Below the pieces are notes generated by a model that was not told the DNA's origin, searched no databases, and saw only the letters and a program-made list of their open reading frames with translations. A stretch of DNA of 64,000 bases from Candidatus Saccharimonadota bacterium (GTDB taxonomy: Bacteria > Patescibacteriota > Saccharimonadia > Saccharimonadales > Saccharimonadaceae), in contig WQWN01000006.1 of assembly GCA_009785325.1 (NCBI GenBank), forward strand, positions 1 through 64,000, read 5' to 3'. Shown here piece after piece: positions 1 to 64,000 of the stretch. Each line of letters begins with the position of its first letter. Positions within the stretch are counted from its first letter, which is position 1. A program made the position numbers and the translations under genes.

Positions 1-119
1 CAGTCATCGGTCTCATCGTCTCTCTCTCTGCTTTCGCTATAACTCAATTCGTCTTCGATCGTATCACCGACTCCAGCGCCTCCGCTCCTGCAGATGATGA
101 CGATGATGATACGGATTGA
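1..119 (+). CDS. T4SS pilin-like protein, C-terminal fragment
   Basis: Only the last 38 codons are in the window, read from base 3 to the TGA at 117-119. The visible part is a hydrophobic helix (VIGLIVSLSAFAITQFVFD) matching the last helix of the three complete paralogs downstream (IGLVVAILAFAIVNFVVD). It then has a hydrophilic tail ending in a run of six Asp plus Thr-Asp, which the others lack. By family resemblance it is a small two-helix membrane subunit of a type IV secretion or pilus system (VirB2/TrbC-like). The start and signal peptide lie outside the window, so the N-terminal half is unknown. Confidence 0.75.
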   Translation, partial: VIGLIVSLSAFAITQFVFDRITDSSASAPADDDDDDTD

Positions 120-133
120 TAAACCCCACTCCT

Positions 134-161
134 TGCTAAACTCACAAATTAATATATAATT
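134..161 (+). promoter_or_regulatory. Promoter for the pilin at 205
   Basis: TTGCTA (134-139), a 16-nt spacer and TATAAT (156-161) lie about 40 nt before the ATG at 205. An AAAGG ribosome site follows in the leader. Confidence 0.55.
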
Positions 162-204
162 CGAACCAAAAGAAGTATAAACTACACCAGAAAGGCAAAC
201 TCAA

Positions 205-591
205 ATGAAAAAGTCACTCATTACAAAATCACTCATCGCACTAGCACTCGTCTTCTCTCTGGCTACCCTTATCCCTGTTTCAGTATATGCTATTAGCGAC
301 GCTACTATTATGGGAACTAGTATTCAAGAAGGTATCCTTACCGCTGAACCTGATCACGATGTGGGAACTCTTGAGAGTGTTGTTCGCAACATCATCAATA
401 CTCTTCTATTTGTTATAGGGATTGTTTCGGTGATTATGATCATCGTCGGTGGTATTAGGTACTCTACATCTAATGGCGACTCAGGTAAAATCGCCGCCGC
501 CAAAAACACCATCATGTATTCAGTCATCGGTTTAGTTGTAGCAATACTTGCCTTCGCCATTGTCAACTTCGTCGTTGACAGCTTGATATAG
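205..591 (+). CDS. T4SS pilin-like membrane protein (VirB2/TrbC type)
   Basis: A 128-residue protein with an N-terminal signal peptide (MKKSLITKSLIALALVFSL, cleavage likely after VYA). A short exposed segment is followed by two hydrophobic helices, about residues 62-82 and 104-127. A conserved cytoplasmic loop joins them (GGIRYSTSNGDSGKIAAAKN). This two-helix plan with a GD-S-K loop matches the small T4SS pilin family common in Saccharibacteria, where the subunits are thought to polymerise in the membrane. It is the second of three tandem paralogs, and the 666 gene and 5240 gene share the loop and helices. AAAGG lies 10 nt before the ATG. Family assignment is firm. Its role in a pilus versus DNA or protein transfer is inferred. 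Confidence 0.8.
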   Translation: MKKSLITKSLIALALVFSLATLIPVSVYAISDATIMGTSIQEGILTAEPDHDVGTLESVVRNIINTLLFVIGIVSVIMIIVGGIRYSTSNGDSGKIAAAKNTIMYSVIGLVVAILAFAIVNFVVDSLI

Positions 592-665
592 AAATCTTCG
601 TTTGTAAACTACGATCATATGATATAATCAAACTAAATCTAGTAAAAGAAAGGTAAAATATAGAA

Positions 666-1187
666 ATGAAAAAACTAAAAACTATCTTCAGCATCGTAGC
701 CTTTGTCGCAGTCCTCGCTATTGGCGGAGGTATTGGTGACACCGTAGCTGCCACTCCTACACCGTGTGCATCTCGTCCTCAAAGTGATTGTACAAATAAC
801 CCACACCCTGAAGGATTTAGGTGTAGGTGGGGTGTGCCAGCTAACTCGCCCACAGGTACTTCAGCAACCTGTCACGCAGTAGCAAGAGGTGGTGGTGACC
901 TCAACCTTATAGGTGGCGTAGAAGCTGGAGAGGGAGATAACGTACCTTCTGACTTGTTCGGTGGAGCTGGTGCAGTAACTATTATTGTTAACGTACTACT
1001 CTTTATCGTAGGTATAATCTCAGTTATCATGCTTATTATCGGTGGTATTAAGTACTCTACATCTGCTGGTGACAGTGGTAAGGTTACAACTGCAAAGAAT
1101 ACTATCATGTACGCCATCGTCGGTCTTGTAGTTGCTATTCTCGCTTTTGCGATTGTCAATTTTGTCGTCGACAATATCGCAGACTAA
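666..1187 (+). CDS. T4SS pilin-like protein with Cys-containing N-terminal ectodomain
   Basis: A 173-residue paralog of the 205 gene. After the signal peptide (to about residue 28, ending GDTVAA) it carries an extra segment of about 50 residues with four Cys (in TPCASR, SDCTNN, FRCRW and ATCHAV). A Gly-rich linker follows, then the conserved pilin core of two helices joined by KYSTSAGDSGKVTTAKN. The four Cys could form two disulfides in an exposed cap. This is unusual for VirB2-type pilins and suggests a tip or host-contact variant. AAAGG precedes the ATG, and TATAAT lies about 40 nt upstream, so it may have its own promoter. A strong terminator follows the stop. Confidence 0.78.
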   Translation: MKKLKTIFSIVAFVAVLAIGGGIGDTVAATPTPCASRPQSDCTNNPHPEGFRCRWGVPANSPTGTSATCHAVARGGGDLNLIGGVEAGEGDNVPSDLFGGAGAVTIIVNVLLFIVGIISVIMLIIGGIKYSTSAGDSGKVTTAKNTIMYAIVGLVVAILAFAIVNFVVDNIAD

Positions 1188-1208
1188 TATACTTGCGTAG
1201 CTTCTCTA

Positions 1209-1232
1209 GCAGACCCTCCGGGGTCTGCTTTC
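1209..1232 (+). terminator. Intrinsic terminator after the pilin array
   Basis: A perfect 8-bp stem (GCAGACCC / GGGTCTGC) with a TCCG loop is followed by TTTCTTTT. Confidence 0.9.
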
Positions 1233-1378
1233 TTTTATACTTACCTACCATCGCTCTTTTCTTTATTTTCTTAGCTTACTGCCTCGTACTCTGCTCGCTC
1301 CCCTCCTCGCACTACTGCACTCCTGCAACAAGAAAAACACCCCACGTGGAGCGTCTTCCTTCAGTTCTATCAAAACTT

Positions 1379-1843
1379 CTAGCTGATGTGTATCTTTGTC
1401 GACTTATCTTCTTGCTTGATCTTGTCAAAGGTAATTGTCAGTACACCTTCTTTCAGCGCAGCTTCCGTTCCTTCTTCTTTCACCTGCACCGGTAGAGCGA
1501 TCGTTCGACTGAACTCACCCCAGTAACACTCTTGGATATGCCAGTTTGTCGCATTCACATCCTCACCACTATTCAAAATACCACTAATCGTCAAAATATT
1601 GTCCGCTATACTTACGTCGAGGTCCGACTTACTAACACCAGCAGTCCTCGCCTTCACTACAAGCTTATCCACCGTTTCATATACATCCACCGCCAACTGG
1701 CCTGGGAAATCACTCTCCGCTTCTGACCATTCGCTTTCCTGTACTTCTGTTGTTGGTGTATCACCGAGAAGCTGCTCGTCACCCAAAAAGGCCGCAGCCA
1801 ACTCGTCATCCATCAACAAATCATTTCCTTGTTTACGAGCCAT
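1379..1843 (-). CDS. Small heat shock protein, Hsp20/alpha-crystallin family
   Basis: A 154-residue ATP-independent holdase chaperone. A short polar N-terminus (MARKQGNDLLMDDELAAAF) is followed by an alpha-crystallin domain, about residues 45-145. It has the typical strands VDVYETVDKLVVKA, ILTISG and GEFSRTIALP, and ends with the signature A-x-x-x-x-G-V-L-T-I (AALKEGVLTITF). The ATG at 1843 is chosen because GGAGGAA sits just upstream. The longer reading from 1855 would place that ribosome site inside the gene. Length is normal for the family. No CIRCE operator is seen before it, unlike groES. It faces the pilin array and ends near its terminator. Confidence 0.92.
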   Translation of the reverse strand: MARKQGNDLLMDDELAAAFLGDEQLLGDTPTTEVQESEWSEAESDFPGQLAVDVYETVDKLVVKARTAGVSKSDLDVSIADNILTISGILNSGEDVNATNWHIQECYWGEFSRTIALPVQVKEEGTEAALKEGVLTITFDKIKQEDKSTKIHIS

Positions 1844-2022
1844 TTCTTCCTCCACTTAGGCTTATAATTTATACTATCATTACAGCACTGAGATATTCAG
1901 AGGCTGGCATGACCATTCCTCTCCTCGCAACACCTCTAATGTAAACGATACATGCTATTACTATACACTATAAATCGATATATAATCAATAAAAACGCTA
2001 GCCCCAGGATGTAATAATTACA

Positions 2023-2748
2023 ATGCTCAATCAAATTCTCAATCTCATTTGTCCTCACCACTGTTCGAACTGCGGTAAAATCGGACATATCTTGTGTGTA
2101 GATTGTAAAAACTACATCACCAAACACCACATCAACCACTGTCTAAAATGTGGCGTAGTAGTAAAAAGCTCATGCAAAACCTGTCGCTTGTCTTATCAAA
2201 AATCTTGGACTCTATCTTACCGCAACCACGTCATTCGTCGCCTCATCGACCTCTATAAATTTCACTCTGTTCGCGCTGCTGCTCTCCCTATCGCCGAAAT
2301 GCTCGCCACTATAACACCTAAATTCACAGCAAATACCATCATCGTCCCTATTCCGACTTCACACCCTCACATCCGTCAGCGCGGCTTTGACCACACCGCG
2401 CTTCTCGCTCGCCACCTCGCCAGACTCAAAGAATGTCAAACATCCCCAGTCCTCACTCGTCGCACCAACACTCGCCAATTCGGCTCATCTCGCGCTAAGC
2501 GCCTCGCCCAGGCCAAACAAGCCTTCTCTTGCGACCAAAAACTCAATTCCAAAACTCACTACGTCATCCTCGACGACATTTATACCTCAGGCGCCTCTAT
2601 CCACGCCGCCGCTGACCTCCTTCGCGCAAACAGCGCCCGTAAAATATCTGTCGTCATCCTCGCCCGCCAGCCCGACTCCGATTCCGACTCCAACTCCGAC
2701 TCCAACTCTAAAGAACCTCCCAGACAGACTAAATTCATCCTCAAATAA
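2023..2748 (+). CDS. ComF-family phosphoribosyltransferase-like protein
   Basis: A 241-residue protein with an N-terminal zinc-binding region holding Cys pairs (CPHHCSNCGK, CVDC, CLKCG, CKTC). A PRTase domain follows with the PRPP-loop signature VILDDIYTSGASI near residues 183-195, plus the family motif PIPTSHPHIRQRGFDHTALL. ComF proteins act in DNA uptake at the inner face of the membrane, and the nucleotide-linked chemistry is unresolved. The C-terminus adds an odd Asp/Ser/Asn repeat (DSDSDSNSDSNSK) encoded by a six-base repeat of GACTCC/AACTCC at about 2674-2709, which is prone to length change. TATAAT lies about 40 nt upstream of the ATG. Competence is common in this group, so a DNA-uptake role is plausible. 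Confidence 0.88.
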   Translation: MLNQILNLICPHHCSNCGKIGHILCVDCKNYITKHHINHCLKCGVVVKSSCKTCRLSYQKSWTLSYRNHVIRRLIDLYKFHSVRAAALPIAEMLATITPKFTANTIIVPIPTSHPHIRQRGFDHTALLARHLARLKECQTSPVLTRRTNTRQFGSSRAKRLAQAKQAFSCDQKLNSKTHYVILDDIYTSGASIHAAADLLRANSARKISVVILARQPDSDSDSNSDSNSKEPPRQTKFILK

Positions 2749-2749
2749 A

Positions 2750-2775
2750 AACAGCCAACCTTTCGGTCAGCTGTT
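2750..2775 (-). terminator. Terminator for the minus-strand gene at 2880
   Basis: Read on the minus strand, AACAGCTGACC-GAAA-GGTTGGCTGTT forms an 11-bp stem (two G-U pairs) with a GAAA tetraloop and a TTTATTT tail. It touches the stop codon of the ComF-like gene. Confidence 0.8.
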
Positions 2776-2879
2776 AGTTAGAATCGTCAAGCGATCCAAG
2801 AAGAGTTAGTAGTGTTGAAGTTTACGACGTAGCATTCAGCTGCGATCGCTGCTGCCGAATTCATTTCTGCGTCATCCGG

Positions 2880-3275
2880 TCACAGGCCTCGGTTCATAAC
2901 CCGGTTTATCACATAACTACCAGAAATGAACCACTCTTTCATGATCGGCACTTCATCCAACAGATTCTCTAGACCCAACTGGTCTTCCACCATTTTCGTA
3001 TGCAACAAATCCAACATATACTGCACGATCGGCCCGTAAAAACCGCCGCGCACCATTTCGTCGAGGTTGAAGTACGAATACTCTCCCCTGCCAAGCTTTA
3101 GCCCTATTTCATGTGCCAAATTCTCAGTACGCACTTTCAGTGTGATCTCGTGCGGATCCGTCATTCCGTGTGTCCTATTAAACAAACATTCGACACACCT
3201 CTGCACCTGCTCAAATTTCGGATCAGCACGAATCTCTCTAATCCGCGCATAGTAAAGCTCTTTTGCAGCAATCAT
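2880..3275 (-). CDS. Hypothetical protein, 131 residues
   Basis: No family is recognised. It is a soluble, mainly helical protein with no signal peptide or membrane span. It has two nearby Cys (QRCVECLFNRTHG) and a conserved-looking centre (EYSYFNLDEMVRGGFYGPI). A ribosome site AAAGGAAG lies about 9 nt before the ATG, a promoter is visible at 3338-3367 and a strong terminator follows, so it is a single-gene transcription unit. It belongs to a set of SD-led, separately transcribed unknown genes in this window (also at 3499, 47778, 51096 and 56429). Confidence 0.65.
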   Translation of the reverse strand: MIAAKELYYARIREIRADPKFEQVQRCVECLFNRTHGMTDPHEITLKVRTENLAHEIGLKLGRGEYSYFNLDEMVRGGFYGPIVQYMLDLLHTKMVEDQLGLENLLDEVPIMKEWFISGSYVINRVMNRGL

Positions 3276-3337
3276 CGCCCCATCTTCCTTTCAAAATACT
3301 TCGAAAACCAAGCCCTAGCCCAGTTTCAATCTACAAC

Positions 3338-3367
3338 ATTATACCATATTATCGTGACGAGGTCTAA
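3338..3367 (-). promoter_or_regulatory. Promoter for the gene at 2880-3275
   Basis: On the minus strand TTAGAC (3367-3362), an 18-nt spacer and TATAAT (3343-3338). The leader is about 55 nt. Confidence 0.55.
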
Positions 3368-3498
3368 CTATATCGCAAACACTTCACCAAAAACAAAAAA
3401 GCCTTGTATTATGGATGGCGAAAAGCCCCCAACGCACTGTATCTCTACAGATTGTCGAGAGCTTATTTTACCTACTCTTTTTCCCTGAAGCCTGATGA

Positions 3499-4536
3499 CT
3501 ATTCCTCTACCACGTAACCGTACTCAAGGTACGAGTAACCGTCATGAGCTTTAACGCCGGCCAAAATATGTACCAGCTTCAGCGTCGGCTCATTGATCAA
3601 GACGCTCAGATACTTCTGATACCACAGCGCTGTTTTTTCCTCGCATTGTTCGTCAGCCTGAGACCTTGCCAGCTTATCTTGTTCGGCATAATCCATACCG
3701 CGTTCTTTCACAAGATCGGGGAGTCGTGCGCCGAAAATGTAACACCCTTGCTTATCAAAGATTGCTTCCATCCATCCGTCTTTAGGATCTCCAAAACCTT
3801 CGGCAAGAAACACAGTGCGCTGCCCGCTACTGAAGTTGCTGTCGTTGTAATGGGGGTTTATAAGCTCGTGATGAATTGGTACATTCGCCCTCCGTTCTAC
3901 TGGAATAGGCTCGTCCCTGCGGTAACAATGGGGTTGCGGCACTTCCGGTGGTTCCTCGTTCTCGAATTCATAGCCGATTGCCTTCAGTACGACCATAACA
4001 CAGTCCGTATCGTTGCCATGCCGTTCAAACGCTTCAATTACGCTACCAATAGTTTCCAAGCCTTTGAGTCCAGCGATTGTTTCCGATGGGATATCAAGGG
4101 TTTTCACGTCCCTCCAAAGTAACGGAGCATTTTGCAAATACTGATAGGTCTCAAAATACTTCTCAGGGATACTGATGGAATCATCGTCGCCTGATTCTGA
4201 GGATATTTTTATAAGCCCATAAAACCAGCCGTCGATTTCACCCTTAACGTTTGCGTATATTGATGTTGTGCTATCCCCATCTGCTTTGTTGAGGTCACTC
4301 TTCTCGCACGTGATCTGACCAGAAACAGCGCCGTTAATAACTCCCGCGAAGAATCCGTCCAAAAATCCGTTAAACTTCTCGTGAGCTATACGTCCGACAT
4401 ATCCGAACGTCATGACATTTTCGTCGCAGAACATCATGTTACTCATGACTTCTCCGTCCGGCTGTTTTTTGCCAAGTTCGGCTTCCGTTTTGAATATCTC
4501 TGCCAATGATTCGGGCATCTCTTCCTTTGTAAACAT
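3499..4536 (-). CDS. Hypothetical protein, 345 residues
   Basis: No family is recognised. The start at 4536 is chosen because GGGAGGT lies 8 nt upstream; the open frame runs further but without a ribosome site. The N-terminus is helical (MFTKEEMPESLAEIFKTEAE). A Gly-rich hydrophobic stretch follows (FLDGFFAGVINGAVSGQI), which could be a hairpin or a beta-rich core rather than a membrane span. The middle and C-terminus are soluble with several Trp and Cys. No signal peptide is seen. Upstream lies an unusually long leader with two hairpins and an SD, suggesting regulated expression. Confidence 0.65.
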   Translation of the reverse strand: MFTKEEMPESLAEIFKTEAELGKKQPDGEVMSNMMFCDENVMTFGYVGRIAHEKFNGFLDGFFAGVINGAVSGQITCEKSDLNKADGDSTTSIYANVKGEIDGWFYGLIKISSESGDDDSISIPEKYFETYQYLQNAPLLWRDVKTLDIPSETIAGLKGLETIGSVIEAFERHGNDTDCVMVVLKAIGYEFENEEPPEVPQPHCYRRDEPIPVERRANVPIHHELINPHYNDSNFSSGQRTVFLAEGFGDPKDGWMEAIFDKQGCYIFGARLPDLVKERGMDYAEQDKLARSQADEQCEEKTALWYQKYLSVLINEPTLKLVHILAGVKAHDGYSYLEYGYVVEE

Positions 4537-4583
4537 AGCAGTTACCTCCCAAGATTTTTTAGATTTTCCTAGGCGGCACTCGC

Positions 4584-4626
4584 CGTAGGATAACAACCCA
4601 CAATGTTTGTAAGTTCTTATCCTACG
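4584..4626. repeat. Inverted repeat in the leader of the 3499-4536 gene
   Basis: CGTAGGATAA (4584-4593) and TTATCCTACG (4617-4626) are perfect 10-bp inverted arms around a 23-nt spacer, 50-90 nt before the ATG. They could be an operator or an RNA hairpin in the 5' leader. Confidence 0.6.
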
Positions 4627-4684
4627 ACGATTGAAAATAGTAAATTTAAGTAGGTTATAAAAGTTCAAGGGCAGTAACTTTTAC

Positions 4685-4709
4685 GGAGTTTTTGTAAAAC
4701 AAAAACTCC
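4685..4709. repeat. Perfect hairpin, 11-bp stem, in the 4.5-5.0 kb gap
   Basis: GGAGTTTTTGT-AAA-ACAAAAACTCC. It lies between the predicted promoter at 4762-4790 and the gene at 4536, so it would be in the mRNA leader. The rest of the 4537-5040 gap shows no convincing gene; a 67-codon TTG-started frame at 4818-5021 has no ribosome site. Confidence 0.65.
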
Positions 4710-4761
4710 TATATAGGAGAAAATAATTCCAATAACTCCCATACACACCCTCATGAACATA

Positions 4762-4790
4762 ACTATGACATACTATAAGCGAAAAGTCAA
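4762..4790 (-). promoter_or_regulatory. Candidate promoter for the 3499-4536 gene
   Basis: On the minus strand TTGACT (4790-4785), 17 nt, CATAGT (4767-4762). The -10 is weak but the spacing is ideal. It implies a leader of about 220 nt. Confidence 0.45.
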
Positions 4791-5040
4791 TATATTTCGG
4801 TGTTTTTCTGGATAATTTCAACTTCCACCCCTGTAACATTTAACCAATCCCAGTATCACCGGAGCTTCTGCAAGAAGCAAGACAGCGTACAGGTTATCAC
4901 TAACCAAAACCGCTATTTTCCCGCCGCTCAACGGCGCAAAATGCCCAAATAGCTCGAACCCGCTCACACTGACACTGGAGGCAGAGTTATAGTAAACTTT
5001 TCCGAATAAAAATAATCTCAAAAGAGGTCTTAGTTCACTC

Positions 5041-5133
5041 TGGCGGAGGAGGGGAGATTCGAACTCCCGCGCCAGGTCTCCCCAGCCTAACGATTTAGCA
5101 AACCGTCCCCTTCAGCCACTTGGGTACTCCTCC
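5041..5133 (-). tRNA. tRNA-Ser (anticodon GCU)
   Basis: A 93-nt class II tRNA with acceptor GGAGGAG/CTCCTCC, discriminator G, encoded CCA, long variable arm and T-loop TTCGAAT. The anticodon loop TTGCTAA gives GCU, reading AGC/AGU. Confidence 0.96.
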
Positions 5134-5239
5134 AAACTGTTAATAACCTCCGCCCACTTCCGTCAATCATTGTATCACATAATATAGACGCGCAGGAGGA
5201 AATTTGTTATAGTACAAACAAACATAATCGAGACAAAAC

Positions 5240-5602
5240 ATGATCGCATTAATCCAACAAATATATATCAACATCGTCATCTGGGCGGGCTACGTCACAG
5301 GTGGTGCAGCAGGTGGTGCAGCTGCCGCGCGCGGCGAAGGCCAGCCAGCCGACCTTTTCGGTGACACCGGTATTCTTACCGAAATTACCAACGTAATCCT
5401 TTTTATTGTCGGTATCCTTTCCGTTATCATGCTTATTTATGGCGGTCTTCGCTATGTCATCTCGGGCGGCGACAGTAAAAAAGTCACAGACGCCAAAAAC
5501 ACCATCATGTACGCCATCATCGGTCTAATTATCGCCATCCTTTCCTTCGCCATCGTCAACTTCGTTATTAACGCTTTCGCTGTAGGCGGCGGCACTACCT
5601 AA
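5240..5602 (+). CDS. T4SS pilin-like membrane protein, fourth paralog
   Basis: A 120-residue protein with an N-terminal hydrophobic segment (MIALIQQIYINIVIWAGYV), then a Gly/Ala-rich stretch (GGAAGGAAAARGEG). The conserved pilin core follows: helix NVILFIVGILSVIMLIYGG, loop RYVISGGDSKKVTDAKN and helix IMYAIIGLIIAILSFAIVNF. The core is nearly the same as in the 205 and 666 genes, but this copy stands alone between two tRNA-Ser genes with strongly C-rich codons. It is a membrane subunit of the type IV secretion or pilus machinery by family. Whether the four pilins are alternative subunits of one fibre is unknown. TATAGT lies about 25 nt before the ATG and no clear SD is seen. Confidence 0.8.
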   Translation: MIALIQQIYINIVIWAGYVTGGAAGGAAAARGEGQPADLFGDTGILTEITNVILFIVGILSVIMLIYGGLRYVISGGDSKKVTDAKNTIMYAIIGLIIAILSFAIVNFVINAFAVGGGTT

Positions 5603-5641
5603 TTCCCTCCCCTGTAATTTTTTGATACAATTAGATCATCT

Positions 5642-5729
5642 GGAGAGATGACCGAGTGGTTTATGGTACTGGTCTTGAAAACCAGCGTGTGTAACAGCAC
5701 CGTGAGTTCGAATCTCACTCTCTCCGCCA
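5642..5729 (+). tRNA. tRNA-Ser (anticodon UGA)
   Basis: An 88-nt class II tRNA with acceptor GGAGAGA/TCTCTCC, discriminator G, encoded CCA and anticodon loop CTTGAAA (UGA). The last 18 nt are repeated at 5825-5842. Confidence 0.96.
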
Positions 5730-5842
5730 GGAGAAGCGCCCAGGCCTTTTGGTCTGGGTGTTTCTGTTTTCTGTAGAAATGAGATTCGAACTCGAGTTCG
5801 GGCTTTACGCGTTGCGAAGCAACCATCTCACTCTCTCCGCCA
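5712..5842. repeat. Direct repeat of the tRNA-Ser 3' end with palindromic filler
   Basis: The 18-nt 3' end of the tRNA (ATCTCACTCTCTCCGCCA, 5712-5729) recurs exactly at 5825-5842. Between the copies are a terminator hairpin, an inverted copy of the T-arm (GAGATTCGAACTC), the palindrome GAACTCGAGTTC and the hairpin GTTGCGAAGCAAC. It could be a tRNA-targeted insertion scar or a decayed tRNA duplication. Confidence 0.8.
5737..5770 (+). terminator. Terminator after tRNA-Ser(UGA)
   Basis: A 10-bp stem CGCCCAGGCC/GGTCTGGGTG (with G-U pairs), TTTT loop and the T-rich tail TTTCTGTTTT. Confidence 0.75.
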
Positions 5843-5870
5843 AATTCATCAAGACACTTCCGGAATATGT

Positions 5871-5876
5871 TACAAT
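5871..5876 (+). promoter_or_regulatory. -10 element, leaderless start for the 5883 gene
   Basis: TACAAT followed by 6 nt and then ATG, so transcription should begin at or next to the start codon. Confidence 0.6.
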
Positions 5877-5882
5877 TAGCTT

Positions 5883-6524
5883 ATGGATGAAAATCACAAC
5901 CAGTCACCAGACATGCAACCTTCTGACCAAGAACACCTAGAGCCAAACGAATCCACCGACTATACCTCAGAGAATATCGCCGACAAACCATTAGACGACA
6001 ATTCGGAACAGCCTGCAGGTACAGACGAACTTCCAGAAGATCAAGCAGAAGAGAGCGATCTGCCCAGCGAACCTTTTGTGACTTGGCAAGCCGAAGAATA
6101 CGCCACGGGCGAAAAATCTCCAATTTGGTATGTTGGCTTCTTTATCGTCGTGTTAGGCCTTATCGCCTTAGACCTTTTCTTCCTGCGCTCATTTTCTTTC
6201 ACTGTCGTCATAATCGTCTCTGTTGTTGCCCTCTTTCTTTATTTCCGCTCCGCTCGTACGATTACTTACTCACTCGACGCGACCGGCCTCCGTATCGACG
6301 ACCGCCTCTATCGCTACAATGGCTTCCGTTCCTTCGGTATTCTTGACGACGGCAAGCGCTTCTCTATTATTCTCGTTCCTAAAAAGCGTTTTGCTCACAC
6401 TATCTCTATGTTCTTCCCTGAGGATCTAGGCGAGCAAATCGTCGACATTTTTGGCCAGCGCATCCCGATGGAAGAGGTGAAATTCGACCTCATCGACCGC
6501 ATTATTAAAAAACTTCGCATCTAG
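5883..6524 (+). CDS. Two-span membrane protein with acidic N-terminus
   Basis: A 213-residue protein. Residues 1-65 are acidic and disordered (Asp/Glu/Ser/Pro-rich). A short motif around FVTWQAEEYATGEKSPIWYV leads into two membrane helices (about residues 80-98 and 102-120). A C-terminal soluble domain of about 90 residues follows (SLDATGLRIDDRLYRYNGFRS), with a beta-rich pattern like a PH-type fold in membrane proteins. The EY...K-S-x-W-Y motif before the first helix is, as far as I recall, a recurring feature of an uncharacterised CPR membrane family; no function is known. The start has a -10 box 6 nt away, so the mRNA is probably leaderless. Confidence 0.75.
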   Translation: MDENHNQSPDMQPSDQEHLEPNESTDYTSENIADKPLDDNSEQPAGTDELPEDQAEESDLPSEPFVTWQAEEYATGEKSPIWYVGFFIVVLGLIALDLFFLRSFSFTVVIIVSVVALFLYFRSARTITYSLDATGLRIDDRLYRYNGFRSFGILDDGKRFSIILVPKKRFAHTISMFFPEDLGEQIVDIFGQRIPMEEVKFDLIDRIIKKLRI

Positions 6525-6651
6525 ATTAATCCCTCTTGCCGAGTAGTTGTAGTTTGTGCTACAATTGTCTCCGTTATCTATACCAATAGACAACGCCCTT
6601 TTATTTTTTCGGTGGACTTTATACGTTAATATAGTGTACGAGGTCCACACT

Positions 6652-6700
6652 TGTGCTTTGTCTGGGCAGATCATTGCAGGTTCGACTCCTGCCGAGCGCA
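6652..6700 (+). other. tRNA-like fragment (acceptor plus T-arm)
   Basis: A perfect T-arm (GCAGG-TTCGACT-CCTGC, 6676-6692) is followed by GAGCGCA (6694-6700). That can pair with TGTGCTT at 6652-6658, including U-G pairs, to give an acceptor-like helix. Only 17 nt lie between, too few for D- and anticodon arms, and no full tRNA could be folded. It is either a truncated tRNA (the 3' end CGAGCGCA is typical of tRNA-Arg) or a minihelix RNA. The surrounding gap (6525-6826) has no other gene. GTGGAC...GTCCAC arms at about 6612-6647 make one more hairpin upstream. Confidence 0.45.
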
Positions 6701-6826
6701 TTCTTCTTAATAAAACATCATCAGTTAGTAGTCTCCAGTTTTTTTCGCACGCTTCAAAACCTCAGAACCTTAGAACTAATTCACCCTACCCCCTCCCCTG
6801 TTTTTGTGTTAAAATACCCTGAGTAT

Positions 6827-6903
6827 GCACCCGTAGCTCAGCTGGATAGAGCGTTGGCTTGCGGAGCCAGAGGTCATAGGTTCAAATCCTGTCGGGTGTA
6901 CCA
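6827..6903 (+). tRNA. tRNA-Arg (anticodon GCG)
   Basis: A 77-nt tRNA with acceptor GCACCCG/CGGGTGT, D-arm TAGCTCAGCTGGATAGAGC, anticodon stem TTGGC/GCCAG with loop TTGCGGA, variable AGGTC, T-loop TTCAAAT and encoded ACCA. The anticodon reads GCG, decoding CGC/CGU directly rather than the usual bacterial ACG that needs inosine. Confidence 0.93.
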
Positions 6904-6914
6904 ATTCAATAAAG

Positions 6915-6938
6915 AGTCCTGTTCACAGGTCTTTTTTG
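6915..6938 (+). terminator. Terminator after tRNA-Arg
   Basis: AGTCCTG-TTCA-CAGGTCT (one mismatch) followed by TTTTT. Confidence 0.7.
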
Positions 6939-6957
6939 TTGCCGCACCTCATCGACG

Positions 6958-6986
6958 TTGACATTATTCCACGCTTATGCTATAAT
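6958..6986 (+). promoter_or_regulatory. Consensus sigma-70 promoter for the 7016 gene
   Basis: TTGACA, exactly 17 nt, TATAAT: a perfect consensus match. The leader is about 23 nt without a clear SD. Confidence 0.9.
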
Positions 6987-7015
6987 CCCGGAGAGTACAC
7001 ATAAAAACAAAAACC

Positions 7016-7945
7016 ATGCACGATCGCAACCCCGAACTAGAACCAGGATTAAAAAGCGCCGAACGAGACAGTTCCGCCGAACATCTCACCGACCCTACAA
7101 AAGTCTACCGCAAAAACAGCGGCGAGTATTTCGTCAGAATCGACGACGCAGAAATACCCGCTACCATAGAAATGGGCGTCAATATGACTCCAGAAGTCAC
7201 CTATGAACTGGACGGCGAATTAATCACAGAATCCGCCATTATTGAGCAAGAATACAGTTACGGAAATTTTTCTAATTCCGAACAACTAAACGATCCAGAC
7301 ACAATCGATCCTATCGACCGCCAGTTCGGTATGGATGCTATCAATGTCGACCTAGACTCCCTAGACGGAGAGGGACTCTCTTCGCAGGAGTCCGCAAACG
7401 CCTTAAACGACCATACAAATGCTGCAGTTACAAAAATTTCTGCCGCTACAATCAGTAATAACTCCATTGAAGAGGCTCGCACTGATGCTGCACACCTTAT
7501 CGCAAACACACACGACGCTATGAGAAGCGCCACTCGCGAACTCGACCCAAACGCTTCGCGCATCCTCCAAGAACAGGCCGACACAGTCGTCTCCGAAACG
7601 ATGCAAAGAGTTAGTACCGCCGAATCCACCACCGATGTTCGCGAAGCTGTCGCTGAAACTTTCGTCGGCAATCAAGAAAACGCCCAACTATCTTCACTCA
7701 CAGACCAGTTATCCGTCGACCCTTCCACTAGAAACCTCGATCGTATCGTCGGCAAAAAAGTCGATACTGTCCCAGAAATCCTAGCCGCCGCCAATGTCGT
7801 CGCTGCCTCTCGTGAAAGATTAAAGCAACGAGCCGACTCCTCTCTCGAAGACACAGAGGATGTTCTTACCGAACTCGATCTCGACCCAGAGTTTGACGAC
7901 CCAGAGTCAAAATCTTCATACCTAGACCTACTCGACGCCGCATAA
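7016..7945 (+). CDS. Hypothetical cytoplasmic protein, 309 residues
   Basis: No family is recognised. There is no signal peptide or membrane span. It is very acidic, rich in Asp/Glu/Ser/Thr/Ala, with long helical stretches in the second half (RTDAAHLIANTHDAMRSATR, SRILQEQADTVVSETMQRV) and a strongly acidic C-terminus. The first 90 residues look like a small beta-rich domain (VYRKNSGEYFVRIDDAEIPA). The promoter is the best consensus in the window, so high expression is likely. Similar acidic helical proteins occur at 34238 and 36656, and together they look like abundant scaffold or adaptor proteins, but that is speculation. Confidence 0.7.
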   Translation: MHDRNPELEPGLKSAERDSSAEHLTDPTKVYRKNSGEYFVRIDDAEIPATIEMGVNMTPEVTYELDGELITESAIIEQEYSYGNFSNSEQLNDPDTIDPIDRQFGMDAINVDLDSLDGEGLSSQESANALNDHTNAAVTKISAATISNNSIEEARTDAAHLIANTHDAMRSATRELDPNASRILQEQADTVVSETMQRVSTAESTTDVREAVAETFVGNQENAQLSSLTDQLSVDPSTRNLDRIVGKKVDTVPEILAAANVVAASRERLKQRADSSLEDTEDVLTELDLDPEFDDPESKSSYLDLLDAA

Positions 7946-7982
7946 AACACGCCTCTTCACACCCAGACAACTAAACTCATCA

Positions 7983-8011
7983 TTGACTATCCGGCTATAC
8001 TATTGTACAGT
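7983..8011 (+). promoter_or_regulatory. Promoter for the 8108 gene
   Basis: TTGACT, 17 nt, TACAGT. The leader is about 90 nt and contains the hairpin CCACT...AGTGG (about 8034-8051). The helicase promoter at 48506 has identical hexamers and spacing. Confidence 0.7.
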
Positions 8012-8107
8012 TAATAGCCCAGTTGGGGGAGTGCCACTTCTTGACGTAGTGGACAACCCTAGCGGTGCAAATTAATAATCTATAGGATATGAAAGGAGAT
8101 CGTTTTT

Positions 8108-9097
8108 ATGATGAGTGTCAGAAAAAATCCCACACAGACCAAAAAACAAATCCTTAAGTTTCTCAAGAACCGAGGCGGAGTCCTGCGGTCTGGTCAAGTC
8201 GAAGTTTGGCAAGTTATATATGGAAAGATATTCAGAAAGGGGTGGGCGCGATCGCACCATCAGAATATCATGGCACTGGAGGAGTATATTCTAGCGCTCG
8301 AAGATACTGGTCAAGTCGTCTTACGTCGCAACCCTGGCGGACTCTGCAATTACATTGCACTTTCCGACGCTGATGATTCTCAACTGCAGACTGGCGGTGA
8401 ACTACAGCCAAGTGAGTTAGAAGAACTCTTTGCTAATATGTCGAGCGATTATTATCGCATGGAAAAAGAACTTGAACAGGCGCAAGATGACGCCGACGCT
8501 GCCCTACGACTAGCGAGCGAACACGAACAAGCGAAAAATACTGCAGAATCAGATAGGGATGCAGCTCTCAAAGCCCGAGACCACTCACTAGAAGAGCTAA
8601 GAAAAATTCAGGAATCAACAGAACACACAAGAGTTGCAGTTATCGTGGATGATTTGGGGGGGCAACTTGCTGCCGCGCAAGCCAGTGACCGTAAAGCTCA
8701 GCTTGCAATTATCACAAAAGACGGAGAGATCACTACTCTCACCACGAAACTCGACGACATCAAAACGCAACTCTCTGATCAGAAAGAAACCAATGGCCGT
8801 CTGCAGGATAAACTAAAGACAGCTATTAGCGCCCGCAAGGCCGACAATAAAACCGCTGCTGAAACTATTAAGAGACTTGAGAGTGAACGAGACAAAGCTC
8901 TTAGCGGCGATGGCCTTACTGCTCCAAAAGCTATAGCTTCAGCTCTTTATGCTATAGATGGCGTACTTGACCAGATGCGCGTAATTCTTCTCGAAGACCT
9001 AGCAGATTGCTGCATCAAGTACGTCCCTACCGACAAGCAAGATAAATTCCGTGCCGAAATCGCTGCAGCTCACAAAAAAATGTCCCGTCGTAAATAA
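8108..9097 (+). CDS. Coiled-coil protein with possible winged-helix N-terminus
   Basis: A 329-residue protein. Residues 1-85 look like a small helical DNA-binding type domain (TKKQILKFLKNRGGVLRSGQ then ALEEYILALEDTGQVVLRR). About residues 110-270 form a long Ala/Glu/Lys-rich coiled coil. A C-terminal domain of about 55 residues follows (IASALYAIDGVLDQMRVILL) with two adjacent Cys (DCCIKYVPTD). A strong SD (AAAGGAG) lies 9 nt before the ATG, and the gene has its own promoter and a strong terminator. It may be a nucleoid or segregation-type protein, but no family is recognised. Confidence 0.72.
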   Translation: MMSVRKNPTQTKKQILKFLKNRGGVLRSGQVEVWQVIYGKIFRKGWARSHHQNIMALEEYILALEDTGQVVLRRNPGGLCNYIALSDADDSQLQTGGELQPSELEELFANMSSDYYRMEKELEQAQDDADAALRLASEHEQAKNTAESDRDAALKARDHSLEELRKIQESTEHTRVAVIVDDLGGQLAAAQASDRKAQLAIITKDGEITTLTTKLDDIKTQLSDQKETNGRLQDKLKTAISARKADNKTAAETIKRLESERDKALSGDGLTAPKAIASALYAIDGVLDQMRVILLEDLADCCIKYVPTDKQDKFRAEIAAAHKKMSRRK

Positions 9098-9122
9098 GCA
9101 TAGTATCCTATGTGATTATATA

Positions 9123-9146
9123 AAACCCGCCACTCCTGGCGGGTTT
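9123..9146. terminator. Bidirectional terminator, 8108 gene / tRNA-Ser(CGA)
   Basis: AAACCCGCCA-CTCC-TGGCGGGTTT, a perfect 10-bp stem with A and T flanks. Confidence 0.92.
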
Positions 9147-9163
9147 ATCTATCTTTTACAAAA

Positions 9164-9251
9164 TGGCGGAAGCGAGAGGATTCGAACCTCCGAGACATTT
9201 CTGCCTACACGATTTCGAGTCGTGCGCCTTCAACCACTCGGCCACGCTTCC
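9164..9251 (-). tRNA. tRNA-Ser (anticodon CGA)
   Basis: An 88-nt class II tRNA with acceptor GGAAGCG/CGCTTCC, discriminator G, encoded CCA and anticodon stem CACGA/TCGTG around CTCGAAA (CGA). Confidence 0.96.
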
Positions 9252-9320
9252 ACCCACCATTCTACCACCTACCCTTATGATCCTCAATAAACACCTCGTT
9301 TTACTTTATCTATCAAACCG

Positions 9321-10922
9321 CTAAACCATCTCCCGCCGTCGATACGTCAAAACTCCCACCGTAATCAATCCAACCGCCACAACCGCCGTCACCATGAGAG
9401 GCAAGAAACTCACACTCTCCCCCATCATCACCTCCGGCGCCCATCCAAACGGAGTCAACCTACTCGTCCATTCTGGCAGCCCCATCATCCCCCCGAAATA
9501 CGACACAAAAAACGCGAACAATAGGAAAATCCACGCAAATCCCGCTTTTTTTGGCGCCACCCCCACCAGAAGTATCCCTATTCCGATCATCACCCAAATC
9601 GCTGGCATATAAACCATCACCGCCCTGAAAATCTCCCCGAAAACAATCGGTTCTTCCATCGTCGCCATCCCCGCACCCCACAGTCCCACTATCGCCATCA
9701 TCACAGAAACAAAACTAAACACCAGCGTTGGCACTAGATATGATCTAATAACTTTCCCACGACTCACTGCTCCCGCCAGTATCATCTCCAGCCGTCCACG
9801 CTTCTCTTCCCCTCTCACTTTCAGTAACATAATCAAACACGGCACACATGCAAACACCGCCATGATCAACATCAAAACACTCACAAATGCCCGCGCCACA
9901 TCTTCGCCCTCAGCTACTCCGCCCGTCATCTGCGCGATCGTATCCGCAAAAGATTCTGTATCACCCAAAACCGATCCATAACTCGCACCGAGAAGCATCA
10001 GTCCCACCAGCCACGCGATCATCATCCATCGCATCAGTCTCAAACTCAGCCCTATCGGTCGCACCAACAACCCCGACGCACGCGCTCTCCCAGGTTTCGC
10101 AGGTATAAATCCTTGATCCATATCGCGAATAGCATTTAGCCAAAACGCTTTCACGACCAGTACAGCCGCAATTCCTAAAAGCACCCAGATCGGCCACCAA
10201 TAATTTCCTACCGCCGCCTCTGTCCGAAGCACCAGCCCTAGCGGCGACATCCTCGCCAAAACTTCACTATTCATATCTCCCGCCGCTCGCATCAGGTAAC
10301 TGCCGATCAGGAAAATCATTGACATCCCGATCGCTCCTCGCGCTGTTTGACAGAGCTGCGCCGCCACTGCCGCCACGCCCGCAAACACCAGCCCTACCGC
10401 CGCGATCCCCATTCCGTACAAAATCGATCCTGCCCAGTCAATTGACTCAATTCCTAGCACCGATAACCCCACCCCGATCAGCGCACCAATCACTAAATTC
10501 ACCACCAGCGCCACTATCAGCACCGCACTTAGCCCCGCCAAGTGTCCCACTGGAAGTGATCTTAAAACTTCTTCTCTCCCTAACTCCTCATCTCTCCGCG
10601 TATATTTCACGACAAAGAAAATATTCATCACCGCAATCGCAATCGCCATAAAAACCAGCATCATATGCACATTCATCGCACCGACCGTGTAGTCGTCCAG
10701 CGCCGTACTATCACCGACCATCGCCACCATCGCAGGATTTCCCATCGCCACCGCCATTCCCTGCCTAGCTTCTTCAGTATCGTACATCTGATTAAACGCC
10801 ACTGGCACCGCCACAGCAAACCCTAGCAGTCCTACGGTCCAGATCGCCAGTGCTAGCCACTCCCGCCTAAACACAAACTTTACGAGAAGCCCACTTCCCT
10901 TCGCTAATCTCTCAAAAATCAT
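9321..10922 (-). CDS. ABC exporter permease (tetronasin-resistance-like, ABC-2 type)
   Basis: A 533-residue integral membrane protein with about 12 hydrophobic spans in two repeated halves. Each half opens with a span and a large loop before a cluster of helices (AIAIAVMNIFFVVKYTRRDEELGREE and VLMLIMAVFACVPCLIMLLKVRGEEKRGR). The RRDEELGR/RGEEKRGRLE motif is typical of the ABC permeases that partner a single ATPase in antibiotic or peptide export. The start at 10922 is preferred because GGAGGAG lies 7 nt upstream, just after the ATPase stop. The next gene upstream, 10927, encodes the ATPase. The substrate is unknown. Confidence 0.85.
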   Translation of the reverse strand: MIFERLAKGSGLLVKFVFRREWLALAIWTVGLLGFAVAVPVAFNQMYDTEEARQGMAVAMGNPAMVAMVGDSTALDDYTVGAMNVHMMLVFMAIAIAVMNIFFVVKYTRRDEELGREEVLRSLPVGHLAGLSAVLIVALVVNLVIGALIGVGLSVLGIESIDWAGSILYGMGIAAVGLVFAGVAAVAAQLCQTARGAIGMSMIFLIGSYLMRAAGDMNSEVLARMSPLGLVLRTEAAVGNYWWPIWVLLGIAAVLVVKAFWLNAIRDMDQGFIPAKPGRARASGLLVRPIGLSLRLMRWMMIAWLVGLMLLGASYGSVLGDTESFADTIAQMTGGVAEGEDVARAFVSVLMLIMAVFACVPCLIMLLKVRGEEKRGRLEMILAGAVSRGKVIRSYLVPTLVFSFVSVMMAIVGLWGAGMATMEEPIVFGEIFRAVMVYMPAIWVMIGIGILLVGVAPKKAGFAWIFLLFAFFVSYFGGMMGLPEWTSRLTPFGWAPEVMMGESVSFLPLMVTAVVAVGLITVGVLTYRRREMV

Positions 10923-10926
10923 CTTA

Positions 10927-11664
10927 CTACTCCTCCGCCCCTGTGTTCTCTTCACCGTCTTTCTTGTAGTGTTTCATAAAAATCTCTTCCAGCCCCTTAT
11001 CTTTCGCGAGCCGCTTCATATCCTCCATCACGCCCACCTGCACGATCTTCCCCTCTTTGATAATTCCCACGCGGTCACACAGAAGCGCCACTTCTTGCAA
11101 AATATGACTCGACAAAAAAACTGTCTTGCCAGCTTCTTTCAACTTCATCACTTCGTCCCGAAACACTTGCTCCATCAGAGGGTCCAGTCCGCTCGTCGGC
11201 TCATCCAAAATGTAAAGATCAGCATCGCTCGCCAGTGCTGCCACTAGTGCCACTTTCTGTCGATTACCCTTTGAGTACGTACCGCATTTTTTCGTCACAT
11301 CCAACTCAAATCTTTTCACTAGTTCCTCTCGCCGCTTTTCATTCGCCGCTCCGCGCAGTTTCATAAACAGATCAATCACTTCCCCGCCCGTCAAATTCGA
11401 CCACAAATTCACATCTCCTGGCACATACGCGATCTTTTTGTGGATCTCCACCGCATCTTTCCAAGCATCTCCTCCTAGCACTTTCACGTCCCCACTCGTC
11501 GCCCGATAAATCCCTAGTATCGTCCGAATCGTCGTCGTCTTCCCTGCCCCATTCGGCCCAATAAATCCAAAAACCTCCCCCTTCTCCACCTCCAAATTCA
11601 CCCCATCCAGCGCCGTAAACTTCCCAAACCTCTTCGTTAAATCCTTAATCTTAATCGCTGACAT
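10927..11664 (-). CDS. ABC transporter ATP-binding protein
   Basis: A 245-residue nucleotide-binding subunit. Walker A is GPNGAGKTTT near residue 36. The signature loop YSKGNRQK replaces the usual LSGGQ (a form common in exporters of this class), and Walker B is LYILDEPTSGLDP. The switch His is in LSSHIL. It is co-transcribed with the permease, with 4 nt between stop and the next ATG, and starts 15 nt after the propeller-like gene at 11680. It supplies ATP hydrolysis at the inner face of the membrane for the 9321 permease. Confidence 0.93.
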   Translation of the reverse strand: MSAIKIKDLTKRFGKFTALDGVNLEVEKGEVFGFIGPNGAGKTTTIRTILGIYRATSGDVKVLGGDAWKDAVEIHKKIAYVPGDVNLWSNLTGGEVIDLFMKLRGAANEKRREELVKRFELDVTKKCGTYSKGNRQKVALVAALASDADLYILDEPTSGLDPLMEQVFRDEVMKLKEAGKTVFLSSHILQEVALLCDRVGIIKEGKIVQVGVMEDMKRLAKDKGLEEIFMKHYKKDGEENTGAEE

Positions 11665-11679
11665 ATTCCTCCTTTTGTT

Positions 11680-13032
11680 TTAAATCCCCTCGATCCTCAC
11701 TCGATACGCCGCCATCATCGTCCCCATCCGCTGGTTTACAGTAAAATACAAATACCCATCATGAATCGTCGACAGCTTCTGAATGGGTCTTTCTCTACTC
11801 CTCGCCATAATACTAAACGTCTCCCGAGTAGATACGTTCGAAACCAGCACAGCACTATTTGTGAGTAGTAGAAATCTCTCATCGTCATACCACATCAAAT
11901 CCTCTCGACTTGTTGTGATTGCAGGTAGACTGTACAATTCATCACCATTAAGAGCGTTATAGATAGTAATTACACTACTGTTCATTACCGCCAAATAACT
12001 ACCATTCGGCGATAGCGAGATAGCGAATATATCATCTCGATTTTCTAGCTCAATCACAACACCTTCTCCGCCACTTCTTGACTCGATAACGATCCTCGTC
12101 TCCTCTAAATACTGGTTAGGAGGAGTCTCGTGTGGGTAGTCGGAGTACACCTCCTCAATATACCCATAGTACACCGAAAAAGGATCAACGAAATCCCTTC
12201 CATATAATACTGCGATACTTGTATTGTTCGCCGAAACAATTAGATCTCTACTCGCCGAAGCAATTAGCTCAGAGTCTCGTAGACCTATCTCAGAGACACC
12301 ATTCGCACTCACTTCAAAGATTACGCGCCTAGCACGATCCACTACATACATTCGGTCGCCACTACAAGATATATCTACATCTACATTTACCAATCTTCCA
12401 TCAGTTACATGCATCGTGCGATAAGTATCACTTACTAAATTATATATAGAGACACCATAATCACCAGTGACCCCAAAATAGTCTCCCGAACCAATCAACA
12501 TCACCTCTTCATCCGAAATCCTACATGCTCCCCCCACTTGCTTCAATCCTAAATTCAGATCTCTGAACCCATGCGGAAAATGCACCAAAGGCATACTGCT
12601 AGGCCTATAGCCCATAACTACACCGTCACCTAGAGGGACTATGCTCTCAAACAGTCTATTTGAGATCTGGCTGGGTTCTAAGTGAAGCGCTCTCGGACGA
12701 ACTCTCGTCGGTCTGATCCAACTCCGGACGCGTACTTGAGTAATATACACAGACCCGTCGCCCAGTAAAACATCTATAATGTATTCACCCTTGGAAATAT
12801 TCGCACTCCTACCAAAAAAACGCTCCCTAGTTAATTCACTAGGAGATCCATACAAAACCCTCTCAACTCCCACCCCACCTTCAGTAACGATAACTAATCT
12901 CCCATAATTCAGTTCCATGTAGATAAAGTAAATGATTGTCGGCAAGATCAGAAGCGCACACAGTGCTATAGCCACTGCTCTTTTATGGTTCGCGATAAAA
13001 TCTTGAATATTTTCTAGACTCTTATTATTCAT
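11680..13032 (-). CDS. Membrane-anchored protein with propeller-like ectodomain
   Basis: A 450-residue protein with a short cytoplasmic tail and one membrane span (AVAIALCALLILPTIIYFIYM, about residues 20-42). A large exterior domain follows. It opens with a PEGA-like beta segment (YGRLVIVTEGGVGVERVLYG) and continues with repeated beta blades (DRMYVVDRARRVIFEV, GSYLAVMNSSVITIYN, ERFLLLTNSAVLVSN), which suggests a WD40 or YVTN-type propeller. The ATG overlaps the upstream stop as TGATG, with GGGAGG upstream, so it is translationally coupled to the hydrolase gene. It is the last gene of the secretion operon. A scaffold or adhesion role at the cell surface is inferred. Confidence 0.72.
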   Translation of the reverse strand: MNNKSLENIQDFIANHKRAVAIALCALLILPTIIYFIYMELNYGRLVIVTEGGVGVERVLYGSPSELTRERFFGRSANISKGEYIIDVLLGDGSVYITQVRVRSWIRPTRVRPRALHLEPSQISNRLFESIVPLGDGVVMGYRPSSMPLVHFPHGFRDLNLGLKQVGGACRISDEEVMLIGSGDYFGVTGDYGVSIYNLVSDTYRTMHVTDGRLVNVDVDISCSGDRMYVVDRARRVIFEVSANGVSEIGLRDSELIASASRDLIVSANNTSIAVLYGRDFVDPFSVYYGYIEEVYSDYPHETPPNQYLEETRIVIESRSGGEGVVIELENRDDIFAISLSPNGSYLAVMNSSVITIYNALNGDELYSLPAITTSREDLMWYDDERFLLLTNSAVLVSNVSTRETFSIMARSRERPIQKLSTIHDGYLYFTVNQRMGTMMAAYRVRIEGI

Positions 13033-15308
13033 CACCAATTCCTCCCTCTCTCGTTTGCTATTGCCCGCGCCATAGCTTCAGCTACAGCACCTCTGTTTGC
13101 TGTGAAGTTATCCATTGCGGGCATACTAGTATAAAACAGGGTCTCTAGGTAGACGACTGGAACTGCCTGCTCGTTAAAGAACCTTACAGTACCAACAGCG
13201 ACATCGACCGCATACGGATTTCCTCGAGGTGTATCAGTCGTTTCTACAATAGCGTCTAGTATTGCGCTACCTATAGCCCGCGAAGCCGGAGTTAATGGGC
13301 TTCCAGGGTGATTTACTATTACTGCTCTATTAGTAGCGTTCCAGCACGCAATAGTATTGCAGGCAGCTCCTGGTGCGTTAAAGTGTATCTCAATAACTAG
13401 CTGGTAGTCTCCCCATCTAAAGGTGTTGTTAGTATTCCTCCAGTGTAGAAACGGATCTACGTTCCATGACAATACTCTATCGTGGGGCACCCAACTATAA
13501 TCAGGGGTATTATTAGTAAGCATGGAAGCCATATAACTCGACATATTTTCTCCCATTCCCGACTCTACCATTAATACGTTTGCTATATCGGACGTAATAC
13601 CTATCGCTGCAAGCGCCTTTTGTAGGTCAGATGCAAGGTTTCGAGCTTCTACCTCTTCTGAATATCCGTCAGGCCTATGTAGGTGTGCCCTCCCCCTAGC
13701 ACCAAAAACATGTCCCGCAACGATCAATACGTCTCCATCTCCTGTACTGCCCATGTGACTTAAGAAATTCTCACCACTTGTAAAGTTACCACGACATGGG
13801 TCAAATGACCTCCTATTGCCGGAACATTCGGTCACTCTCCAAGAGTCAGTACCAGTATCGAAGTGCCAATGCTCAAAGTCAAGCTGATGAATCCCGAAGT
13901 TACAGGAGTTATCTGAAAGCCAATTATATTGGGCATTATTAGGGTGGTTTCTAGGTCTACAAAGAACTCCACTACCAGTATCACGCGGCTCATTCAGGCA
14001 GTTACCAAGGGTATTAAGTGGTGCTCCATTATCATCACGCATCTGGAAGTCTATGGCTAGCCCCCAGTCATGAAATGAACCACCACCACCCGCGCGAAAC
14101 GAACTCGTCGACTCTGGGCTGATTCCATCCTCTCTCATCGCCTGCACCATACTAGCAAACACTTCAGAAGCTCTACTATTCACAACAGGGTGTTCCCAGC
14201 CAAAGTTGCTGTGGTCGCCGAAGTTGCGTACAGCATCAATGTGGGCATTTATATCTGATCGATCTAGCATACATAACCTAACTCTATGACCAGCCACAGT
14301 ACGCACTCCAATGTCCGTAGTTCGAGGGTCACACGGTACACTCTCAGACTCCATATCTCGCACATTCCCTGGTCCTTCGACTCCTCCAACACTCCCTTGT
14401 CCGCCACCTCCACTTCCGCCAGCGCTGCCACCCCCCCCACCTATCGACATCCCAGCAAATTGGTCATAGTATCGTTGCGCATACCCTGCTCTCCGGTTCG
14501 CCGAATTCCAATAACTCGTAAATGTTGCGCCATTAGCTGTATTAACACTCGCAGGTCTCTCAAAACTAAACAGGAAAAATTCAGAAGCTAACTCTAGAGT
14601 AGTTATTTGCTTCATGACCTCTAATTCGCTGGAGCCAGTCGGAAAAACACTAGGCGTTCCTGGCGGAGAATTCCCAGATCGTGGTATTCTATTTCCCATT
14701 TCATAGATCACAAACTCTAGATTAAGTGCAACTAATTCCCGTACGTCATTGATACTTCTGCCACGCTCCAAGACACGTGTTATGAATTGATTACCACTAG
14801 GAGCGCCCTGACTGTAGATCTCAGGATTTTTAAAATAGTACAAGAGTCCATCGTTACTAGCCTGTATGTGGTTCATAAAAGAAACACGCCTGCCGAAAGA
14901 CCACTGTACCAGCCCTATTCCATACGATATGTTTGCATTCGCAAATAAGTTAAAATTCCCATTATTCCAGTGACTATTCATTAGCGCCTGCTCATGTCGC
15001 ACCGGATTTCCAGCACTCTCTCCAGCTATATTCCCCATAATCCCTGCCGCCTGCGCTGGTGTAAACCCAAACGAAACCAGCCCACTCCAGATCATTTCTT
15101 CAGCAGTATCACCAGTCACCACGACACGACCCATACCGCCACTCTGCGGCGGGCATATATCATTTTCATCGTCCAATTCAAAATATAGGATGTCATTAGA
15201 GGAGAAAAATTGAAACCTATAATATAGAGATGCATGAGCTATACTAGAACTCACAACTGACAACACTAGTGCACATAGTATTATAAAACCATTCCTCAAA
15301 GTCTTCAT
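13032..15308 (-). CDS. Secreted three-domain peptidoglycan hydrolase
   Basis: A 758-residue protein with a signal peptide (MKTLRNGFIILCALVLSVV, cleaved near AHA). Domain 1, about residues 68-290, resembles phage-tail lysozyme (GFTPAQAAGIMGNIAGESAG, ISYGIGLVQWSFGRR). After a Gly/Ser linker, domain 2 (about 335-495) is an M15/VanY-type peptidase with zinc motifs FHDWGLAIDF and DFEHWHFD. Domain 3 (about 525-758) is Amidase_3-like: VLIVAGHVFGARG, EEVEARN, VIEIHFNA and VVYLETLF supply the expected H, E, H and E. Together they could cut glycan, cross-link and stem peptide. Its ATG directly follows the upstream TAG. In T4SS operons this slot is normally a simple VirB1 transglycosylase, so this is an elaborate replacement. 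Confidence 0.85.
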   Translation of the reverse strand: MKTLRNGFIILCALVLSVVSSSIAHASLYYRFQFFSSNDILYFELDDENDICPPQSGGMGRVVVTGDTAEEMIWSGLVSFGFTPAQAAGIMGNIAGESAGNPVRHEQALMNSHWNNGNFNLFANANISYGIGLVQWSFGRRVSFMNHIQASNDGLLYYFKNPEIYSQGAPSGNQFITRVLERGRSINDVRELVALNLEFVIYEMGNRIPRSGNSPPGTPSVFPTGSSELEVMKQITTLELASEFFLFSFERPASVNTANGATFTSYWNSANRRAGYAQRYYDQFAGMSIGGGGGSAGGSGGGGQGSVGGVEGPGNVRDMESESVPCDPRTTDIGVRTVAGHRVRLCMLDRSDINAHIDAVRNFGDHSNFGWEHPVVNSRASEVFASMVQAMREDGISPESTSSFRAGGGGSFHDWGLAIDFQMRDDNGAPLNTLGNCLNEPRDTGSGVLCRPRNHPNNAQYNWLSDNSCNFGIHQLDFEHWHFDTGTDSWRVTECSGNRRSFDPCRGNFTSGENFLSHMGSTGDGDVLIVAGHVFGARGRAHLHRPDGYSEEVEARNLASDLQKALAAIGITSDIANVLMVESGMGENMSSYMASMLTNNTPDYSWVPHDRVLSWNVDPFLHWRNTNNTFRWGDYQLVIEIHFNAPGAACNTIACWNATNRAVIVNHPGSPLTPASRAIGSAILDAIVETTDTPRGNPYAVDVAVGTVRFFNEQAVPVVYLETLFYTSMPAMDNFTANRGAVAEAMARAIANERGRNW

Positions 15309-18300
15309 CTAAAACCCCCAAGTCCTTCGAGGTGTAGTGGGTGCAACTATAGAAGACCCTCCTCTCCGTGCACCAAATATTGAGTCAAGCATTGAGCCTA
15401 GTGTGCGTCTATCGCTTACATTCGTACTATTCATGATCGCCAGAATCGTCTCGTCGTCCATGTCTGTAATATCGAAGTGTGCGATATTCCTTTCAAACAT
15501 AAAGTCCATCTGAAGGTCGGATATATGATTCATGCCGCTACCATTCATATTGTCCTCCACCTTTTTGTCGATGAAGAATAGTGCCATCATTGTTTTTCTA
15601 TGTACTTCGGCATCACTGTCGTCGTCAAACACGATACAGTCCCTATCAAGAGCCCTATCTTCTGGCGTCCCTCTACCATTAAGAGGATTATCAAACCCCC
15701 TAGTCATACATTGCTCTTCAAATCTCAATAATGGATTCTGCCAAACACAACCTATCCCACAGTCATAGTATCCATGAGGCAACAATGTGATTTCGCCGAA
15801 GTCTGCACTGTTTTCATCTATATTTACCCGTACAGGAGGCATAAAGCCATTTCTCTGGAAGTCTGTAAAATAATCTAGAACTCTATCTGGGCTAGTGTGT
15901 TCCGCTGTTAGCCATCCTGCAGGAATAGCATATATAGGATTGCAAAATGGATCTGTTGCGATTCCTTCTAGCGCTGCTTCTTCGCATGCATCTCGGGAAT
16001 TATTAAAGTCAGAAACTCTAAAGGCGCTCGCAGAAGGTAGTAAAGGAACCATGGCAGACCTTGACAATGAACTTACAGTGGAGAATACTCCCACTACCGA
16101 TGATAGGCCCATCGCATGCGGAATTATACTAGAAGCCAGATTGCCCATAAAAGTATGTGGACTAGATATATCAAACGGGCTCAGCCTTGCTCGTTCATCT
16201 TCTGCCACCATCGCTATATACGCATCGAACTCTGCCTGTACTGCTGCTGCTCTCTGAACGCCCAGCGCGAGATTTCCATTCTGAGCCGCCACTTCTGCGT
16301 GTTTCGCTCCAGCCCCCACTATTGTACAGTCCATCATGGTTTGACCCACTAGGTATGCGCACACTTCTCCCTTAGCGATCTGGGCAATCCTCTCAATCGC
16401 AAGATTAATTAAGAACGGCATAGCCAACCGCGCCCCTATTCTAAGTACGCCTGTCGCAAACTTAAACGCACCTCGCTTTGTTGCAAGTTTCTTGAGCGTA
16501 CGACTTATATAAGCTCTTATTGTTACAGTTAGCGCACTTTTGACGCCCGCCGCCGCCGCCTGCTTAGCGCCAGCCGCAACCTTTCCAATACCAGGTATTA
16601 GCATTACAGCAAAGCTAGCAACGGCAATCCCGACTCCAAGCGCAGGATTGAGAGCAATTTGACAAACTGGATTCATTGCAGCATGATTCGCGATAGTAAG
16701 AAAGAGACCAATAGCAATCGCCAGGCCTCCAGTGGCCCCTGGCGCAAAGCCCACTAAGCTCCCGCCAACATCATCTATTTCTTGGTCGTGTGCGAGCCAC
16801 TGAAAAGATTGACTCTCAGGTCCAGTCATAGGGTCACTCGGAGCTGCGTGGTTATCGACGAAATCTCTCCAGTCTCTATCCAGATGCTCAATGTCCACCT
16901 CCTCATTCTGATCACCACTACCTTCGGCAATTGTTATGTACGACGCAGGTTCGAATATCGCATGTCCAAAAGCTCCTATTACATCAGGGTCTGCACGTCC
17001 AGCTCTTATACTGTCTGCATTAGCTAGAGCCTGGGTCGCCGCGCTCATGATATCTTGTCTCTGTAGTGTTCTAACTAGTTGGTGTGCAGAGTCTACCAAA
17101 TTAGCAGCTAGGCATATCTTATAGGCCCAATCCATAACGTTCAGGAATCTTCCTATATTTCGTGCAAGTCTCGCCGCCCCCGCACCGCCTTCTCCAACAA
17201 ACGCATCGAAGTCAGAATTAATAGCATCTATTGCTTGACGTGCTTGTGCGGCCTTTGCATTTGCAGCTCTAGCATCTGCAACAGACACCCCTGCTGCTGG
17301 CACAAGAGAGCCATCTGTTGCTACTTCGAGAACCTGCTCCACGCCATCGACTATATCGATCACGAAGGGGTCTTGAGCTCCAGACATACCCCCTCCGCGA
17401 CCAGGTACTGTATTTTGCTGATTCATCTGCTGCAAAGCTCTTTGCTGTCCTGTGAGATTCGGATCTTGAACTTCTGGTCCACCCGGTGTTGTGCCACGCA
17501 AGTTTTGAGGTCTTATCCCTAGTCGAGTCCTTATACTTCTAATTTTCGAGTCAAACCAATTCGCCACCCTGCTTCTATACACTCGGTCTATTCGTTTTCT
17601 GAACTCAACGTCATTATTAAACCTAGTCGTAAACTCTTCCGGCCCTATACCGGGACCAGTAGTTCCCTTGTCTCGTATTCGCACAATCTCTCCTCTACTA
17701 AGAGTTCCACCAGGCTCGATAATTCGCCCGTCAGCCCCAATAAGGTCAAAGTTTTGGCTCAGTCTCCTTGCTGTCCTAGCATTTACTCTGCTGAATCTCG
17801 CATGACTGGTTGGAGTAAAAGTCACCAAATCAGAAGTCGGTCTCGCAAGTTTCTGCCTCATAATTCGGGCTGTTCTATGTGTACTTGTGAACCCCACCAT
17901 ATCATAGCGACTAGAAATCAGAGAAGTTAAATGCTGCATAAATATCCCCTGCCCCACGAATCCACCCATACCCACCATGATAAACGTCATAATACCTAAT
18001 ACTCCGCCAGTTGGCCCTATTTTTCTCAGTAGTAATCCGCCACGCTTTTTTCTACCACCCAGTCTTCCTTTTCTTGGCTTCGTTCCGACGCTTGATGTAA
18101 TATCTCCCTCACCTTGCTTCACCCGATCAAGTGAGTTATTCTCAGCACCACCTCTTCCAAAAGCTTCCTCACCACTCCCTCTTTCGCGCCTATTTAGTTC
18201 ATCTCTAGTGTCAGAGACCCCATATCCCTCACGTCCTCTGTCTGCGCGCTTCATTTCCTTCTCCTCTGCCCGCCTCCGTTTTTCTCTTTCGTGTTCTTCC

Positions 18301-18335
18301 TTTACACGTTCTCGTTCAGTCCAGCTATTCATCAT
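15309..18335 (-). CDS. Large multi-span membrane protein of the secretion operon
   Basis: A 1008-residue protein of no recognised family. Residues 1-100 are highly charged (ERERVKEEHEREKRRRAEEK) and then Arg/Gly/Lys-rich. A first membrane span lies near residues 108-135 (GGVLGIMTFIMVGMGGFVGQ). A Gln/Gly-rich linker region (about 270-330) is followed by a cluster of hydrophobic segments between about 510 and 650 (GLAIAIGLFLTIANHAAM, GVGIAVASFAVMLIPGIGKV, FLINLAIERIAQIA). A soluble Cys-containing C-terminal region ends in a basic tail. It lies between the VirB6-like gene and the wall hydrolase, 28 nt after the former. It may be a secretion-channel part or a delivered effector; the sequence does not decide. 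Confidence 0.7.
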   Translation of the reverse strand: MMNSWTERERVKEEHEREKRRRAEEKEMKRADRGREGYGVSDTRDELNRRERGSGEEAFGRGGAENNSLDRVKQGEGDITSSVGTKPRKGRLGGRKKRGGLLLRKIGPTGGVLGIMTFIMVGMGGFVGQGIFMQHLTSLISSRYDMVGFTSTHRTARIMRQKLARPTSDLVTFTPTSHARFSRVNARTARRLSQNFDLIGADGRIIEPGGTLSRGEIVRIRDKGTTGPGIGPEEFTTRFNNDVEFRKRIDRVYRSRVANWFDSKIRSIRTRLGIRPQNLRGTTPGGPEVQDPNLTGQQRALQQMNQQNTVPGRGGGMSGAQDPFVIDIVDGVEQVLEVATDGSLVPAAGVSVADARAANAKAAQARQAIDAINSDFDAFVGEGGAGAARLARNIGRFLNVMDWAYKICLAANLVDSAHQLVRTLQRQDIMSAATQALANADSIRAGRADPDVIGAFGHAIFEPASYITIAEGSGDQNEEVDIEHLDRDWRDFVDNHAAPSDPMTGPESQSFQWLAHDQEIDDVGGSLVGFAPGATGGLAIAIGLFLTIANHAAMNPVCQIALNPALGVGIAVASFAVMLIPGIGKVAAGAKQAAAAGVKSALTVTIRAYISRTLKKLATKRGAFKFATGVLRIGARLAMPFLINLAIERIAQIAKGEVCAYLVGQTMMDCTIVGAGAKHAEVAAQNGNLALGVQRAAAVQAEFDAYIAMVAEDERARLSPFDISSPHTFMGNLASSIIPHAMGLSSVVGVFSTVSSLSRSAMVPLLPSASAFRVSDFNNSRDACEEAALEGIATDPFCNPIYAIPAGWLTAEHTSPDRVLDYFTDFQRNGFMPPVRVNIDENSADFGEITLLPHGYYDCGIGCVWQNPLLRFEEQCMTRGFDNPLNGRGTPEDRALDRDCIVFDDDSDAEVHRKTMMALFFIDKKVEDNMNGSGMNHISDLQMDFMFERNIAHFDITDMDDETILAIMNSTNVSDRRTLGSMLDSIFGARRGGSSIVAPTTPRRTWGF

Positions 18336-18363
18336 AAGTTACAATCCAAATATAGTGTCATTA

Positions 18364-21300
18364 TTAAGATTCTCCAGAGGAAGACCCAGAGGAAGACCCA
18401 GAGGAAGACCCAGAGGAAGACCCAGAGGAAGACCCAGAGGAAGACCCACCTGCCCCTCCAAGCCCAAGCCCAAGTGCCGTAACCGCCTCTTCGTTGGCCG
18501 CTAGATTACTCCTCTTACTCATAGCGCTAGCTCGACGCCTAGACTCACTCCTGACAGACCACACAGTATCTTTACCAACAACTTTCCCTGTTGACTTACC
18601 ATTCGCAGTCACAACATGACCATCCCTATTGAATCCTAGTTCTTGAGTTGCTGCCACCTCGGCTGCCCTCGCCTGGTCTGAAGTCGTATCAGTCGCTGAG
18701 ATACCAAACTGATCTCGGTATCTCGCTAAGTAGCCTGCATGAATGTCTTGTGCGTCTGTTTGAGTATTGCCAGAGTCTGGTTGACTTGCAATTTTATCAT
18801 ACATCTTTTGCGTAGCTCTGTAGTCTTGAGTACTAGTATCATCAGAATTCATGCCTGCCAAAGAGGAGTCGAACGACTCTTTATGATCTGCGCTAGTCAT
18901 AGACCCGCTCTGGTGACGTATTTTATTCTTATCAGTGATCTTACCTTTAACTATAATTTTCTCGCCAGTAATAGGGTCTACGTCTTCAGCCATCTTGCTT
19001 GCTTGTTGATACACAGTACTCCCGAGTAGTTTCTGTTGCTCCATTGAGTCACTGCTTTTTGCGTATGCTCCAGTTCTTTTTCCGTCCTCGTTCGTTACGG
19101 CGTATTGTTTCCCACGCCCCGTTGCCGCTGCATTACTCCCCAGAACACCAAGGGGAATTGTTTTACCAAAGGCTCGCACTTGCCCTGCTGCCCTAGCCTG
19201 ATTAGCTCTGGATTTTATATTATACAAGTTAGCAGCTCCACCTCTACCTTTATAAGTACCTTCCTTAACCTGCTTACTTCTATCTGTTCGTTTTTTCTGT
19301 TGAAGCTTATTGAAGTCAGACCCTTTGTACTTCCTATCCATACCCACCCTAGCACGCCTGCTCGCACCACTTGCCATTCCACTTACTCTAGCTCCTACCG
19401 TACCTAATGCATTCAGTGATCCGCGCGCTAATGTGAATACCGCAAAATACGGCAGCACTAGCATCATAGCCGCTATAATTCCCGTCATAATACCACCGGT
19501 GGTTTCGTCATTTGCTCCCACATTAATCATGGTACTAAACAGTTGCCCTGCTCCTACTACTAATGCACATAGTGGATATATTACGAGAAGGGCTTTAAAG
19601 ACCTTAAACCATTTCTGAAACATCGGTTTCGTGAAAGGTAACATGTAGCATACAAAGGCAATTGGTGAAAGAGCTACTAGTGCGAGAATTATAACCTGTC
19701 GACCTTCTAGAATAAGAAACATCATCAGTAGAGCAATCAAACCCGAAATGACTGCAATTCCCAGCATAGCAAGTAGTCCCCAGAGTCCTCCACCCAGAGC
19801 AAGTCCAACTCCGCCAGCTAATATGACAGCAACTATCACACCAAAGAAACCAGCAACACCATCGCCAGTTCTGGCCGCAGAAAGCGCTTCTGGTGGCGTA
19901 CCACCAACCAGACCTTCGGATATCCCCCTAAACAACCCCGCTATTTGAGAGCCTAATATATTAGAGAGGTCTACTGCCACCTGGCTAATTATGAACGACA
20001 GATTAACTAGTACTGCCCCTATGATTATGTTCGGTAACATCTTCTTGATTCCATAATTTGAGACCCCAATACCAGTTACCTGGGATAAAATTACGATTAA
20101 TAGAAATATTACCATAAATATATTTGCGAAATTCCTAAATTCCACCCACACCTGATACGCTCCCGACGGAGACGTCTCAGAAGCAGTTAATAGTTCGGGG
20201 TTAATGTGCATACGGGTCATGATTTCTGCATATAGCCATCCCATCATCTGGTCGGCTAACCTAATTACCGGACAGATTATCCATCCCAAAGCTCCGATGT
20301 CACACTGTACGGCGCTTCCCGCCCCCAGCCCGTCTCCATCTGTGATAATCAGCGAAGGGTCTTCGGCCGCTTCTTCATTCCGCTGTTCGATTAGTGTTGC
20401 GGCTGCATCAGTAAATCTACCAGCACCCAGATTAGTCGCTACGTCAGAGCATGTTGTTCTCCATCTACTACTACCACTCCCCCCCGGCGGTCCAGCTGAC
20501 ATACTCCAAGTAGAAGTCGGACTTTGGCTATTTTGCATAAAATCTCTTTGTTCACGAGTTCCATCTGAATTCAATACATACACGGTGTATATATGGAGAG
20601 ACGTAGACCCAAACCCCCCTACTTCTCGACCTGTCGTCCCATCGGACGGATCTGCACAGACTGCCAGGAAATGATGCATGTTAACCCAATACATCTCAGC
20701 GTCTGTAAAAGAAAGCATAGGATCGTTACCGCTACTAGACCACGTATGAGTACCTTGAGGTATGAAGGTAGCATGGTTATTATCAAAAACTCGCTCCCGC
20801 ATCAGTCTTTCTAAGTAAGAGATTCTGTTATTGCGACTCCTAGGTACATATCTGTCTGTCCATGTGGCGCATGGCACATTATGTTCGCTACCAGCAGCGG
20901 ACCAGAGAGGATTTGAGTTTGTAGGAGCGAGTATACCAGGCTCACTATTATTTACACTCATAGCGTCACACACAAAATCCATCCTAGTTATACCCCAGAG
21001 AGTTAGTGCTGCGTTCAATAAACTATCGTCACTATTACCACAAGAAACGAGCGTGTTATTGGAGCTATTGTTAACAACGGTATGTAGCCATTCTCCCCAC
21101 TGCCTTGTTGAGCTTACACTAAACAGGCGGGGGTTGTTTCCTCGTGTTCTGTTATTAGGGATATAATTACCACCCCAGACGTTATCAAAGTTGAAGTTAT
21201 TTTGAAACACACAGTCGTGGATTTGTTGATAAAACATTTTTGCTCGCGAAGTCCATGCGGCATCGTATGTCACACTGCTCGCGTGGACTTCGTGTTGTTG

Positions 21301-21429
21301 TTGGGGCACAAGGAAAATAGCAAGTGCAAGTACTAGACCAGAGGCTATTATAGCAAATAGCCATCCTATAGGCGGTTTTGTCTTTGGGTTTCTAGCTATC
21401 TTCTCTTCAAATAAGATTTTTAGTAACAT
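18364..21429 (-). CDS. VirB6/TrbL-like T4SS channel protein
   Basis: A 1021-residue protein. An N-terminal span (WLFAIIASGLVLALAIFLV) leads to an exterior domain of about 350 residues. A VirB6-type core of about seven helices, residues 425-690, follows (FANIFMVIFLLIVILSQVTG, GLIALLMMFLILEGRQVIIL, WFKVFKALLVIYPLCALVVG). A long basic, disordered cytoplasmic tail ends in six SSSG repeats encoded by a 12-bp tandem repeat. VirB6 proteins line the inner-membrane channel of type IV secretion systems. The ATG directly follows the TAG of the upstream gene. The extended N- and C-terminal regions are far larger than in classical VirB6. Confidence 0.82.
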   Translation of the reverse strand: MLLKILFEEKIARNPKTKPPIGWLFAIIASGLVLALAIFLVPQQQHEVHASSVTYDAAWTSRAKMFYQQIHDCVFQNNFNFDNVWGGNYIPNNRTRGNNPRLFSVSSTRQWGEWLHTVVNNSSNNTLVSCGNSDDSLLNAALTLWGITRMDFVCDAMSVNNSEPGILAPTNSNPLWSAAGSEHNVPCATWTDRYVPRSRNNRISYLERLMRERVFDNNHATFIPQGTHTWSSSGNDPMLSFTDAEMYWVNMHHFLAVCADPSDGTTGREVGGFGSTSLHIYTVYVLNSDGTREQRDFMQNSQSPTSTWSMSAGPPGGSGSSRWRTTCSDVATNLGAGRFTDAAATLIEQRNEEAAEDPSLIITDGDGLGAGSAVQCDIGALGWIICPVIRLADQMMGWLYAEIMTRMHINPELLTASETSPSGAYQVWVEFRNFANIFMVIFLLIVILSQVTGIGVSNYGIKKMLPNIIIGAVLVNLSFIISQVAVDLSNILGSQIAGLFRGISEGLVGGTPPEALSAARTGDGVAGFFGVIVAVILAGGVGLALGGGLWGLLAMLGIAVISGLIALLMMFLILEGRQVIILALVALSPIAFVCYMLPFTKPMFQKWFKVFKALLVIYPLCALVVGAGQLFSTMINVGANDETTGGIMTGIIAAMMLVLPYFAVFTLARGSLNALGTVGARVSGMASGASRRARVGMDRKYKGSDFNKLQQKKRTDRSKQVKEGTYKGRGGAANLYNIKSRANQARAAGQVRAFGKTIPLGVLGSNAAATGRGKQYAVTNEDGKRTGAYAKSSDSMEQQKLLGSTVYQQASKMAEDVDPITGEKIIVKGKITDKNKIRHQSGSMTSADHKESFDSSLAGMNSDDTSTQDYRATQKMYDKIASQPDSGNTQTDAQDIHAGYLARYRDQFGISATDTTSDQARAAEVAATQELGFNRDGHVVTANGKSTGKVVGKDTVWSVRSESRRRASAMSKRSNLAANEEAVTALGLGLGGAGGSSSGSSSGSSSGSSSGSSSGSSSGES
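18375..18448. repeat. 12-bp tandem repeat in the virB6-like gene
   Basis: CCAGAGGAAGAC is repeated about six times with no visible change, encoding repeated Ser-Ser-Ser-Gly on the minus strand. It is likely to change length by slippage without shifting the frame. Confidence 0.93.
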
Positions 21430-22353
21430 CTACTCTTCTCCATATGTACGCCCATACACAATATCCGATAAGCTACTCAGTAATTCTCCAATCCGATTAA
21501 CCTCAGACTGTGCAGATAAGGCGTTTTGTGTAAAGCTCTCCAGATGTCTTTCGAACCTAGCGACTATATTCTGAAGCTGTCGTTCTATATTTTCCATCTC
21601 TACCTCATTAATCTCGCAATTCCCATCAAAACATGCCTGCATAACACTATATATAACGTCAGTATATTCACCGTAGATAGCGACGGATGTTTCTGCAAAT
21701 TCGCGTATTACTCCATCATCAGAGTCTAGAAGTGAGGAGAAACTCTCCACAGCCCTCATTTCGCGGTATTCTCTAATAGAGGACGGGCTAGCGCCCTCCA
21801 GCCTCCATTCTAGTTGCAGTTCGGGACTTAAGGGGCCATTAGCGGACATAAAGTCTACTATAATCTCCAAGCGATTTATTCGGGCTGCTATCATATCATT
21901 ATTCTTCAGCATTTCATCTAGAATCTCTCGTATGGTTGCATTTCTGATAACTCCCGAGTGTATGTGAGTAAAGGTCTGTAAATAATTATTGAATGATTCA
22001 TATAGAATATCGGACTGACGTATTGAAACTGCACTTTCTTGTTGCTGTAGTTCCCCGGTCGTCGAAGGAGCTGTTACACCACCCTCTTCATCTTCGCTCC
22101 ATACGAATAGCTGTCTACCGCTAATAGTATTATTCCATACATCCTCAAAAGCTTCCCATTTTTCTGTTAGGTTACCTAGCGTATTCGAATCTATAGTAGT
22201 ACGATTACCTATCATGAGAAACACAGCCAAGACTGACATCACCAACACTACCATGACACCTCCGGCAATTACTAGAACCCTTTTGCTTATGCCCCGCTTC
22301 GCTGGTGGATTAGGAGTCAAATACACATACCCATCACTAGATCCATTATCCAT
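21430..22353 (-). CDS. Single-span membrane protein, first gene of the secretion operon
   Basis: A 307-residue protein with a short cytoplasmic N-terminus, one membrane span (VLVIAGGVMVVLVMSVLAVF, about residues 26-47) and an exterior helical domain of about 250 residues. The latter has two close Cys (QACFDGNCEINEVEM) and coiled-coil potential at the C-terminus. The second of two nearby ATGs is preferred: it lies 6 nt after TATAAT, the leaderless spacing seen across the window. The stop TAG abuts the ATG of the VirB6-like gene. It is plausibly an accessory of the secretion complex; no family is recognised. Confidence 0.7.
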   Translation of the reverse strand: MDNGSSDGYVYLTPNPPAKRGISKRVLVIAGGVMVVLVMSVLAVFLMIGNRTTIDSNTLGNLTEKWEAFEDVWNNTISGRQLFVWSEDEEGGVTAPSTTGELQQQESAVSIRQSDILYESFNNYLQTFTHIHSGVIRNATIREILDEMLKNNDMIAARINRLEIIVDFMSANGPLSPELQLEWRLEGASPSSIREYREMRAVESFSSLLDSDDGVIREFAETSVAIYGEYTDVIYSVMQACFDGNCEINEVEMENIERQLQNIVARFERHLESFTQNALSAQSEVNRIGELLSSLSDIVYGRTYGEE

Positions 22354-22359
22354 AACCAT

Positions 22360-22365
22360 ATTATA
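22360..22365 (-). promoter_or_regulatory. -10 element of the secretion operon
   Basis: TATAAT, then ATGGTT, then ATG on the minus strand. It heads the five-gene operon that runs down to 11680. Confidence 0.65.
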
Positions 22366-22415
22366 TATAACCGCACATGTTTATACAACTACAAAGCCAG
22401 ACCTTCATCCCATGC

Positions 22416-22421
22416 TACAAT
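22416..22421 (+). promoter_or_regulatory. -10 element, leaderless rlmH
   Basis: TACAAT, 6 nt, then ATG at 22428. Confidence 0.65.
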
Positions 22422-22427
22422 TACCCC

Positions 22428-22877
22428 ATGATCCGCATCATCACCATCGGTAAACGCCACACTCCCGAGCTCGCTGCCCTCATTCAGGACTACGAGAAGC
22501 GCCTCCGCCCGCCCTTCACTCTCACATGGACTCTCCTCCCAAACTCCCCCAACACAAACCCCACCTCCGACGAATCTAAACAAATCCTCACCAAAATCAC
22601 CCCCTCCGATTTCGTCATCCTCCTCGACGAAACTGGCAAAAATCTCTCCTCACCCGAACTCAGCCAACTCCTCACAGCTCAAATCAATAACTCCAAACAA
22701 ATCACCCTCATCATCGGCGGCGCTTACGGCGTCTCGCCAGAAATAAAACAACGCGCCAACTTCATCTGGTCGCTCTCAAATCTCGTCTTTCCTCATCAAA
22801 TCGTCCGCCTCATCCTCACAGAGCAAATCTACCGCGCCCAAACAATCACTCAAAACCATCCCTATCACCACACCTAA
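22428..22877 (+). CDS. rlmH: 23S rRNA (pseudouridine1915-N3)-methyltransferase RlmH
   Basis: A 149-residue SPOUT-class methyltransferase that methylates pseudouridine 1915 in helix 69 of 23S rRNA using S-adenosylmethionine. The N-terminal strand IRIITIGK, FVILLDETGKNLSSPEL and the cofactor knot LIIGGAYGVSPEIKQRAN are all present. So is the C-terminal LSNLVFPHQIVRLILTEQIYRA. Length matches the family (about 155). The start at 22428 gives the normal N-terminus and lies 6 nt after TACAAT, so the mRNA should be leaderless. It is divergent from the secretion operon. Confidence 0.97.
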   Translation: MIRIITIGKRHTPELAALIQDYEKRLRPPFTLTWTLLPNSPNTNPTSDESKQILTKITPSDFVILLDETGKNLSSPELSQLLTAQINNSKQITLIIGGAYGVSPEIKQRANFIWSLSNLVFPHQIVRLILTEQIYRAQTITQNHPYHHT

Positions 22878-22910
22878 ACTCAGACCCAAAAACCCCACTC
22901 CAACCCAAAT

Positions 22911-22943
22911 AAAAACCCGCCAGCATTAAAGCCAGCGGGGTTT
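22911..22943. terminator. Bidirectional terminator, rlmH / 22993 gene
   Basis: AAAACCCGC...GCGGGGTTT with an internal CAGC/GCCAG pairing and ATTAAA loop, flanked by A and T runs. Confidence 0.75.
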
Positions 22944-22992
22944 CAAAATGTTCTAGCTACAGCGATTCAATTCGCCGTAACCTCACGAGTAA

Positions 22993-24852
22993 CTAATCGT
23001 CGCTCGTCGCTCTTTCGAGGAAGTCGGCCTGCTGTTCTGGTGTCAGTAACTCCCACCAGTCTCGAAATCTTTCATCATCCATGACAGCAGGGTTTTCACG
23101 CAGTGCCTCCAGGCGTAATTCCAGTTCAGCGTCCGTCACAATCTGCTCAATTTCACCCATGATGAAATCAAATTCCAGATTATTAAACGAGAATACGCTC
23201 CATCGGTACTGATCAGTTGCCATTACTTGCAGGCGCACTCTATCACCTTCTCTGGTAATCAGCGCATCAGATCGCGAAGTATCTGTCGCAAACAACCTAT
23301 CCTCATGACCAGACACAATGAAGCTGAAAAACGTATTACCACCCCGAACATAAGGCGTCCATCGGACAATATATCCTTCGACTTCAACCATATTAGCTGT
23401 CGCGGTAAATAGCCCGCCCGCACCAGCCTCATGAAGCCTCATACGGTAATTTTGTTCAGCCTGTCGAATCGTTGTTCCAATTCCTACAATCTGATGCTGC
23501 CGGATATTTACGAGAGCAAAAGCCCGCACCATCCGACTTGCAGGATCCACCAGTGTCATAAAATACGTCGGCTGTCCTTCGATGATCGTCGGAATCGGAA
23601 ATGTAGCCAGATATTCCTGCGCCCTCACTTGATCGTCACCGATCGCTGCGAGTTGCGCCGCATGTTCCGTCGCTCCCACCATCCCATAGTGTCGCACTTC
23701 TTTTGTACGCAGATTTGTCAGCAGGAATCCGATAGTGCTTTCATCAGCACCACGATATGAAGTCAACGAATCAAAAAGATAAACTTGCCCGTTGTTATAA
23801 ACTACAACGTTGCCTTCGTCGCTCTGAACCATTCCTGTTCGTGGACCAAACAAGCTATTCTGATTCCACCAGCCGCCAGAAAATCTGCCCCAGTTACCTA
23901 TTTGAGCTTCAATTAAGCTTTCCGGAAAAACACGATCTACCCACGCAGGCACATCATGTACGTCATATCTGGTAGCTTGACCAGTGACAGCATCCACTAT
24001 CACCACGCCAATCACGTCTGGTCCCCCCCATAACCCAATTTGATTTCGAATCAAAGGGACAATCCAAAACGGATGAAGATCATCATCGATCTGAAACCAG
24101 TGACCATATCGCAGCGCAAACGGCGCTTCTCTATGTACTATCCTCTCCAGTTTATCACCCCACGCTGCGTGGCCATTCGGCTGCACTCGAATTGGGTTAT
24201 AGGTGATAAGTCGCACATCTTCATCGTTAGTCATACTGACCATGATGAATCCCGGAGTTCCTTCTGGTCGCACTCGGTACTGAAAAAAGCCATTGTGCAA
24301 AATCGGCGCAACATAAAACAACTGCCCGCCGACCTCTTGTCTCATGTATTCGCCTACACTCATCGACGCGCCGACAGGACCAAGTTCGCCGAAGCGCTGA
24401 TTTCCTAGTACTTCAGCGTACGCCCTGTCGACCCACGGAATTTGTGTCGGGTCAAATGGCGGAATTTCTGTGTCTATAAACGGCACAGGTTCTGGCACGG
24501 TAATTTGTGTAGCCAGTGATCGTGAATGAATCATAGGACCGCTAAATATGTTACCGATAATCAGTAGAAAAACCACCGCGATAAACGGCAGCCATGCGTA
24601 ATGCATTTTCCTAAACCATCTTAAAAAGTACCCGACCCCATACGCGCTTCGAGATTTCCACTCTTCCCCACGCGCACGTCTCACTCCGTAAAGGAAAAAC
24701 ATGGCCGCCATCCCAAAAGTCCAAAGGATGTAATAGGAAAACGGCCCGCGCCCCAGCATATTAAACGGCAAATTCAACCTGAGTAGCCCCCATAAGAGCC
24801 AGCCCACCAACCAAACACAGCCAACAATCTTTAAAGTAATCCCTCTCTTCAT
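22993..24852 (-). CDS. Membrane protein with large exterior domain, 619 residues
   Basis: No family is recognised. There are three N-terminal membrane spans: IVGCVWLVGWLLWGLLRL, YYILWTFGMAAMFFLYGV and WLPFIAVVFLLIIGNIFSG. An exterior domain of about 480 residues follows, rich in beta strands and aromatic residues (GPDVIGVVIVDAVTGQATRY, GRFSGGWWNQNSLFG). GAGGAGGT before the ATG at 24852 fixes the start; the longer frame adds 27 residues without a ribosome site. The gene has its own -35/-10 promoter and a leader of about 100 nt. Aromatic-rich repeats suggest a surface or envelope function. Confidence 0.72.
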   Translation of the reverse strand: MKRGITLKIVGCVWLVGWLLWGLLRLNLPFNMLGRGPFSYYILWTFGMAAMFFLYGVRRARGEEWKSRSAYGVGYFLRWFRKMHYAWLPFIAVVFLLIIGNIFSGPMIHSRSLATQITVPEPVPFIDTEIPPFDPTQIPWVDRAYAEVLGNQRFGELGPVGASMSVGEYMRQEVGGQLFYVAPILHNGFFQYRVRPEGTPGFIMVSMTNDEDVRLITYNPIRVQPNGHAAWGDKLERIVHREAPFALRYGHWFQIDDDLHPFWIVPLIRNQIGLWGGPDVIGVVIVDAVTGQATRYDVHDVPAWVDRVFPESLIEAQIGNWGRFSGGWWNQNSLFGPRTGMVQSDEGNVVVYNNGQVYLFDSLTSYRGADESTIGFLLTNLRTKEVRHYGMVGATEHAAQLAAIGDDQVRAQEYLATFPIPTIIEGQPTYFMTLVDPASRMVRAFALVNIRQHQIVGIGTTIRQAEQNYRMRLHEAGAGGLFTATANMVEVEGYIVRWTPYVRGGNTFFSFIVSGHEDRLFATDTSRSDALITREGDRVRLQVMATDQYRWSVFSFNNLEFDFIMGEIEQIVTDAELELRLEALRENPAVMDDERFRDWWELLTPEQQADFLERATSDD

Positions 24853-24957
24853 AACACCAACCTCCTCAATTTTTAATATTCTAGCCCGCTCCAAGACTGT
24901 CTTACTGATTCCAATGAGAAACCAAGCAAACATTCGCCTCCGCTGACCAAGATCATA

Positions 24958-24986
24958 ACTCTAACACATCATCCCACCTCTGTCAA
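24958..24986 (-). promoter_or_regulatory. Promoter for the 22993-24852 gene
   Basis: On the minus strand TTGACA (24986-24981), 17 nt, TAGAGT (24963-24958). The leader is about 100 nt. Confidence 0.75.
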
Positions 24987-25036
24987 GTACCCCCGTCCTC
25001 AACCATACGCTATCCTCAGACAACCCCCTCCTTTAA

Positions 25037-27796
25037 CTAACTTTCTACCTTCAGCTCCCTCTTCAGTCTCTCCACCAGCTCTCGCTGCTCTTCCATCGCC
25101 TGCTTAGTCTCCACCACCAGTTCCTTCGGCGCTTTCTTCATATAATTCTCATTCAAAAGCCGCGCTCTCAGTTTCTCCTTCTCCTTCTCCGCCTGCCATA
25201 GCCGCTCCTCCAAATTCACTCTATGCTGCACCAGCACTTCCGCGTCCACCTCTAGCCACACATTTCGCCCCGCCACCGCTAACTTCATCCCGACCCCTTC
25301 TTCCACCTCTCTTACTTCAGGCACTCGAGCCAAAAACCTCACCAGCTCCGCATTCTCCGCCACCAGTTCATCTTCACGATATCCCACCGCATATCGTCCA
25401 TTTCCAGGCAGCTCACTCGTCACAAATCGGATCTCGCCCACCACCTTCATCACCTCTTCAAACTTCCCCGCCTTCACATCATCAAATTTCAAATCCTCGA
25501 TCCACCCTGCCCCGATCAACTCTCCTTTCGTCCAGCTCAGCGTCTGCCAGATCGTCTCACTCACAAAAGGCGCAAACGGATGAATCAGCCTCAAACAACT
25601 CTCCAGCACCCACGCCATCAGCCCTGGATTCCCCGTCAGCTTACTCACCTCCACATACCAGTCCGCCACACTTCCCCAAATCACTTGATAAACCAACTCG
25701 CTCGCCTCCGCAAACCTATAATTCCCCATCAACTCCTCAAGCTCATCTCTCGCCCTGAGAATCTCCCGCACCACCCAGTCATCCCCTTGCCCCGCCAGCT
25801 CTACCGCACCGTCCCACTCAAAATCCTCCCCTACTGTCGTCTGAATATACCGCGCCACATTCCACAACTTATTGCACAAGTTCCGCCCCGCCACTACCTT
25901 CGACTTCGCAAACGCCTGATTCTGCCCCGCACTCCTCGCCGCCACGATCCCGAGTCGAAACGCATCCGACCCATACTCCGCGATCACCTCCATCGGATTT
26001 ATCACATTCCCCTTGGACTTACTCATCTTCTGTCCCTTCTCGTCCAGAACTAGCCCGTGCATATATACTTCTTTAAAAGGCACCTGCCCTGTCTCATAAA
26101 CCCCGAGCATAATCATCCTGCTCACCCACGGAAACAACAAGTCACTCCCCGTCTCCATCACGCTGTTCGGATAAAACCTCTTAAGCGCCGTCGATCGAGA
26201 TCCAATTTCTTGTGTCGTAACCCCGCAGGACGGCGAGGAATTAGCGCTCGAGACCTGTGACGACAGGCTCGAGGAGCGGCGACACAAGGAATTTGGATCC
26301 GATTCGCATTCTGTTCCAGACTCCGGATCAGAATGAAAATAATTCGTCACCACAAAAGGCCACTGCGCACTCGAAAACCACGTATCAAAAGTATCCTCAT
26401 CTCGCACATAACGTATCCCATTCACCACAATCTCCGTCTCCTCCACGCGCTCATCGTACAACCAAACTGGCGGATCTGCCACGTCCAGTCCATTATCAAT
26501 CGCATCAATTTCTTCCCGAGTCAGTACATCATCGCCATCCTCTGCCCCTTCTTTTCCCATCCGCCTAAACATCGGTATCGGAATCCCCCACGGGATCTGC
26601 CGCGAGATATTCCAGTCCTTCAAATTCTCAAAATACCGAATCAAAACATCCTTCTTCCCTGCTGGCACAAACCGGATCTCATCCGCCTTCAAAACCTCCA
26701 CCGCCTTGAGAACCATCGGCTTTACATTAATAAACCATTGTTCCATCAGCATCGGCTCAATCACCGTGTCACACTTGTAGCACACCCCTACCCTGTTCTG
26801 ATAATCTTCCTCCACCTTCACTAATAAGTCCTTCTCGATCAGAGCTTCCACCACAGCCTTCCGCGCCTCTTCCACTGTCATCCCCTCAAACCGCCCCGTA
26901 TTCGCCAACATCTTCCCGTCCATCCCGATCACTTTCTTCGCATCTAGTCGATGCCTCTGCGCCACTTCCCAGTCATTAAAATCATGCGCCGGCGTCACCT
27001 TCACTACTCCTGTCCCGAACTCCATATCTACCATCTCGTCCGCCACCACCGTGATCGCAAACGGCCCGTTCACCCCCTCCACGTCGATCACCTTCCCGAT
27101 ATATTTCTTGTACCGCTTATCATCAGGATGTACCGCCACCGCCGTATCTCCAAATTTCGTCTCCGGCCGCGTAGTCGCCAGCACAAAAGGCCCATATTTC
27201 AAATAATAAAGCGGCGTCTTCCGGTCCTCATAGTTCACCTCAATATCCGCAAAAGCCGTCTGATGTTTCGTGCAATAATTCACCAGCTTCTCGCCTCGGT
27301 AAATCATCCCGTCATCCCACAGTCGCTTAAACGTTCGATAAACCGTCTGAATCACTTTTTTATCCAGCGTAAACACTAAATCATCCCACGAACAACTCGC
27401 GCCCATCGCCCTCAGTTGCAGTTCCATATTCCCCCGTTGCTCCGCCACAAAATCCCAAACCTGACTATATAATTGTTCACGTGAAAAGTCAAACCTCGAC
27501 CCACCTGCCCTCTCCAGTTCCTTCTCGTAAACCACCCACGTCTCAAACCCCGCGTGATCCGCCCCGGGTATGTAAATCGTATCTCGCCCCCTTAGCCTAT
27601 GATACCGCGTCAAAACATCCTCCAACGCAATCACCAGCCCATGCCCGATATGTAGATTTCCATTAGCATTCGGCGGTGGCATCACGATAGCGTACGGCTC
27701 ACCCTTCCCGCTCGGTCGAAAAGCCTTACTCTTCTCCCATAGTTCATAAATCATCGGCTCAAACCGCCCCGGTTCATAAGTCTTCGTAAATTTCAT
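25037..27796 (-). CDS. valS: Valyl-tRNA synthetase with palindromic-element insert
   Basis: A 919-residue class I synthetase charging tRNA-Val. HIGH lies at residues 49-52 (NANGNLHIGH), the editing domain includes LATTRPETKFGDTAV, there is a zinc-like CYKC pair, and KMSKSKGN is near residue 590. An anticodon-binding domain and the C-terminal Val-type coiled coil follow. Between YFHSD and ALKRFYPNSV, about residues 487-543, sits an extra stretch of some 50 residues rich in Ser, Cys and Pro. It has no counterpart in the family and is encoded by an inverted-repeat element with unlike codons. The -10 TAAACT lies 6 nt before ATG, so the mRNA is probably leaderless. Confidence 0.96.
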   Translation of the reverse strand: MKFTKTYEPGRFEPMIYELWEKSKAFRPSGKGEPYAIVMPPPNANGNLHIGHGLVIALEDVLTRYHRLRGRDTIYIPGADHAGFETWVVYEKELERAGGSRFDFSREQLYSQVWDFVAEQRGNMELQLRAMGASCSWDDLVFTLDKKVIQTVYRTFKRLWDDGMIYRGEKLVNYCTKHQTAFADIEVNYEDRKTPLYYLKYGPFVLATTRPETKFGDTAVAVHPDDKRYKKYIGKVIDVEGVNGPFAITVVADEMVDMEFGTGVVKVTPAHDFNDWEVAQRHRLDAKKVIGMDGKMLANTGRFEGMTVEEARKAVVEALIEKDLLVKVEEDYQNRVGVCYKCDTVIEPMLMEQWFINVKPMVLKAVEVLKADEIRFVPAGKKDVLIRYFENLKDWNISRQIPWGIPIPMFRRMGKEGAEDGDDVLTREEIDAIDNGLDVADPPVWLYDERVEETEIVVNGIRYVRDEDTFDTWFSSAQWPFVVTNYFHSDPESGTECESDPNSLCRRSSSLSSQVSSANSSPSCGVTTQEIGSRSTALKRFYPNSVMETGSDLLFPWVSRMIMLGVYETGQVPFKEVYMHGLVLDEKGQKMSKSKGNVINPMEVIAEYGSDAFRLGIVAARSAGQNQAFAKSKVVAGRNLCNKLWNVARYIQTTVGEDFEWDGAVELAGQGDDWVVREILRARDELEELMGNYRFAEASELVYQVIWGSVADWYVEVSKLTGNPGLMAWVLESCLRLIHPFAPFVSETIWQTLSWTKGELIGAGWIEDLKFDDVKAGKFEEVMKVVGEIRFVTSELPGNGRYAVGYREDELVAENAELVRFLARVPEVREVEEGVGMKLAVAGRNVWLEVDAEVLVQHRVNLEERLWQAEKEKEKLRARLLNENYMKKAPKELVVETKQAMEEQRELVERLKRELKVES
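26199..26335. repeat. Palindromic element inside valS
   Basis: Outer arms 26199-26217 and 26280-26299 pair with one mismatch and one bulge over about 18 bp. They enclose a strong hairpin at 26248-26273 (CTCGAGACCTGT-GACG-ACAGGCTCGAG). A further hairpin CATTCTG...CAGAATG spans 26307-26335. It stays in frame and adds about 50 codons to valS. Confidence 0.85.
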
Positions 27797-27802
27797 ACTA
27801 CC

Positions 27803-27808
27803 AGTTTA
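27803..27808 (-). promoter_or_regulatory. -10 element, leaderless valS
   Basis: TAAACT, 6 nt, then ATG at 27796 on the minus strand. Confidence 0.45.
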
Positions 27809-27923
27809 CCACCCTTTCCCCTGCCTCGCCACCTTTCGTCGTCGCACTCCTCGATAAGCTCTCCACTAAACTAAAAGCCGCCTCATAACCAGAGGGACTT
27901 TGTTTCTTTGAGAGACACTCGCC

Positions 27924-28139
27924 CTACTCCTCCTCCGTAAACTCCCGCGGATCAAACATCCTCACCTGCCCTTCTCCTTCCGCAATTCGCCGCCTGCCCT
28001 GCCGCTCCAAAATCTTTACTCCCTCCTCTGTATGCGAACTGCCCACGTGTAAAATCTTCACCACATCACCATATCTCTTATAGACGATCTGTACCGCCGT
28101 CGCCCCGCTCCCTGTCTTCACTTTCCGAATAAAAGCCAT
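27924..28139 (-). CDS. IS1634-type transposase N-terminal domain, stand-alone
   Basis: A 71-residue protein matching from memory the first domain of IS1634-family (IS4-like) transposases, which begin MA(Y/F)(V/I)RKVKT(A/G)SGATAVQIV and continue to an H-x-G-S-(A/S)HT-E motif (here LHVGSSHTEEGVKIL). The catalytic DDE part is absent, and no terminal repeats or other transposase sequence are seen nearby. The frame is intact with its own stop, and TACAAT lies 6 nt before ATG, so it is probably expressed. It could be a decayed transposon or a domesticated DNA-binding protein. Confidence 0.7.
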   Translation of the reverse strand: MAFIRKVKTGSGATAVQIVYKRYGDVVKILHVGSSHTEEGVKILERQGRRRIAEGEGQVRMFDPREFTEEE

Positions 28140-28145
28140 ACTTAT

Positions 28146-28151
28146 ATTGTA
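28146..28151 (-). promoter_or_regulatory. -10 element of the IS1634-like ORF
   Basis: TACAAT, 6 nt, then ATG at 28139 on the minus strand. Confidence 0.55.
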
Positions 28152-28413
28152 GCATTTCCACAGCTTTCACCACATATTTCCTTATTGCATTAGTGACCCA
28201 CGAATGATAAACTAGTGCAGTAAAACAAACAGGTGAATCCGCAAAGTCGAAACCTCCATTAGGTAACTTTTTAGTTGTCATTTTTCACGTGTGTAGTCAT
28301 CTATAAGTCCGCAATCTTCACCCCTAGAATATGCATTAGTGAATTTCTTATGCTTCACTTCTCGTCATAAATCCTCTACAATCGACCCCTAAAGTAGAGC
28401 AGGGGAGACAAAA

Positions 28414-28902
28414 GTGGAATCCAGGCGCATCATCACGCCAGATGAATACATAGAAGAAACAGAGGACGTAGAAGCGCTCGGTAATTTCGGTATTCCTGCT
28501 AGAACTCACTATAATCGCCATCATATCCTCTTTTACCGTCGCGAGTGGGCGGAACATTCAGAAGCTCGCGCCCTCAGGGGTCGTAAATCCCTCATTCCGC
28601 GCCTAGATGAGTCTGTCCACAACGCCCTCCATGACAATTTTCGTGAGCAGAACCTCCACGTTCCTATCCTAGGCGCTCAGACTCTTAACCTCGTAAATCG
28701 TCTCTATGAAGTCGGCGGTAATCAGTTCCATTCTATCGACAATCTTCTTAGCTCTATAGATAAAGCTGCTACGTTCACACCTAACAGTACCAGTCGTGAA
28801 CTCGCTGAACTCGCCATTCATACGATTCAACTTCAAATACCTTATATCAGAGACGGGCTGCTCCATCCAGCCGACCTGCATATCCCTCCCTGCAACTCTT
28901 AA
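28414..28902 (+). CDS. Hypothetical protein with HNH-like His cluster
   Basis: A 162-residue protein starting with GTG. GGGGAG lies 7 nt upstream and TACAAT is in the preceding AT-rich stretch. A central motif, about residues 31-66, reads THYNRHHILFYRREW and then a second motif ends LDESVHNALHDN. The order N-R-H-H...W...H-x-x-L-H is reminiscent of HNH-type nucleases, but the fit is by eye only. The C-terminal half is helical with no signal or span. It faces the FemAB gene with a gap of only 7 nt between the stops. Confidence 0.62.
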   Translation: MESRRIITPDEYIEETEDVEALGNFGIPARTHYNRHHILFYRREWAEHSEARALRGRKSLIPRLDESVHNALHDNFREQNLHVPILGAQTLNLVNRLYEVGGNQFHSIDNLLSSIDKAATFTPNSTSRELAELAIHTIQLQIPYIRDGLLHPADLHIPPCNS

Positions 28903-28909
28903 ATAATTT

Positions 28910-29842
28910 CTAGCGTCGCGCCCGTATCTTTCGTACAGCTCGATTCACCGCTCGCAGCCTCTTAAATCCTGCATACTTCACTCTGTTAATTGGTAAATCC
29001 CAAGTCCCCAAATACTCCCGCAAACTCCCCCCAAAACCCTTCTTAAATTTCGTAAACCCATACCAGTCATGTCCTGGGTCCTCACTCACCGTCACTCCAT
29101 AAAAATCAAATTCTCTCATCCCACTCCTTTTCGCATCCATCATCATCTCCACCACCAACACCGTCCCCGCCGACAATTTTCGGTGTTCAAAATCCGCCGC
29201 CGCATGCGCATAATACCTCACTCCTTCCAGATCATAAACCATACTCGCCGCCACAACTTCCCCTGCAAACTCCGCCAGATACAAAACCCCAATCCCTGCC
29301 TCCATCTGCTTCCTCAAATACTCCTCATCATGCAAATTCACCCCATTATTCTTCGCCACGCCTCGGAGTAGGGTAGTGAGATACTTCAGATCCTCCACGC
29401 CCGTCGACTTCCGCACCTTCAGCCCCTTCCGTTCATACCCCCTCCACAAATTCCGATTATTCTGCTTCATCCCCATCAAAATCTCCTCCTCCGTCCCCGC
29501 CAGATCCACACACCAAGTAAATTCAGGATTCACCTCCTTAATCTTCCGAAACCCCATCTCCCGCAAAACCCCAGCACTCACACCCTTCACAGGCTCCACC
29601 CTCACAAAAAACGCTCCCGCCTCACCAGCCAACTTCTTCAGCTCCCTAAAAGCTTCCCTCGCACTTTCCTCATCCACAAAACTCGGCCCATACGGCACAT
29701 ACAGATAATCTCCTATCGCCGTCTTCTCTCTCACCGCCATAAACTCCCACTCCTCCCCACTTCGCCGCCAAACCTCCTTCCTCAACTCCCTCTGAAACCC
29801 CTCCCATTCCTCACTTTGCAAAAAATGCCTCTTCAATTCCAT
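28910..29842 (-). CDS. FemAB-family aminoacyltransferase
   Basis: A 310-residue enzyme of the Fem/MurM family. These enzymes transfer amino acids from aminoacyl-tRNA to the stem peptide of lipid II, in the cytoplasm beside the membrane. Two GNAT-like halves are visible: FLQSEEWEGFQRELRKEVW with YLYVPYGPSF, then MKQNNRNLWRGYERKGLKVR and the later VAASMVYDLEGVRYYAHAAA. The family ending GLREYLGTWDLPINR appears as GSLREYLGTWDLPIN. The ATG at 29842 is preferred because TACAAT lies 6 nt before it. It fits a Gram-positive type wall with cross-bridges; the amino acid added cannot be read from sequence. Confidence 0.92.
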   Translation of the reverse strand: MELKRHFLQSEEWEGFQRELRKEVWRRSGEEWEFMAVREKTAIGDYLYVPYGPSFVDEESAREAFRELKKLAGEAGAFFVRVEPVKGVSAGVLREMGFRKIKEVNPEFTWCVDLAGTEEEILMGMKQNNRNLWRGYERKGLKVRKSTGVEDLKYLTTLLRGVAKNNGVNLHDEEYLRKQMEAGIGVLYLAEFAGEVVAASMVYDLEGVRYYAHAAADFEHRKLSAGTVLVVEMMMDAKRSGMREFDFYGVTVSEDPGHDWYGFTKFKKGFGGSLREYLGTWDLPINRVKYAGFKRLRAVNRAVRKIRARR

Positions 29843-29848
29843 GCTCCA

Positions 29849-29854
29849 ATTGTA
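29849..29854 (-). promoter_or_regulatory. -10 element, leaderless FemAB gene
   Basis: TACAAT, 6 nt, then ATG at 29842 on the minus strand. Confidence 0.6.
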
Positions 29855-29867
29855 CACTACTTCAAAA

Positions 29868-30017
29868 CCTCACAGGAGAGCAAACCTACCTTTCACAAGA
29901 CTGGAAACATCTGTGACGACAGATGTGGGTGAAACGCATGAGGATGTTCCGCGTGACGACGCGCGAACACCTCAGAGTGAGCTTGTGAAAGGTAGTGTTT
30001 GAGACTTTGTTGTGAGG
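29868..30017. repeat. Intergenic palindromic element between tsaD and the FemAB gene
   Basis: Nested arms: CCTCACA (29868) with TGTGAGG (30011), then 29881-29899 with 29982-30001 (19 bp, one bulge). Inside are two hairpins: ACATCTGT-GACG-ACAGATGT (29907-29926) and GTTCCGCGT-GACG-ACGCGCGAAC (29946-29968). Both loops read TGACGA with their closing pair, as in valS and argS. This fills the whole 175-bp gap. Confidence 0.9.
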
Positions 30018-30018
30018 A

Positions 30019-31041
30019 TTATCCTATTTCTACCTCATACGGATCACACGGACTTCCATTCAGCACGTGAAAATACCCCGCACTCGCAATCATCGCCGCA
30101 TTATCCGTACATAATTCCATCACTGCATAGTCGACAGAGCAGGGGAGCCGCCGAGTAATCTCCTCTCTCAAATACCGATTCGCACTCACTCCTCCCGCAA
30201 TCACCACACTCTTCGGCGCAAACTCTTCATACGCCGCACACAACTTATCCACCAAATACCCCACCGCCGTCTTCTCGAAACTCGCTGCAAAATCCCAGAC
30301 TTGCTCCTCACTTAGTCTCTCTGCCAGTCCTCCGCTCGGAAAATCAATCCCTACACCCACCTCTTTCTGTACAGCCCGTAAAACCGCCGTCTTCAGTCCA
30401 GAAAACGAAAAATCATACGGTTTATCCACCTTCGGCTTCGGCAATTTAAACTTCCCCCGATCACCACTCAGTGCTGCCTTCCCGATCGCCGGCCCGCCAG
30501 GGTAGGGGAGTCCGATCATCTTCGCCACCTTATCAAACACTTCCCCCACCGCATCATCCCTCGTCGTCCCGATAATCTCAAAATCCCCATGTCCTCTCAT
30601 CAAAATCAACTGCGTATGCCCCCCACTCACGACCAACGCCAGCAAAGGAAACTCAGGCGCCGCCAGCCCCCTCTCATCCTCGATAAAATTCGCATAAATA
30701 TGCCCCTCAATATGATCCACTAAATAAAGCGGCTTCTTCTTCAACGCCGCATAAGTCCGCGCAGCTAAAGTCCCTACCAACAGCGACCCCAAAAGCCCTG
30801 GTCGATAAGTCACCGCAATCGCATCAATCTCCTCCCACCCCTCAGCACCTTTCACCGCCTCCCGCACCACTGCATTCACCACCTCGATATGACTTCGCGC
30901 CGCCACCTCTGGCACTACCCCACCATAAACAGCGTGTATGTCAATCTGCGAATTCACCACATTTGAAATCAGTTTCCGCCCATCTTCCACTACCGCCGCC
31001 GCCGTCTCATCACAACTCGTCTCAATCCCCAAAACTTTCAT
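30019..31041 (-). CDS. tsaD: tRNA threonylcarbamoyladenosine transferase TsaD
   Basis: A 340-residue ASKHA-fold enzyme that moves the threonylcarbamoyl group to A37 of ANN-reading tRNAs, with TsaB/E. The N-terminal MKVLGIETSCDETAAAVVED, metal-binding HIEGHIYAN, phosphate loops VVSGGHTQL and GEVFDKVAKMIGLPYPGG, and the C-terminal VVIAGGVSANRYLRE with CTDNAAMIA are all present. Length is normal. TAAGAT lies 6 nt before the ATG, and the 6 nt (GGAGGA) could also act as an SD on a longer mRNA. It ends against the palindromic element at 30017. Confidence 0.97.
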   Translation of the reverse strand: MKVLGIETSCDETAAAVVEDGRKLISNVVNSQIDIHAVYGGVVPEVAARSHIEVVNAVVREAVKGAEGWEEIDAIAVTYRPGLLGSLLVGTLAARTYAALKKKPLYLVDHIEGHIYANFIEDERGLAAPEFPLLALVVSGGHTQLILMRGHGDFEIIGTTRDDAVGEVFDKVAKMIGLPYPGGPAIGKAALSGDRGKFKLPKPKVDKPYDFSFSGLKTAVLRAVQKEVGVGIDFPSGGLAERLSEEQVWDFAASFEKTAVGYLVDKLCAAYEEFAPKSVVIAGGVSANRYLREEITRRLPCSVDYAVMELCTDNAAMIASAGYFHVLNGSPCDPYEVEIG

Positions 31042-31047
31042 TCCTCC

Positions 31048-31053
31048 ATCTTA
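31048..31053 (-). promoter_or_regulatory. -10 element of tsaD
   Basis: TAAGAT, then GGAGGA, then ATG on the minus strand. It is either leaderless or SD-led, and the sequence alone cannot decide. Confidence 0.4.
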
Positions 31054-31111
31054 CCACACCGCGCGATCCTCCGCCCCTGAACCCCCCGAATCTTAATTGG
31101 CAATTCCTTAG

Positions 31112-31140
31112 ACCTGCGGTTTACTCCGCAGGTTCTTTTA
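31112..31140 (+). terminator. Stem-loop terminator upstream of the 31184 gene
   Basis: ACCTGCGG-TTTACT-CCGCAGGT followed by TCTTTTATT. No plus-strand gene precedes it here, so it may stop a leader transcript or protect the 31184 promoter. Confidence 0.75.
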
Positions 31141-31183
31141 TTGCCCTCCATATGCTAAAATACCACCAACAACAGGAGGAAAA

Positions 31184-32011
31184 ATGAAAAAGCGTACTGC
31201 TGCCAATCTGGCTAGAAAAATCAAGAACCCCACCCCATCTCCAGACACGGACGCCCCTAAATCTTCCTCAAAAGAACAGCCCTCTTCAAAACCTCCATCA
31301 AAACCCACAACCCGAAAACCTCTCCGCGCCATCCGCCGCTCCATCTTCCGCCGCCGCATTTCTATCCCTGCAAAAACCATCTGCATCATCGGTGACACTC
31401 CTGCAGCCACTCTCACCGCCCAATTCCTCGACTCGATCCTCCGCGTTAACGACCACACCACAGCCCTTATCACCTCCACAGAGCTCGGCGCCAGCCTCAG
31501 CGAAGACGCCGAACTCCGCCGCTTTCTCACACAGGCAAAACGCACCGCCCCAGATTTCACAATCATCGAAATCACCCCCGAACTCGCCCGTCACATCGAG
31601 GGCCGCCTCACCCCTCACATGGCCGTCCTCACGTCTCTCGTGACTGCCCGAGACGACTCCGACAGTCTCCTCGTCAAATCCCAAATGCAACTCTTCGAAA
31701 ACGAGCCAGATTTCATCGTCCTCAATCACGACGACGCTTGGTTTGACCTCTTCGACGAGTTCATCGCCGCCAACCTCAAACTCAGCTACGGCTCACATCC
31801 TGTTGCTAACATCGCCATCACAAAGACAAAACTCTACAAAAAAGGCACAGAATCCATCCTCACCCTCGACAACAAAGAAAAACTCACCGTCGCCACGTAC
31901 TCAACTGACCCAGACGCCATTTCCGCTATGGCAGCCAGTGCCGCAGCTGCGTCTCTTCTCGACGTCGATCCTCCAGAAATCCAAGAAGGCATCGCTTCCT
32001 TCGAGCTCTAG
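31184..32011 (+). CDS. Degenerate Mur-ligase-like protein without P-loop
   Basis: A 275-residue protein. The first 50 residues are Pro/Ser/Lys-rich and disordered, with a basic patch. The rest follows the MurE layout seen at 35271, block by block. TICIIGDTPAATLTAQFL stands where the ATP loop VIGVTGTNGKTTT should be. HMAVLTSLVTARDDSDSL stands for the TNLTHEHLDYHKTF block. FIVLNHDDAWF stands for the NADD block, and AISAMAASAAAASLL for NSLATVAVGLS. The Lys of the ATP loop is absent, and so is the C-terminal ligase domain. It is likely a non-catalytic relative, perhaps regulating wall synthesis. AGGAGG lies just before the ATG. Confidence 0.7.
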   Translation: MKKRTAANLARKIKNPTPSPDTDAPKSSSKEQPSSKPPSKPTTRKPLRAIRRSIFRRRISIPAKTICIIGDTPAATLTAQFLDSILRVNDHTTALITSTELGASLSEDAELRRFLTQAKRTAPDFTIIEITPELARHIEGRLTPHMAVLTSLVTARDDSDSLLVKSQMQLFENEPDFIVLNHDDAWFDLFDEFIAANLKLSYGSHPVANIAITKTKLYKKGTESILTLDNKEKLTVATYSTDPDAISAMAASAAAASLLDVDPPEIQEGIASFEL

Positions 32012-32057
32012 GCGCTCCAGCTTCCCCAAAACACAGCAATATGATATAATACCGCAA

Positions 32058-32079
32058 AAGAGGTGACTGCCTCTTTTTT
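32058..32079 (+). terminator. Terminator after the 31184 gene
   Basis: AAGAGG-TGACTG-CCTCTT followed by TTTT. A TATAAT at 32045-32050 lies just before it, so an attenuated promoter for 32142 is an alternative reading. Confidence 0.75.
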
Positions 32080-32141
32080 CTGTCTTGCCAAATCGGCCGA
32101 CAGCTCAGTAGTACATTCAAAAAATCAAGGAGGATTAGTCT

Positions 32142-33242
32142 ATGGACATCCGTGCCGCCCGGGCTCTAAATGAAATTTTTAAGCGCATCCAGCGCCGTCA
32201 AAAACACCGCAAACCTCAGCTCATCGATCTGGTCACTACTGCAGCCATACCCGAAGCAGACCAGCAGTTCTTACTTCACTTAATTGAGCACTATGTTGAC
32301 CGCCGCACTCAGCTCACCGATGACTTGCGTCGCCGACCCAGCTGGAAAATCATTTCGGACTGTTTTGACATCATCAACCCACAGCAGGCTTGCGCCCTCG
32401 CCAATGATCTAAAGATTTCCGTCGGCGCACTCAGTTTAAATCTCCACGCTACAGAGAAAGCCCTCTCTCTTCTCAACGAGATATATAAGGGGCCTACCAA
32501 AGATGAAAACGACGAACTTGACTTGTATTTCTGTCATCAGACTATTGCTCAGGCCACTCCAGATGGTCGCACGTCCGCCTATCCCTTCAGTATTCTTGGC
32601 GCCGCTCGTATCGGGTCGCTTAGTCCAGAAGACAAAGTAGTTGCCGCAATTTTCGACCAAACCCCGCTTCCTGCATCAGAGCAGCACGAGAACTTCCATC
32701 ATCTGTTTAATCTCATTCTGCGTCTCCGAGGAGGTGGCGTATATTCTGCGACCGACATCATGCGTTACAAAAAACGTCTCGACAAACTTACCCAGCTTGA
32801 AGCTCCTGATATTATCCTGAAGCCTGAGCGCATGAGACTCTTGGACTATATTCAGATCCTGTATCCTGATGTGCAGCTACTTGACGATATTACCGAGGAA
32901 GGCTGGCAAGAAATTGCCGACATTCATCAGCAAGAAGCCGTCCAGCGCGTCTACGAAAAAATCGCAAACGAACTACTCGCCTGCTTCTATGCTGGCCAGA
33001 CCAAAAATCTCCACGCTCGCATCACCCACTACTACATGCCAGATTGGCTCGAGCGAGTCCCGGGCGATTTCGACGACACTCTCACCTACGACACGATCCT
33101 GGGTGGTGCTATCAAATCACTCGTCACGCTCATCGAGTCAAAACTCTGTAAAGGTGTCATCGCTATGATCTTAATTGATCACGACATCAGAGAGTGGCCA
33201 GAGATAGTAGACCAGATAACATCTCAACCCAACCCCTCCTAA
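32142..33242 (+). CDS. Hypothetical protein, 366 residues
   Basis: No family is recognised. It is a soluble, mostly helical protein with a basic N-terminal helix (NEIFKRIQRRQKHRKPQ) and several Trp/His/Tyr clusters (YCHQT-type LDLYFCHQTIAQATP; ARITHYYMPDWLERVPGD). There is no signal peptide or membrane span. AAGGAGG lies 8 nt before the ATG and a terminator follows the stop. It stands alone between the Mur-like gene and the DDAH-like gene. Confidence 0.7.
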   Translation: MDIRAARALNEIFKRIQRRQKHRKPQLIDLVTTAAIPEADQQFLLHLIEHYVDRRTQLTDDLRRRPSWKIISDCFDIINPQQACALANDLKISVGALSLNLHATEKALSLLNEIYKGPTKDENDELDLYFCHQTIAQATPDGRTSAYPFSILGAARIGSLSPEDKVVAAIFDQTPLPASEQHENFHHLFNLILRLRGGGVYSATDIMRYKKRLDKLTQLEAPDIILKPERMRLLDYIQILYPDVQLLDDITEEGWQEIADIHQQEAVQRVYEKIANELLACFYAGQTKNLHARITHYYMPDWLERVPGDFDDTLTYDTILGGAIKSLVTLIESKLCKGVIAMILIDHDIREWPEIVDQITSQPNPS

Positions 33243-33251
33243 CCAAACCAT

Positions 33252-33281
33252 AAACCGACCCGTAAAAAGGTCGGTTTTTCT
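33252..33281 (+). terminator. Terminator after the 32142 gene
   Basis: AAACCGACC-CGTAAAAA-GGTCGGTTT with a TTTCTTTC tail. Confidence 0.92.
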
Positions 33282-33300
33282 TTCTCTATCTCCGCCGTGA

Positions 33301-33306
33301 TATAAT
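33301..33306 (+). promoter_or_regulatory. -10 element of the DDAH-like gene
   Basis: TATAAT, 8 nt, then ATG at 33315: near-leaderless spacing. Confidence 0.6.
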
Positions 33307-33314
33307 CAATCCCG

Positions 33315-34175
33315 ATGTCTCAAAACAAAATCAACACCAAAATTCTGATGTCTGGCGCCGATTTCTTCTCGGACGACGCCCACATCAACCCTTACTATGC
33401 CGACGAGCCTATCGATCGCACCCGCGCAATACAGGAGCATGCTCAGGTTAAGTCCGCCTTCGAGCAAGCTGGCATTGAAGTTATCCAAGTTCCTCCACCC
33501 GTTGGTTCTCAAGACGGCGTCTACACTGCCAACTGGGCGCTCGTCCGTGGTAAAAAAGCCGTCCTCTCCCGCCTCCCATCCGCCCGTGCCGCAGAACACT
33601 CCTACGCCGAAAATACCCTAAAAAACCTCGGTTACGAGACTACCCAAGTTCCCTCTCATCTCAAGTTCTCAGGGCAGGGGGATTCGCTCATCTGCGACAA
33701 CTACCTCCTCGCTGGTAGCCAGTACCGCTCCGACCCAGAGGCCCAGCAATTCACCGCCGACCAACTCGGTCTTAATCTCGTCCAGCTTCAGACTATTCCC
33801 GCTCTCGACCCTGACAGCAAGCCGATTACCAACCCCGCCACCACTTGGCCTGACAGCTTCTTTTACGATATCGACCTCGCCCTCGCCATCATCCGCCCCG
33901 ACCTCATTGCTTATTGCCCCGAAGCTTTCACCGCAGAGTCTCAAGAAAAACTCCAAAACCTCCCCATGACCAAAATCCCCGTCTCGCTTCACGAAGCTAC
34001 TCATGGATTCGCCTGTAACCTCTTATCTACGGGCGAAACTGTCATCATGTCCGACTCCGCTCCCGAACTCAAACAAAACCTCGAGTCGCACGGACTCACC
34101 GTCATCACTCCCTCCGTCACTGAACTCAAAAAAGGCGGCGGCTTCATCCGTTGCGTCTCCCTTACTCTTGACTAA
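33315..34175 (+). CDS. DDAH/amidinotransferase-like guanidino enzyme
   Basis: A 286-residue protein of the guanidino-group modifying superfamily (dimethylarginine dimethylaminohydrolase, arginine deiminase and amidinotransferase relatives). Motifs in order: ADFFSDDAHINPYY near the N-terminus, DGVYTANWALV, HLKFSGQGDSL, a His in HEATHGFACN and the terminal catalytic Cys in GGGFIRCVSL. Length fits DDAH (about 280) rather than arginine deiminase (about 400). Members hydrolyse the guanidino group of arginine-like substrates through a Cys adduct. The natural substrate here is uncertain: methylarginine, arginine or another. It is probably leaderless. Confidence 0.85.
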   Translation: MSQNKINTKILMSGADFFSDDAHINPYYADEPIDRTRAIQEHAQVKSAFEQAGIEVIQVPPPVGSQDGVYTANWALVRGKKAVLSRLPSARAAEHSYAENTLKNLGYETTQVPSHLKFSGQGDSLICDNYLLAGSQYRSDPEAQQFTADQLGLNLVQLQTIPALDPDSKPITNPATTWPDSFFYDIDLALAIIRPDLIAYCPEAFTAESQEKLQNLPMTKIPVSLHEATHGFACNLLSTGETVIMSDSAPELKQNLESHGLTVITPSVTELKKGGGFIRCVSLTLD

Positions 34176-34237
34176 TCATCACGTTCATGCTAATATAACA
34201 CCATAACTCAATCAAAACAAACAAGGCAAAAACAAAA

Positions 34238-35245
34238 ATGAGCGAACGCGCACCAGTCAACCACCTCGAAGATTCCCAATCACATTGGTCCCCCGAGATG
34301 GACAAACTCTTCGATGACTCTCCTCAATCCCCTGAAACTATCCCTGCACACTCTCCGCGATTCGTAGACCTCAAACCCGTCAAAGGCGAAAAGTCACTTC
34401 GCGCCAACCTCCTCGACAGAAGATGGGATCGCCTCCCTCTCCACGAAGGCAATTCCGACTGGATGACCGAGCAGGGACTAGCTAACCCCGATATCAGCAC
34501 GATCGCCGCTATCCAGGCGGGTGCCATGGAACTCCACCTCCTCGACCTCCGCGGCACCAAGCCAGAAAACAACCCTCTAGGACCGAGCCTCATTCATTTC
34601 ACAGACTCCGACCGCCCACTCACCATCGGTGGCGACTACCTCCTCGTGTCCGACGAATTTTTCACCACTAGGGGAGAAACTGGCTATCAGGAAATCCCCC
34701 ACAATTCCAGCTACACCTTCGGTCGCAACGACACGACCATATCACGATTCGGCGAGATCCCGATGAATGTCTCTAGAGAGCATTTCACCATCAACACCGT
34801 CGGCGAAAACCCAGACGGCCACGACACTCTCAAAGTCATCCAAAACAGCAGAACTAACAAAACCCGAATCACTTACGGCGAGCGCCTACCCGAATCTACC
34901 GAGATCCAGTCAGTAGGTATAGATACTCAGAGAAGCCTCGGCGCAAAAGCCGTCGAGTCGACACCTATCGCGGCTTCCCCTGAGCAAATCGAAACTCCCA
35001 AAACTCCAGAAGAAATCGACAGAGAAATCACCAGACTGAGAAAAGAACTCGCCGAGGCTAGGAAAAAACTTGCATCTTGGCAGAGAATCAAAGATGACAC
35101 ATGGGAAAAATCCTTCAAAACCAAAGCAGGTGTCGATTACACCACTTCTCTACAGCAAGCCAATGAAGAAGTCGTTAGATACACAACAAAAGTCGATCGT
35201 CTAACAGAGCAGATCTCCGCCCTAGAAACCCCACTCTCTGCCTAA
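34238..35245 (+). CDS. FHA-domain protein with C-terminal coiled coil
   Basis: A 335-residue cytoplasmic protein. After an acidic N-terminal region, about residues 120-230 match a forkhead-associated domain: YTFGRNDTTISRF, then MNVSREHFTINTVG, then LKVIQNSRTNKTRI. This gives the G-R...S-R-x-H...N order that binds phosphothreonine. A coiled coil, about residues 255-335, closes the protein (ITRLRKELAEARKKLASWQR). FHA proteins bridge Ser/Thr kinases and their targets, but no kinase is encoded in this window. A weak AAGG precedes the ATG. Confidence 0.8.
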   Translation: MSERAPVNHLEDSQSHWSPEMDKLFDDSPQSPETIPAHSPRFVDLKPVKGEKSLRANLLDRRWDRLPLHEGNSDWMTEQGLANPDISTIAAIQAGAMELHLLDLRGTKPENNPLGPSLIHFTDSDRPLTIGGDYLLVSDEFFTTRGETGYQEIPHNSSYTFGRNDTTISRFGEIPMNVSREHFTINTVGENPDGHDTLKVIQNSRTNKTRITYGERLPESTEIQSVGIDTQRSLGAKAVESTPIAASPEQIETPKTPEEIDREITRLRKELAEARKKLASWQRIKDDTWEKSFKTKAGVDYTTSLQQANEEVVRYTTKVDRLTEQISALETPLSA

Positions 35246-35270
35246 AACCCCACTCCCTCAACGTTCTATT

Positions 35271-36572
35271 CTAAGGTTTGCGCTCTTCTTGCAGTTTCTT
35301 CAACACCTTCCGCGCCTCTGTCTCCTCTGAATATTCATGCTCTCCATCCGCCCGCTCAATCGTCTTCTCATTACCTTTACCGAGCAGTAACACCATGTCA
35401 CCCTTTTTCGCTCGCTTCAAACAAAACTCAATCGCACTCGGCCGATCCAGTATTAAGAACAGATCTTTATCTCGCACCTTTCCAGCTTTCTCCGCTCCTT
35501 CCGCGATCTGATCCAAAATCTCCATCCCCGGCGTCTCCCGATCATCCTCCTCAGTCAACACCACTTCATCCGCATGTCGCCCAGCGATCTCTCCCTGAAT
35601 CGGTCGCTTTGCAGGATCACGTCGCCCCCCAGCCGACCCAAACATCACAATCAACTTTCCGCTGCACGCTGCTTTCATATCAGGGATTAGCTTTTCAAAA
35701 GCATCAGGCGTGTGCGCATAATCCATCACCACACCGAAATCCTGTCCTTCGTCGATTCGATTCATTCGCCCATCCACGAAATCCAGCGCATAGATCCCAC
35801 GCTCAATTTCTTCCACACTCAAACAATAACTCAGCCCTACCGCCACTGTCGCCAGCGAGTTATGCACATTGAATTTCCCAGGGATCTGCGTCCGCACATG
35901 GATCTTCTTCCCCTGATACTTCACGAAATAATCCACGCCATTCGGCAGCAACTTCACTTGTCGCGCCCTTAGCTCTCCATGATCCACTCCATACGTCAGC
36001 GGCTTCGAAATATCCTTGTAGAAAAACTCCGCACTCGCATCATCCGCATTCACCGCCCCAATCTTCATCCCCTTCACATTTCGATCAGCCATCTTAAACA
36101 ATCTCCGTTTCGCATCCCGATACCGCTCAAATGTCTTGTGATAATCCAAATGTTCATGCGTCAGATTCGTCCATACCACCATATCAAACGGCACACCCCA
36201 CACTCGGTCTTGCGCCAGCGCATGACTCGTCACTTCCAGCACCAAGAACTCCGCCCCCGCATCCGCGATTTCCCTCATCCGCTTATTCAAAGTCCCTGCA
36301 TCCGCCGTTGTCATGTGAGTCATCTGCGGCTTCACATCTTTCCCGTACCCCCACGCTACCGTCGTCATCAGCCCAACTTTCTTCCCTGCCTCCAGAAGCA
36401 TCCGATAAATCATAAAACACGTCGTCGTTTTTCCGTTCGTCCCTGTCACCCCGATCACTTTCATTTTCCTCGCTGGAAATCCATATCTTTTCGCTGCTTT
36501 CATCGCCCGCGCTTTGTGTAGCGGCAACACCATCGTGTCGTACCCCGGCACTTTCTCAATAATCTTTTTCAT
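35271..36572 (-). CDS. murE: MurE-type Mur ligase, short N-terminus
   Basis: A 433-residue ATP-dependent ligase adding the third residue to UDP-MurNAc-dipeptide in the cytoplasm. It has VIGVTGTNGKTTT (ATP loop, residues 39-51), EVTSHAL, TNLTHEHLDYHKTF and GSAGGRRDPAKRP. The N-terminal UDP-binding domain of typical MurE (about 490 residues) is largely missing: only about 35 residues precede the ATP loop. Where MurE enzymes usually carry DNPR or a related amino-acid selecting motif, this one has EDDR (LTEEDDRETPG), so DAP or Lys use cannot be called. TATACT lies 6 nt before ATG. Confidence 0.88.
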   Translation of the reverse strand: MKKIIEKVPGYDTMVLPLHKARAMKAAKRYGFPARKMKVIGVTGTNGKTTTCFMIYRMLLEAGKKVGLMTTVAWGYGKDVKPQMTHMTTADAGTLNKRMREIADAGAEFLVLEVTSHALAQDRVWGVPFDMVVWTNLTHEHLDYHKTFERYRDAKRRLFKMADRNVKGMKIGAVNADDASAEFFYKDISKPLTYGVDHGELRARQVKLLPNGVDYFVKYQGKKIHVRTQIPGKFNVHNSLATVAVGLSYCLSVEEIERGIYALDFVDGRMNRIDEGQDFGVVMDYAHTPDAFEKLIPDMKAACSGKLIVMFGSAGGRRDPAKRPIQGEIAGRHADEVVLTEEDDRETPGMEILDQIAEGAEKAGKVRDKDLFLILDRPSAIEFCLKRAKKGDMVLLLGKGNEKTIERADGEHEYSEETEARKVLKKLQEERKP

Positions 36573-36578
36573 ACTTCC

Positions 36579-36584
36579 AGTATA
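36579..36584 (-). promoter_or_regulatory. -10 element, leaderless murE
   Basis: TATACT, 6 nt, then ATG at 36572 on the minus strand. Confidence 0.55.
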
Positions 36585-36591
36585 TCATCAC

Positions 36592-36621
36592 TTGACACCT
36601 CCATCCCGCTCATGGTACTAT
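36592..36621 (+). promoter_or_regulatory. Promoter for the 36656 gene
   Basis: TTGACA, 18 nt, TACTAT. It is back to back with the murE -10 within 40 bp, so the two could interfere. Confidence 0.7.
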
Positions 36622-36655
36622 CAAACCAAACTAATCTCAAACAAAAAGATTCCAC

Positions 36656-39373
36656 ATGAAAAACCCAAACCACCCACCAACACCAACGTCGGACCGCATA
36701 GAGGGTCAGATGATGTTTAGCGAAAACGGCGAAATTATCGACAGTCCAGAGCTCACACATGAGCAACAACAAGCTCTCGGTCACGAGACTGTTGAGGACG
36801 CTAAAATGGTCGAGCAAATCACCAGCTCCCCAGAGCAAGAAAAAAAGCGCGAAATCATGGTTGCGCTAGAAACTATCGACAAACAAATCAAAGGCAACGT
36901 CGCAATTCTCGCCCTTTATCTCACGGACGAAAAAAACGCAGAAGGCGCACATCAAGCGACAATCGACAAGCTCATGCGTCACCAAGACCTCCTCTATCAG
37001 CAGCAGGATCTCTTGTTGAGATCAATTGCAGGCGAGTCGGTTGGCTCAGTCTCGGAAGTTCTTTCAGACGTTTCTTCGTCAGTCACTCCAGAAGCAGCAA
37101 CACCAAAATCCGTCACCGCCGAAAAGCCCGCTACTGCTGAAGTTATCGACCCCCCAAAAGCCACAGCTGCAGAAACTGCTTCATCAGCTCCAGAAAAATA
37201 TAAGCCTTCCCGCGAGATCGTACTTAGCGACGAACAAAAAGCAAAATTCGAGAAATACGCTGAGGCTGACGCCGATCTCTCTCCTGAGCAACTAAAAAAC
37301 CGCACTGAGAAAAACACCGAAGCTTGGAGTGCTTACGACAAACTTTCCCATGCAGACCGCTGGAACCTCATCTACGGAAAAGTCGATCTAAAAGGCGCTG
37401 ACGGCAAATCCATCGACTTCACCAGTGACGCCTTTAAGGACACAGAATTCGGTCGCCTTCTTAGTGAGCGCCGAGACGAATATGCATCCGATCCTAGTAC
37501 TCTCTCTCGCTACGAAAGCTCCATCAGTTCCAAAGTAATCGATGACCTCCGTGCAAAACTCTCTGGATCCGCCGAGTCTAGCCCCGAAACTGGCGAAAAA
37601 CCAAAAGACCTCGAAGTCGTCGATCTCACTCCTGCAGACTGGAAATACTACAGCCGCATCGCTGGTATTCGCAAAAACAAATTCTCGCTCGACGACATGG
37701 CCGCAATCTGGTTCTCTAAACAAAGCGAAACTGTCCAAGCAGCCATTCATCGCGGCGAAGTTCCTATCCCAGACGAACTAATGGGTAGAAAGTTTAACCG
37801 TACTGAACTATTTTATGATGTCGAAGAAAGCATCAGGGACTACCAAGCAGAACAAGATCGTGCGCACTACGCCGAACTCAGCCGCCTTCTCGGCAGAGAA
37901 ATCAACGAAAGCGACGAAGATGTACTTAATTTTAACGACGACCTCGACGCCATGACGGGCGAGAGACCCAATAACGACAGTGAAGAACTTCCAGTCATCG
38001 ACCCAATATCCGCTAACCGACCTAACAGTGCCGAAACCACCCCACAAGTCTTTGAATTCCAACCAGGCGTCACTACCTTTGAACAGCTCCCAGCAGATGT
38101 CATAGCTAGTATTCGAGTCGGCGAAAACGGCGGGATCACAATAGAAGGATCCTCTGACCTAGAAGCATGGTTTCAAAAAGTCGATCCTCTAAAGTCCAAG
38201 CTCGCCACCGAAATCATCAAGCACGTAGCTGGCGGTGACCGAGACGAAGCCATCAAGCTCGTCAGGAGACACATAGACCTCGCTCAGGAACACGCCTCTA
38301 CTAAAGCCGAACACGAAACCACCCCACAAGTCTTTGAATTCCAACCAGGCGTCACTACCTTTGAACAGCTCCCAGCCGACTTCGTGGATAATATCGTTGT
38401 GGGCGATGACGGTACAATTACTATGGATAAATATCCCCAAATAGAGGATTGGTTCAAAAAAGCCGACCCTCTGAGATCTCCACTCGCCACTCAGATTATC
38501 AAGGCAGTAGCTGGTGTCGATAGAGACAAAGCTTTTTATCTCGTCACACAGCATATCGCTCACGCCAAAAGAAACATCTCCACTCCAGAATCCTCCGAAA
38601 CCCAGCCAGCCCCAGTAAATCTCACAGATCTCATCGACAGCCTCAAACACGAAAAAGGCGCTCGTTTAGGAACATCCGACATCGAAAACAACCCAGAACT
38701 TCTCGCCATGATCGATTCTCTCTCCGTCACAAAAGCTAGTGGCGGTAAAGTCGAGATTGCTGGCGATCCTACTTTCATGGATTATCTTACTTCTGCTCTT
38801 TCCAGCGGTGCCAACGGCAACCCCGACATTCGCGCTATCCAGCAAGTTATCAGTCAGCGCAAAGGCGTGAGTATGAGTAAAATAAAAGGTTGGCATCAAG
38901 CCGCATACAGTAGTCGTGCTGACGCAGAGCGCACCGTCGAAAACGCCGACACTCATGAAGACTCATCAGAGCAGGGCGAAGCCAGTGAAACTCTCACCTA
39001 CGATCCTGATCGCATGGACGACCTCGAGCGCACTCGCGCTGAAATACATATGAAACTTTTTCAAGCAACAGAGAATACCGGAACTGCTCTCACAAAACTA
39101 CGAGGTATTGACCCTACGAACAAAAAAGAGCTTGCCGCAGCTCAAAAAGAGTATGACGACGCAGTTGCTCACAGAAAGACTCTGAATCAACAATTTAACC
39201 AGGCTATGACTAATCTAATCGCTGAATATTCTGGGCTTGGTCCTGACATATCTAGAGAAGATTACACAAAATACTTATCTCGATACGAGAAAGATGATAT
39301 GCGTCCACAGATTATTGACACTGTAAATAAAATTCGCGAAGAACAAGCCTCTAATCTCTCTGACGCCGCCTAG
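36656..39373 (+). CDS. Large acidic cytoplasmic protein with internal repeats, 905 residues
   Basis: No family is recognised. There is no signal peptide or span. An N-terminal helical part (1-125) leads to a Ser/Thr/Ala/Pro-rich linker (125-180). Helical domains follow, one with a motif around WKYYSRIAGIRKNKFSLDDM. Two tandem copies of a 94-residue unit start near residues 460 and 554 (TTPQVFEFQPGVTTFEQLP). A further region repeats part of the pattern in diverged form (LTDLIDSLKHEKGARLG), and a coiled-coil tail closes the protein. It shares its acidic helical character with the 7016 and 34238 proteins. It may be a structural or scaffold protein. Confidence 0.72.
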   Translation: MKNPNHPPTPTSDRIEGQMMFSENGEIIDSPELTHEQQQALGHETVEDAKMVEQITSSPEQEKKREIMVALETIDKQIKGNVAILALYLTDEKNAEGAHQATIDKLMRHQDLLYQQQDLLLRSIAGESVGSVSEVLSDVSSSVTPEAATPKSVTAEKPATAEVIDPPKATAAETASSAPEKYKPSREIVLSDEQKAKFEKYAEADADLSPEQLKNRTEKNTEAWSAYDKLSHADRWNLIYGKVDLKGADGKSIDFTSDAFKDTEFGRLLSERRDEYASDPSTLSRYESSISSKVIDDLRAKLSGSAESSPETGEKPKDLEVVDLTPADWKYYSRIAGIRKNKFSLDDMAAIWFSKQSETVQAAIHRGEVPIPDELMGRKFNRTELFYDVEESIRDYQAEQDRAHYAELSRLLGREINESDEDVLNFNDDLDAMTGERPNNDSEELPVIDPISANRPNSAETTPQVFEFQPGVTTFEQLPADVIASIRVGENGGITIEGSSDLEAWFQKVDPLKSKLATEIIKHVAGGDRDEAIKLVRRHIDLAQEHASTKAEHETTPQVFEFQPGVTTFEQLPADFVDNIVVGDDGTITMDKYPQIEDWFKKADPLRSPLATQIIKAVAGVDRDKAFYLVTQHIAHAKRNISTPESSETQPAPVNLTDLIDSLKHEKGARLGTSDIENNPELLAMIDSLSVTKASGGKVEIAGDPTFMDYLTSALSSGANGNPDIRAIQQVISQRKGVSMSKIKGWHQAAYSSRADAERTVENADTHEDSSEQGEASETLTYDPDRMDDLERTRAEIHMKLFQATENTGTALTKLRGIDPTNKKELAAAQKEYDDAVAHRKTLNQQFNQAMTNLIAEYSGLGPDISREDYTKYLSRYEKDDMRPQIIDTVNKIREEQASNLSDAA
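38032..38376 (+). repeat. Intragenic repeat, 282-bp period
   Basis: A 63-bp stretch at 38032-38094 recurs with no base change at 38314-38376, while the rest of the two 94-codon units has diverged clearly. Confidence 0.95.
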
Positions 39374-39399
39374 CTCTAACTACACAATATAGTACTTTT

Positions 39400-39426
39400 C
39401 TAGCACTCCCCACTTGCAAGTGCCAA
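39400..39426. promoter_or_regulatory. CIRCE operator 1 (HrcA site)
   Basis: CTAGCACTC-N9-AAGTGCCAA, matching TTAGCACTC-N9-GAGTGCTAA at 15 of 18 positions. It covers the -35. Confidence 0.8.
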
Positions 39427-39442
39427 AAAACCCATGTATAAT
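39414..39442 (+). promoter_or_regulatory. groESL promoter
   Basis: TTGCAA, 17 nt, TATAAT. It lies between and overlaps the two CIRCE-like operators. Confidence 0.8.
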
Positions 39443-39450
39443 TATTCTCA

Positions 39451-39477
39451 CTAGCACTCTCGCACCGAGACTGCTTA
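39451..39477. promoter_or_regulatory. CIRCE operator 2 (HrcA site)
   Basis: CTAGCACTC-N9-GACTGCTTA, matching the consensus at 15 of 18 positions. It lies just after the start of transcription. Confidence 0.75.
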
Positions 39478-39507
39478 CGTTAATTGCATAATCAAACGGA
39501 GGAATAA

Positions 39508-39762
39508 ATGGCAATCAAACCACTTGCAGACAGGGTAGTAGCCCAAAAATCTGCCCCAGAGCAAAAAACCAAATCCGGCATCCTGCTCGGCGAGGCAAAA
39601 GAAAAGCCCAACTACGCCGAAGTTACCGCCACAGGTAAAGACGTCAAAGAAATCAAAAAAGGCGACCGCATCCTCTTCCGCGAATATTCCGCCACCGACG
39701 TCACTGTCGACGGCAAAGACTACATTGTTATCAAAGAAGAAGACGTCCTCGCGACGCTATAA
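39508..39762 (+). CDS. groS: Co-chaperonin GroES
   Basis: An 84-residue subunit of the heptameric lid of the GroEL folding chamber. Opening IKPLADRVVAQK and the mobile loop EQKTKSGILLGEAKEKP are followed by GDRILFREYSATDVTVDGKDY and the ending KEEDVLATL. It is slightly shorter than usual (about 95). GGAGG precedes the ATG by 6 nt. It is co-transcribed with groL, 23 nt apart, under double CIRCE control, so induction by heat or misfolding through HrcA is expected. Confidence 0.97.
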   Translation: MAIKPLADRVVAQKSAPEQKTKSGILLGEAKEKPNYAEVTATGKDVKEIKKGDRILFREYSATDVTVDGKDYIVIKEEDVLATL

Positions 39763-39785
39763 CCCTTAGAAAGGAATTACAAATC

Positions 39786-41414
39786 ATGCCTAAAAAAGTA
39801 TTTTATGACGCAGACGCCCGCGAGCGAGTTCTCGGCGGTGCAAAAGCCCTCCACGACGCAGTTCGCGTCACTTTCGGCCCTAAAGGCCGTAACGTAGTGA
39901 TCGAAAAAGCCTACGGCGGCCCGACTATCACTCACGACGGCGTCACAGTAGCCGAAAACGTCGAACTTCCATCCGAAGACGACGAAACTCTCGGTTACAA
40001 AGTCGGTGCAGATCTCATCAAAAAAGCTGCGACTAAACTAAACAAAGTTGCAGGCGACGGCACGACCACAGTCACAGTCCTCACTTATCAGATCCTAGCA
40101 GAGGCAAACAAGCTCATCGCCGCAGGCCACAACCCCATGGAACTCCGTAAAGGTATCGAGGAAGCAGGCCGCGAGATCATCACTAAACTCGACAAGCTAG
40201 CCGAAGACATCTCTGGCAAATCAGACCGCGTAGCAGAGGTAGCCACTATCTCCGCCGGCGACAAAGAAATCGGCACCCTCATCGCAAAAGTCATCGAAAA
40301 AATCGGCAAAGACGGCGTCGTCACCGTCGAGCCAGGACAGGGGCTTCAGCTCGAATCAGAGGTTGTCGAGGGCTACTCACTCGACCGCGGCTACGTCTCT
40401 TCCTTCTTCGTCACCGATACCACTCGCCAGGAAGCTATCTACGACAAACCTTCCGTCCTCATCACCGACAAAAAAATCTCAGCTATTCAAGATTTCCTTC
40501 CTATGCTCGAAAAGCTCGCAGCAGCAGGTAAGAAAGACCTAGTCCTCATCGCCGAAGAAGTCGACGGCGAAGCTCTCAGTGTCCTCGTTCTCAACAAACT
40601 CAAAGGCGTCTTCAATACTCTCGCTATCAAAGCCCCAGCCTTCGGCGACCGCCGCAAAGAAATCCTCGAAGACCTCGCCATCCTCACAGGTGCCACAGTC
40701 GTCTCTAGCGATCTCGGCATGAACTTCGAAGAATCAGGCCTAGAAGTACTCGGTTCTGCCCGCAAAATCATCTCGACCAAAGACGAGTCGACCATCATCG
40801 AGGGCGGTGGCACTAAAAAAGCCATCGAGGACCGAATTAAAGCCATTAAATCCCAAATCGAAACCGCTCCAAGCGAATATGACAAAGAGCAGCTAGAGAA
40901 GCGTGCAGCAGCCCTACAGGGCAAAGTCGCCGTCATTAAAGTCGGCGGCGCTACCGAAACCGAAATCGACGAAAAGAAATTCCGCGTCGACGATGCAGTC
41001 GCAGCCACAAAAGCCGCGCTCGCAGAAGGAATCGTCCCAGGCGGCGGCGTCACCCTCGTAAACCTCTCCACCGAGATTAAATCAAGCAGTAACCCCGGCA
41101 AGCAAATTCTTAAGAACGCCCTCAAAGCCCCATTCCTCAACATCACTGAAAACGCCGGACTCAACTCCCAAGCTCTCCTCGCTCAAATCGAAGCAGGCAA
41201 GCCAGGGCAAGGGATTGACGTCATGCACCCTGAAAAAGGTCTCGTCGACATCAAAAAAGCCGGTGTTATCGACCCTGTAAAAGTCACTCGCGAAGCCGTT
41301 CAAAACGCAGTATCGATCGCCGCAACAGCGATCACTATGGGCGCTCTCGTCGTCGACATTCCCGAAAAAGATCCACCCGCTCCAGCGGGCGGCGGCATGG
41401 GAGGCATGTATTAA
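39786..41414 (+). CDS. groL: Chaperonin GroEL
   Basis: A 542-residue ATP-driven folding chamber subunit. It opens PKKVFYDADARERVLGGAKA and has the nucleotide-binding VTFGPKGRNV, AGDGTTTVTVL and ISAGDKEIGTLIAKV. The Asp ring of the ATPase site and the signature AALAEGIVPGGGVTLV follow, with the flexible Gly/Met tail GGGMGGMY. Length is standard. AAGGAA precedes the ATG. Strong C-ending codon use fits high expression. A clean terminator follows. Confidence 0.98.
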   Translation: MPKKVFYDADARERVLGGAKALHDAVRVTFGPKGRNVVIEKAYGGPTITHDGVTVAENVELPSEDDETLGYKVGADLIKKAATKLNKVAGDGTTTVTVLTYQILAEANKLIAAGHNPMELRKGIEEAGREIITKLDKLAEDISGKSDRVAEVATISAGDKEIGTLIAKVIEKIGKDGVVTVEPGQGLQLESEVVEGYSLDRGYVSSFFVTDTTRQEAIYDKPSVLITDKKISAIQDFLPMLEKLAAAGKKDLVLIAEEVDGEALSVLVLNKLKGVFNTLAIKAPAFGDRRKEILEDLAILTGATVVSSDLGMNFEESGLEVLGSARKIISTKDESTIIEGGGTKKAIEDRIKAIKSQIETAPSEYDKEQLEKRAAALQGKVAVIKVGGATETEIDEKKFRVDDAVAATKAALAEGIVPGGGVTLVNLSTEIKSSSNPGKQILKNALKAPFLNITENAGLNSQALLAQIEAGKPGQGIDVMHPEKGLVDIKKAGVIDPVKVTREAVQNAVSIAATAITMGALVVDIPEKDPPAPAGGGMGGMY

Positions 41415-41447
41415 AAGCCTAAGCTAAAAATCCTAAAACGCAGAAAG

Positions 41448-41469
41448 CCGCCCCACAAAGGGCGGTTTT
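41448..41469 (+). terminator. groESL terminator
   Basis: CCGCCC-CACAAA-GGGCGG followed by TTTTC. Confidence 0.9.
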
Positions 41470-41488
41470 CTTATAGTTAATCATCGAC

Positions 41489-42676
41489 TTATTCTATCTT
41501 CGTGTCATAATCCACACCGCTATAATCATAAGCTGTGTTCTCCGCCCGCCATCTGATCACTTTCACTCCGATAAATCCGAAAATCACCATCGCCACTAGC
41601 GCGATATACCCGACCATATTCGGCACTGTTTCCATCTCTAGTACTTGAATTATGCTTGCGCCCACCCCGATAACCATCACCATCGTCAAATTCTCAATCG
41701 ACGAGTTTGTCGCCTCCTGATGTAGCTCCGACAGTAGCGTCAGCGCCGACTCTACGTGATTTTTCGTCATATGCCACAGATTCTCAGAGTAATTCAACGT
41801 ATCAGTCATCGCCTCATATCGATATTCTAGCGTTTTCAAAAAAGGCGCTAGTCGAGAGTCTTTATGAGCGATCTTCTCCCTAGTAGCGAGATAAGTCCCC
41901 ATCTGACTCATCCTCGCCTCGATCAGATTTATCGTCTTCGCGTAACTCTCTACTTGCCCTCGTACTTTCGCCACATCCCGTCCTTTTATTTGCTTCTTCT
42001 CCTTCACTAGGTCAATTTTCTTCCAAACGATCCTATGGATATTCAAATACCGGTGTAGTTGCGCCTTAAATTCCTTCAAAAAAATCTGCTCTTCGATAAA
42101 ACTCTTCGTCGTATCCAGCGAAATTCCTCTTCGATTCACGATATAATATCGATCCCCCCGGAACAGCTCGTAGCCGTCTCCTTCGATTTCTAGATACTTC
42201 TCAGTCTCAATCATTCCTAAAAATTCTCTAATTTCTTCCCGAGAAGCATCGTCAAACACAAAAAAATACGGATATACAGTCTTTATATTCGCTAGTTCTT
42301 TCGGTACAGGCGCACCTAAACTAAACAAGTACGACAGAGCAGGTGAGAACCTCTTCTCGTAGTATTCCGACAAAAACTCCAGATTCTTGTTTAACGTCTC
42401 AGGGGTCACTTCCACTGGCTCATCGGCCGAAAGCGTAATCAGACCATCTTCAAATATACTAATACTAATCTTCGCCTCTGTCTTTAGTTCCAATACTTCC
42501 ATTCCATCAATCTTATATTTCACATCTGTCAGCCCTAAGCCTCTGTGATATTCTTTCAGTTTTTCCGCGTCCAAGTTCAGTTGAGATTTTCCATACCTGA
42601 GGAAATCAAAAGCTTCCGATAGGTGTAGCGTTGTCCTCTGAAACCACCCGCCGATAAATATCTTCTCAACAATCAT
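41489..42676 (-). CDS. Membrane protein with two C-terminal spans, 395 residues
   Basis: No family is recognised with certainty. A soluble region of about 320 residues mixes beta strands (1-180) and long helices (190-320, e.g. LVKEKKQIKGRDVAKVRGQV). It ends in two adjacent membrane helices (MVMVIGVGASIIQVLEM and MVGYIALVAMVIFGFIGV). The layout recalls CorA-type transporters, but the GMN motif is absent. The second of two ATGs is preferred: it lies 6 nt after TAGAAT, with the same ATGGTT spacer as the secretion operon. Confidence 0.68.
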   Translation of the reverse strand: MIVEKIFIGGWFQRTTLHLSEAFDFLRYGKSQLNLDAEKLKEYHRGLGLTDVKYKIDGMEVLELKTEAKISISIFEDGLITLSADEPVEVTPETLNKNLEFLSEYYEKRFSPALSYLFSLGAPVPKELANIKTVYPYFFVFDDASREEIREFLGMIETEKYLEIEGDGYELFRGDRYYIVNRRGISLDTTKSFIEEQIFLKEFKAQLHRYLNIHRIVWKKIDLVKEKKQIKGRDVAKVRGQVESYAKTINLIEARMSQMGTYLATREKIAHKDSRLAPFLKTLEYRYEAMTDTLNYSENLWHMTKNHVESALTLLSELHQEATNSSIENLTMVMVIGVGASIIQVLEMETVPNMVGYIALVAMVIFGFIGVKVIRWRAENTAYDYSGVDYDTKIE

Positions 42677-42682
42677 AACCAT

Positions 42683-42688
42683 ATTCTA
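42683..42688 (-). promoter_or_regulatory. -10 element of the 41489-42676 gene
   Basis: TAGAAT, ATGGTT, then ATG on the minus strand. Confidence 0.5.
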
Positions 42689-42716
42689 TCACTTCTCTAT
42701 ATCATCTCCAAACTAA

Positions 42717-42741
42717 TACCACCTCATTTTCAGAGGTGGTA
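42717..42741 (-). terminator. Terminator after the 42759 gene
   Basis: TACCACCTC / GAGGTGGTA, a 9-bp stem just past the stop of the 42759-43475 gene. Confidence 0.7.
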
Positions 42742-42758
42742 CCAAGGTATCGGTAATT

Positions 42759-43475
42759 CTACTGTCTCTCTAAATGGTCAATTTCTTTAATGATATCAAG
42801 TAGCGCTCGCGCTTTCTTATCTTCATCCTCAATCTGCCTTGCTGCATCAAACGCCAGCTCCACAAGCGACCTGTCATCACTCGAACGAATCGTCAACAAG
42901 TAAATTTCAAACCTCTCCTGTGGATTCAAATCTAGCCTGTCCACTAGCGGCTTAAGTTCCATCAATGCACGAGCTTTAACATCTTCCAGTTCTTGGTTCT
43001 CAGGCGTCACTACCACCTCAGTATTTAGTGAAAACCCACCGTCTGTCCCTTTTGATTCGGTCACTACTGGAGTCACTTCTACTGCGGCTAATTCAGGCAT
43101 CACAGGCTCAACAGGAACTTCACCAGCTGCCCCCATAATTTCCGCTCCAGGCACCGCAATTCCTTCTACAGGTGTTTCCATTGAGCCTACCTCCGGTACT
43201 ATAGGTACTTCACCTACAGCTCCCATCTCGCCACCAACTTCTCCCACTGGCGCAGGCACTTCACCAATCGCACCAAATCCTCCTGTTTCACCACCAGCAT
43301 CTACTGCCGCTGTCGCATCATCAGCTTGCACTGCTGGTAGCATCCCACCATCCACCACCTCTGTATTTGGTGTTCCACCTTCCAGATCCGCAAGAGCTTG
43401 CGCTAACTCTGCATCATGGCCACTTACTTGTTCATCTGGCTGCACTTTCATCTTTCCCACCTTCTTTTTCTTCAT
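42759..43475 (-). CDS. Low-complexity acidic protein, 238 residues
   Basis: A short basic start (MKKKKVGKMK) leads to a long Gly/Val/Pro/Glu region (about residues 30-145) with loosely repeated GEVP and PVEG units, which looks disordered. A helical C-terminal domain follows, about residues 155-238 (ARALMELKPLVDRLDLNPQE and ALLDIIKEIDHLERQ). No signal peptide or span is seen. No family is recognised. It diverges from the SIS gene across a shared 50-bp promoter region, where TACAAT is read on the minus strand. Confidence 0.68.
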   Translation of the reverse strand: MKKKKVGKMKVQPDEQVSGHDAELAQALADLEGGTPNTEVVDGGMLPAVQADDATAAVDAGGETGGFGAIGEVPAPVGEVGGEMGAVGEVPIVPEVGSMETPVEGIAVPGAEIMGAAGEVPVEPVMPELAAVEVTPVVTESKGTDGGFSLNTEVVVTPENQELEDVKARALMELKPLVDRLDLNPQERFEIYLLTIRSSDDRSLVELAFDAARQIEDEDKKARALLDIIKEIDHLERQ

Positions 43476-43527
43476 TTTGTAATCGCTTTTACTACGATTG
43501 TATCATATAATAATAATCACAAGCAAT

Positions 43528-44511
43528 ATGTTAGACGATCTCAATATCCTCCAAAAATACGATCCAAAGAGTTTTCTCGCTCGTATCTCCGACGAGTATC
43601 TTCAAGCTACTACAAAACTTTCCCTCCATTGCCCCGACCACGATCATCGCGAGATTCGCAGTATTGTCGTTTCTGTTATGGGGACATCTGGTATCTCTGC
43701 TCAGATCGTCAAAAACTGGCTCTCCAGTCATCTTACTATTCCGTTTGAGATCATCCAAGAACCAACTCTTCCAGCTGCCGTCGCCCCGCACACTCTTTTC
43801 ATCGCTCTCAGCTTCTCCGGCGAGACCTCCGAAGTCCTGTCTACTCTCGAGTTTGCTCAATCTACCTCTTCTCAGATCGCCATCATCACCTCGGGCGGAC
43901 CACTTCTCAAAACCGCTACTGCCTCCGACATCGCCCACGTCAAATTACCAAAAAAACTCCACCCCCAGTTCTCCACTATTGCTGAGGTAAAAGCCCTAAC
44001 ACTCCTCCTCGCACATTTTGACCTAGTCACTCCTGCTCATCTCGACGAAATCACCGCACTTAAGTCTTCTCTTAAGTCCGCTTCAGAGTCTTGGTCTAAT
44101 TTTTCCGACCTCAGCGAAAACCACGCCAAACAATTCGCCATACTCGCTCACAATCACATGAACATGCTCTTCAGTTCTTGCGCACTCGTTCCTGTTATTC
44201 ATCGCTGGGCATATCTCTGGAATATCGCCGACCAGCGTACTTTCTACGAGCGCCTTCCTTCCGCTAGTCACCACGAAGCCCCCGACGCCGAGGTTTTCAC
44301 CACTATCCACGTCACTTCTTCACTCGACACACTTCACACAGTTGATACTTTCCTCGCCCATACAAAAACCCTCAAAAAACACAAAACCTCCCCGCTCACC
44401 ATTTCGCTTCACGGCGAAACTTTCCTCGCCCAAGCCCTCTGGGGCGTTATCCTCGGCGACTTTATCGCCATCTATCTCGCCACCCTCAACAAAACCAAAT
44501 TCCGCCCCTAG
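43528..44511 (+). CDS. Bifunctional phosphoglucose/phosphomannose isomerase-like SIS protein
   Basis: A 327-residue protein with a SIS fold: SIVVSVMGTSGISAQIVKNWL, FIALSFSGETSEVLSTL and IAIITSGGPLL give the sugar-phosphate binding loops. A C-terminal half typical of bacterial PGI/PMI follows. The catalytic His is likely in PSASHHEAPDAEVF, matching the R-x-x-H-N-E region. It would interconvert fructose-6-phosphate with glucose-6- or mannose-6-phosphate. The start at 43528 is preferred: an upstream ATG frame lies over the TATAAT at about 43506. No SD is visible. Confidence 0.83.
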   Translation: MLDDLNILQKYDPKSFLARISDEYLQATTKLSLHCPDHDHREIRSIVVSVMGTSGISAQIVKNWLSSHLTIPFEIIQEPTLPAAVAPHTLFIALSFSGETSEVLSTLEFAQSTSSQIAIITSGGPLLKTATASDIAHVKLPKKLHPQFSTIAEVKALTLLLAHFDLVTPAHLDEITALKSSLKSASESWSNFSDLSENHAKQFAILAHNHMNMLFSSCALVPVIHRWAYLWNIADQRTFYERLPSASHHEAPDAEVFTTIHVTSSLDTLHTVDTFLAHTKTLKKHKTSPLTISLHGETFLAQALWGVILGDFIAIYLATLNKTKFRP

Positions 44512-44643
44512 TCATCAAACATAGTCAAGCCCTAAAAACCACAACATCTTTCCACTTCTCGCGACAACTCACTCATGCTAAACTACAATTCTGCTCGGGC
44601 GAAAGAGCAACAGAAATCTTTTCCAAAAAAGGAGAGACGCACC

Positions 44644-45083
44644 TTGAAAACCAAATTTACCAAGAATCTTACTTTTATTCTCGCGCTCGTCATGATGTTC
44701 TCCGCAATCGTACCTACGAGTGCTGCAGCGCAATTGACGGAGTTTGAGAGTATTGAATATGTTGAGGCTCACAGTGTAAGCAACTTTTAGAAAATCACTC
44801 CACAGCCAATATAGTGCGCCCTGGAGAGCGACACGTTAGGATTGAGTTAGGACCGTGGCATGGCAACGTAACTTCATTCATGATTTCTGCTGTGCCTAGC
44901 AGCTGTCCTCAGCCTGGCTGGCTTCCGGGTCGTGGAAGAACTATTACAGTACCAAACGTCCCACAAGGTGGTAGAATAGTAACAATTACAGCAGTATATC
45001 GCAGGCAGGGGTCAAATCTGATTCATCAAGTTGTTAGAAATGTTTGGGTTGAACATGGAGTTTGGTCAACTATTCAAATATAA
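44644..45083 (+). pseudogene. Secreted protein gene split by an apparent frameshift
   Basis: A TTG start at 44644 follows AAAGGAG and opens a classic signal peptide (MKTKFTKNLTFILALVMMFS, cleavage after TSAAA). The frame stops at 44788-44790 after 48 codons. The -1 frame then stays open to 45083 and encodes about 98 residues with the look of a beta-rich domain (RHVRIELGPWHGNVTSFMIS, GRTITVPNVPQGGRIVTI). The shift falls on a TTTT run (44785-44788). Its only start codon, a GTG at 44814, lacks a ribosome site. It is best read as one exported protein of about 146 residues broken by a one-base change, or joined by frameshifting. No family is recognised. Confidence 0.6.
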
Positions 45084-45114
45084 ACTTCTGTAATATACTC
45101 AAGCTATAAAATAC

Positions 45115-45142
45115 TGAAGTGACTCTTCGCCCGAGCACTTCA
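45115..45142. repeat. Hairpin upstream of the 45176 gene
   Basis: TGAAGTG-A-CTC-TTCGCCC-GAG-CACTTCA, a 10-bp stem with one bulge. It lies between the split gene and the next ATG, so it is either a weak terminator or a leader element. Confidence 0.7.
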
Positions 45143-45175
45143 ATGAATTTATTAATTAAGACAAGGAAAAAACAC

Positions 45176-45514
45176 ATGAAATCCCAAATTAAAAATCTCA
45201 AAATAGCCCTCGCGATCCTTACTGTAGTAAACTTATCTCTCTTTGTGGTAGGATTCATAATCGTATTCCAGTTAGACTCATCAGTCAACGCCAATCTAAA
45301 TCATCACATCGAGACCACGTTCAACAGTAATAGGGACTTTGAAAACGTAATCTTTGAACTCGAAGCCTCTGGCATACTGGAATCATCTAGATTCATTCAC
45401 GACAAAGAGGATTGTCAATATTTCATAGAAGAACGATGCGATGAGAGTATGAGCCAGGAGGAATGTAAGTACGAGCTTCCACGAGAGTGCACCCGTTTCA
45501 TCGAGGCAGAGTAG
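45176..45514 (+). CDS. Small membrane-anchored Cys-containing protein, 112 residues
   Basis: The N-terminal basic stretch MKSQIKNLK is followed by a hydrophobic helix (ALAILTVVNLSLFVVGFIIV). That is either a membrane anchor or an uncleaved signal. An acidic exterior domain of about 75 residues follows with four Cys (DCQYF, RCDES, ECKYE, ECTRF), enough for two disulfides. AAGGAA lies about 9 nt before the ATG. No family is recognised. It follows another small exported protein, and together they look like a small surface or secreted cassette. Confidence 0.62.
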   Translation: MKSQIKNLKIALAILTVVNLSLFVVGFIIVFQLDSSVNANLNHHIETTFNSNRDFENVIFELEASGILESSRFIHDKEDCQYFIEERCDESMSQEECKYELPRECTRFIEAE

Positions 45515-45574
45515 ACGAGGTACACCACGCTAATTTAAAAAACAAGAGCAAAGCGTCACAACAAAAAACAAAAA

Positions 45575-45597
45575 AAAGACCGCCCGCGCGGTCTTTT
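45575..45597. terminator. Bidirectional terminator
   Basis: AAAGACCGC-CCGC-GCGGTCTTT with A-run and TTTT flanks, between 45176-45514 and the MacB-like permease. Confidence 0.92.
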
Positions 45598-45600
45598 ATA

Positions 45601-46833
45601 TTATCGATAATGCCGTAGCGACTCGATCGGATTTTTCCGACTCGCTTTCAGGGCAGGGTAGCAGCCAAACACTGCGCCAATCGCCACTGCGATCAGTCCC
45701 GCAACCATCAAAATCTCACCTGTAATCACCGGTCTAAATGGCGTAAACAGGCTCGCCCCAAAGGCAAACGCATACCCAAACAGCAGTCCCAAAAGCCCCC
45801 CCAGCAAACTCAAAATCAGCGCCTCAAACAAAAACTGCATCAAAACATGCCCGTTCGTAGCCCCCACCGCTTTTTTAATTCCGATCTCGTGCGTCCGCTC
45901 CGCCACGCTCACCAACATAATATTCATCACTCCAATTCCCCCCACTACCAGACTCACTCCTGCCACCATTGCGAGCATCGTCGACACGATACTGATCAAA
46001 TCTTCCGCAGGATGTCCGATATCCGCACCATACCTCACCGAAAAATCCCGCTGGTCATAGCGACTCTCCATCATTCGATCAGTAATTTCTCGTGCTATCC
46101 CAGACAATGACTCGCGATTTTCTGTCCTTACGCTGATCTGTTGTATTTGTAAATTCGGCCACATCTCTCTCGCATGTCCCATACTGACTATCATCGCGTT
46201 ATCAAAATCCACATTATTATAATTAATCGGCTCATTCAGCTCACTAATCAACCCTACAACTACAAACACTTCATCACGCACACCTACAGTTCTCCCGATT
46301 GCATCCGAAGCTGTACCGAACAGATCCAACGCTAAACTATGTCCAATCACCGCCGTCCTTCCCGTTAGTTCGCTATCCAAAAAATGTCCATCTCTCATTG
46401 GAAACTGTACGATGTCATTCAGATCGCTCGTCACTCCCACCACAGTCACCGCCTCCACTTCGTGTTCGCCCCTGAGGTTCACCTCCACAATTGCCAGCGG
46501 TGAAACAAAATCCACCCCGTCAAGTTTTCGGATCACCTCCACATCTATCTCTGTCAAACTACTCCCTACGTGAGTTTGAGTTGTCGCTATTTGTGCAAAC
46601 ACATTTCGATCACCCACTCCACGACCTGTTTCTGGTCGCACCACTATAATGTTTCCACCCGCCGTCTCGATCTGCTCCTCGACTAGCATCTGCACTCCAC
46701 CCGACAGCGCCAAAACCATTACGACACTTGTTACTCCGATAGCAATCCCCAACACAGTTAGGAGAGATCGCATACGATTTGCACTTAGCGTATCCATTGC
46801 ATTCTTTAAATGATTCCCAATCAACAGCCTCAT
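45601..46833 (-). CDS. MacB-like ABC permease
   Basis: A 410-residue protein with one N-terminal span (SLLTVLGIAIGVTSVVMVLAL), a large exterior MacB periplasmic-type domain (about residues 45-280) and three C-terminal spans (AMVAGVSLVVGGIGVMNIML, ALILSLLGGLLGLLFGYAFA, MVAGLIAVAIGAVFGCYPAL). The family motif VAERTHEIGIKKAVGA is present. Its ATG overlaps the ATPase stop as TGATG behind AAGGAGG, so the two are translated together. These pairs work by mechanotransmission, exporting peptides or lipoproteins; the substrate here is unknown. Confidence 0.93.
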   Translation of the reverse strand: MRLLIGNHLKNAMDTLSANRMRSLLTVLGIAIGVTSVVMVLALSGGVQMLVEEQIETAGGNIIVVRPETGRGVGDRNVFAQIATTQTHVGSSLTEIDVEVIRKLDGVDFVSPLAIVEVNLRGEHEVEAVTVVGVTSDLNDIVQFPMRDGHFLDSELTGRTAVIGHSLALDLFGTASDAIGRTVGVRDEVFVVVGLISELNEPINYNNVDFDNAMIVSMGHAREMWPNLQIQQISVRTENRESLSGIAREITDRMMESRYDQRDFSVRYGADIGHPAEDLISIVSTMLAMVAGVSLVVGGIGVMNIMLVSVAERTHEIGIKKAVGATNGHVLMQFLFEALILSLLGGLLGLLFGYAFAFGASLFTPFRPVITGEILMVAGLIAVAIGAVFGCYPALKASRKNPIESLRHYR

Positions 46834-47669
46834 CAGTCCTCCTTCACCTCGATTTTTGCCTTCTTCACCTTAGTTCCAGTCTTCTTTTCGGATTTCTTCC
46901 CGCGCTCTTTCGTCCTGCGTCGCGACTTTTTCACCACCGTTTCAGCTTTCGGTACAGGCGATTCTTTATCCACCACCGTCTTCAGATCCGTAAATATCGT
47001 CCCATCTAACATATTTATCACCCTCGTCGCATAAGTCGTCAAATTCGCATTATGCGTCACCATGATGATCGTATTTCCTTGCGAATGAATCTCCTTTAGC
47101 TCTTCCATCACGATATGACTACTCCTAGAATCCAAATTTCCCGTCGGTTCATCCGCAAGAATAACCGAAGGCGAATTCACTAAACTCCGCGCAATCGCCA
47201 CCCTCTGCTGCTGCCCGCCCGACAGTTGATGCGGCATATAAAACTCCCGCTCGTTCAGATGAAACCGCCCCAAAATCTTACTAGCAATCTTATGTCGTCT
47301 CGTCTTCCCAAACCCACAGTAAACCAGCGGCAACGCCACGTTATCAATCACTGGCATCCCAGGGATCAAATTAAAGCTCTGAAAAATAAATCCAATCTTA
47401 CTAGACCTCAATCGCGCTTGGCGTCTACGCGAAATCTTCTCCACACTCGCCCCATCGAAGTGATACTCTCCACTCGTCGGCCGATCCAAAAGCCCAATCA
47501 TATTGAGAAGTGTCGTCTTCCCGCATCCACTTGGTCCCATAATCACCACAAATTCCCCGCTCTTGATCGTCAAGTTCAAATCTTTCAGCGCAAAATATTC
47601 CGCATCCCCTACGCCATAGCGTTTCGTGAGCGACTTCAATTTAATGATGTCTTTACTACCCCTAGTCAT
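46833..47669 (-). CDS. MacB/LolD-like ABC ATP-binding protein
   Basis: A 278-residue ATPase. Walker A is [10 protein letters not shown] near residue 44, followed by the Q-loop [10 protein letters not shown], signature [13 protein letters not shown] and Walker [13 protein letters not shown], with the switch His in MVTHN. A very basic tail of about 45 residues ([17 protein letters not shown]) follows the core and is not part of the usual family; it may bind membrane or nucleic acid. It partners the permease at 45601. Confidence 0.95.
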
Positions 47670-47731
47670 ATGAACTAATTATAGGCATCCCACGCCCAAT
47701 AAACAACCCCCTAATAAACCTCATTTCAAAT

Positions 47732-47759
47732 AAAATCCCCCAGCAAGCGCCGGGGGTTT
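47732..47759. terminator. Bidirectional terminator
   Basis: AATCCCCC-AGCAAGCGCC-GGGGGTT with flanking A and T, between 47669 and the 47778 gene. Confidence 0.85.
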
Positions 47760-47777
47760 AAACTTTTTTGACTAATC

Positions 47778-48374
47778 TTATCTCGGTGCATCCTTTTGTT
47801 TTAACCATATAATGATTTCAGGTAGTACTCTATCGGAGAAATAGAAGCCCACCACATCCGACTGCACATGATGACGATCAGGAAGATCAACTTCCTCAAC
47901 AGCCGCCTGCAAGATCACATCATCTTCACGCATATACAGTAAAGTCTCCGCCGCAACAGTCAATAAGAAACTCATATCGCGCTCGTCATCATCAGGACTA
48001 TACCCAAAGTCTCCAGAGATCGCCGCAAAGATAATCCCCTTCGCGTTTTTCAACACCAAAACTTTCGCTCCACTAACGCAGTAGATACCAGACTTGAGGT
48101 CTTTTCTCGTCTTTAGTGAACTGATTGCCACTGTACAGGACCACCTACTGGACACCACATCCTCATTAATTCCACCAGGCAGATCAAATGTCAGATGAAC
48201 TCTCTCAGTCTTGCCGACTTTCGTGGTCATATGAAAAGTGCCTTTCTGTCCGTTGTCATGATGTAATTCCGCAGACAATATCGCTGCGACCACATCCGCT
48301 TCATACGGACTCATTACACAGTTTCCTTTACTGTCTCCACGATAATTGACCAGCTGCCCACTTGCTAATACCAT
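47778..48374 (-). CDS. Hypothetical protein, 198 residues
   Basis: No family is recognised. It is a soluble protein with mixed strands and helices. The first third is polar (MVLASGQLVNYRGDSKGN) and the middle has strands (CTVAISSLKT, KVLVLKNAKGIIFAAISGDF). A helix-strand end follows with VLPEIIIWLKQ. There is no signal peptide. AGGAGG lies 7 nt before the ATG and the promoter at 48455-48482 gives a leader of about 75 nt. It diverges from the helicase gene, with about 300 bp between the two starts. Confidence 0.65.
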   Translation of the reverse strand: MVLASGQLVNYRGDSKGNCVMSPYEADVVAAILSAELHHDNGQKGTFHMTTKVGKTERVHLTFDLPGGINEDVVSSRWSCTVAISSLKTRKDLKSGIYCVSGAKVLVLKNAKGIIFAAISGDFGYSPDDDERDMSFLLTVAAETLLYMREDDVILQAAVEEVDLPDRHHVQSDVVGFYFSDRVLPEIIIWLKQKDAPR

Positions 48375-48454
48375 TAAGATCCCTCCTAGAAGTCAAAAGT
48401 GTGTAAAAGTTCCAAAGCTCGCCAGAGCTACTCTCGCGAACTCTCATGTCACAC

Positions 48455-48482
48455 ATTATATCATGATTCAACACGGCATCAA
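48455..48482 (-). promoter_or_regulatory. Promoter for the 47778-48374 gene
   Basis: On the minus strand TTGATG (48482-48477), 16 nt, TATAAT (48460-48455). Confidence 0.65.
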
Positions 48483-48505
48483 CCCAACAAACACCTAATG
48501 TTATA

Positions 48506-48534
48506 TTGACTTGTAGAGATAAATATGATACAGT
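48506..48534 (+). promoter_or_regulatory. Promoter for the helicase gene
   Basis: TTGACT, 17 nt, TACAGT, with the same hexamers and spacing as at 7983. The leader is about 130 nt. Confidence 0.75.
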
Positions 48535-48570
48535 ACTATCAGAGTATGGTCATTTTATCATAGGTATGGG

Positions 48571-48590
48571 CAATTAAGCTCGCTTAATTG
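48571..48590 (+). promoter_or_regulatory. Leader hairpin before the helicase gene
   Basis: CAATTAAG-CTCG-CTTAATTG, a perfect 8-bp stem about 80 nt before the start codon, with no T-run after it. Confidence 0.65.
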
Positions 48591-48670
48591 TTTGACCTGA
48601 AATTGATCCACTAGTATCTTTGAAATTTGGTTACTTAAATCCATAAAATTACAGAAGGGAAGTGATCCGT

Positions 48671-50815
48671 GTGGCGGTTAAGACGCTACGTACTATTGAG
48701 TCACGCATACATCAGGGAGATTGCTTAGCAGCTCTCGATGCCGCTCGTGTCAAGGGCGCGGACAAAGCTCTCGTCATCATGGCGAGTGGTCTTGGTAAAA
48801 CAATCACCGCAATTTTAGACGCAAAGAAGTTTATCGAACAACATGGCGGCAGAGTTCTCTGCCTATGTCACCGCAACGACATTCTCGACCAGTTAAAAGT
48901 TGAGTTTCAAGATGTCATGGAGGCACTAGGTAGCGAATACAGCTACGGCATGTACAACGGAAACGAGAAGCAAGACACAGTCTGTGGTAAAAAAGGTGGC
49001 GAAAAGGTAGATTTTCTTTTCGCTAGCTTTCAAACTATGGCTGACGACATGCGTCGCAGTGAGTTCGCAAGAAACGAGTTTACGTACATAATCGTAGATG
49101 AAGCTCATCACGCTCCAGCGCGAACGTTCTATAAGACTCTGAAGCACTTCACGCCGAAGTTTCTCCTAGGTATGACAGCAACTCCGGACCGCAAAGACAA
49201 CGCAGATCTGAACGCTATCTTCGGCAAAACTGTTTTCGAGTTACGCTTCCCAGAAGCAGTAGCCAGAAAGTTGCTAGTGAAACCGAAGGTAAGACTATTG
49301 ATGGACGAAGTCGCAAAGCTCGGCGAGATCTACTGGAAAGAAGCAAAGAAAAAGATCTCAGCAAGCGAGCTAAACAAACGCATGTTTGCTAGAATTCGCG
49401 ACGAAGCAATCATCAGGCTCATTCACGAAGAAGTCGCCATGGCGGAAATTTCAGACCCGCGCACAGTCATTTACTGCCGAGGAGTTAAGCACGCTGAGAA
49501 TATCGCCGCCCTTATCGACGGCGCAGTTCTGTTTCACAGCTACTACCGACCAGAGCGAGAAGATCAACCAGCCTACACCCAAAAAGACGCCGCAGAAAAC
49601 TTGCAAGCGTTTCGGGAGGGTAGGGCGAAGACAATTGTGGCAATCGACAAGCTTAACGAAGGCATAGATGTACCTGCGATAAACGTCATGGTAAATCTGC
49701 GCCAGCTCGGATCTCGAATTCCTGCTGAACAGCAATTCGGGCGAGGTTTGAGGCTATATCCAGGCAAAGAGTTCGTTCTAATCCTAGATTTTGTCGCAAA
49801 CTGCCAACGCCTGAAGATGTACTGGGAAATGGATAGAGATATCAGAGAATTCCAACAAAAAATCCACCCCGACGACCTAAAAATCCCAGGCGGCGGAAGC
49901 AGCAACAGAAATGACGTCTCCGGCCTAGACATCAGCACAAACGATCCAAACTTTCAACGCGAAGACCTCGATCTTATGACCGTCATTACCGAAATAATCG
50001 CGATGACCGAGCCATACACTCGTGATCAGCTCATTCTGCAATTACAACAAAAGGCTAAATTGCTCGGAAGAACACCGACAATGAAAGAAGTTGACGCAGA
50101 CCCATCTATGGCTAGCTGCACTACACTTCAATTTGTCTTTGGCTCATATAATGCTGCCTGCAGAGCAGCTGGACTAGAGCCAAACAGAGAATATATCTAC
50201 TCCGCTGAAGAGCCAAGTCAGATACTAGATGCGTTTATAGATTGGTCTATTAGAAACAACGGCAAGACTCCAAGGGCTGCAGATCTTCATGCCGACCCAA
50301 CAATGCCGAGCGCTGCACTATGCAAGAAGGTTTTTGGTTCGCTTGCCGCTACATGCAGGGCAGCTAAGCTAGTGGTCAATAAATACAGCACAAGATACAC
50401 TCATAAAATGGTAGTTGATATGATTCAGGATTGGCAGATCAGAAACAATAACAAGACGCCATCGAAAACAGATTTTGAATCAGATCAGTCGCTACCATCA
50501 CCTATTGTGTGTGTTAATTTGTTCGGCAGTATTCCCGCTGCGCAGAAAGCCGCAGGGTGTATATCGAATCCCACCCCACCAAGTTATACAGACGAACAGC
50601 TTGAGTCACTGCTATACGACTGCTCGGTTCGTAACGCCGGAAGGGTGCCTACACAAAAAGAAGTTGACGCAGACCCACTTATGCCAAGTGCTAGTGTATA
50701 TATTCGACGCTATGGCAAGTTTTCCTTAGCTCAAATTGCAGCAGGTCTTCGACCTAATCAAGTAGGTGGCAATAGAAGAAAGAAGAAAGTAACCAAACAA
50801 AAAGCCGACGAGTAA
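48671..50815 (+). CDS. SF2 DEAH helicase with four HNE-like C-terminal repeats
   Basis: A 714-residue protein. The helicase core, about residues 1-400, has Walker A MASGLGKTIT, DEAH in IVDEAHHAP, MTATPDR, and motif VI QFGRGLRL, as in restriction-type and UvrB-like SF2 translocases. About residues 450-690 hold four repeats of roughly 57 residues. Each has G-(R/K)-(T/V)-P, then a D-(P/Q) turn, then (F/Y)G-(S/K) (e.g. LLGRTPTMKEVDADPSM, VFGSYNAACRAAGL). They match from memory the homing-endonuclease-associated (HNE) repeat, a DNA-contacting helical unit. A Lys-rich tail follows. GTG at 48671 fits the SD AAGGGA better than GTG 48662. No partner nuclease or methylase lies nearby. Confidence 0.85.
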   Translation: MAVKTLRTIESRIHQGDCLAALDAARVKGADKALVIMASGLGKTITAILDAKKFIEQHGGRVLCLCHRNDILDQLKVEFQDVMEALGSEYSYGMYNGNEKQDTVCGKKGGEKVDFLFASFQTMADDMRRSEFARNEFTYIIVDEAHHAPARTFYKTLKHFTPKFLLGMTATPDRKDNADLNAIFGKTVFELRFPEAVARKLLVKPKVRLLMDEVAKLGEIYWKEAKKKISASELNKRMFARIRDEAIIRLIHEEVAMAEISDPRTVIYCRGVKHAENIAALIDGAVLFHSYYRPEREDQPAYTQKDAAENLQAFREGRAKTIVAIDKLNEGIDVPAINVMVNLRQLGSRIPAEQQFGRGLRLYPGKEFVLILDFVANCQRLKMYWEMDRDIREFQQKIHPDDLKIPGGGSSNRNDVSGLDISTNDPNFQREDLDLMTVITEIIAMTEPYTRDQLILQLQQKAKLLGRTPTMKEVDADPSMASCTTLQFVFGSYNAACRAAGLEPNREYIYSAEEPSQILDAFIDWSIRNNGKTPRAADLHADPTMPSAALCKKVFGSLAATCRAAKLVVNKYSTRYTHKMVVDMIQDWQIRNNNKTPSKTDFESDQSLPSPIVCVNLFGSIPAAQKAAGCISNPTPPSYTDEQLESLLYDCSVRNAGRVPTQKEVDADPLMPSASVYIRRYGKFSLAQIAAGLRPNQVGGNRRKKKVTKQKADE

Positions 50816-50829
50816 AATCGTCGGTTTTT
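50803..50829 (+). terminator. Terminator overlapping the helicase stop codon
   Basis: CCGACGA-GTAAAA-TCGTCGG followed by TTTTTA. The stem contains the last codons. Confidence 0.9.
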
Positions 50830-50844
50830 AATTTCCCAAAATCG

Positions 50845-50934
50845 TGGCGGAGAGGATGGGATTCGAACCCACGGTACGGTTTCCCGCACACACGCTTTCC
50901 AAGCGTGCTCCTTAAACCACTCGGACACCTCTCC
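50845..50934 (-). tRNA. tRNA-Ser (anticodon GGA)
   Basis: A 90-nt class II tRNA with acceptor GGAGAGG/CCTCTCC, discriminator G, encoded CCA and anticodon stem CACGC/GCGTG around TTGGAAA (GGA). Confidence 0.96.
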
Positions 50935-50990
50935 AGCTCATAACAGTTTAGCAAAACATCGCCCAGCCGCCTAGCTCCCTCTGCGCATCA

Positions 50991-51030
50991 CCCCAAATTA
51001 AAACCGCCGAACTCCAAAGAGTCCAGCGGT
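50991..51030 (-). terminator. Terminator of the 51096 gene, repeated element copy A
   Basis: Minus strand ACCGC-tgg-ACTC-TTTG-GAGT-tcg-GCGGT followed by TTTTAATTT. The first 30 bases on the plus strand (50991-51020) recur exactly at 51989-52018. Confidence 0.8.
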
Positions 51031-51095
51031 TCTCTAGATTTCGACAAGAAAAGATCAAGCAAAAGCCAAATACGTCACGAGGTTACATAGGGAGC

Positions 51096-51776
51096 TTAAT
51101 CTTCATCGTTGCTTCCACCCATATACGGTGGCGGCACGCTACCCTCGTCGCCCGATCCAGTAGCAGTACTCATTTGATATAAGCGCAGTATTTGTGGCGT
51201 CACCCAGTCTTCTTTACAAAAAGCCTCCGTATAATCCAACTCTTGCTCTAAAGCTATACCGATCGCTGACTCGGCCGTATCATGCGCCTCCTCGTGCGCA
51301 CAATCGGCACTAACCACTGCGAAAATATCCCACTTCTTGTCTGATTCGCAGATTGCGATGGCAAGTGCCATCACTAACACGATATTCATCTGCGCAGACA
51401 TGCCGGCGCAAGCGATAATCAAGTCTTCGCCATCTGGTGTATTGAGTCGAATCGCCCCAGGTATATTTTCTCTTGTTTCGCCGACGGCGACGTCAGCAAT
51501 ACATTGCAGTTCTGGCTGTTGGATTAAATAGTCCAAGTTGTCCTCCACTCGACCGTCGTTGCAGCCATCACCGATATCAAAGGAAAAAGCTTCCTTATAT
51601 TTTTCCGTCTGCCGATCCAGATAGTAGACAGCCATTTGGCCGCTACTAGTTTCGTTCAAGCCTTGCACTATTGCCGTTTGAGCCACGTACGACAGACCTA
51701 TACAGAGAGTCTGTTCCGGTACGGGCGCTTTCAGGTTGTACGTAACATTCCCTAACATTAATCCTGAAGTCTTCAT
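51096..51776 (-). CDS. Hypothetical protein, 226 residues
   Basis: No family is recognised. It is an acidic soluble protein with six Cys, a central hydrophobic helix that may be buried (MNIVLVMALAIAICESD) and a disordered Gly/Ser/Pro/Asp tail. Strand-rich N-terminal part: TLCIGLSYVAQTAIVQGL. There is no signal peptide. AAAAGGG lies about 10 nt before the ATG. The leader is about 160 nt and includes a terminator-like hairpin at 51909-51928. It belongs to the set of single SD-led unknown genes with long leaders. Confidence 0.65.
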   Translation of the reverse strand: MKTSGLMLGNVTYNLKAPVPEQTLCIGLSYVAQTAIVQGLNETSSGQMAVYYLDRQTEKYKEAFSFDIGDGCNDGRVEDNLDYLIQQPELQCIADVAVGETRENIPGAIRLNTPDGEDLIIACAGMSAQMNIVLVMALAIAICESDKKWDIFAVVSADCAHEEAHDTAESAIGIALEQELDYTEAFCKEDWVTPQILRLYQMSTATGSGDEGSVPPPYMGGSNDED

Positions 51777-51908
51777 AATTTATTACCCTTTTCTGCGGCA
51801 GAATTTTTCCCTTTTCGAGAAACCGCAGTCCAGTTTATGTTAATCAACAAAAACCATACTGCGACCTCGAAACTCTCCAAATTCCCTTGTCAAAATCTAT
51901 AAAAGTAC

Positions 51909-51928
51909 AAAAAACTGCCAACTGGCAG
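51909..51928 (-). terminator. Terminator-like hairpin in the leader of the 51096 gene
   Basis: Minus strand CTGCC-AGTT-GGCAG followed by six T. It lies about 20 nt downstream of the predicted promoter and 130 nt before the ATG, so it may be an attenuator. It could instead serve the MFS gene upstream. Confidence 0.65.
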
Positions 51929-51940
51929 AAACTCCTCACA

Positions 51941-51968
51941 ATTTTATCATATCCACTATTCGCGTCAA
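51941..51968 (-). promoter_or_regulatory. Promoter for the 51096-51776 gene
   Basis: On the minus strand TTGACG (51968-51963), 16 nt, TAAAAT (51946-51941). Confidence 0.6.
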
Positions 51969-51988
51969 CTCCGCATAACACTCTAAAT

Positions 51989-52018
51989 CCCCAAATTAAA
52001 ACCGCCGAACTCCAAAGA
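51989..52018. repeat. Repeated element copy B, half terminator
   Basis: An exact 30-bp copy of 50991-51020, placed just after the MFS stop. The right arm that completes the hairpin in copy A is absent here. Confidence 0.9.
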
Positions 52019-52029
52019 ACTCGCACCCA

Positions 52030-53313
52030 TCACCACCTCCCGCCCCACCATTGCCTGTGGCTCTTTTTGTGTTGCGAATCCTCGTCGTCTTCACGCTCTT
52101 GATCTTCTGCCGCCTGCAACCTCAGTAGTTTTCCACGCTTATACAGCCACGGCCTCCCCCAGTGGAATAGAATATAAATTATCCCTCCGATCAGTGCTGC
52201 CCCGCTGATCATCCCAAATCCCCAGAAAACATCCAGTCGCCCCGCGATCTCTCCAAAAACCAGCCCCGCCACCGAAAACCCCACCATTCCGAACAGCGTA
52301 CAAAACGACGCAATCGTCGTCCGGTATTTTGTCCGTGCATATTTGTGGATGATCGCCGCCGTAAACGGATACGAAATCCCCGTCACGAACACACTCACGA
52401 TCAACAACACAAACCCTACGTGATTCTGTAACAACGCCGCCCCCAGCCCTAAAACCCCTGTCGCCATGATCAGCCCTATGTATAGTTTGCTAAATTTCCG
52501 CGTCCTCGTATATCGATACACCACGAACTGCGGAAATCCTTCCGCCACCGCAAACACCAGCGCTACCAGTCCAAATATCTCCAGTGACATATTGATCGCC
52601 ATTCCATACGGCTGGTAAAAAACCCACATAATCAAATTCATCGCATGGATAATTGTGTTGAAATAAATCACTTTCATGATACTCTTGCTCGAAATCACCT
52701 CCGTCCACGACGCTTTCAGATGACGCAGTGTCTGATTAACTTTTGGTGCTTTGTTAGGTAGCGCTTTATCAATGAACTTCCGTGCGACCCAGAAATGTAT
52801 CAAGAAGATCGGCAGCCTCGCGATCAGTAGCCATTGAATAGGCATCCCGCCTGCTGCCAAAAACGCTCCCAATACCGACGCCGCTCCGAAGACCCCCAGT
52901 CCCATCGCATTATATGTCGCGATAAACTTCGGATAATATCCCGTTTTGCCTTCTTTTTTCAAACTATCATAGACCAGCGACGTATCTGAATCGCTAAACA
53001 GCGCATTCGCAATCCCGTCTAGCAGTGCCGCCAAAATCATCGCAGGCATCGTCGCCCCGAAAGCAATAATTCCGATCGCCACAAACACCAAAATTCTACT
53101 CAGTTGTACCGAAAACCTCCGCCCAAACCTATCTGCAAATATACCACTCGGGATTTCCAACACTGCCTGGCTCAGCCGTACGACCGATTGGAAAATCGCA
53201 AAATCCGCCACTGAAAAACCTTTGTCCATCATGAAAAACACACCAAAAACCGCGCCACTAAAAGATAGCTGCCTCAAACAGTTCATGAAAATCGCTAATC
53301 GCGCATTCCTCAT
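52030..53313 (-). CDS. MFS transporter
   Basis: A 427-residue carrier with about 12 hydrophobic spans. The loop motif GIFADRFGRRF between spans 2 and 3 is the MFS motif A. The protein has a Trp/His-rich, highly charged C-terminus (EDQEREDDEDSQHKKSHRQW). Members move small solutes against a gradient, and the substrate cannot be read from sequence; drug-export and sugar carriers share this layout. TACAAT lies 7 nt before the ATG at 53313, so the mRNA is probably leaderless. A half copy of the 51-kb terminator repeat follows. Confidence 0.9.
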   Translation of the reverse strand: MRNARLAIFMNCLRQLSFSGAVFGVFFMMDKGFSVADFAIFQSVVRLSQAVLEIPSGIFADRFGRRFSVQLSRILVFVAIGIIAFGATMPAMILAALLDGIANALFSDSDTSLVYDSLKKEGKTGYYPKFIATYNAMGLGVFGAASVLGAFLAAGGMPIQWLLIARLPIFLIHFWVARKFIDKALPNKAPKVNQTLRHLKASWTEVISSKSIMKVIYFNTIIHAMNLIMWVFYQPYGMAINMSLEIFGLVALVFAVAEGFPQFVVYRYTRTRKFSKLYIGLIMATGVLGLGAALLQNHVGFVLLIVSVFVTGISYPFTAAIIHKYARTKYRTTIASFCTLFGMVGFSVAGLVFGEIAGRLDVFWGFGMISGAALIGGIIYILFHWGRPWLYKRGKLLRLQAAEDQEREDDEDSQHKKSHRQWWGGRW

Positions 53314-53320
53314 ATGCTAA

Positions 53321-53326
53321 ATTGTA
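53321..53326 (-). promoter_or_regulatory. -10 element, leaderless MFS gene
   Basis: TACAAT, 7 nt, then ATG on the minus strand. Confidence 0.55.
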
Positions 53327-53438
53327 CCACTATTCACTTTTCCCGCCAGTCGCGCTACTAAAACCCCATATTTAGCGCATTCTACAACACCCACACCCCA
53401 CATTTAGTGCTACAATAAGCGTAAACATGGAGGTAGTC

Positions 53439-54926
53439 ATGCAAAAAACAAAAACCAGTTCAACATGCCCGGTCGGTTTCGACAACAAAAAATACATCAA
53501 ACTCCAATCCGCCGCCATCAACGACCGCATCAAATCATTTGACGGTGGTAAACTCTACCTCGAATTTGGTGGCAAAATCCTCGACGACCTCCATGCCTCT
53601 CGCTCTCTCCCAGGTTTCGACCCCAGCGCAAAAATCGAAATCCTCAAGCGCCTCAAAGATCAAACAGAGGTTATTTTTTGCATTTCCGCCCGCGACATTG
53701 AAAAGAAAAAAATCCGCGCCGATTACGGCATTAGTTACGAGGCTGAACTCCTCCGTCTTATCGACCACCTCGCCACCCTCGGCCTTCCCACGATCGCCGT
53801 TGCTATTACTTGCTACACAGACCAGCCTAGCGCCCTCAAATTCAAAAAACAACTCGAGCACCGCGGCATCAAATCCTACCTCCACACTCTCACAAAAGGC
53901 TACCCGACCGATGTCGACACGATCGTAAGCGAAGAGGGTTACGGCGCTCAGGAATACATCAAAACCACCAAACCTCTCATCGTTGTCGCCGCTCCAGGCC
54001 CGAACTCAGGCAAGCTCGCCACTTGTCTCTCTCAGCTCTACCATGACCACCAGCACGGCATCAAATCAGGCTACGCAAAATACGAACTACTCCCCGTCTG
54101 GGATCTCTCAACTAAACACCCCGTCAACCTCGCCTACGAAGCTTCCACTGCCGACATCGGCGACGTCAACATGATCGACAATTTTCACCTCGAGAAATAC
54201 GACATCGTCGCCACCAGCTACAACCGTGACCTCGCCGTTTTCCCCGTCCTCAAAAACATCCTACATCGCATCGTCGGCGACGATATTTACTATTCGCCTA
54301 CCGACATGGGTATTAATATGGCAGGGAAGTGCATTATAGATGAAAAAATTGTCCTCGAAGCAAACAAAAAAGAAATCACCCGCCGTTATCTCGACAGTCT
54401 CTGTGATTACCGCAATGGCATTTATGGAATCGAAGTTCCTAACCGCCTTAAATCCCTTATGGACGAAATCGGTGTCACTGTCGAGGATCGCGGCGTCGTC
54501 CTTGTCGCCCAAAAAACCAAAGAAATCAAAGGCTCAAACGTTGTCGCTATCGAATATCCTCCAGGGCAATTCGTCACTGGTCGCGACACAGATGTCCTCA
54601 CCGCCCCCGCTGCCGCCGTCATCAACACTCTCAAATATATCGCAGGTATCGACGACGAGGTTCACCTCCTCTCACCAGAAAAACTTAATTCTCTCCTTCA
54701 GATGAAGCAGATCGTCTACGGTGTTACTCGCCTCAACCTCTCCGACGTCCTCACCTCTCTCGCCGTCAGTCAAAACAACAACCCCACCATCCAGCAGGCC
54801 CTCTCACACCTCCCCGAACTCAAAAACCTCGAAGCCCACTCCACCGTCATGCTTCCACCCGCCGAAATCGACTCGCTGAAAAAACTCGGCATCCACATCA
54901 CTTGCACCGACACCTTCACCTACTAG
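53439..54926 (+). CDS. DUF1846-family protein
   Basis: A 495-residue protein matching from memory the DUF1846 family of uncharacterised cytoplasmic proteins. Opening GFDNKKYIKLQSAAINDRI and LYLEFGGKILDDLHASRSLPGFDP are its hallmark. APGPNSGKLATCLSQLYHDH and FVTGRDTDVLTAPAAAVINT follow. Length is typical (about 500). The start at 53439 is preferred: GGAGGT lies 4 nt upstream, and the earlier ATG at 53427 would contain that site. TACAAT at 53411-53416 is a likely -10. The family is widespread in Firmicutes and CPR; its reaction is not known to me. Confidence 0.88.
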   Translation: MQKTKTSSTCPVGFDNKKYIKLQSAAINDRIKSFDGGKLYLEFGGKILDDLHASRSLPGFDPSAKIEILKRLKDQTEVIFCISARDIEKKKIRADYGISYEAELLRLIDHLATLGLPTIAVAITCYTDQPSALKFKKQLEHRGIKSYLHTLTKGYPTDVDTIVSEEGYGAQEYIKTTKPLIVVAAPGPNSGKLATCLSQLYHDHQHGIKSGYAKYELLPVWDLSTKHPVNLAYEASTADIGDVNMIDNFHLEKYDIVATSYNRDLAVFPVLKNILHRIVGDDIYYSPTDMGINMAGKCIIDEKIVLEANKKEITRRYLDSLCDYRNGIYGIEVPNRLKSLMDEIGVTVEDRGVVLVAQKTKEIKGSNVVAIEYPPGQFVTGRDTDVLTAPAAAVINTLKYIAGIDDEVHLLSPEKLNSLLQMKQIVYGVTRLNLSDVLTSLAVSQNNNPTIQQALSHLPELKNLEAHSTVMLPPAEIDSLKKLGIHITCTDTFTY

Positions 54927-54999
54927 CATTTCCTCGCAAATCCAGTACAATAACCTCCAGCAGTCCGCATCAGGGCAAAGCAACTTATAGGAGGTTCAA

Positions 55000-55749
55000 A
55001 TGTCAAACCAGTTATCCTACAAACGCGTCTTACTCAAATTATCAGGAGAACAACTCGGTCGCGTCGCCATCGACCCAGAAACAGGCAATGAAATCCAAGT
55101 CGGATTCGACGCCGAGCGCGCCCGCTGGATCGCAGGCGAAGTCAAAAAACTCATCGACCAACAAATCCAGATCGTCATCACCGTTGGCGGCGGCAACTTC
55201 GTACGCGGCGCCGACGTCACTTGCGACCTCATTAGCCCCACTGAAGGCGACGAGGCGGGCATCCTCGCCACCGTCCTAAACGCTACCCTCCTCGGCAACG
55301 TTTTCGCCCACTCAGGCATCCCCGTTCGCGCCACCAGCAAAATCGACATCCCTGCTTTTATCGACCGCTACACTTACCGCCGCACTATCCACGACCTCGA
55401 GCAAAAGGGCAGGGTAGTCATCATCGGCGGCGGTTCTGGTCAGACTGGCTTCACTTCCGACATGGGCGCCCTCAACGCCGCCACGACTCTCGGCTGTGAT
55501 CTCGTCATAAAAGCCACAAAAGTCGACGGCGTCTACGATTCCGACCCTGTCAAAAACCCTTCAGCTATGAAGTTCGCTTCTCTCGATTATCACACCGCCA
55601 TCACCGACCCTGCCATCCGCGTCATGGACAAGGCCGCCCTCGGCATGGCCGCCGAGCACAACATCCCTATCATCGTCCTCGAACTTACCAAAGAAAACAA
55701 TATCCTAAATGCCGCCCTTGGCAAATCCATCGGCACGATCGTCCAGTAA
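55000..55749 (+). CDS. pyrH: Uridylate kinase
   Basis: A 249-residue amino-acid-kinase-fold enzyme phosphorylating UMP to UDP in the cytoplasm. KRVLLKLSGEQLG (ATP-binding Lys), TVGGGNFVRGADV, NPFFTTD-region equivalent VIIGGGSGQTGFTSDMGALNAA and ATKVDGVYDSDPVKNPSA are diagnostic. Length is normal. ATAGGAGG lies 6 nt before the ATG. TACAAT at 54946-54951 gives a leader of about 40 nt. Confidence 0.97.
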   Translation: MSNQLSYKRVLLKLSGEQLGRVAIDPETGNEIQVGFDAERARWIAGEVKKLIDQQIQIVITVGGGNFVRGADVTCDLISPTEGDEAGILATVLNATLLGNVFAHSGIPVRATSKIDIPAFIDRYTYRRTIHDLEQKGRVVIIGGGSGQTGFTSDMGALNAATTLGCDLVIKATKVDGVYDSDPVKNPSAMKFASLDYHTAITDPAIRVMDKAALGMAAEHNIPIIVLELTKENNILNAALGKSIGTIVQ

Positions 55750-55791
55750 ACATCACATACTTGACCGATCAACAAATTTAACTCACAACTA

Positions 55792-55820
55792 TTGACTTTT
55801 CATTACGCTTGTGCTATATT
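55792..55820 (+). promoter_or_regulatory. Promoter for the structured leader of the 56041 gene
   Basis: TTGACT, 17 nt, TATATT. Transcription should start near 55827, about 215 nt before the ATG. Confidence 0.8.
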
Positions 55821-55826
55821 GAAAAC

Positions 55827-56040
55827 GTGAGTTGATCTAAAATCACCTCACTGCACCTTTTTATCATCATCTTACCTATCGAATCCAGTTTGTTCTGTGA
55901 TTCTCCTTTGTCGCCACCCAGCGAGCAGGTTGCTGAGTTGATTTCTACTCCAGAAGTCATCTTTTCAACCTGCTCACCTAGAGCGAATGGTTACAAATCT
56001 TTCGCGCTCAGCGCGACATTTATAAAAAGGAGAAATTATC
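55827..56040 (+). ncRNA. Structured 5' leader upstream of the 56041 gene
   Basis: Hairpins in order: GTGAG-t-TGAT/ATCA-c-CTCAC near 55829-55853, then a perfect 10-bp stem GAGCAGGTTG (55923-55932) with CAACCTGCTC (55966-55975) holding an inner TTTCT...AGAAG hairpin. A third region follows where GAGCGAA and TTCGCGCTC can pair. An AAGGAG ribosome site comes just before the ATG. No riboswitch class is recognised. It could control the downstream 78-residue gene, act as a thermometer or be an sRNA. Confidence 0.6.
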
Positions 56041-56277
56041 ATGAAAAAAACAAACAGCGGATTCGTCCAAAACAACCCAGACGCAATCGTCGTCAACCCA
56101 GACGCAAAAAAAGTCAGCCATAATCGGTTGTCCGAACGCCTTGCAGTCATGCAACACCAGCTCAACGACAGTCCTCATATCTGGAGAGAAGAAGGAACAA
56201 AGAACTTTCTCCAAGATGCAGCCACAAAGTTCCTTAGACAACATGGCTTCGACGCCACAGGCCGGGCTATTGCGTAG
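56041..56277 (+). CDS. Small hypothetical protein, 78 residues
   Basis: No family is recognised. It is a basic-start, soluble, helical protein (MKKTNSGFVQNNPDAIVVNP then LSERLAVMQHQLND and NFLQDAATKFLRQHGFD). An AAGGAG site lies 7 nt before the ATG. It has the longest leader seen in the window and a GC-rich terminator directly after the stop, so it is an isolated and probably regulated unit. Confidence 0.68.
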   Translation: MKKTNSGFVQNNPDAIVVNPDAKKVSHNRLSERLAVMQHQLNDSPHIWREEGTKNFLQDAATKFLRQHGFDATGRAIA

Positions 56278-56299
56278 ATTTAGTAAGATGATGACCCTT

Positions 56300-56352
56300 A
56301 GGGGCCCTTAGCTGATCGATTTATCGACTCAAGCGGGGCCCCTTCTCCTTTT
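56300..56352 (+). terminator. Terminator after the 56041 gene
   Basis: AGGGGCCC pairs with GGGCCCCT across an inner ATCGAT hairpin, followed by TCTCCTTTTTC. Confidence 0.8.
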
Positions 56353-56370
56353 TCAAACAGCTCCTGTCAG

Positions 56371-56400
56371 ATAAAAAACTACCCGCCACATAGTGGCGGG
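56371..56400 (-). terminator. Terminator of the 56429 gene
   Basis: Minus strand CCCGCCAC-TAT-GTGGCGGG followed by TAGTTTTTTAT. Confidence 0.88.
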
Positions 56401-56428
56401 CTTTAACGTTTGGGGCTCTTAGCCCGGT

Positions 56429-56998
56429 TTAGGTATTAGTTTGTGTGGAGAGATGATCCCTGATCACTACCTTATTATTTTCTGCCCAGTCGGGATGGCG
56501 TGGTTCAGGGTCAGATCTCATCGCTCGGACTGCCTCGTGTAGAGTGACATCATTGTTCATGAAGTCTGCGATGGCATAGCTGAAAATCGTTTCCAGCGAA
56601 GCCATACTTAGAGTAGACTTCTTGCTTTTGCGATTATAGTACGCGCCTGCAAGTACTCCATTAGTTGTGCGTGCATAGATGAGAGTAGAGTGATTATCTC
56701 GGAGAATTAAGTACCCTTCGTCGCCAATGTCAGCAACAAAGTCATCCAAAAGCTTACTTAATTGCGTGAGCTGATCCCTATCTTCATCACGAGGTTCACC
56801 TACTGCTAAACCTCTAAACAAATCAAGCACGCTACCATTAGCATATTCGCGAACAATTGCTAGGCCGCTGCTTGGCATATTTAATGCTTCGCACATGCGA
56901 TAGAGCAAGGTGCTGATGTCTTCAGAGACGGTTGTAGTCGTTTTTCTTAGCGTATTACCGTCAATACCTGAATAGGTAAACCATTTAACTATACCCAT
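56429..56998 (-). CDS. Hypothetical protein, 189 residues
   Basis: No family is recognised. It is a soluble protein with a central strand pair (GYLILRDNHSTLIYARTTNG, GVLAGAYYNRKSKKSTLS) and helical ends; the tail is acidic and polar. The pattern recalls small signalling folds (roadblock- or profilin-like), but this is only an impression. AAGGAGG lies 6 nt before the ATG and a strong terminator follows. It is one of the SD-led single unknown genes. Confidence 0.65.
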   Translation of the reverse strand: MGIVKWFTYSGIDGNTLRKTTTTVSEDISTLLYRMCEALNMPSSGLAIVREYANGSVLDLFRGLAVGEPRDEDRDQLTQLSKLLDDFVADIGDEGYLILRDNHSTLIYARTTNGVLAGAYYNRKSKKSTLSMASLETIFSYAIADFMNNDVTLHEAVRAMRSDPEPRHPDWAENNKVVIRDHLSTQTNT

Positions 56999-57109
56999 AA
57001 GCTGCCTCCTTCATAATATATTCAAATAGAATTTGTGAAGAACCTCAACATAATACCACAAACTCACAAATAATGCAAGCATTTCCGTCTATATCTTCCG
57101 TAGATCTGC

Positions 57110-57115
57110 TACAAT
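57110..57115 (+). promoter_or_regulatory. -10 element, leaderless argS
   Basis: TACAAT, 7 nt, then ATG at 57123. Confidence 0.6.
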
Positions 57116-57122
57116 ATACTAT

Positions 57123-59063
57123 ATGGAACAAATATCATCACAACTCACCCAAATCATCTCTAAAGAGTTTGATCTTGAAATCCGTCCAGCCATCACCATC
57201 CCCGACCCCAAATTCGGCGACTTCGCGACCAATGTCGCTCTCCAAATCGCTAAACCTCTCGGCAAGAACCCCCGCGAAATCGCCCAAACCATCGCCGACC
57301 AACTCCCAGACGCTACCGTGGCAGGCCCCGGCTTCATCAATATCCGTCTTCCCGACACTGAGCTTCTCGCTACTCTCGACTCCATAAACTCTGACCCAAA
57401 TTTCGGTGCCTCCAAAATCTACGACAAAAAAATCGTCGTCACCGAATACTCCGATCCAAACCCTTTCAAGGTCCTCCACATCGGCCATCTCTACACTTCT
57501 GTTGTCGGCGACGCCATGTCTAATCTCATCGAAGCCGCAGGCGGTACCACCCACCGCGTCAACTTCGGTGGCGACGTTGGCCTTCATGTCGCAAAAGCCA
57601 TGTGGGGCATCATCCAGCACTTCGGCGGCGAACATCCCGAAAAACTCACCAACATTCCAGAGAGCGAACACATGGATTTTATCTCTGCTCGTTACGTTGA
57701 GGGAAACAAAGCTTACGAGGAAAACCCCGCCGCAAAAGCCGAAATCGTCGCCACCAACAAGCGCATCTACGCCCTCTTCGATCAACTCGATTCTCCCGAA
57801 ACTCTCGGCTCAAAGTCCCCAGAAGGCACAATTATTGCCCAGAAGCGTGCGAAACAATCTATTCAGGCGGGTAAGACTAGGGCTAGCGCCCCGGAGCGCA
57901 CGCCTGAAGAGATTGTTGACGCGAGCGACACAGTTGATCCGTTTGCGACTATTTACTGGACTTGTCGCCAGTGGTCATATGACTATTTCGACCAATTCTA
58001 CGCCTCTATCGGCGTCAAATTCGAGAAATACTATCCCGAATCCGCCACTGCCCAAATCGGCCTCAAAACCGTCAAAGAACAACTCAAAAACGGCGTCTAC
58101 GAAGAATCAAACGGCGCTATCATCTTCGATGGCGAAAAACACGACCTCCACACCCGCGTCTTCATCAATTCCGAGGGACTTCCTACCTACGAAGCCAAAG
58201 ATCTCGGCCTCTCCCTCGCAAAAGCCCGCGATTACAATTTCGACAAATCCATCATTATCACCGGCAACGACATCACCGAATACATGAAAGTCCTGCTTAA
58301 ATCCATCGAGCAATTCCGCCCCGACCTCAGTAGCAAAACCCTCCATCTTACTCACGGCATGGTTAAACTTGCCGGCGGCGTCAAACAATCCAGCCGCCTA
58401 GGTAATTTCGTAAAAGCCGTCGACACGATCGATATCACCAAAAAAGTCCTAGAAAAAGAACAGGGCAGTGCAGACCCAGAGATCGTCCTCGGCGCCATTA
58501 AGTACGCCTTCCTCAAAAACTCCGTCGGCCCCGACATCATCTTCGACCCAGAAACTTCCGTCTCTCTCCAGGGCAACTCCGGCCCCTACCTCCAGTATTC
58601 CCTCACGAGGGCTAAGTCTATCTTAAGGTCACTTGGAGGAGCTAGCCCGACGACCGCTGCGCCCCGACCATCTTCCGATAGAGGCTCTCCGAAGAATGAC
58701 GATTCTCGGAGTGAGGAAGGGATGTCCACCCGTAACGACGGGATGGACTCCATTCCGTACTCTGAGGAAGTTCGGTCGGGTCAGCAGGCGACAGAAAGCG
58801 ATCTCGACACTCACGAACGCGCCCTCCTGAAAAAACTCTCCGACTACTCATATATCCTCGAAAAATCCACCTCCGACCTCGCTCCACACCACCTCTGTGC
58901 CTACCTCTACGAACTCGCCCAGACCTTCAACCGTTTCTACGAAAACGCAAAAGTCGCAGGCGACCCTCGCGAAGTCATCCGCACCCGCCTAGTCCGAGCT
59001 TACGCCCACATCCTCTCTCGCGCCCTCATCACTCTCGGTATCCCCACCCCAGACAAAATGTAA
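57123..59063 (+). CDS. argS: Arginyl-tRNA synthetase with two palindromic-element inserts
   Basis: A 646-residue class I synthetase, about 70 longer than usual. An N-terminal tRNA-binding domain precedes the ATP site with HIGH in PFKVLHIGHLYTSVVGDA. GNSGPYLQYSLTRAKSIL and an all-helical anticodon domain ending RVRAYAHILSRALITLGI-like (RLVRAYAHILSRALITLGIP) follow. Two stretches look foreign: about residues 232-271 (AQKRAKQSIQAGKTRASAPE) and about 504-560 (SDRGSPKNDDSRSEEGMSTR). Both are polar, with AGG/AAG/GCG-type codons unlike the rest, and both coincide with inverted repeats in the DNA. The frame and catalytic motifs are intact, so the enzyme should work. Confidence 0.95.
   Translation: MEQISSQLTQIISKEFDLEIRPAITIPDPKFGDFATNVALQIAKPLGKNPREIAQTIADQLPDATVAGPGFINIRLPDTELLATLDSINSDPNFGASKIYDKKIVVTEYSDPNPFKVLHIGHLYTSVVGDAMSNLIEAAGGTTHRVNFGGDVGLHVAKAMWGIIQHFGGEHPEKLTNIPESEHMDFISARYVEGNKAYEENPAAKAEIVATNKRIYALFDQLDSPETLGSKSPEGTIIAQKRAKQSIQAGKTRASAPERTPEEIVDASDTVDPFATIYWTCRQWSYDYFDQFYASIGVKFEKYYPESATAQIGLKTVKEQLKNGVYEESNGAIIFDGEKHDLHTRVFINSEGLPTYEAKDLGLSLAKARDYNFDKSIIITGNDITEYMKVLLKSIEQFRPDLSSKTLHLTHGMVKLAGGVKQSSRLGNFVKAVDTIDITKKVLEKEQGSADPEIVLGAIKYAFLKNSVGPDIIFDPETSVSLQGNSGPYLQYSLTRAKSILRSLGGASPTTAAPRPSSDRGSPKNDDSRSEEGMSTRNDGMDSIPYSEEVRSGQQATESDLDTHERALLKKLSDYSYILEKSTSDLAPHHLCAYLYELAQTFNRFYENAKVAGDPREVIRTRLVRAYAHILSRALITLGIPTPDKM
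57853..57917. repeat. Palindromic element 1 inside argS
   Basis: Arms 57853-57869 and 57901-57917 pair at 16 of 17 positions, enclosing the hairpin GGGC-TAGC-GCCC. It is in frame within the gene. Confidence 0.82.
58657..58784. repeat. Palindromic element 2 inside argS
   Basis: Imperfect outer arms 58657-58676 and 58766-58784 enclose two hairpins: one at 58685-58715 with GAAT-GACG-ATTC at its tip, and one at 58724-58748 with CCCGT-AACG-ACGGG. Outer stem, two hairpins and NACG loops match the intergenic copy at 29868-30017. Confidence 0.85.
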
Positions 59064-59080
59064 TTCCGCCCCATATCTGC

Positions 59081-59086
59081 TACAAT
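59081..59086 (+). promoter_or_regulatory. -10 element, leaderless orn
   Basis: TACAAT, 6 nt, then ATG at 59093. Confidence 0.65.
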
Positions 59087-59092
59087 AACCCC

Positions 59093-59629
59093 ATGACAAA
59101 ACCAAAAGCCACCCTCCTCTGGATGGATTGCGAAATGACAGGCTTCGACCCTGTCAAAGACCGCATCCTCGAGGTCGCCTGTATCGCCACCGACTTCGAC
59201 CTTGTCGAGATCGCCACCTACCAAGCCTCCGTAAAAGTTCCAAAAACCCTCATGACACGCCGCATGATCGGCGATTTCTGGGAAAAATTCAGCACTGTCC
59301 GCGACGCCCTCATCGCGAACTCAGTAGAGCAGGGCAGACCGACCAAATCTATCGAGAGTGACCTCCTCAAATTCCTCGACGATCATTTCGATTCCAAACA
59401 GCCTACCTATCTCGCAGGCAATTCCATCCATCACGACCGCAAATTCGTCGCCCACGAGTGGCCCACTCTCGACGCCCGCCTCCATTACCGCATGCTCGAC
59501 GTCTCCGCCTGGAAAATCATCTTCGAACAGTACCGCCAGAAATTCACTAAACCCGAATCTCACCGCGCCCTCGAAGACATTCGCGGCTCCATCGAAGAAC
59601 TCAAATTCTACCTGAAAGGACTCAAATGA
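59093..59629 (+). CDS. orn: Oligoribonuclease
   Basis: A 178-residue DEDDh 3'-to-5' exonuclease that clears 2-5 nt RNAs. LLWMDCEMTGFDPVKDRILEV supplies the first Asp/Glu pair, AGNSIHHDRKFVAHEWP the second Asp, and ESHRALEDIRGSIEEL the catalytic His and last Asp. Length is normal. It is probably leaderless, and its stop overlaps the next ATG (ATGA at 59626-59629). Confidence 0.96.
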   Translation: MTKPKATLLWMDCEMTGFDPVKDRILEVACIATDFDLVEIATYQASVKVPKTLMTRRMIGDFWEKFSTVRDALIANSVEQGRPTKSIESDLLKFLDDHFDSKQPTYLAGNSIHHDRKFVAHEWPTLDARLHYRMLDVSAWKIIFEQYRQKFTKPESHRALEDIRGSIEELKFYLKGLK

Positions 59630-59964
59630 ACCAACAACAAGCCCACGAATTTATCGCCAACCTCGGCGAACACACCATCGACACCGAGTCTCACGAAAAT
59701 CTCATCCTCTTCAAAACTCCCGCTGACCAGATTTTCGCTATCATTCACACCGATTCCGACCCTCTCCGTATCGAAGCTAAATGCGACCGCCAGCTCGCCA
59801 AGCTCCTCCGTGAACGCTACGAATCCGTCCTCGCCAGCAACAACATGGACAAAAAATCCTGGAACGAAATCATCTGCGCAGGACAACTCTCAGACGAAGA
59901 AATTCAAGATCTCCTCCGCCTCAGCTATAATCTCGTCACCAGCCCCGACTCTCAGTCTTCCTAG
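59626..59964 (+). CDS. MmcQ/YjbR-like protein
   Basis: A 112-residue protein with the CyaY-like double-wing layout of the YjbR family: ENLILFKTPADQIFAIIHTD, then RIEAKCDRQLAKLLRERYES, then MDKKSWNEIICAGQLSDEEIQDLLRLSY-like ending around WNEIICAGQLSDEEIQDLL. The canonical strand order and the W-x-x-(I/V) segment support the call. It is coupled to orn by a 4-bp overlap. Function is unknown; members are often called DNA-binding. Confidence 0.82.
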   Translation: MNQQQAHEFIANLGEHTIDTESHENLILFKTPADQIFAIIHTDSDPLRIEAKCDRQLAKLLRERYESVLASNNMDKKSWNEIICAGQLSDEEIQDLLRLSYNLVTSPDSQSS

Positions 59965-59967
59965 CGC

Positions 59968-60576
59968 TTACTCAACAAGCTCAAATTGATCTCTAATCAT
60001 CTCTAGCGAATAATGAATCCTAGCGAGGATAGTTGCATACGCTGGTCTGCTGCCCTCTGCACTGCCATGTACTTCCTCAATCATATTCATAAGTACCGTC
60101 AACTCAAACACTAACTGCTGCGGATACATCTGATCGAAGTTCGCCATCATCCTCGCCTGCCTAAAGTCTTCTCGCAGATCTAGAGCATATTCAAGCTCAC
60201 TCATCCGCACCCGTTCACTAATCGCGCCTACATCAATATGCGCCCGCAGGTCCGTGAGAAACGTCGACATTTGAGTGATTAGACTTGCGGTCGCCGCATC
60301 CGCCAGATTGTCTCGTACGTGCATTCTTTGCGCTGTCAGCTCCCGCTGCAAATTCTCCATCCTCAAAAACAGCCGCTCATCCAGCTCTCTCAGTCGCGCC
60401 CTTTCTTGCTGTAGTACATTTGACACGAGTGTAACCCCAATTATCAGCGCAAAAACCCCACCCACGATAGGTAAAATCACCTTCATATTCGTCGGCAGCG
60501 TAAACCCTTTTTTCTGCTCCTGTGGCGCGATCTGATTCAAGTAATCAATTCCCAGTCTCTGCTCTTCACTATTCAT
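59968..60576 (-). CDS. Single-span membrane protein with helical domain, 202 residues
   Basis: The N-terminal 35 residues are cytoplasmic. One span follows (VILPIVGGVFALIIGVTLVS), then a helical, partly coiled-coil exterior domain (ERARLRELDERLFLRMENLQ). Layout is similar to the 21430 protein at the head of the secretion operon, which also has a short tail, one span and an exterior helical domain. The two might have related roles, but sequence identity is low by eye. TTAAAT lies 6 nt before the ATG. Confidence 0.7.
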   Translation of the reverse strand: MNSEEQRLGIDYLNQIAPQEQKKGFTLPTNMKVILPIVGGVFALIIGVTLVSNVLQQERARLRELDERLFLRMENLQRELTAQRMHVRDNLADAATASLITQMSTFLTDLRAHIDVGAISERVRMSELEYALDLREDFRQARMMANFDQMYPQQLVFELTVLMNMIEEVHGSAEGSRPAYATILARIHYSLEMIRDQFELVE

Positions 60577-60643
60577 GTATCCATTTAATCACAACCACTA
60601 CCCTTACATCAAGCTCACGTTTCCTCAGATCACCATATCAATG

Positions 60644-60649
60644 TATAAT
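60644..60649 (+). promoter_or_regulatory. -10 element, leaderless dnaG-rpoD
   Basis: TATAAT, 6 nt, then ATG at 60656. Confidence 0.65.
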
Positions 60650-60655
60650 CAAGTC

Positions 60656-62419
60656 ATGAACGACGCCCGCGACGAAATTAAATCCCGCCTCTCAGTTGAA
60701 GACGTCATCGGCGGCTACCTCGAACTCAAAAGAGCAGGGCGCAACCTCAAAGCCCTCAGCCCCTTCACTGCCGAAAAAACCCCCAGCTTCATGGTTAGCC
60801 CCGAAAAAGGCATTTGGCACGATTTCTCATCAAACAAAGGCGGCGACATTTTCACTTTTGTCATGGAAGTAGAGGGGATGACTTTCCGCGAAGCTCTCGA
60901 AAATCTCGCCAACAAAGCCGGCGTTGATCTTTCCATGTACCAAACATCCTCAAACCAATCCCTCGCCAAGCGCAAAAAACACCTCCTCGAAATCCTCGCC
61001 ATCGCCGAAAAATACTTCCAGCTCACCCTCACAAAAAACCGCCACGCCCTTGAATACATTTTTTATACACGCAACATCAACAGAGCTACAGCCGAAGAAT
61101 TCCGCATCGGCTACGCCCCCGACTCAGGCCGCGCCCTCGTCGACTTCCTCCTGAGTAAAAAATTTACCCAAAAAGACCTCGCAGACGTCGGCCTCACTAA
61201 CCGTTTCGGCGGCGATCTTTTCAAAGCCCGCGTCGTCGTCCCGCTCATGGACCCAACAGGCCAAACCATTGGCTTCACTGGTCGCGCACTCGTCGACGAG
61301 CCTAATTCTCCCAAATACCTCAACACCCCTCAGACTCTCCTCTACGATAAGTCCCGCCACGTCTTCGGCCTTTCACAAGCAAAAGACACGATTAGAAAAT
61401 CCGACCACGCCATCCTCGTAGAGGGAAATCTCGACGTCATCTCCTCTCACCAGGCTGCCGTCAAAAACACCGTGGCGACAGCCGGCACCGCCATGACCGA
61501 ACACCACCTCAAGTCCATCTCGCGCTTCTCACCCAACATCCGCCTCGCTTTCGACGGTGACTCCGCCGGCCTAAAAGCCACCGAACGCGCCATCGAAATC
61601 GCCCAAAAAATCTCCATCGACCTCTCCATTATTCACGATCTCGACGACGCGAAAGATCCCGACGAGCTCATCCGTCGCGACCCCGTCCTCTGGCAGCAGG
61701 CCGTCACTAATTTTCAGCCCGCCATCGACTGGGTCCTCGCTCAGTACGAATCTAAACTCGACCTCCACAGCGCTCCAGGTAAGCGCGAATTCAGCACCAT
61801 CGCACTCAAACTCATCAACCAAATCACCGATCCTGTCGAACGCGACCACTACATCCAACTCGTCTCTGAAAAACTCAACTCCAGCCTCGACGCCCTCAAT
61901 TTAAAATCCGCCAAATCCGCCAAAAACCAGCCCACTCCCCGCAAAAAACCCATCAAAACCCAGCCCAAAAACCTTACACCCTCCGAGGCGATGCTCGCCA
62001 CTCAGGACACGATCCTTGCCCTCGCTCTCACCGAACCTAGCCTTCGCCCGAAACTCAAAGCTTTCGACTCCGCCGACATCCCCGCCTCCGACCAAATTCG
62101 CCAAAAAATCCTCTCCCACCTCCTCGACGCTAGCACCCCACCTCTTGACAAACTCTCCCACGACCCCTACACTTACGCAGAAGTATTATTACTACGAGCA
62201 GAAGCGCGCTACGCTGGCTGGCCCATCGAGGATCTCGCCAAAGAACTAGACACACTGCTCCTAAATTACAAAACCCAAAAACTCCAAAACCAAAAAACTC
62301 ACCTGTCCGACCAACTGAGAGACGCCGAAACTCTCGGCGATCACGACCTAGCATCCGACCTCCTCACACAAATCACCAACCTCAATAAGGAGATCAAAAA
62401 GCAAAATGACAAACGATGA
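60656..62419 (+). CDS. dnaG: DNA primase DnaG lacking zinc ligands
   Basis: A 587-residue primase that lays RNA primers for replication. The N-terminal domain has the usual order ([19 protein letters not shown] then [16 protein letters not shown]). However, the four zinc ligands of CPFH...CFGC are replaced by Ser35, Thr38, Asp56 and Ser59. The TOPRIM catalytic core is intact: [22 protein letters not shown] and [12 protein letters not shown] keep the acidic residues. A C-terminal helical domain follows. The start at 60656 gives the family N-terminus and lies 6 nt after TATAAT. The stop overlaps rpoD by 14 nt. Confidence 0.95.
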
Positions 62420-63422
62420 ACCAACCACTCCAGACTCCTCCGTCGACCCATCCCAAGATTCAAGCGCTACTGACGAATTTGTCCTAGTCGACGACGCTCT
62501 TGGCGAACCAAATCTCGAAAACATCAACCTCGAAGAAGAGGAAGAAGTCGAGGGAGAGCTCGACCTCAGCGGTAATTACGACGACATCGCCGACGACTCA
62601 GTTCGCCTCTACCTCCGTGAAATCGGCAAAATCCCACTCCTCACAGGAGAGGAAGAATACGACCTCGCCCAGCGCGTCATTAAAGGCGAGAAAAAAGCCA
62701 AAGACAAAATGGTCGAGTCCAACATGCGTCTCGTCGTCAGCATCGCCAAACGCTACTCCGGCCGCGGCCTCGACTTCCTAGACCTCATCCAGGAAGGCAA
62801 CACCGGCCTCCTCCGCGCCGTCGAAAAATTCGACCCAGAAAAAGGCTTCAAATTCAGTACCTACGCCACTTGGTGGATCCGCCAAGCCATCACTCGCGCC
62901 ATCGCCGACCAAGCTCGCACTATCCGCATCCCTGTCCATATGGTTGAAACAATCAACAAACTCCTCCGCACTCAGCGCCGCATGACTCAAGAACTCAACC
63001 GCGAGCCGACCATCGACGAACTCAGCAAAGAACTCGAGATGGAACCCGAAAAAGTCGAATACGTAATGAAAATTAAACAAGACATTTCTAGTCTCGATGC
63101 TAGCGTAGGTCGTGACGGCGAGGATGAAGATTCCGCTCTCGGCGATTTCATCGAAGACGAAGAACGCATCACTCCAGAAGAAGCCGCCAGTATGCAGCTC
63201 CTCAAAGAGCAAATTTCTTCCATTCTCAGCACTCTCTCCGACCGCGAACAGAAGATCATCAAAATGCGTTTCGGCCTCGGCGGCGGAAAATCCCACACTC
63301 TCGAGGAAGTCGGCCAAGAATTCGCCGTCACCCGCGAGCGCATTCGCCAGATCGAAGCAAAAGCCCTCTCGAAACTCCGCAAACACAAAGACACCAAAAA
63401 ACTCCACGAATATCTAAAGTAA
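62406..63422 (+). CDS. rpoD: Primary sigma factor RpoD, short form
   Basis: A 338-residue sigma-70. After an acidic 55-residue N-terminus the conserved regions follow in order: 1.2 ([18 protein letters not shown]), 2 ([36 protein letters not shown]), 3 ([15 protein letters not shown]), and 4 ([35 protein letters not shown]). Region 1.1 is absent or much reduced. It is translated in overlap with dnaG, as in the macromolecular synthesis operon but without rpsU. This sigma would read the TTGACA-17-TATAAT promoters and the -10-only starts seen here. Confidence 0.96.
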
Positions 63423-63442
63423 GTCAGTTTTCAAGTATGACA

Positions 63443-63559
63443 GAGCGCTTCATGACTGCTCGCCAAGACTGTAAGCTTGGCCAAACGGCCTGCCAGTGAT
63501 TTTCTTTTTGGAAAATCCTGACGCGGAGTGTGTCTTGGGGAGTAGTCGTGAAAAAGCTC
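63443..63559. repeat. Structured inverted-repeat element after rpoD
   Basis: Arms 63443-63469 and 63532-63559 pair imperfectly over about 27 nt. They enclose GGCC-AAAC-GGCC (63479-63490) and GATTTTC-TTTTT-GGAAAATC (63498-63517). The outer-stem-plus-two-hairpins layout resembles the argS and 29.9-kb elements, but the loops differ. It may be a terminator-like RNA or a diverged member. Confidence 0.75.
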
Positions 63560-63591
63560 GAGTAATAAATTATGTTAAAATACTCAATATT

Positions 63592-64000
63592 ATGAATCGT
63601 CGCGTCGTCCTCATATACAATCCCAAATCCTCCCGCGCTTGCGAAGTCGAGCGCGAAGTCCTATTACCTCTTCGTCTACTCTTCCCGCACGGCAACCTCA
63701 TCGAACACAAAATTTCTTCCCAGATCTTCGAGGAAAATATCACTGAAATATCTAAAGTTCTTCATGAAAACGACATCGTCATTTCTGCGGGCGGAGACGG
63801 TACCGCCGCCATCGCCAGTAACGCCATCCTCGCCACAAGCCACAAAAACATCTCTATCGGCTACCTCGGCTTCGGCAACTTCGACGATTTCGCAGGCGTT
63901 TTCACAGGCAGACACAAAACCATCCACGACCTCATCGCCCACATTAGTCACACTGTCGACACTCACCCTCTCGAGGTCCTCATCGACGACAAGCATCTCC
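63592..64000 (+). CDS. Diacylglycerol/lipid kinase family protein, N-terminal part
   Basis: 136 codons are visible; the gene runs past the window. VVLIYNPKSSRA at the N-terminus and NDIVISAGGDGTAAIASNAILA are the DAGK catalytic signature (GGDGT binds ATP). IGYLGFGNFDDFAG matches the following substrate-site block (P-x-G-T-x-N-D in relatives, here G-F-G-N-F-D-D). Such enzymes phosphorylate diacylglycerol or related lipids at the membrane. TAAAAT lies 10-15 nt before the ATG and no SD is seen. Confidence 0.88.
   Translation, partial: MNRRVVLIYNPKSSRACEVEREVLLPLRLLFPHGNLIEHKISSQIFEENITEISKVLHENDIVISAGGDGTAAIASNAILATSHKNISIGYLGFGNFDDFAGVFTGRHKTIHDLIAHISHTVDTHPLEVLIDDKHL

Follow-up and report, generated by a model that had tools for sequence, protein, structure and literature searches.

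Rickettsia is the best-known case of palindromic elements that lie in frame within many essential genes. As summarised in PMC10969869, the Rickettsia palindromic elements (RPE; Ogata et al. 2000, 2002) are palindromes of ~100-150 bp that form several families, lie in frame within unrelated housekeeping genes of a reduced genome and are described as encoding a conserved peptide. RPE-4 and RPE-6 are included among the CGTC-tagged REPs, palindromic repeats of 20-40 bp, some of them intragenic, which carry an unpaired tetranucleotide tag at one end and for which no dedicated transposase is known (PMC3733652). Locus-specific inverted repeats are also found in the mitochondrial coding sequences of nematomorphs, and template switching has been proposed for their upkeep; in the portion of that report available to us, no conserved core is described and both arms encode conserved residues (PMC6649704). 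Template switching has moreover been reported to homogenise the arms of inverted repeats and to invert their spacers in yeast genes (PMC8604942), and another study reports that it creates RNA hairpins (PMC8794818).

Here we describe a palindromic element from a 64-kb stretch of DNA (the window) belonging to a 678-kb genome of 7 contigs that is ~76% complete. By its size, its occurrence in several families and its in-frame position in housekeeping genes that are unrelated to one another, again within a reduced genome, the element would be RPE-like in kind, a likening by description, and we do not file it as an RPE. Unlike RPEs, it belongs to a different phylum, its outer stem is private to each copy, and it uses both orientations and five of the six reading frames, so that no conserved peptide is encoded. 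It shares palindromy and the GACG/CGTC tetranucleotide with the CGTC-tagged REPs, but here the tetranucleotide forms the apical loop of a ~120-nt element. A conserved core likewise separates it from the nematomorph palindromes, as far as the available text on these goes. Quasipalindrome (template-switch) mutation provides a parallel in arm homogenisation and spacer inversion (PMC8604942, PMC8794818); it is however a mutational process and not an element, and the inverted spacers reported for it measure only a few bases, against a 74-nt core in our case.

Results

The intergenic copy (29868-30017, + strand), of a two-hairpin subtype, almost fills the gap between a 315-aa gene (28910-29857, - strand) and a 340-aa gene (30019-31041, - strand). 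Its folding energy is -77.8 kcal/mol, compared with -39.8 +/- 3.7 for shuffled sequences (z -10.4). Within the arms (29868-29899 and 29982-30017), a perfect 14-bp stem (29886-29899/29982-29995) is followed by interrupted pairs that extend out to CCTCACA/TGTGAGG, and TGACGA loops top both inner hairpins (29907-29926 and 29950-29963). A preliminary description of this DNA had reported this palindrome, with its outermost pair and its two hairpins, and the fold is indeed far above chance. It had also recognised the same loop in valS and argS, and we found it at 26254-26267 (CCTGT-GACG-ACAGG) in valS and at 58693-58706 (AGAAT-GACG-ATTCT) and 58729-58742 (CCCGT-AACG-ACGGG) in argS. T[AG]ACGA hairpins with at least five Watson-Crick pairs number 5 in the window, against 0-2 in 20 Markov simulations, and all five are on the + strand, each within the intergenic, valS or argS palindrome. 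The whole genome contains 12 such hairpins (0-3 in simulations), ten of them within elements; the other two (C1:502 and C1:153084) look like chance matches.

The valS insert (26193-26299, + strand; fold z -7.8) is of a single-hairpin subtype and lies antisense to its gene (25037-27796, - strand; 919 aa, assigned by Pfam), whose frame stays open through the element. Arms at 26193-26216 and 26281-26299 enclose a core at ~26217-26280 that holds the hairpin at 26254-26267, and the covariance model matches 26205-26292 (E 1.9e-17). In a by-eye comparison, one loop of ValS, which has ~5 residues in most relatives, is longer by ~50 residues. A short extra palindrome, CATTCTG...CAGAATG (26307-26335), adjoins the copy within the same stretch of the protein, and relatives lack the whole stretch. 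Unrelated inserts occupy the loop of the window element in the valS of two relatives, L076 (G008, 1133-aa frame) and L085 (G011, 954-aa frame).

The argS gene (57123-59063, + strand; 646 aa, Pfam) is open through two palindromic inserts. One of them (58662-58780, + strand, sense; fold z -4.4) is of a diverged two-hairpin type, with arms at 58662-58683 and 58758-58780 around the hairpins 58693-58706 and 58729-58742, and stands in place of a short linker; relatives are without it. The other (57855-57915) has a different core without the GACG loop, and its arms (57855-57869 and 57901-57915) were taken from the fold of 57701-57990. The AlphaFold model of ArgS has a mean pLDDT of 84.9 and drops below 50 only at residues 224-269, which contain the insert at 57855-57915, and at residues 510-556, which are partly encoded by 58662-58780. 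Both segments are predicted to be disordered and the rest of the enzyme to be confidently folded. Thus, the inserts appear to be translated and tolerated as disordered linkers.

Three further valS-type cores occur in the same genome (C2:78445, C3:61114 and C1:40507, with 95, 87 and 82% identity over ~60 nt), together with a second intergenic-type core (C3:40141-40226, 86% over 86 nt) inside a 607-aa ORF. Open frames 344-607 aa long contain these four copies (C1:40.5k, C2:78.5k, C3:40.2k, C3:61.1k); the core is conserved in all, whereas the sequence of the outer stem is different in each.

BLAST searches with the core revealed further copies in other genera of the taxonomic family. In an ungapped alignment of 11 copies found in this way, 15 of the 22 modelled pairs had changed on both sides, giving a covariation score of 0.560 compared with 0.247 for shuffled alignments and at most 0.167 when slid. 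Within the taxonomic family, the covariance model R1, used for the family search, matched 93 of 295 genomes, spread over 14 of 61 genera; its per-genome copy numbers are lower bounds in several genomes, to be read as "at least", and orthologous copies still inflate some counts despite filtering. Two genomes that were read almost in full, G270 and G375, have ~22-24 copies each. In a phylum-wide sample of 380 genomes only six gave matches, all within the same taxonomic family. Most carriers are metagenome-assembled genomes, and those with names are Candidatus Saccharibacteria, many from ruminant gut. The expectation of many copies, covariation and a fixed loop was borne out, with a loop that is nearly fixed.

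Rfam covariance models at their gathering scores matched only tRNAs in the window and left the element without a match, which rules out a known RNA family there. Nor did a literature search find a description of such an element in Saccharibacteria, in agreement with the preliminary description, which knew of no described family with this loop in Patescibacteria. As for viral carriage, exact matches to two core patterns were not found in IMG/VR, and this candidate was set aside.

The element consists of a 60-nt core with the T[G/A]ACGA hairpin, a conserved inner stem of ~13 bp and a copy-specific outer stem of ~15 bp. Among 60 non-redundant copies of the same subtype as in G270 and G375, sequence conservation ends ~13 nt from the core, while the arms remain well paired as far as ~30 nt from the core anchor, beyond which pairing drops to the level of swapped arms. 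The median stem score is 14 for a copy's own arms and 3 when arms are swapped between copies, and the paired unit measures 116-124 nt (interquartile range). Weak base preferences persist at left-arm positions 19-21 and 28-29. Open-ended growth of the arms clashes with the sharp end of the stem.

Among 123 non-redundant copies, 97 are contained in ORFs of at least 200 aa whose frame continues through the entire stem, and 24 are in no such ORF. The ORF-borne copies are both sense (56) and antisense (41), and five of the six frames are used by intragenic copies, which rules out a conserved encoded peptide. Selection of the core for openness in many frames was likewise rejected, since open frames are no commoner than in shuffled sequences.

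Stem mismatches on the strand that reads GACG are biased: G.T outnumbers A.C by 102 to 46 (p = 5e-6; p = 5e-5 after correction for composition), and the per-copy sign test gives 50:15. If pairing in the host mRNA were responsible, the wobble bias would reverse in antisense copies. It does not reverse: the G.T:A.C ratio is 38:9 in antisense copies, where it is strongest, and 36:22 in sense copies. Thus, the host mRNA is not the constrained molecule, and a hairpin of the host mRNA is rejected as the selected structure. The bias favours the GACG strand in both gene directions, and the constrained form is therefore the folded single GACG strand of the element itself, as DNA or RNA. The alignment also suggests two candidate tandem G.A mismatches in the hairpin, which would stack only on the GACG strand.

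Comparison of G270 and G375 revealed many sites occupied in one species only and several occupied in both; occupancy was assigned from the species comparison rather than from tree polarity, and several individual alleles were read by eye. Most unoccupied sites lack the entire unit, both arms included. At a pheT-like site, agreement with the unoccupied allele is 14 of 15 positions for the left outer arm and 9 of 15 for the right, against a null 99th percentile of 12. The mnmA site gives 14 for the left arm and 8 for the right, though a relic hairpin is present there in G375. At a convergent-stop site both arms match the unoccupied allele (14 and 13), which is itself a small palindrome, CTGTAA|TTACAG, with the element at its centre; split matches in three further genomes (G258, G338 and G398) suggest insertions at this site there too. 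Because neither outer arm reached the null 99th percentile in the other six of nine comparisons, copying of the target into the outer arms is not general, as measured, and the view that every outer arm derives from the target by copying was narrowed accordingly. A single fixed polarity of arm copying was also dropped, as reading by eye suggested both directions. No conventional target-site duplication, which the preliminary description had proposed to look for, was seen by eye in ~9 site comparisons with diverged flanks.

The preliminary description had taken different stems around the same loop as a sign of compensatory change. The covariation is strong, but much of this pattern is other than ordinary compensatory drift: each copy has outer ~15 bp of its own, which in one case, where the site is clearly unoccupied, partly match the target.

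At one locus (G270 C3:25329, G375 C2:35333) the 74-nt core is 100% identical in the two species and inverted between the arms; the flanks run in the same direction with 85-87% identity, and the arms carry paired changes. Independent re-insertion could instead account for this inversion. The same ~25-bp arms are present at two non-orthologous promoters (G270 C6:16902 and G375 C7:12346), which means that arms can also travel with the core.

Different elements were also met at shared positions. Three sites with a GACG element in G375 have quite different palindromic cores in G270 (C1:82589-82693, C1:83757-83945 and C1:156327-156505), suggesting that several core families share the same tolerant loops. 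One locus (G375 C17:89945, G270 C1:129580-129702) holds elements of different subtype and opposite orientation, and the right arm of its G375 copy is tandemly duplicated. In another genome (L213, G061), the mnmA loop occupied by a GACG element in G270 contains an inverted repeat whose stem is specific to the site and whose core, ATATGCTTGGCCGAACGGCCTTGAG, is short and different.

Discussion

The element is probably best explained as a dispersed, non-autonomous palindromic selfish element of ~120 nt that folds in single-stranded form, with arms that template switching keeps complementary. It would insert in either orientation, between genes or in frame within them, and copies would survive in surface loops, where they would be translated rather than removed. 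The strand that reads GACG folds when single-stranded, be it ssDNA or RNA, and it is this form that is constrained. The outer ~15 bp may stay complementary through quasipalindrome correction, in which replication switches template between the arms; such a switch may transfer the sequence of one arm, or of the flank, to the opposite side, and may also flip the core. The fixed stem of 28-30 bp is not predicted by open-ended correction, and its length may reflect a measured insertion step or selection against longer stems. A variant, which we hold to be possible though doubtful, is a minimal mobile element of a new kind, which has no enzyme of its own and moves in the form of a folded single strand. 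Its outer stem, of fixed length (~15 bp past the conserved part), would be rebuilt at each landing site by inverse copying of one flank onto the other side.

Mobilisation by a transposase, as for a MITE or REP with a partner enzyme in trans and arms that represent degenerate terminal inverted repeats, is unlikely. Size, palindromy and dispersal fit such an origin, and a lack of a dedicated transposase is reported for CGTC-tagged REPs as well (PMC3733652), but the outer ends are not conserved (conservation to ~13 nt, pairing to ~30 nt) and target-site duplications were not seen by eye between the diverged flanks. Moreover, Y1_Tnp (PF01797), the sole transposase family searched, was present in only one of seven carrier genomes, the incomplete genome of the window being among the six without it; a RAYT/Y1 transposase is thus ruled out as mobiliser for these six. 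Still less probable is a structured RNA under selection, one of the two readings given in the preliminary description; this would be a regulatory element or small RNA that was scattered by duplication and whose stems changed by ordinary compensatory mutation. The strong covariation, the candidate tandem G.A mismatches read from the alignment and the excess of G.T over A.C on one strand would all suit it. However, the copies are spread over unrelated genes in both sense and antisense orientation and share no position with respect to promoters, empty homologous sites are frequent, and the wobble bias does not track the host mRNA strand; one strand folds, yet equally when antisense to the gene, and no RNA function is indicated.

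Long stable stems inside essential genes might also be expected of an intron-like insert that is removed from the RNA, or of one that is bypassed during translation. Removal or skipping would need no open frame, but the intragenic copies keep the frame open through the stem, and the argS insert is predicted to be a flexible linker in an otherwise confidently folded enzyme. We consider this explanation very improbable, and a spliced or bypassed insert was discarded on the open frames.

The host-dependent Saccharibacteria, with their tiny genomes, are a second lineage after Rickettsia with in-frame palindromic elements in many essential genes, here with the twist that stem length is fixed and stem sequence private. 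Sequence data can now be used to test to what extent repeats and proteins of natural bacteria are shaped by template switching in replication, and in what way transposase-poor genomes gain dispersed repeats. The inserts also matter for annotation, since they lengthen tRNA synthetases, UvrB, MnmA and proteins like them by tens of unstructured residues.
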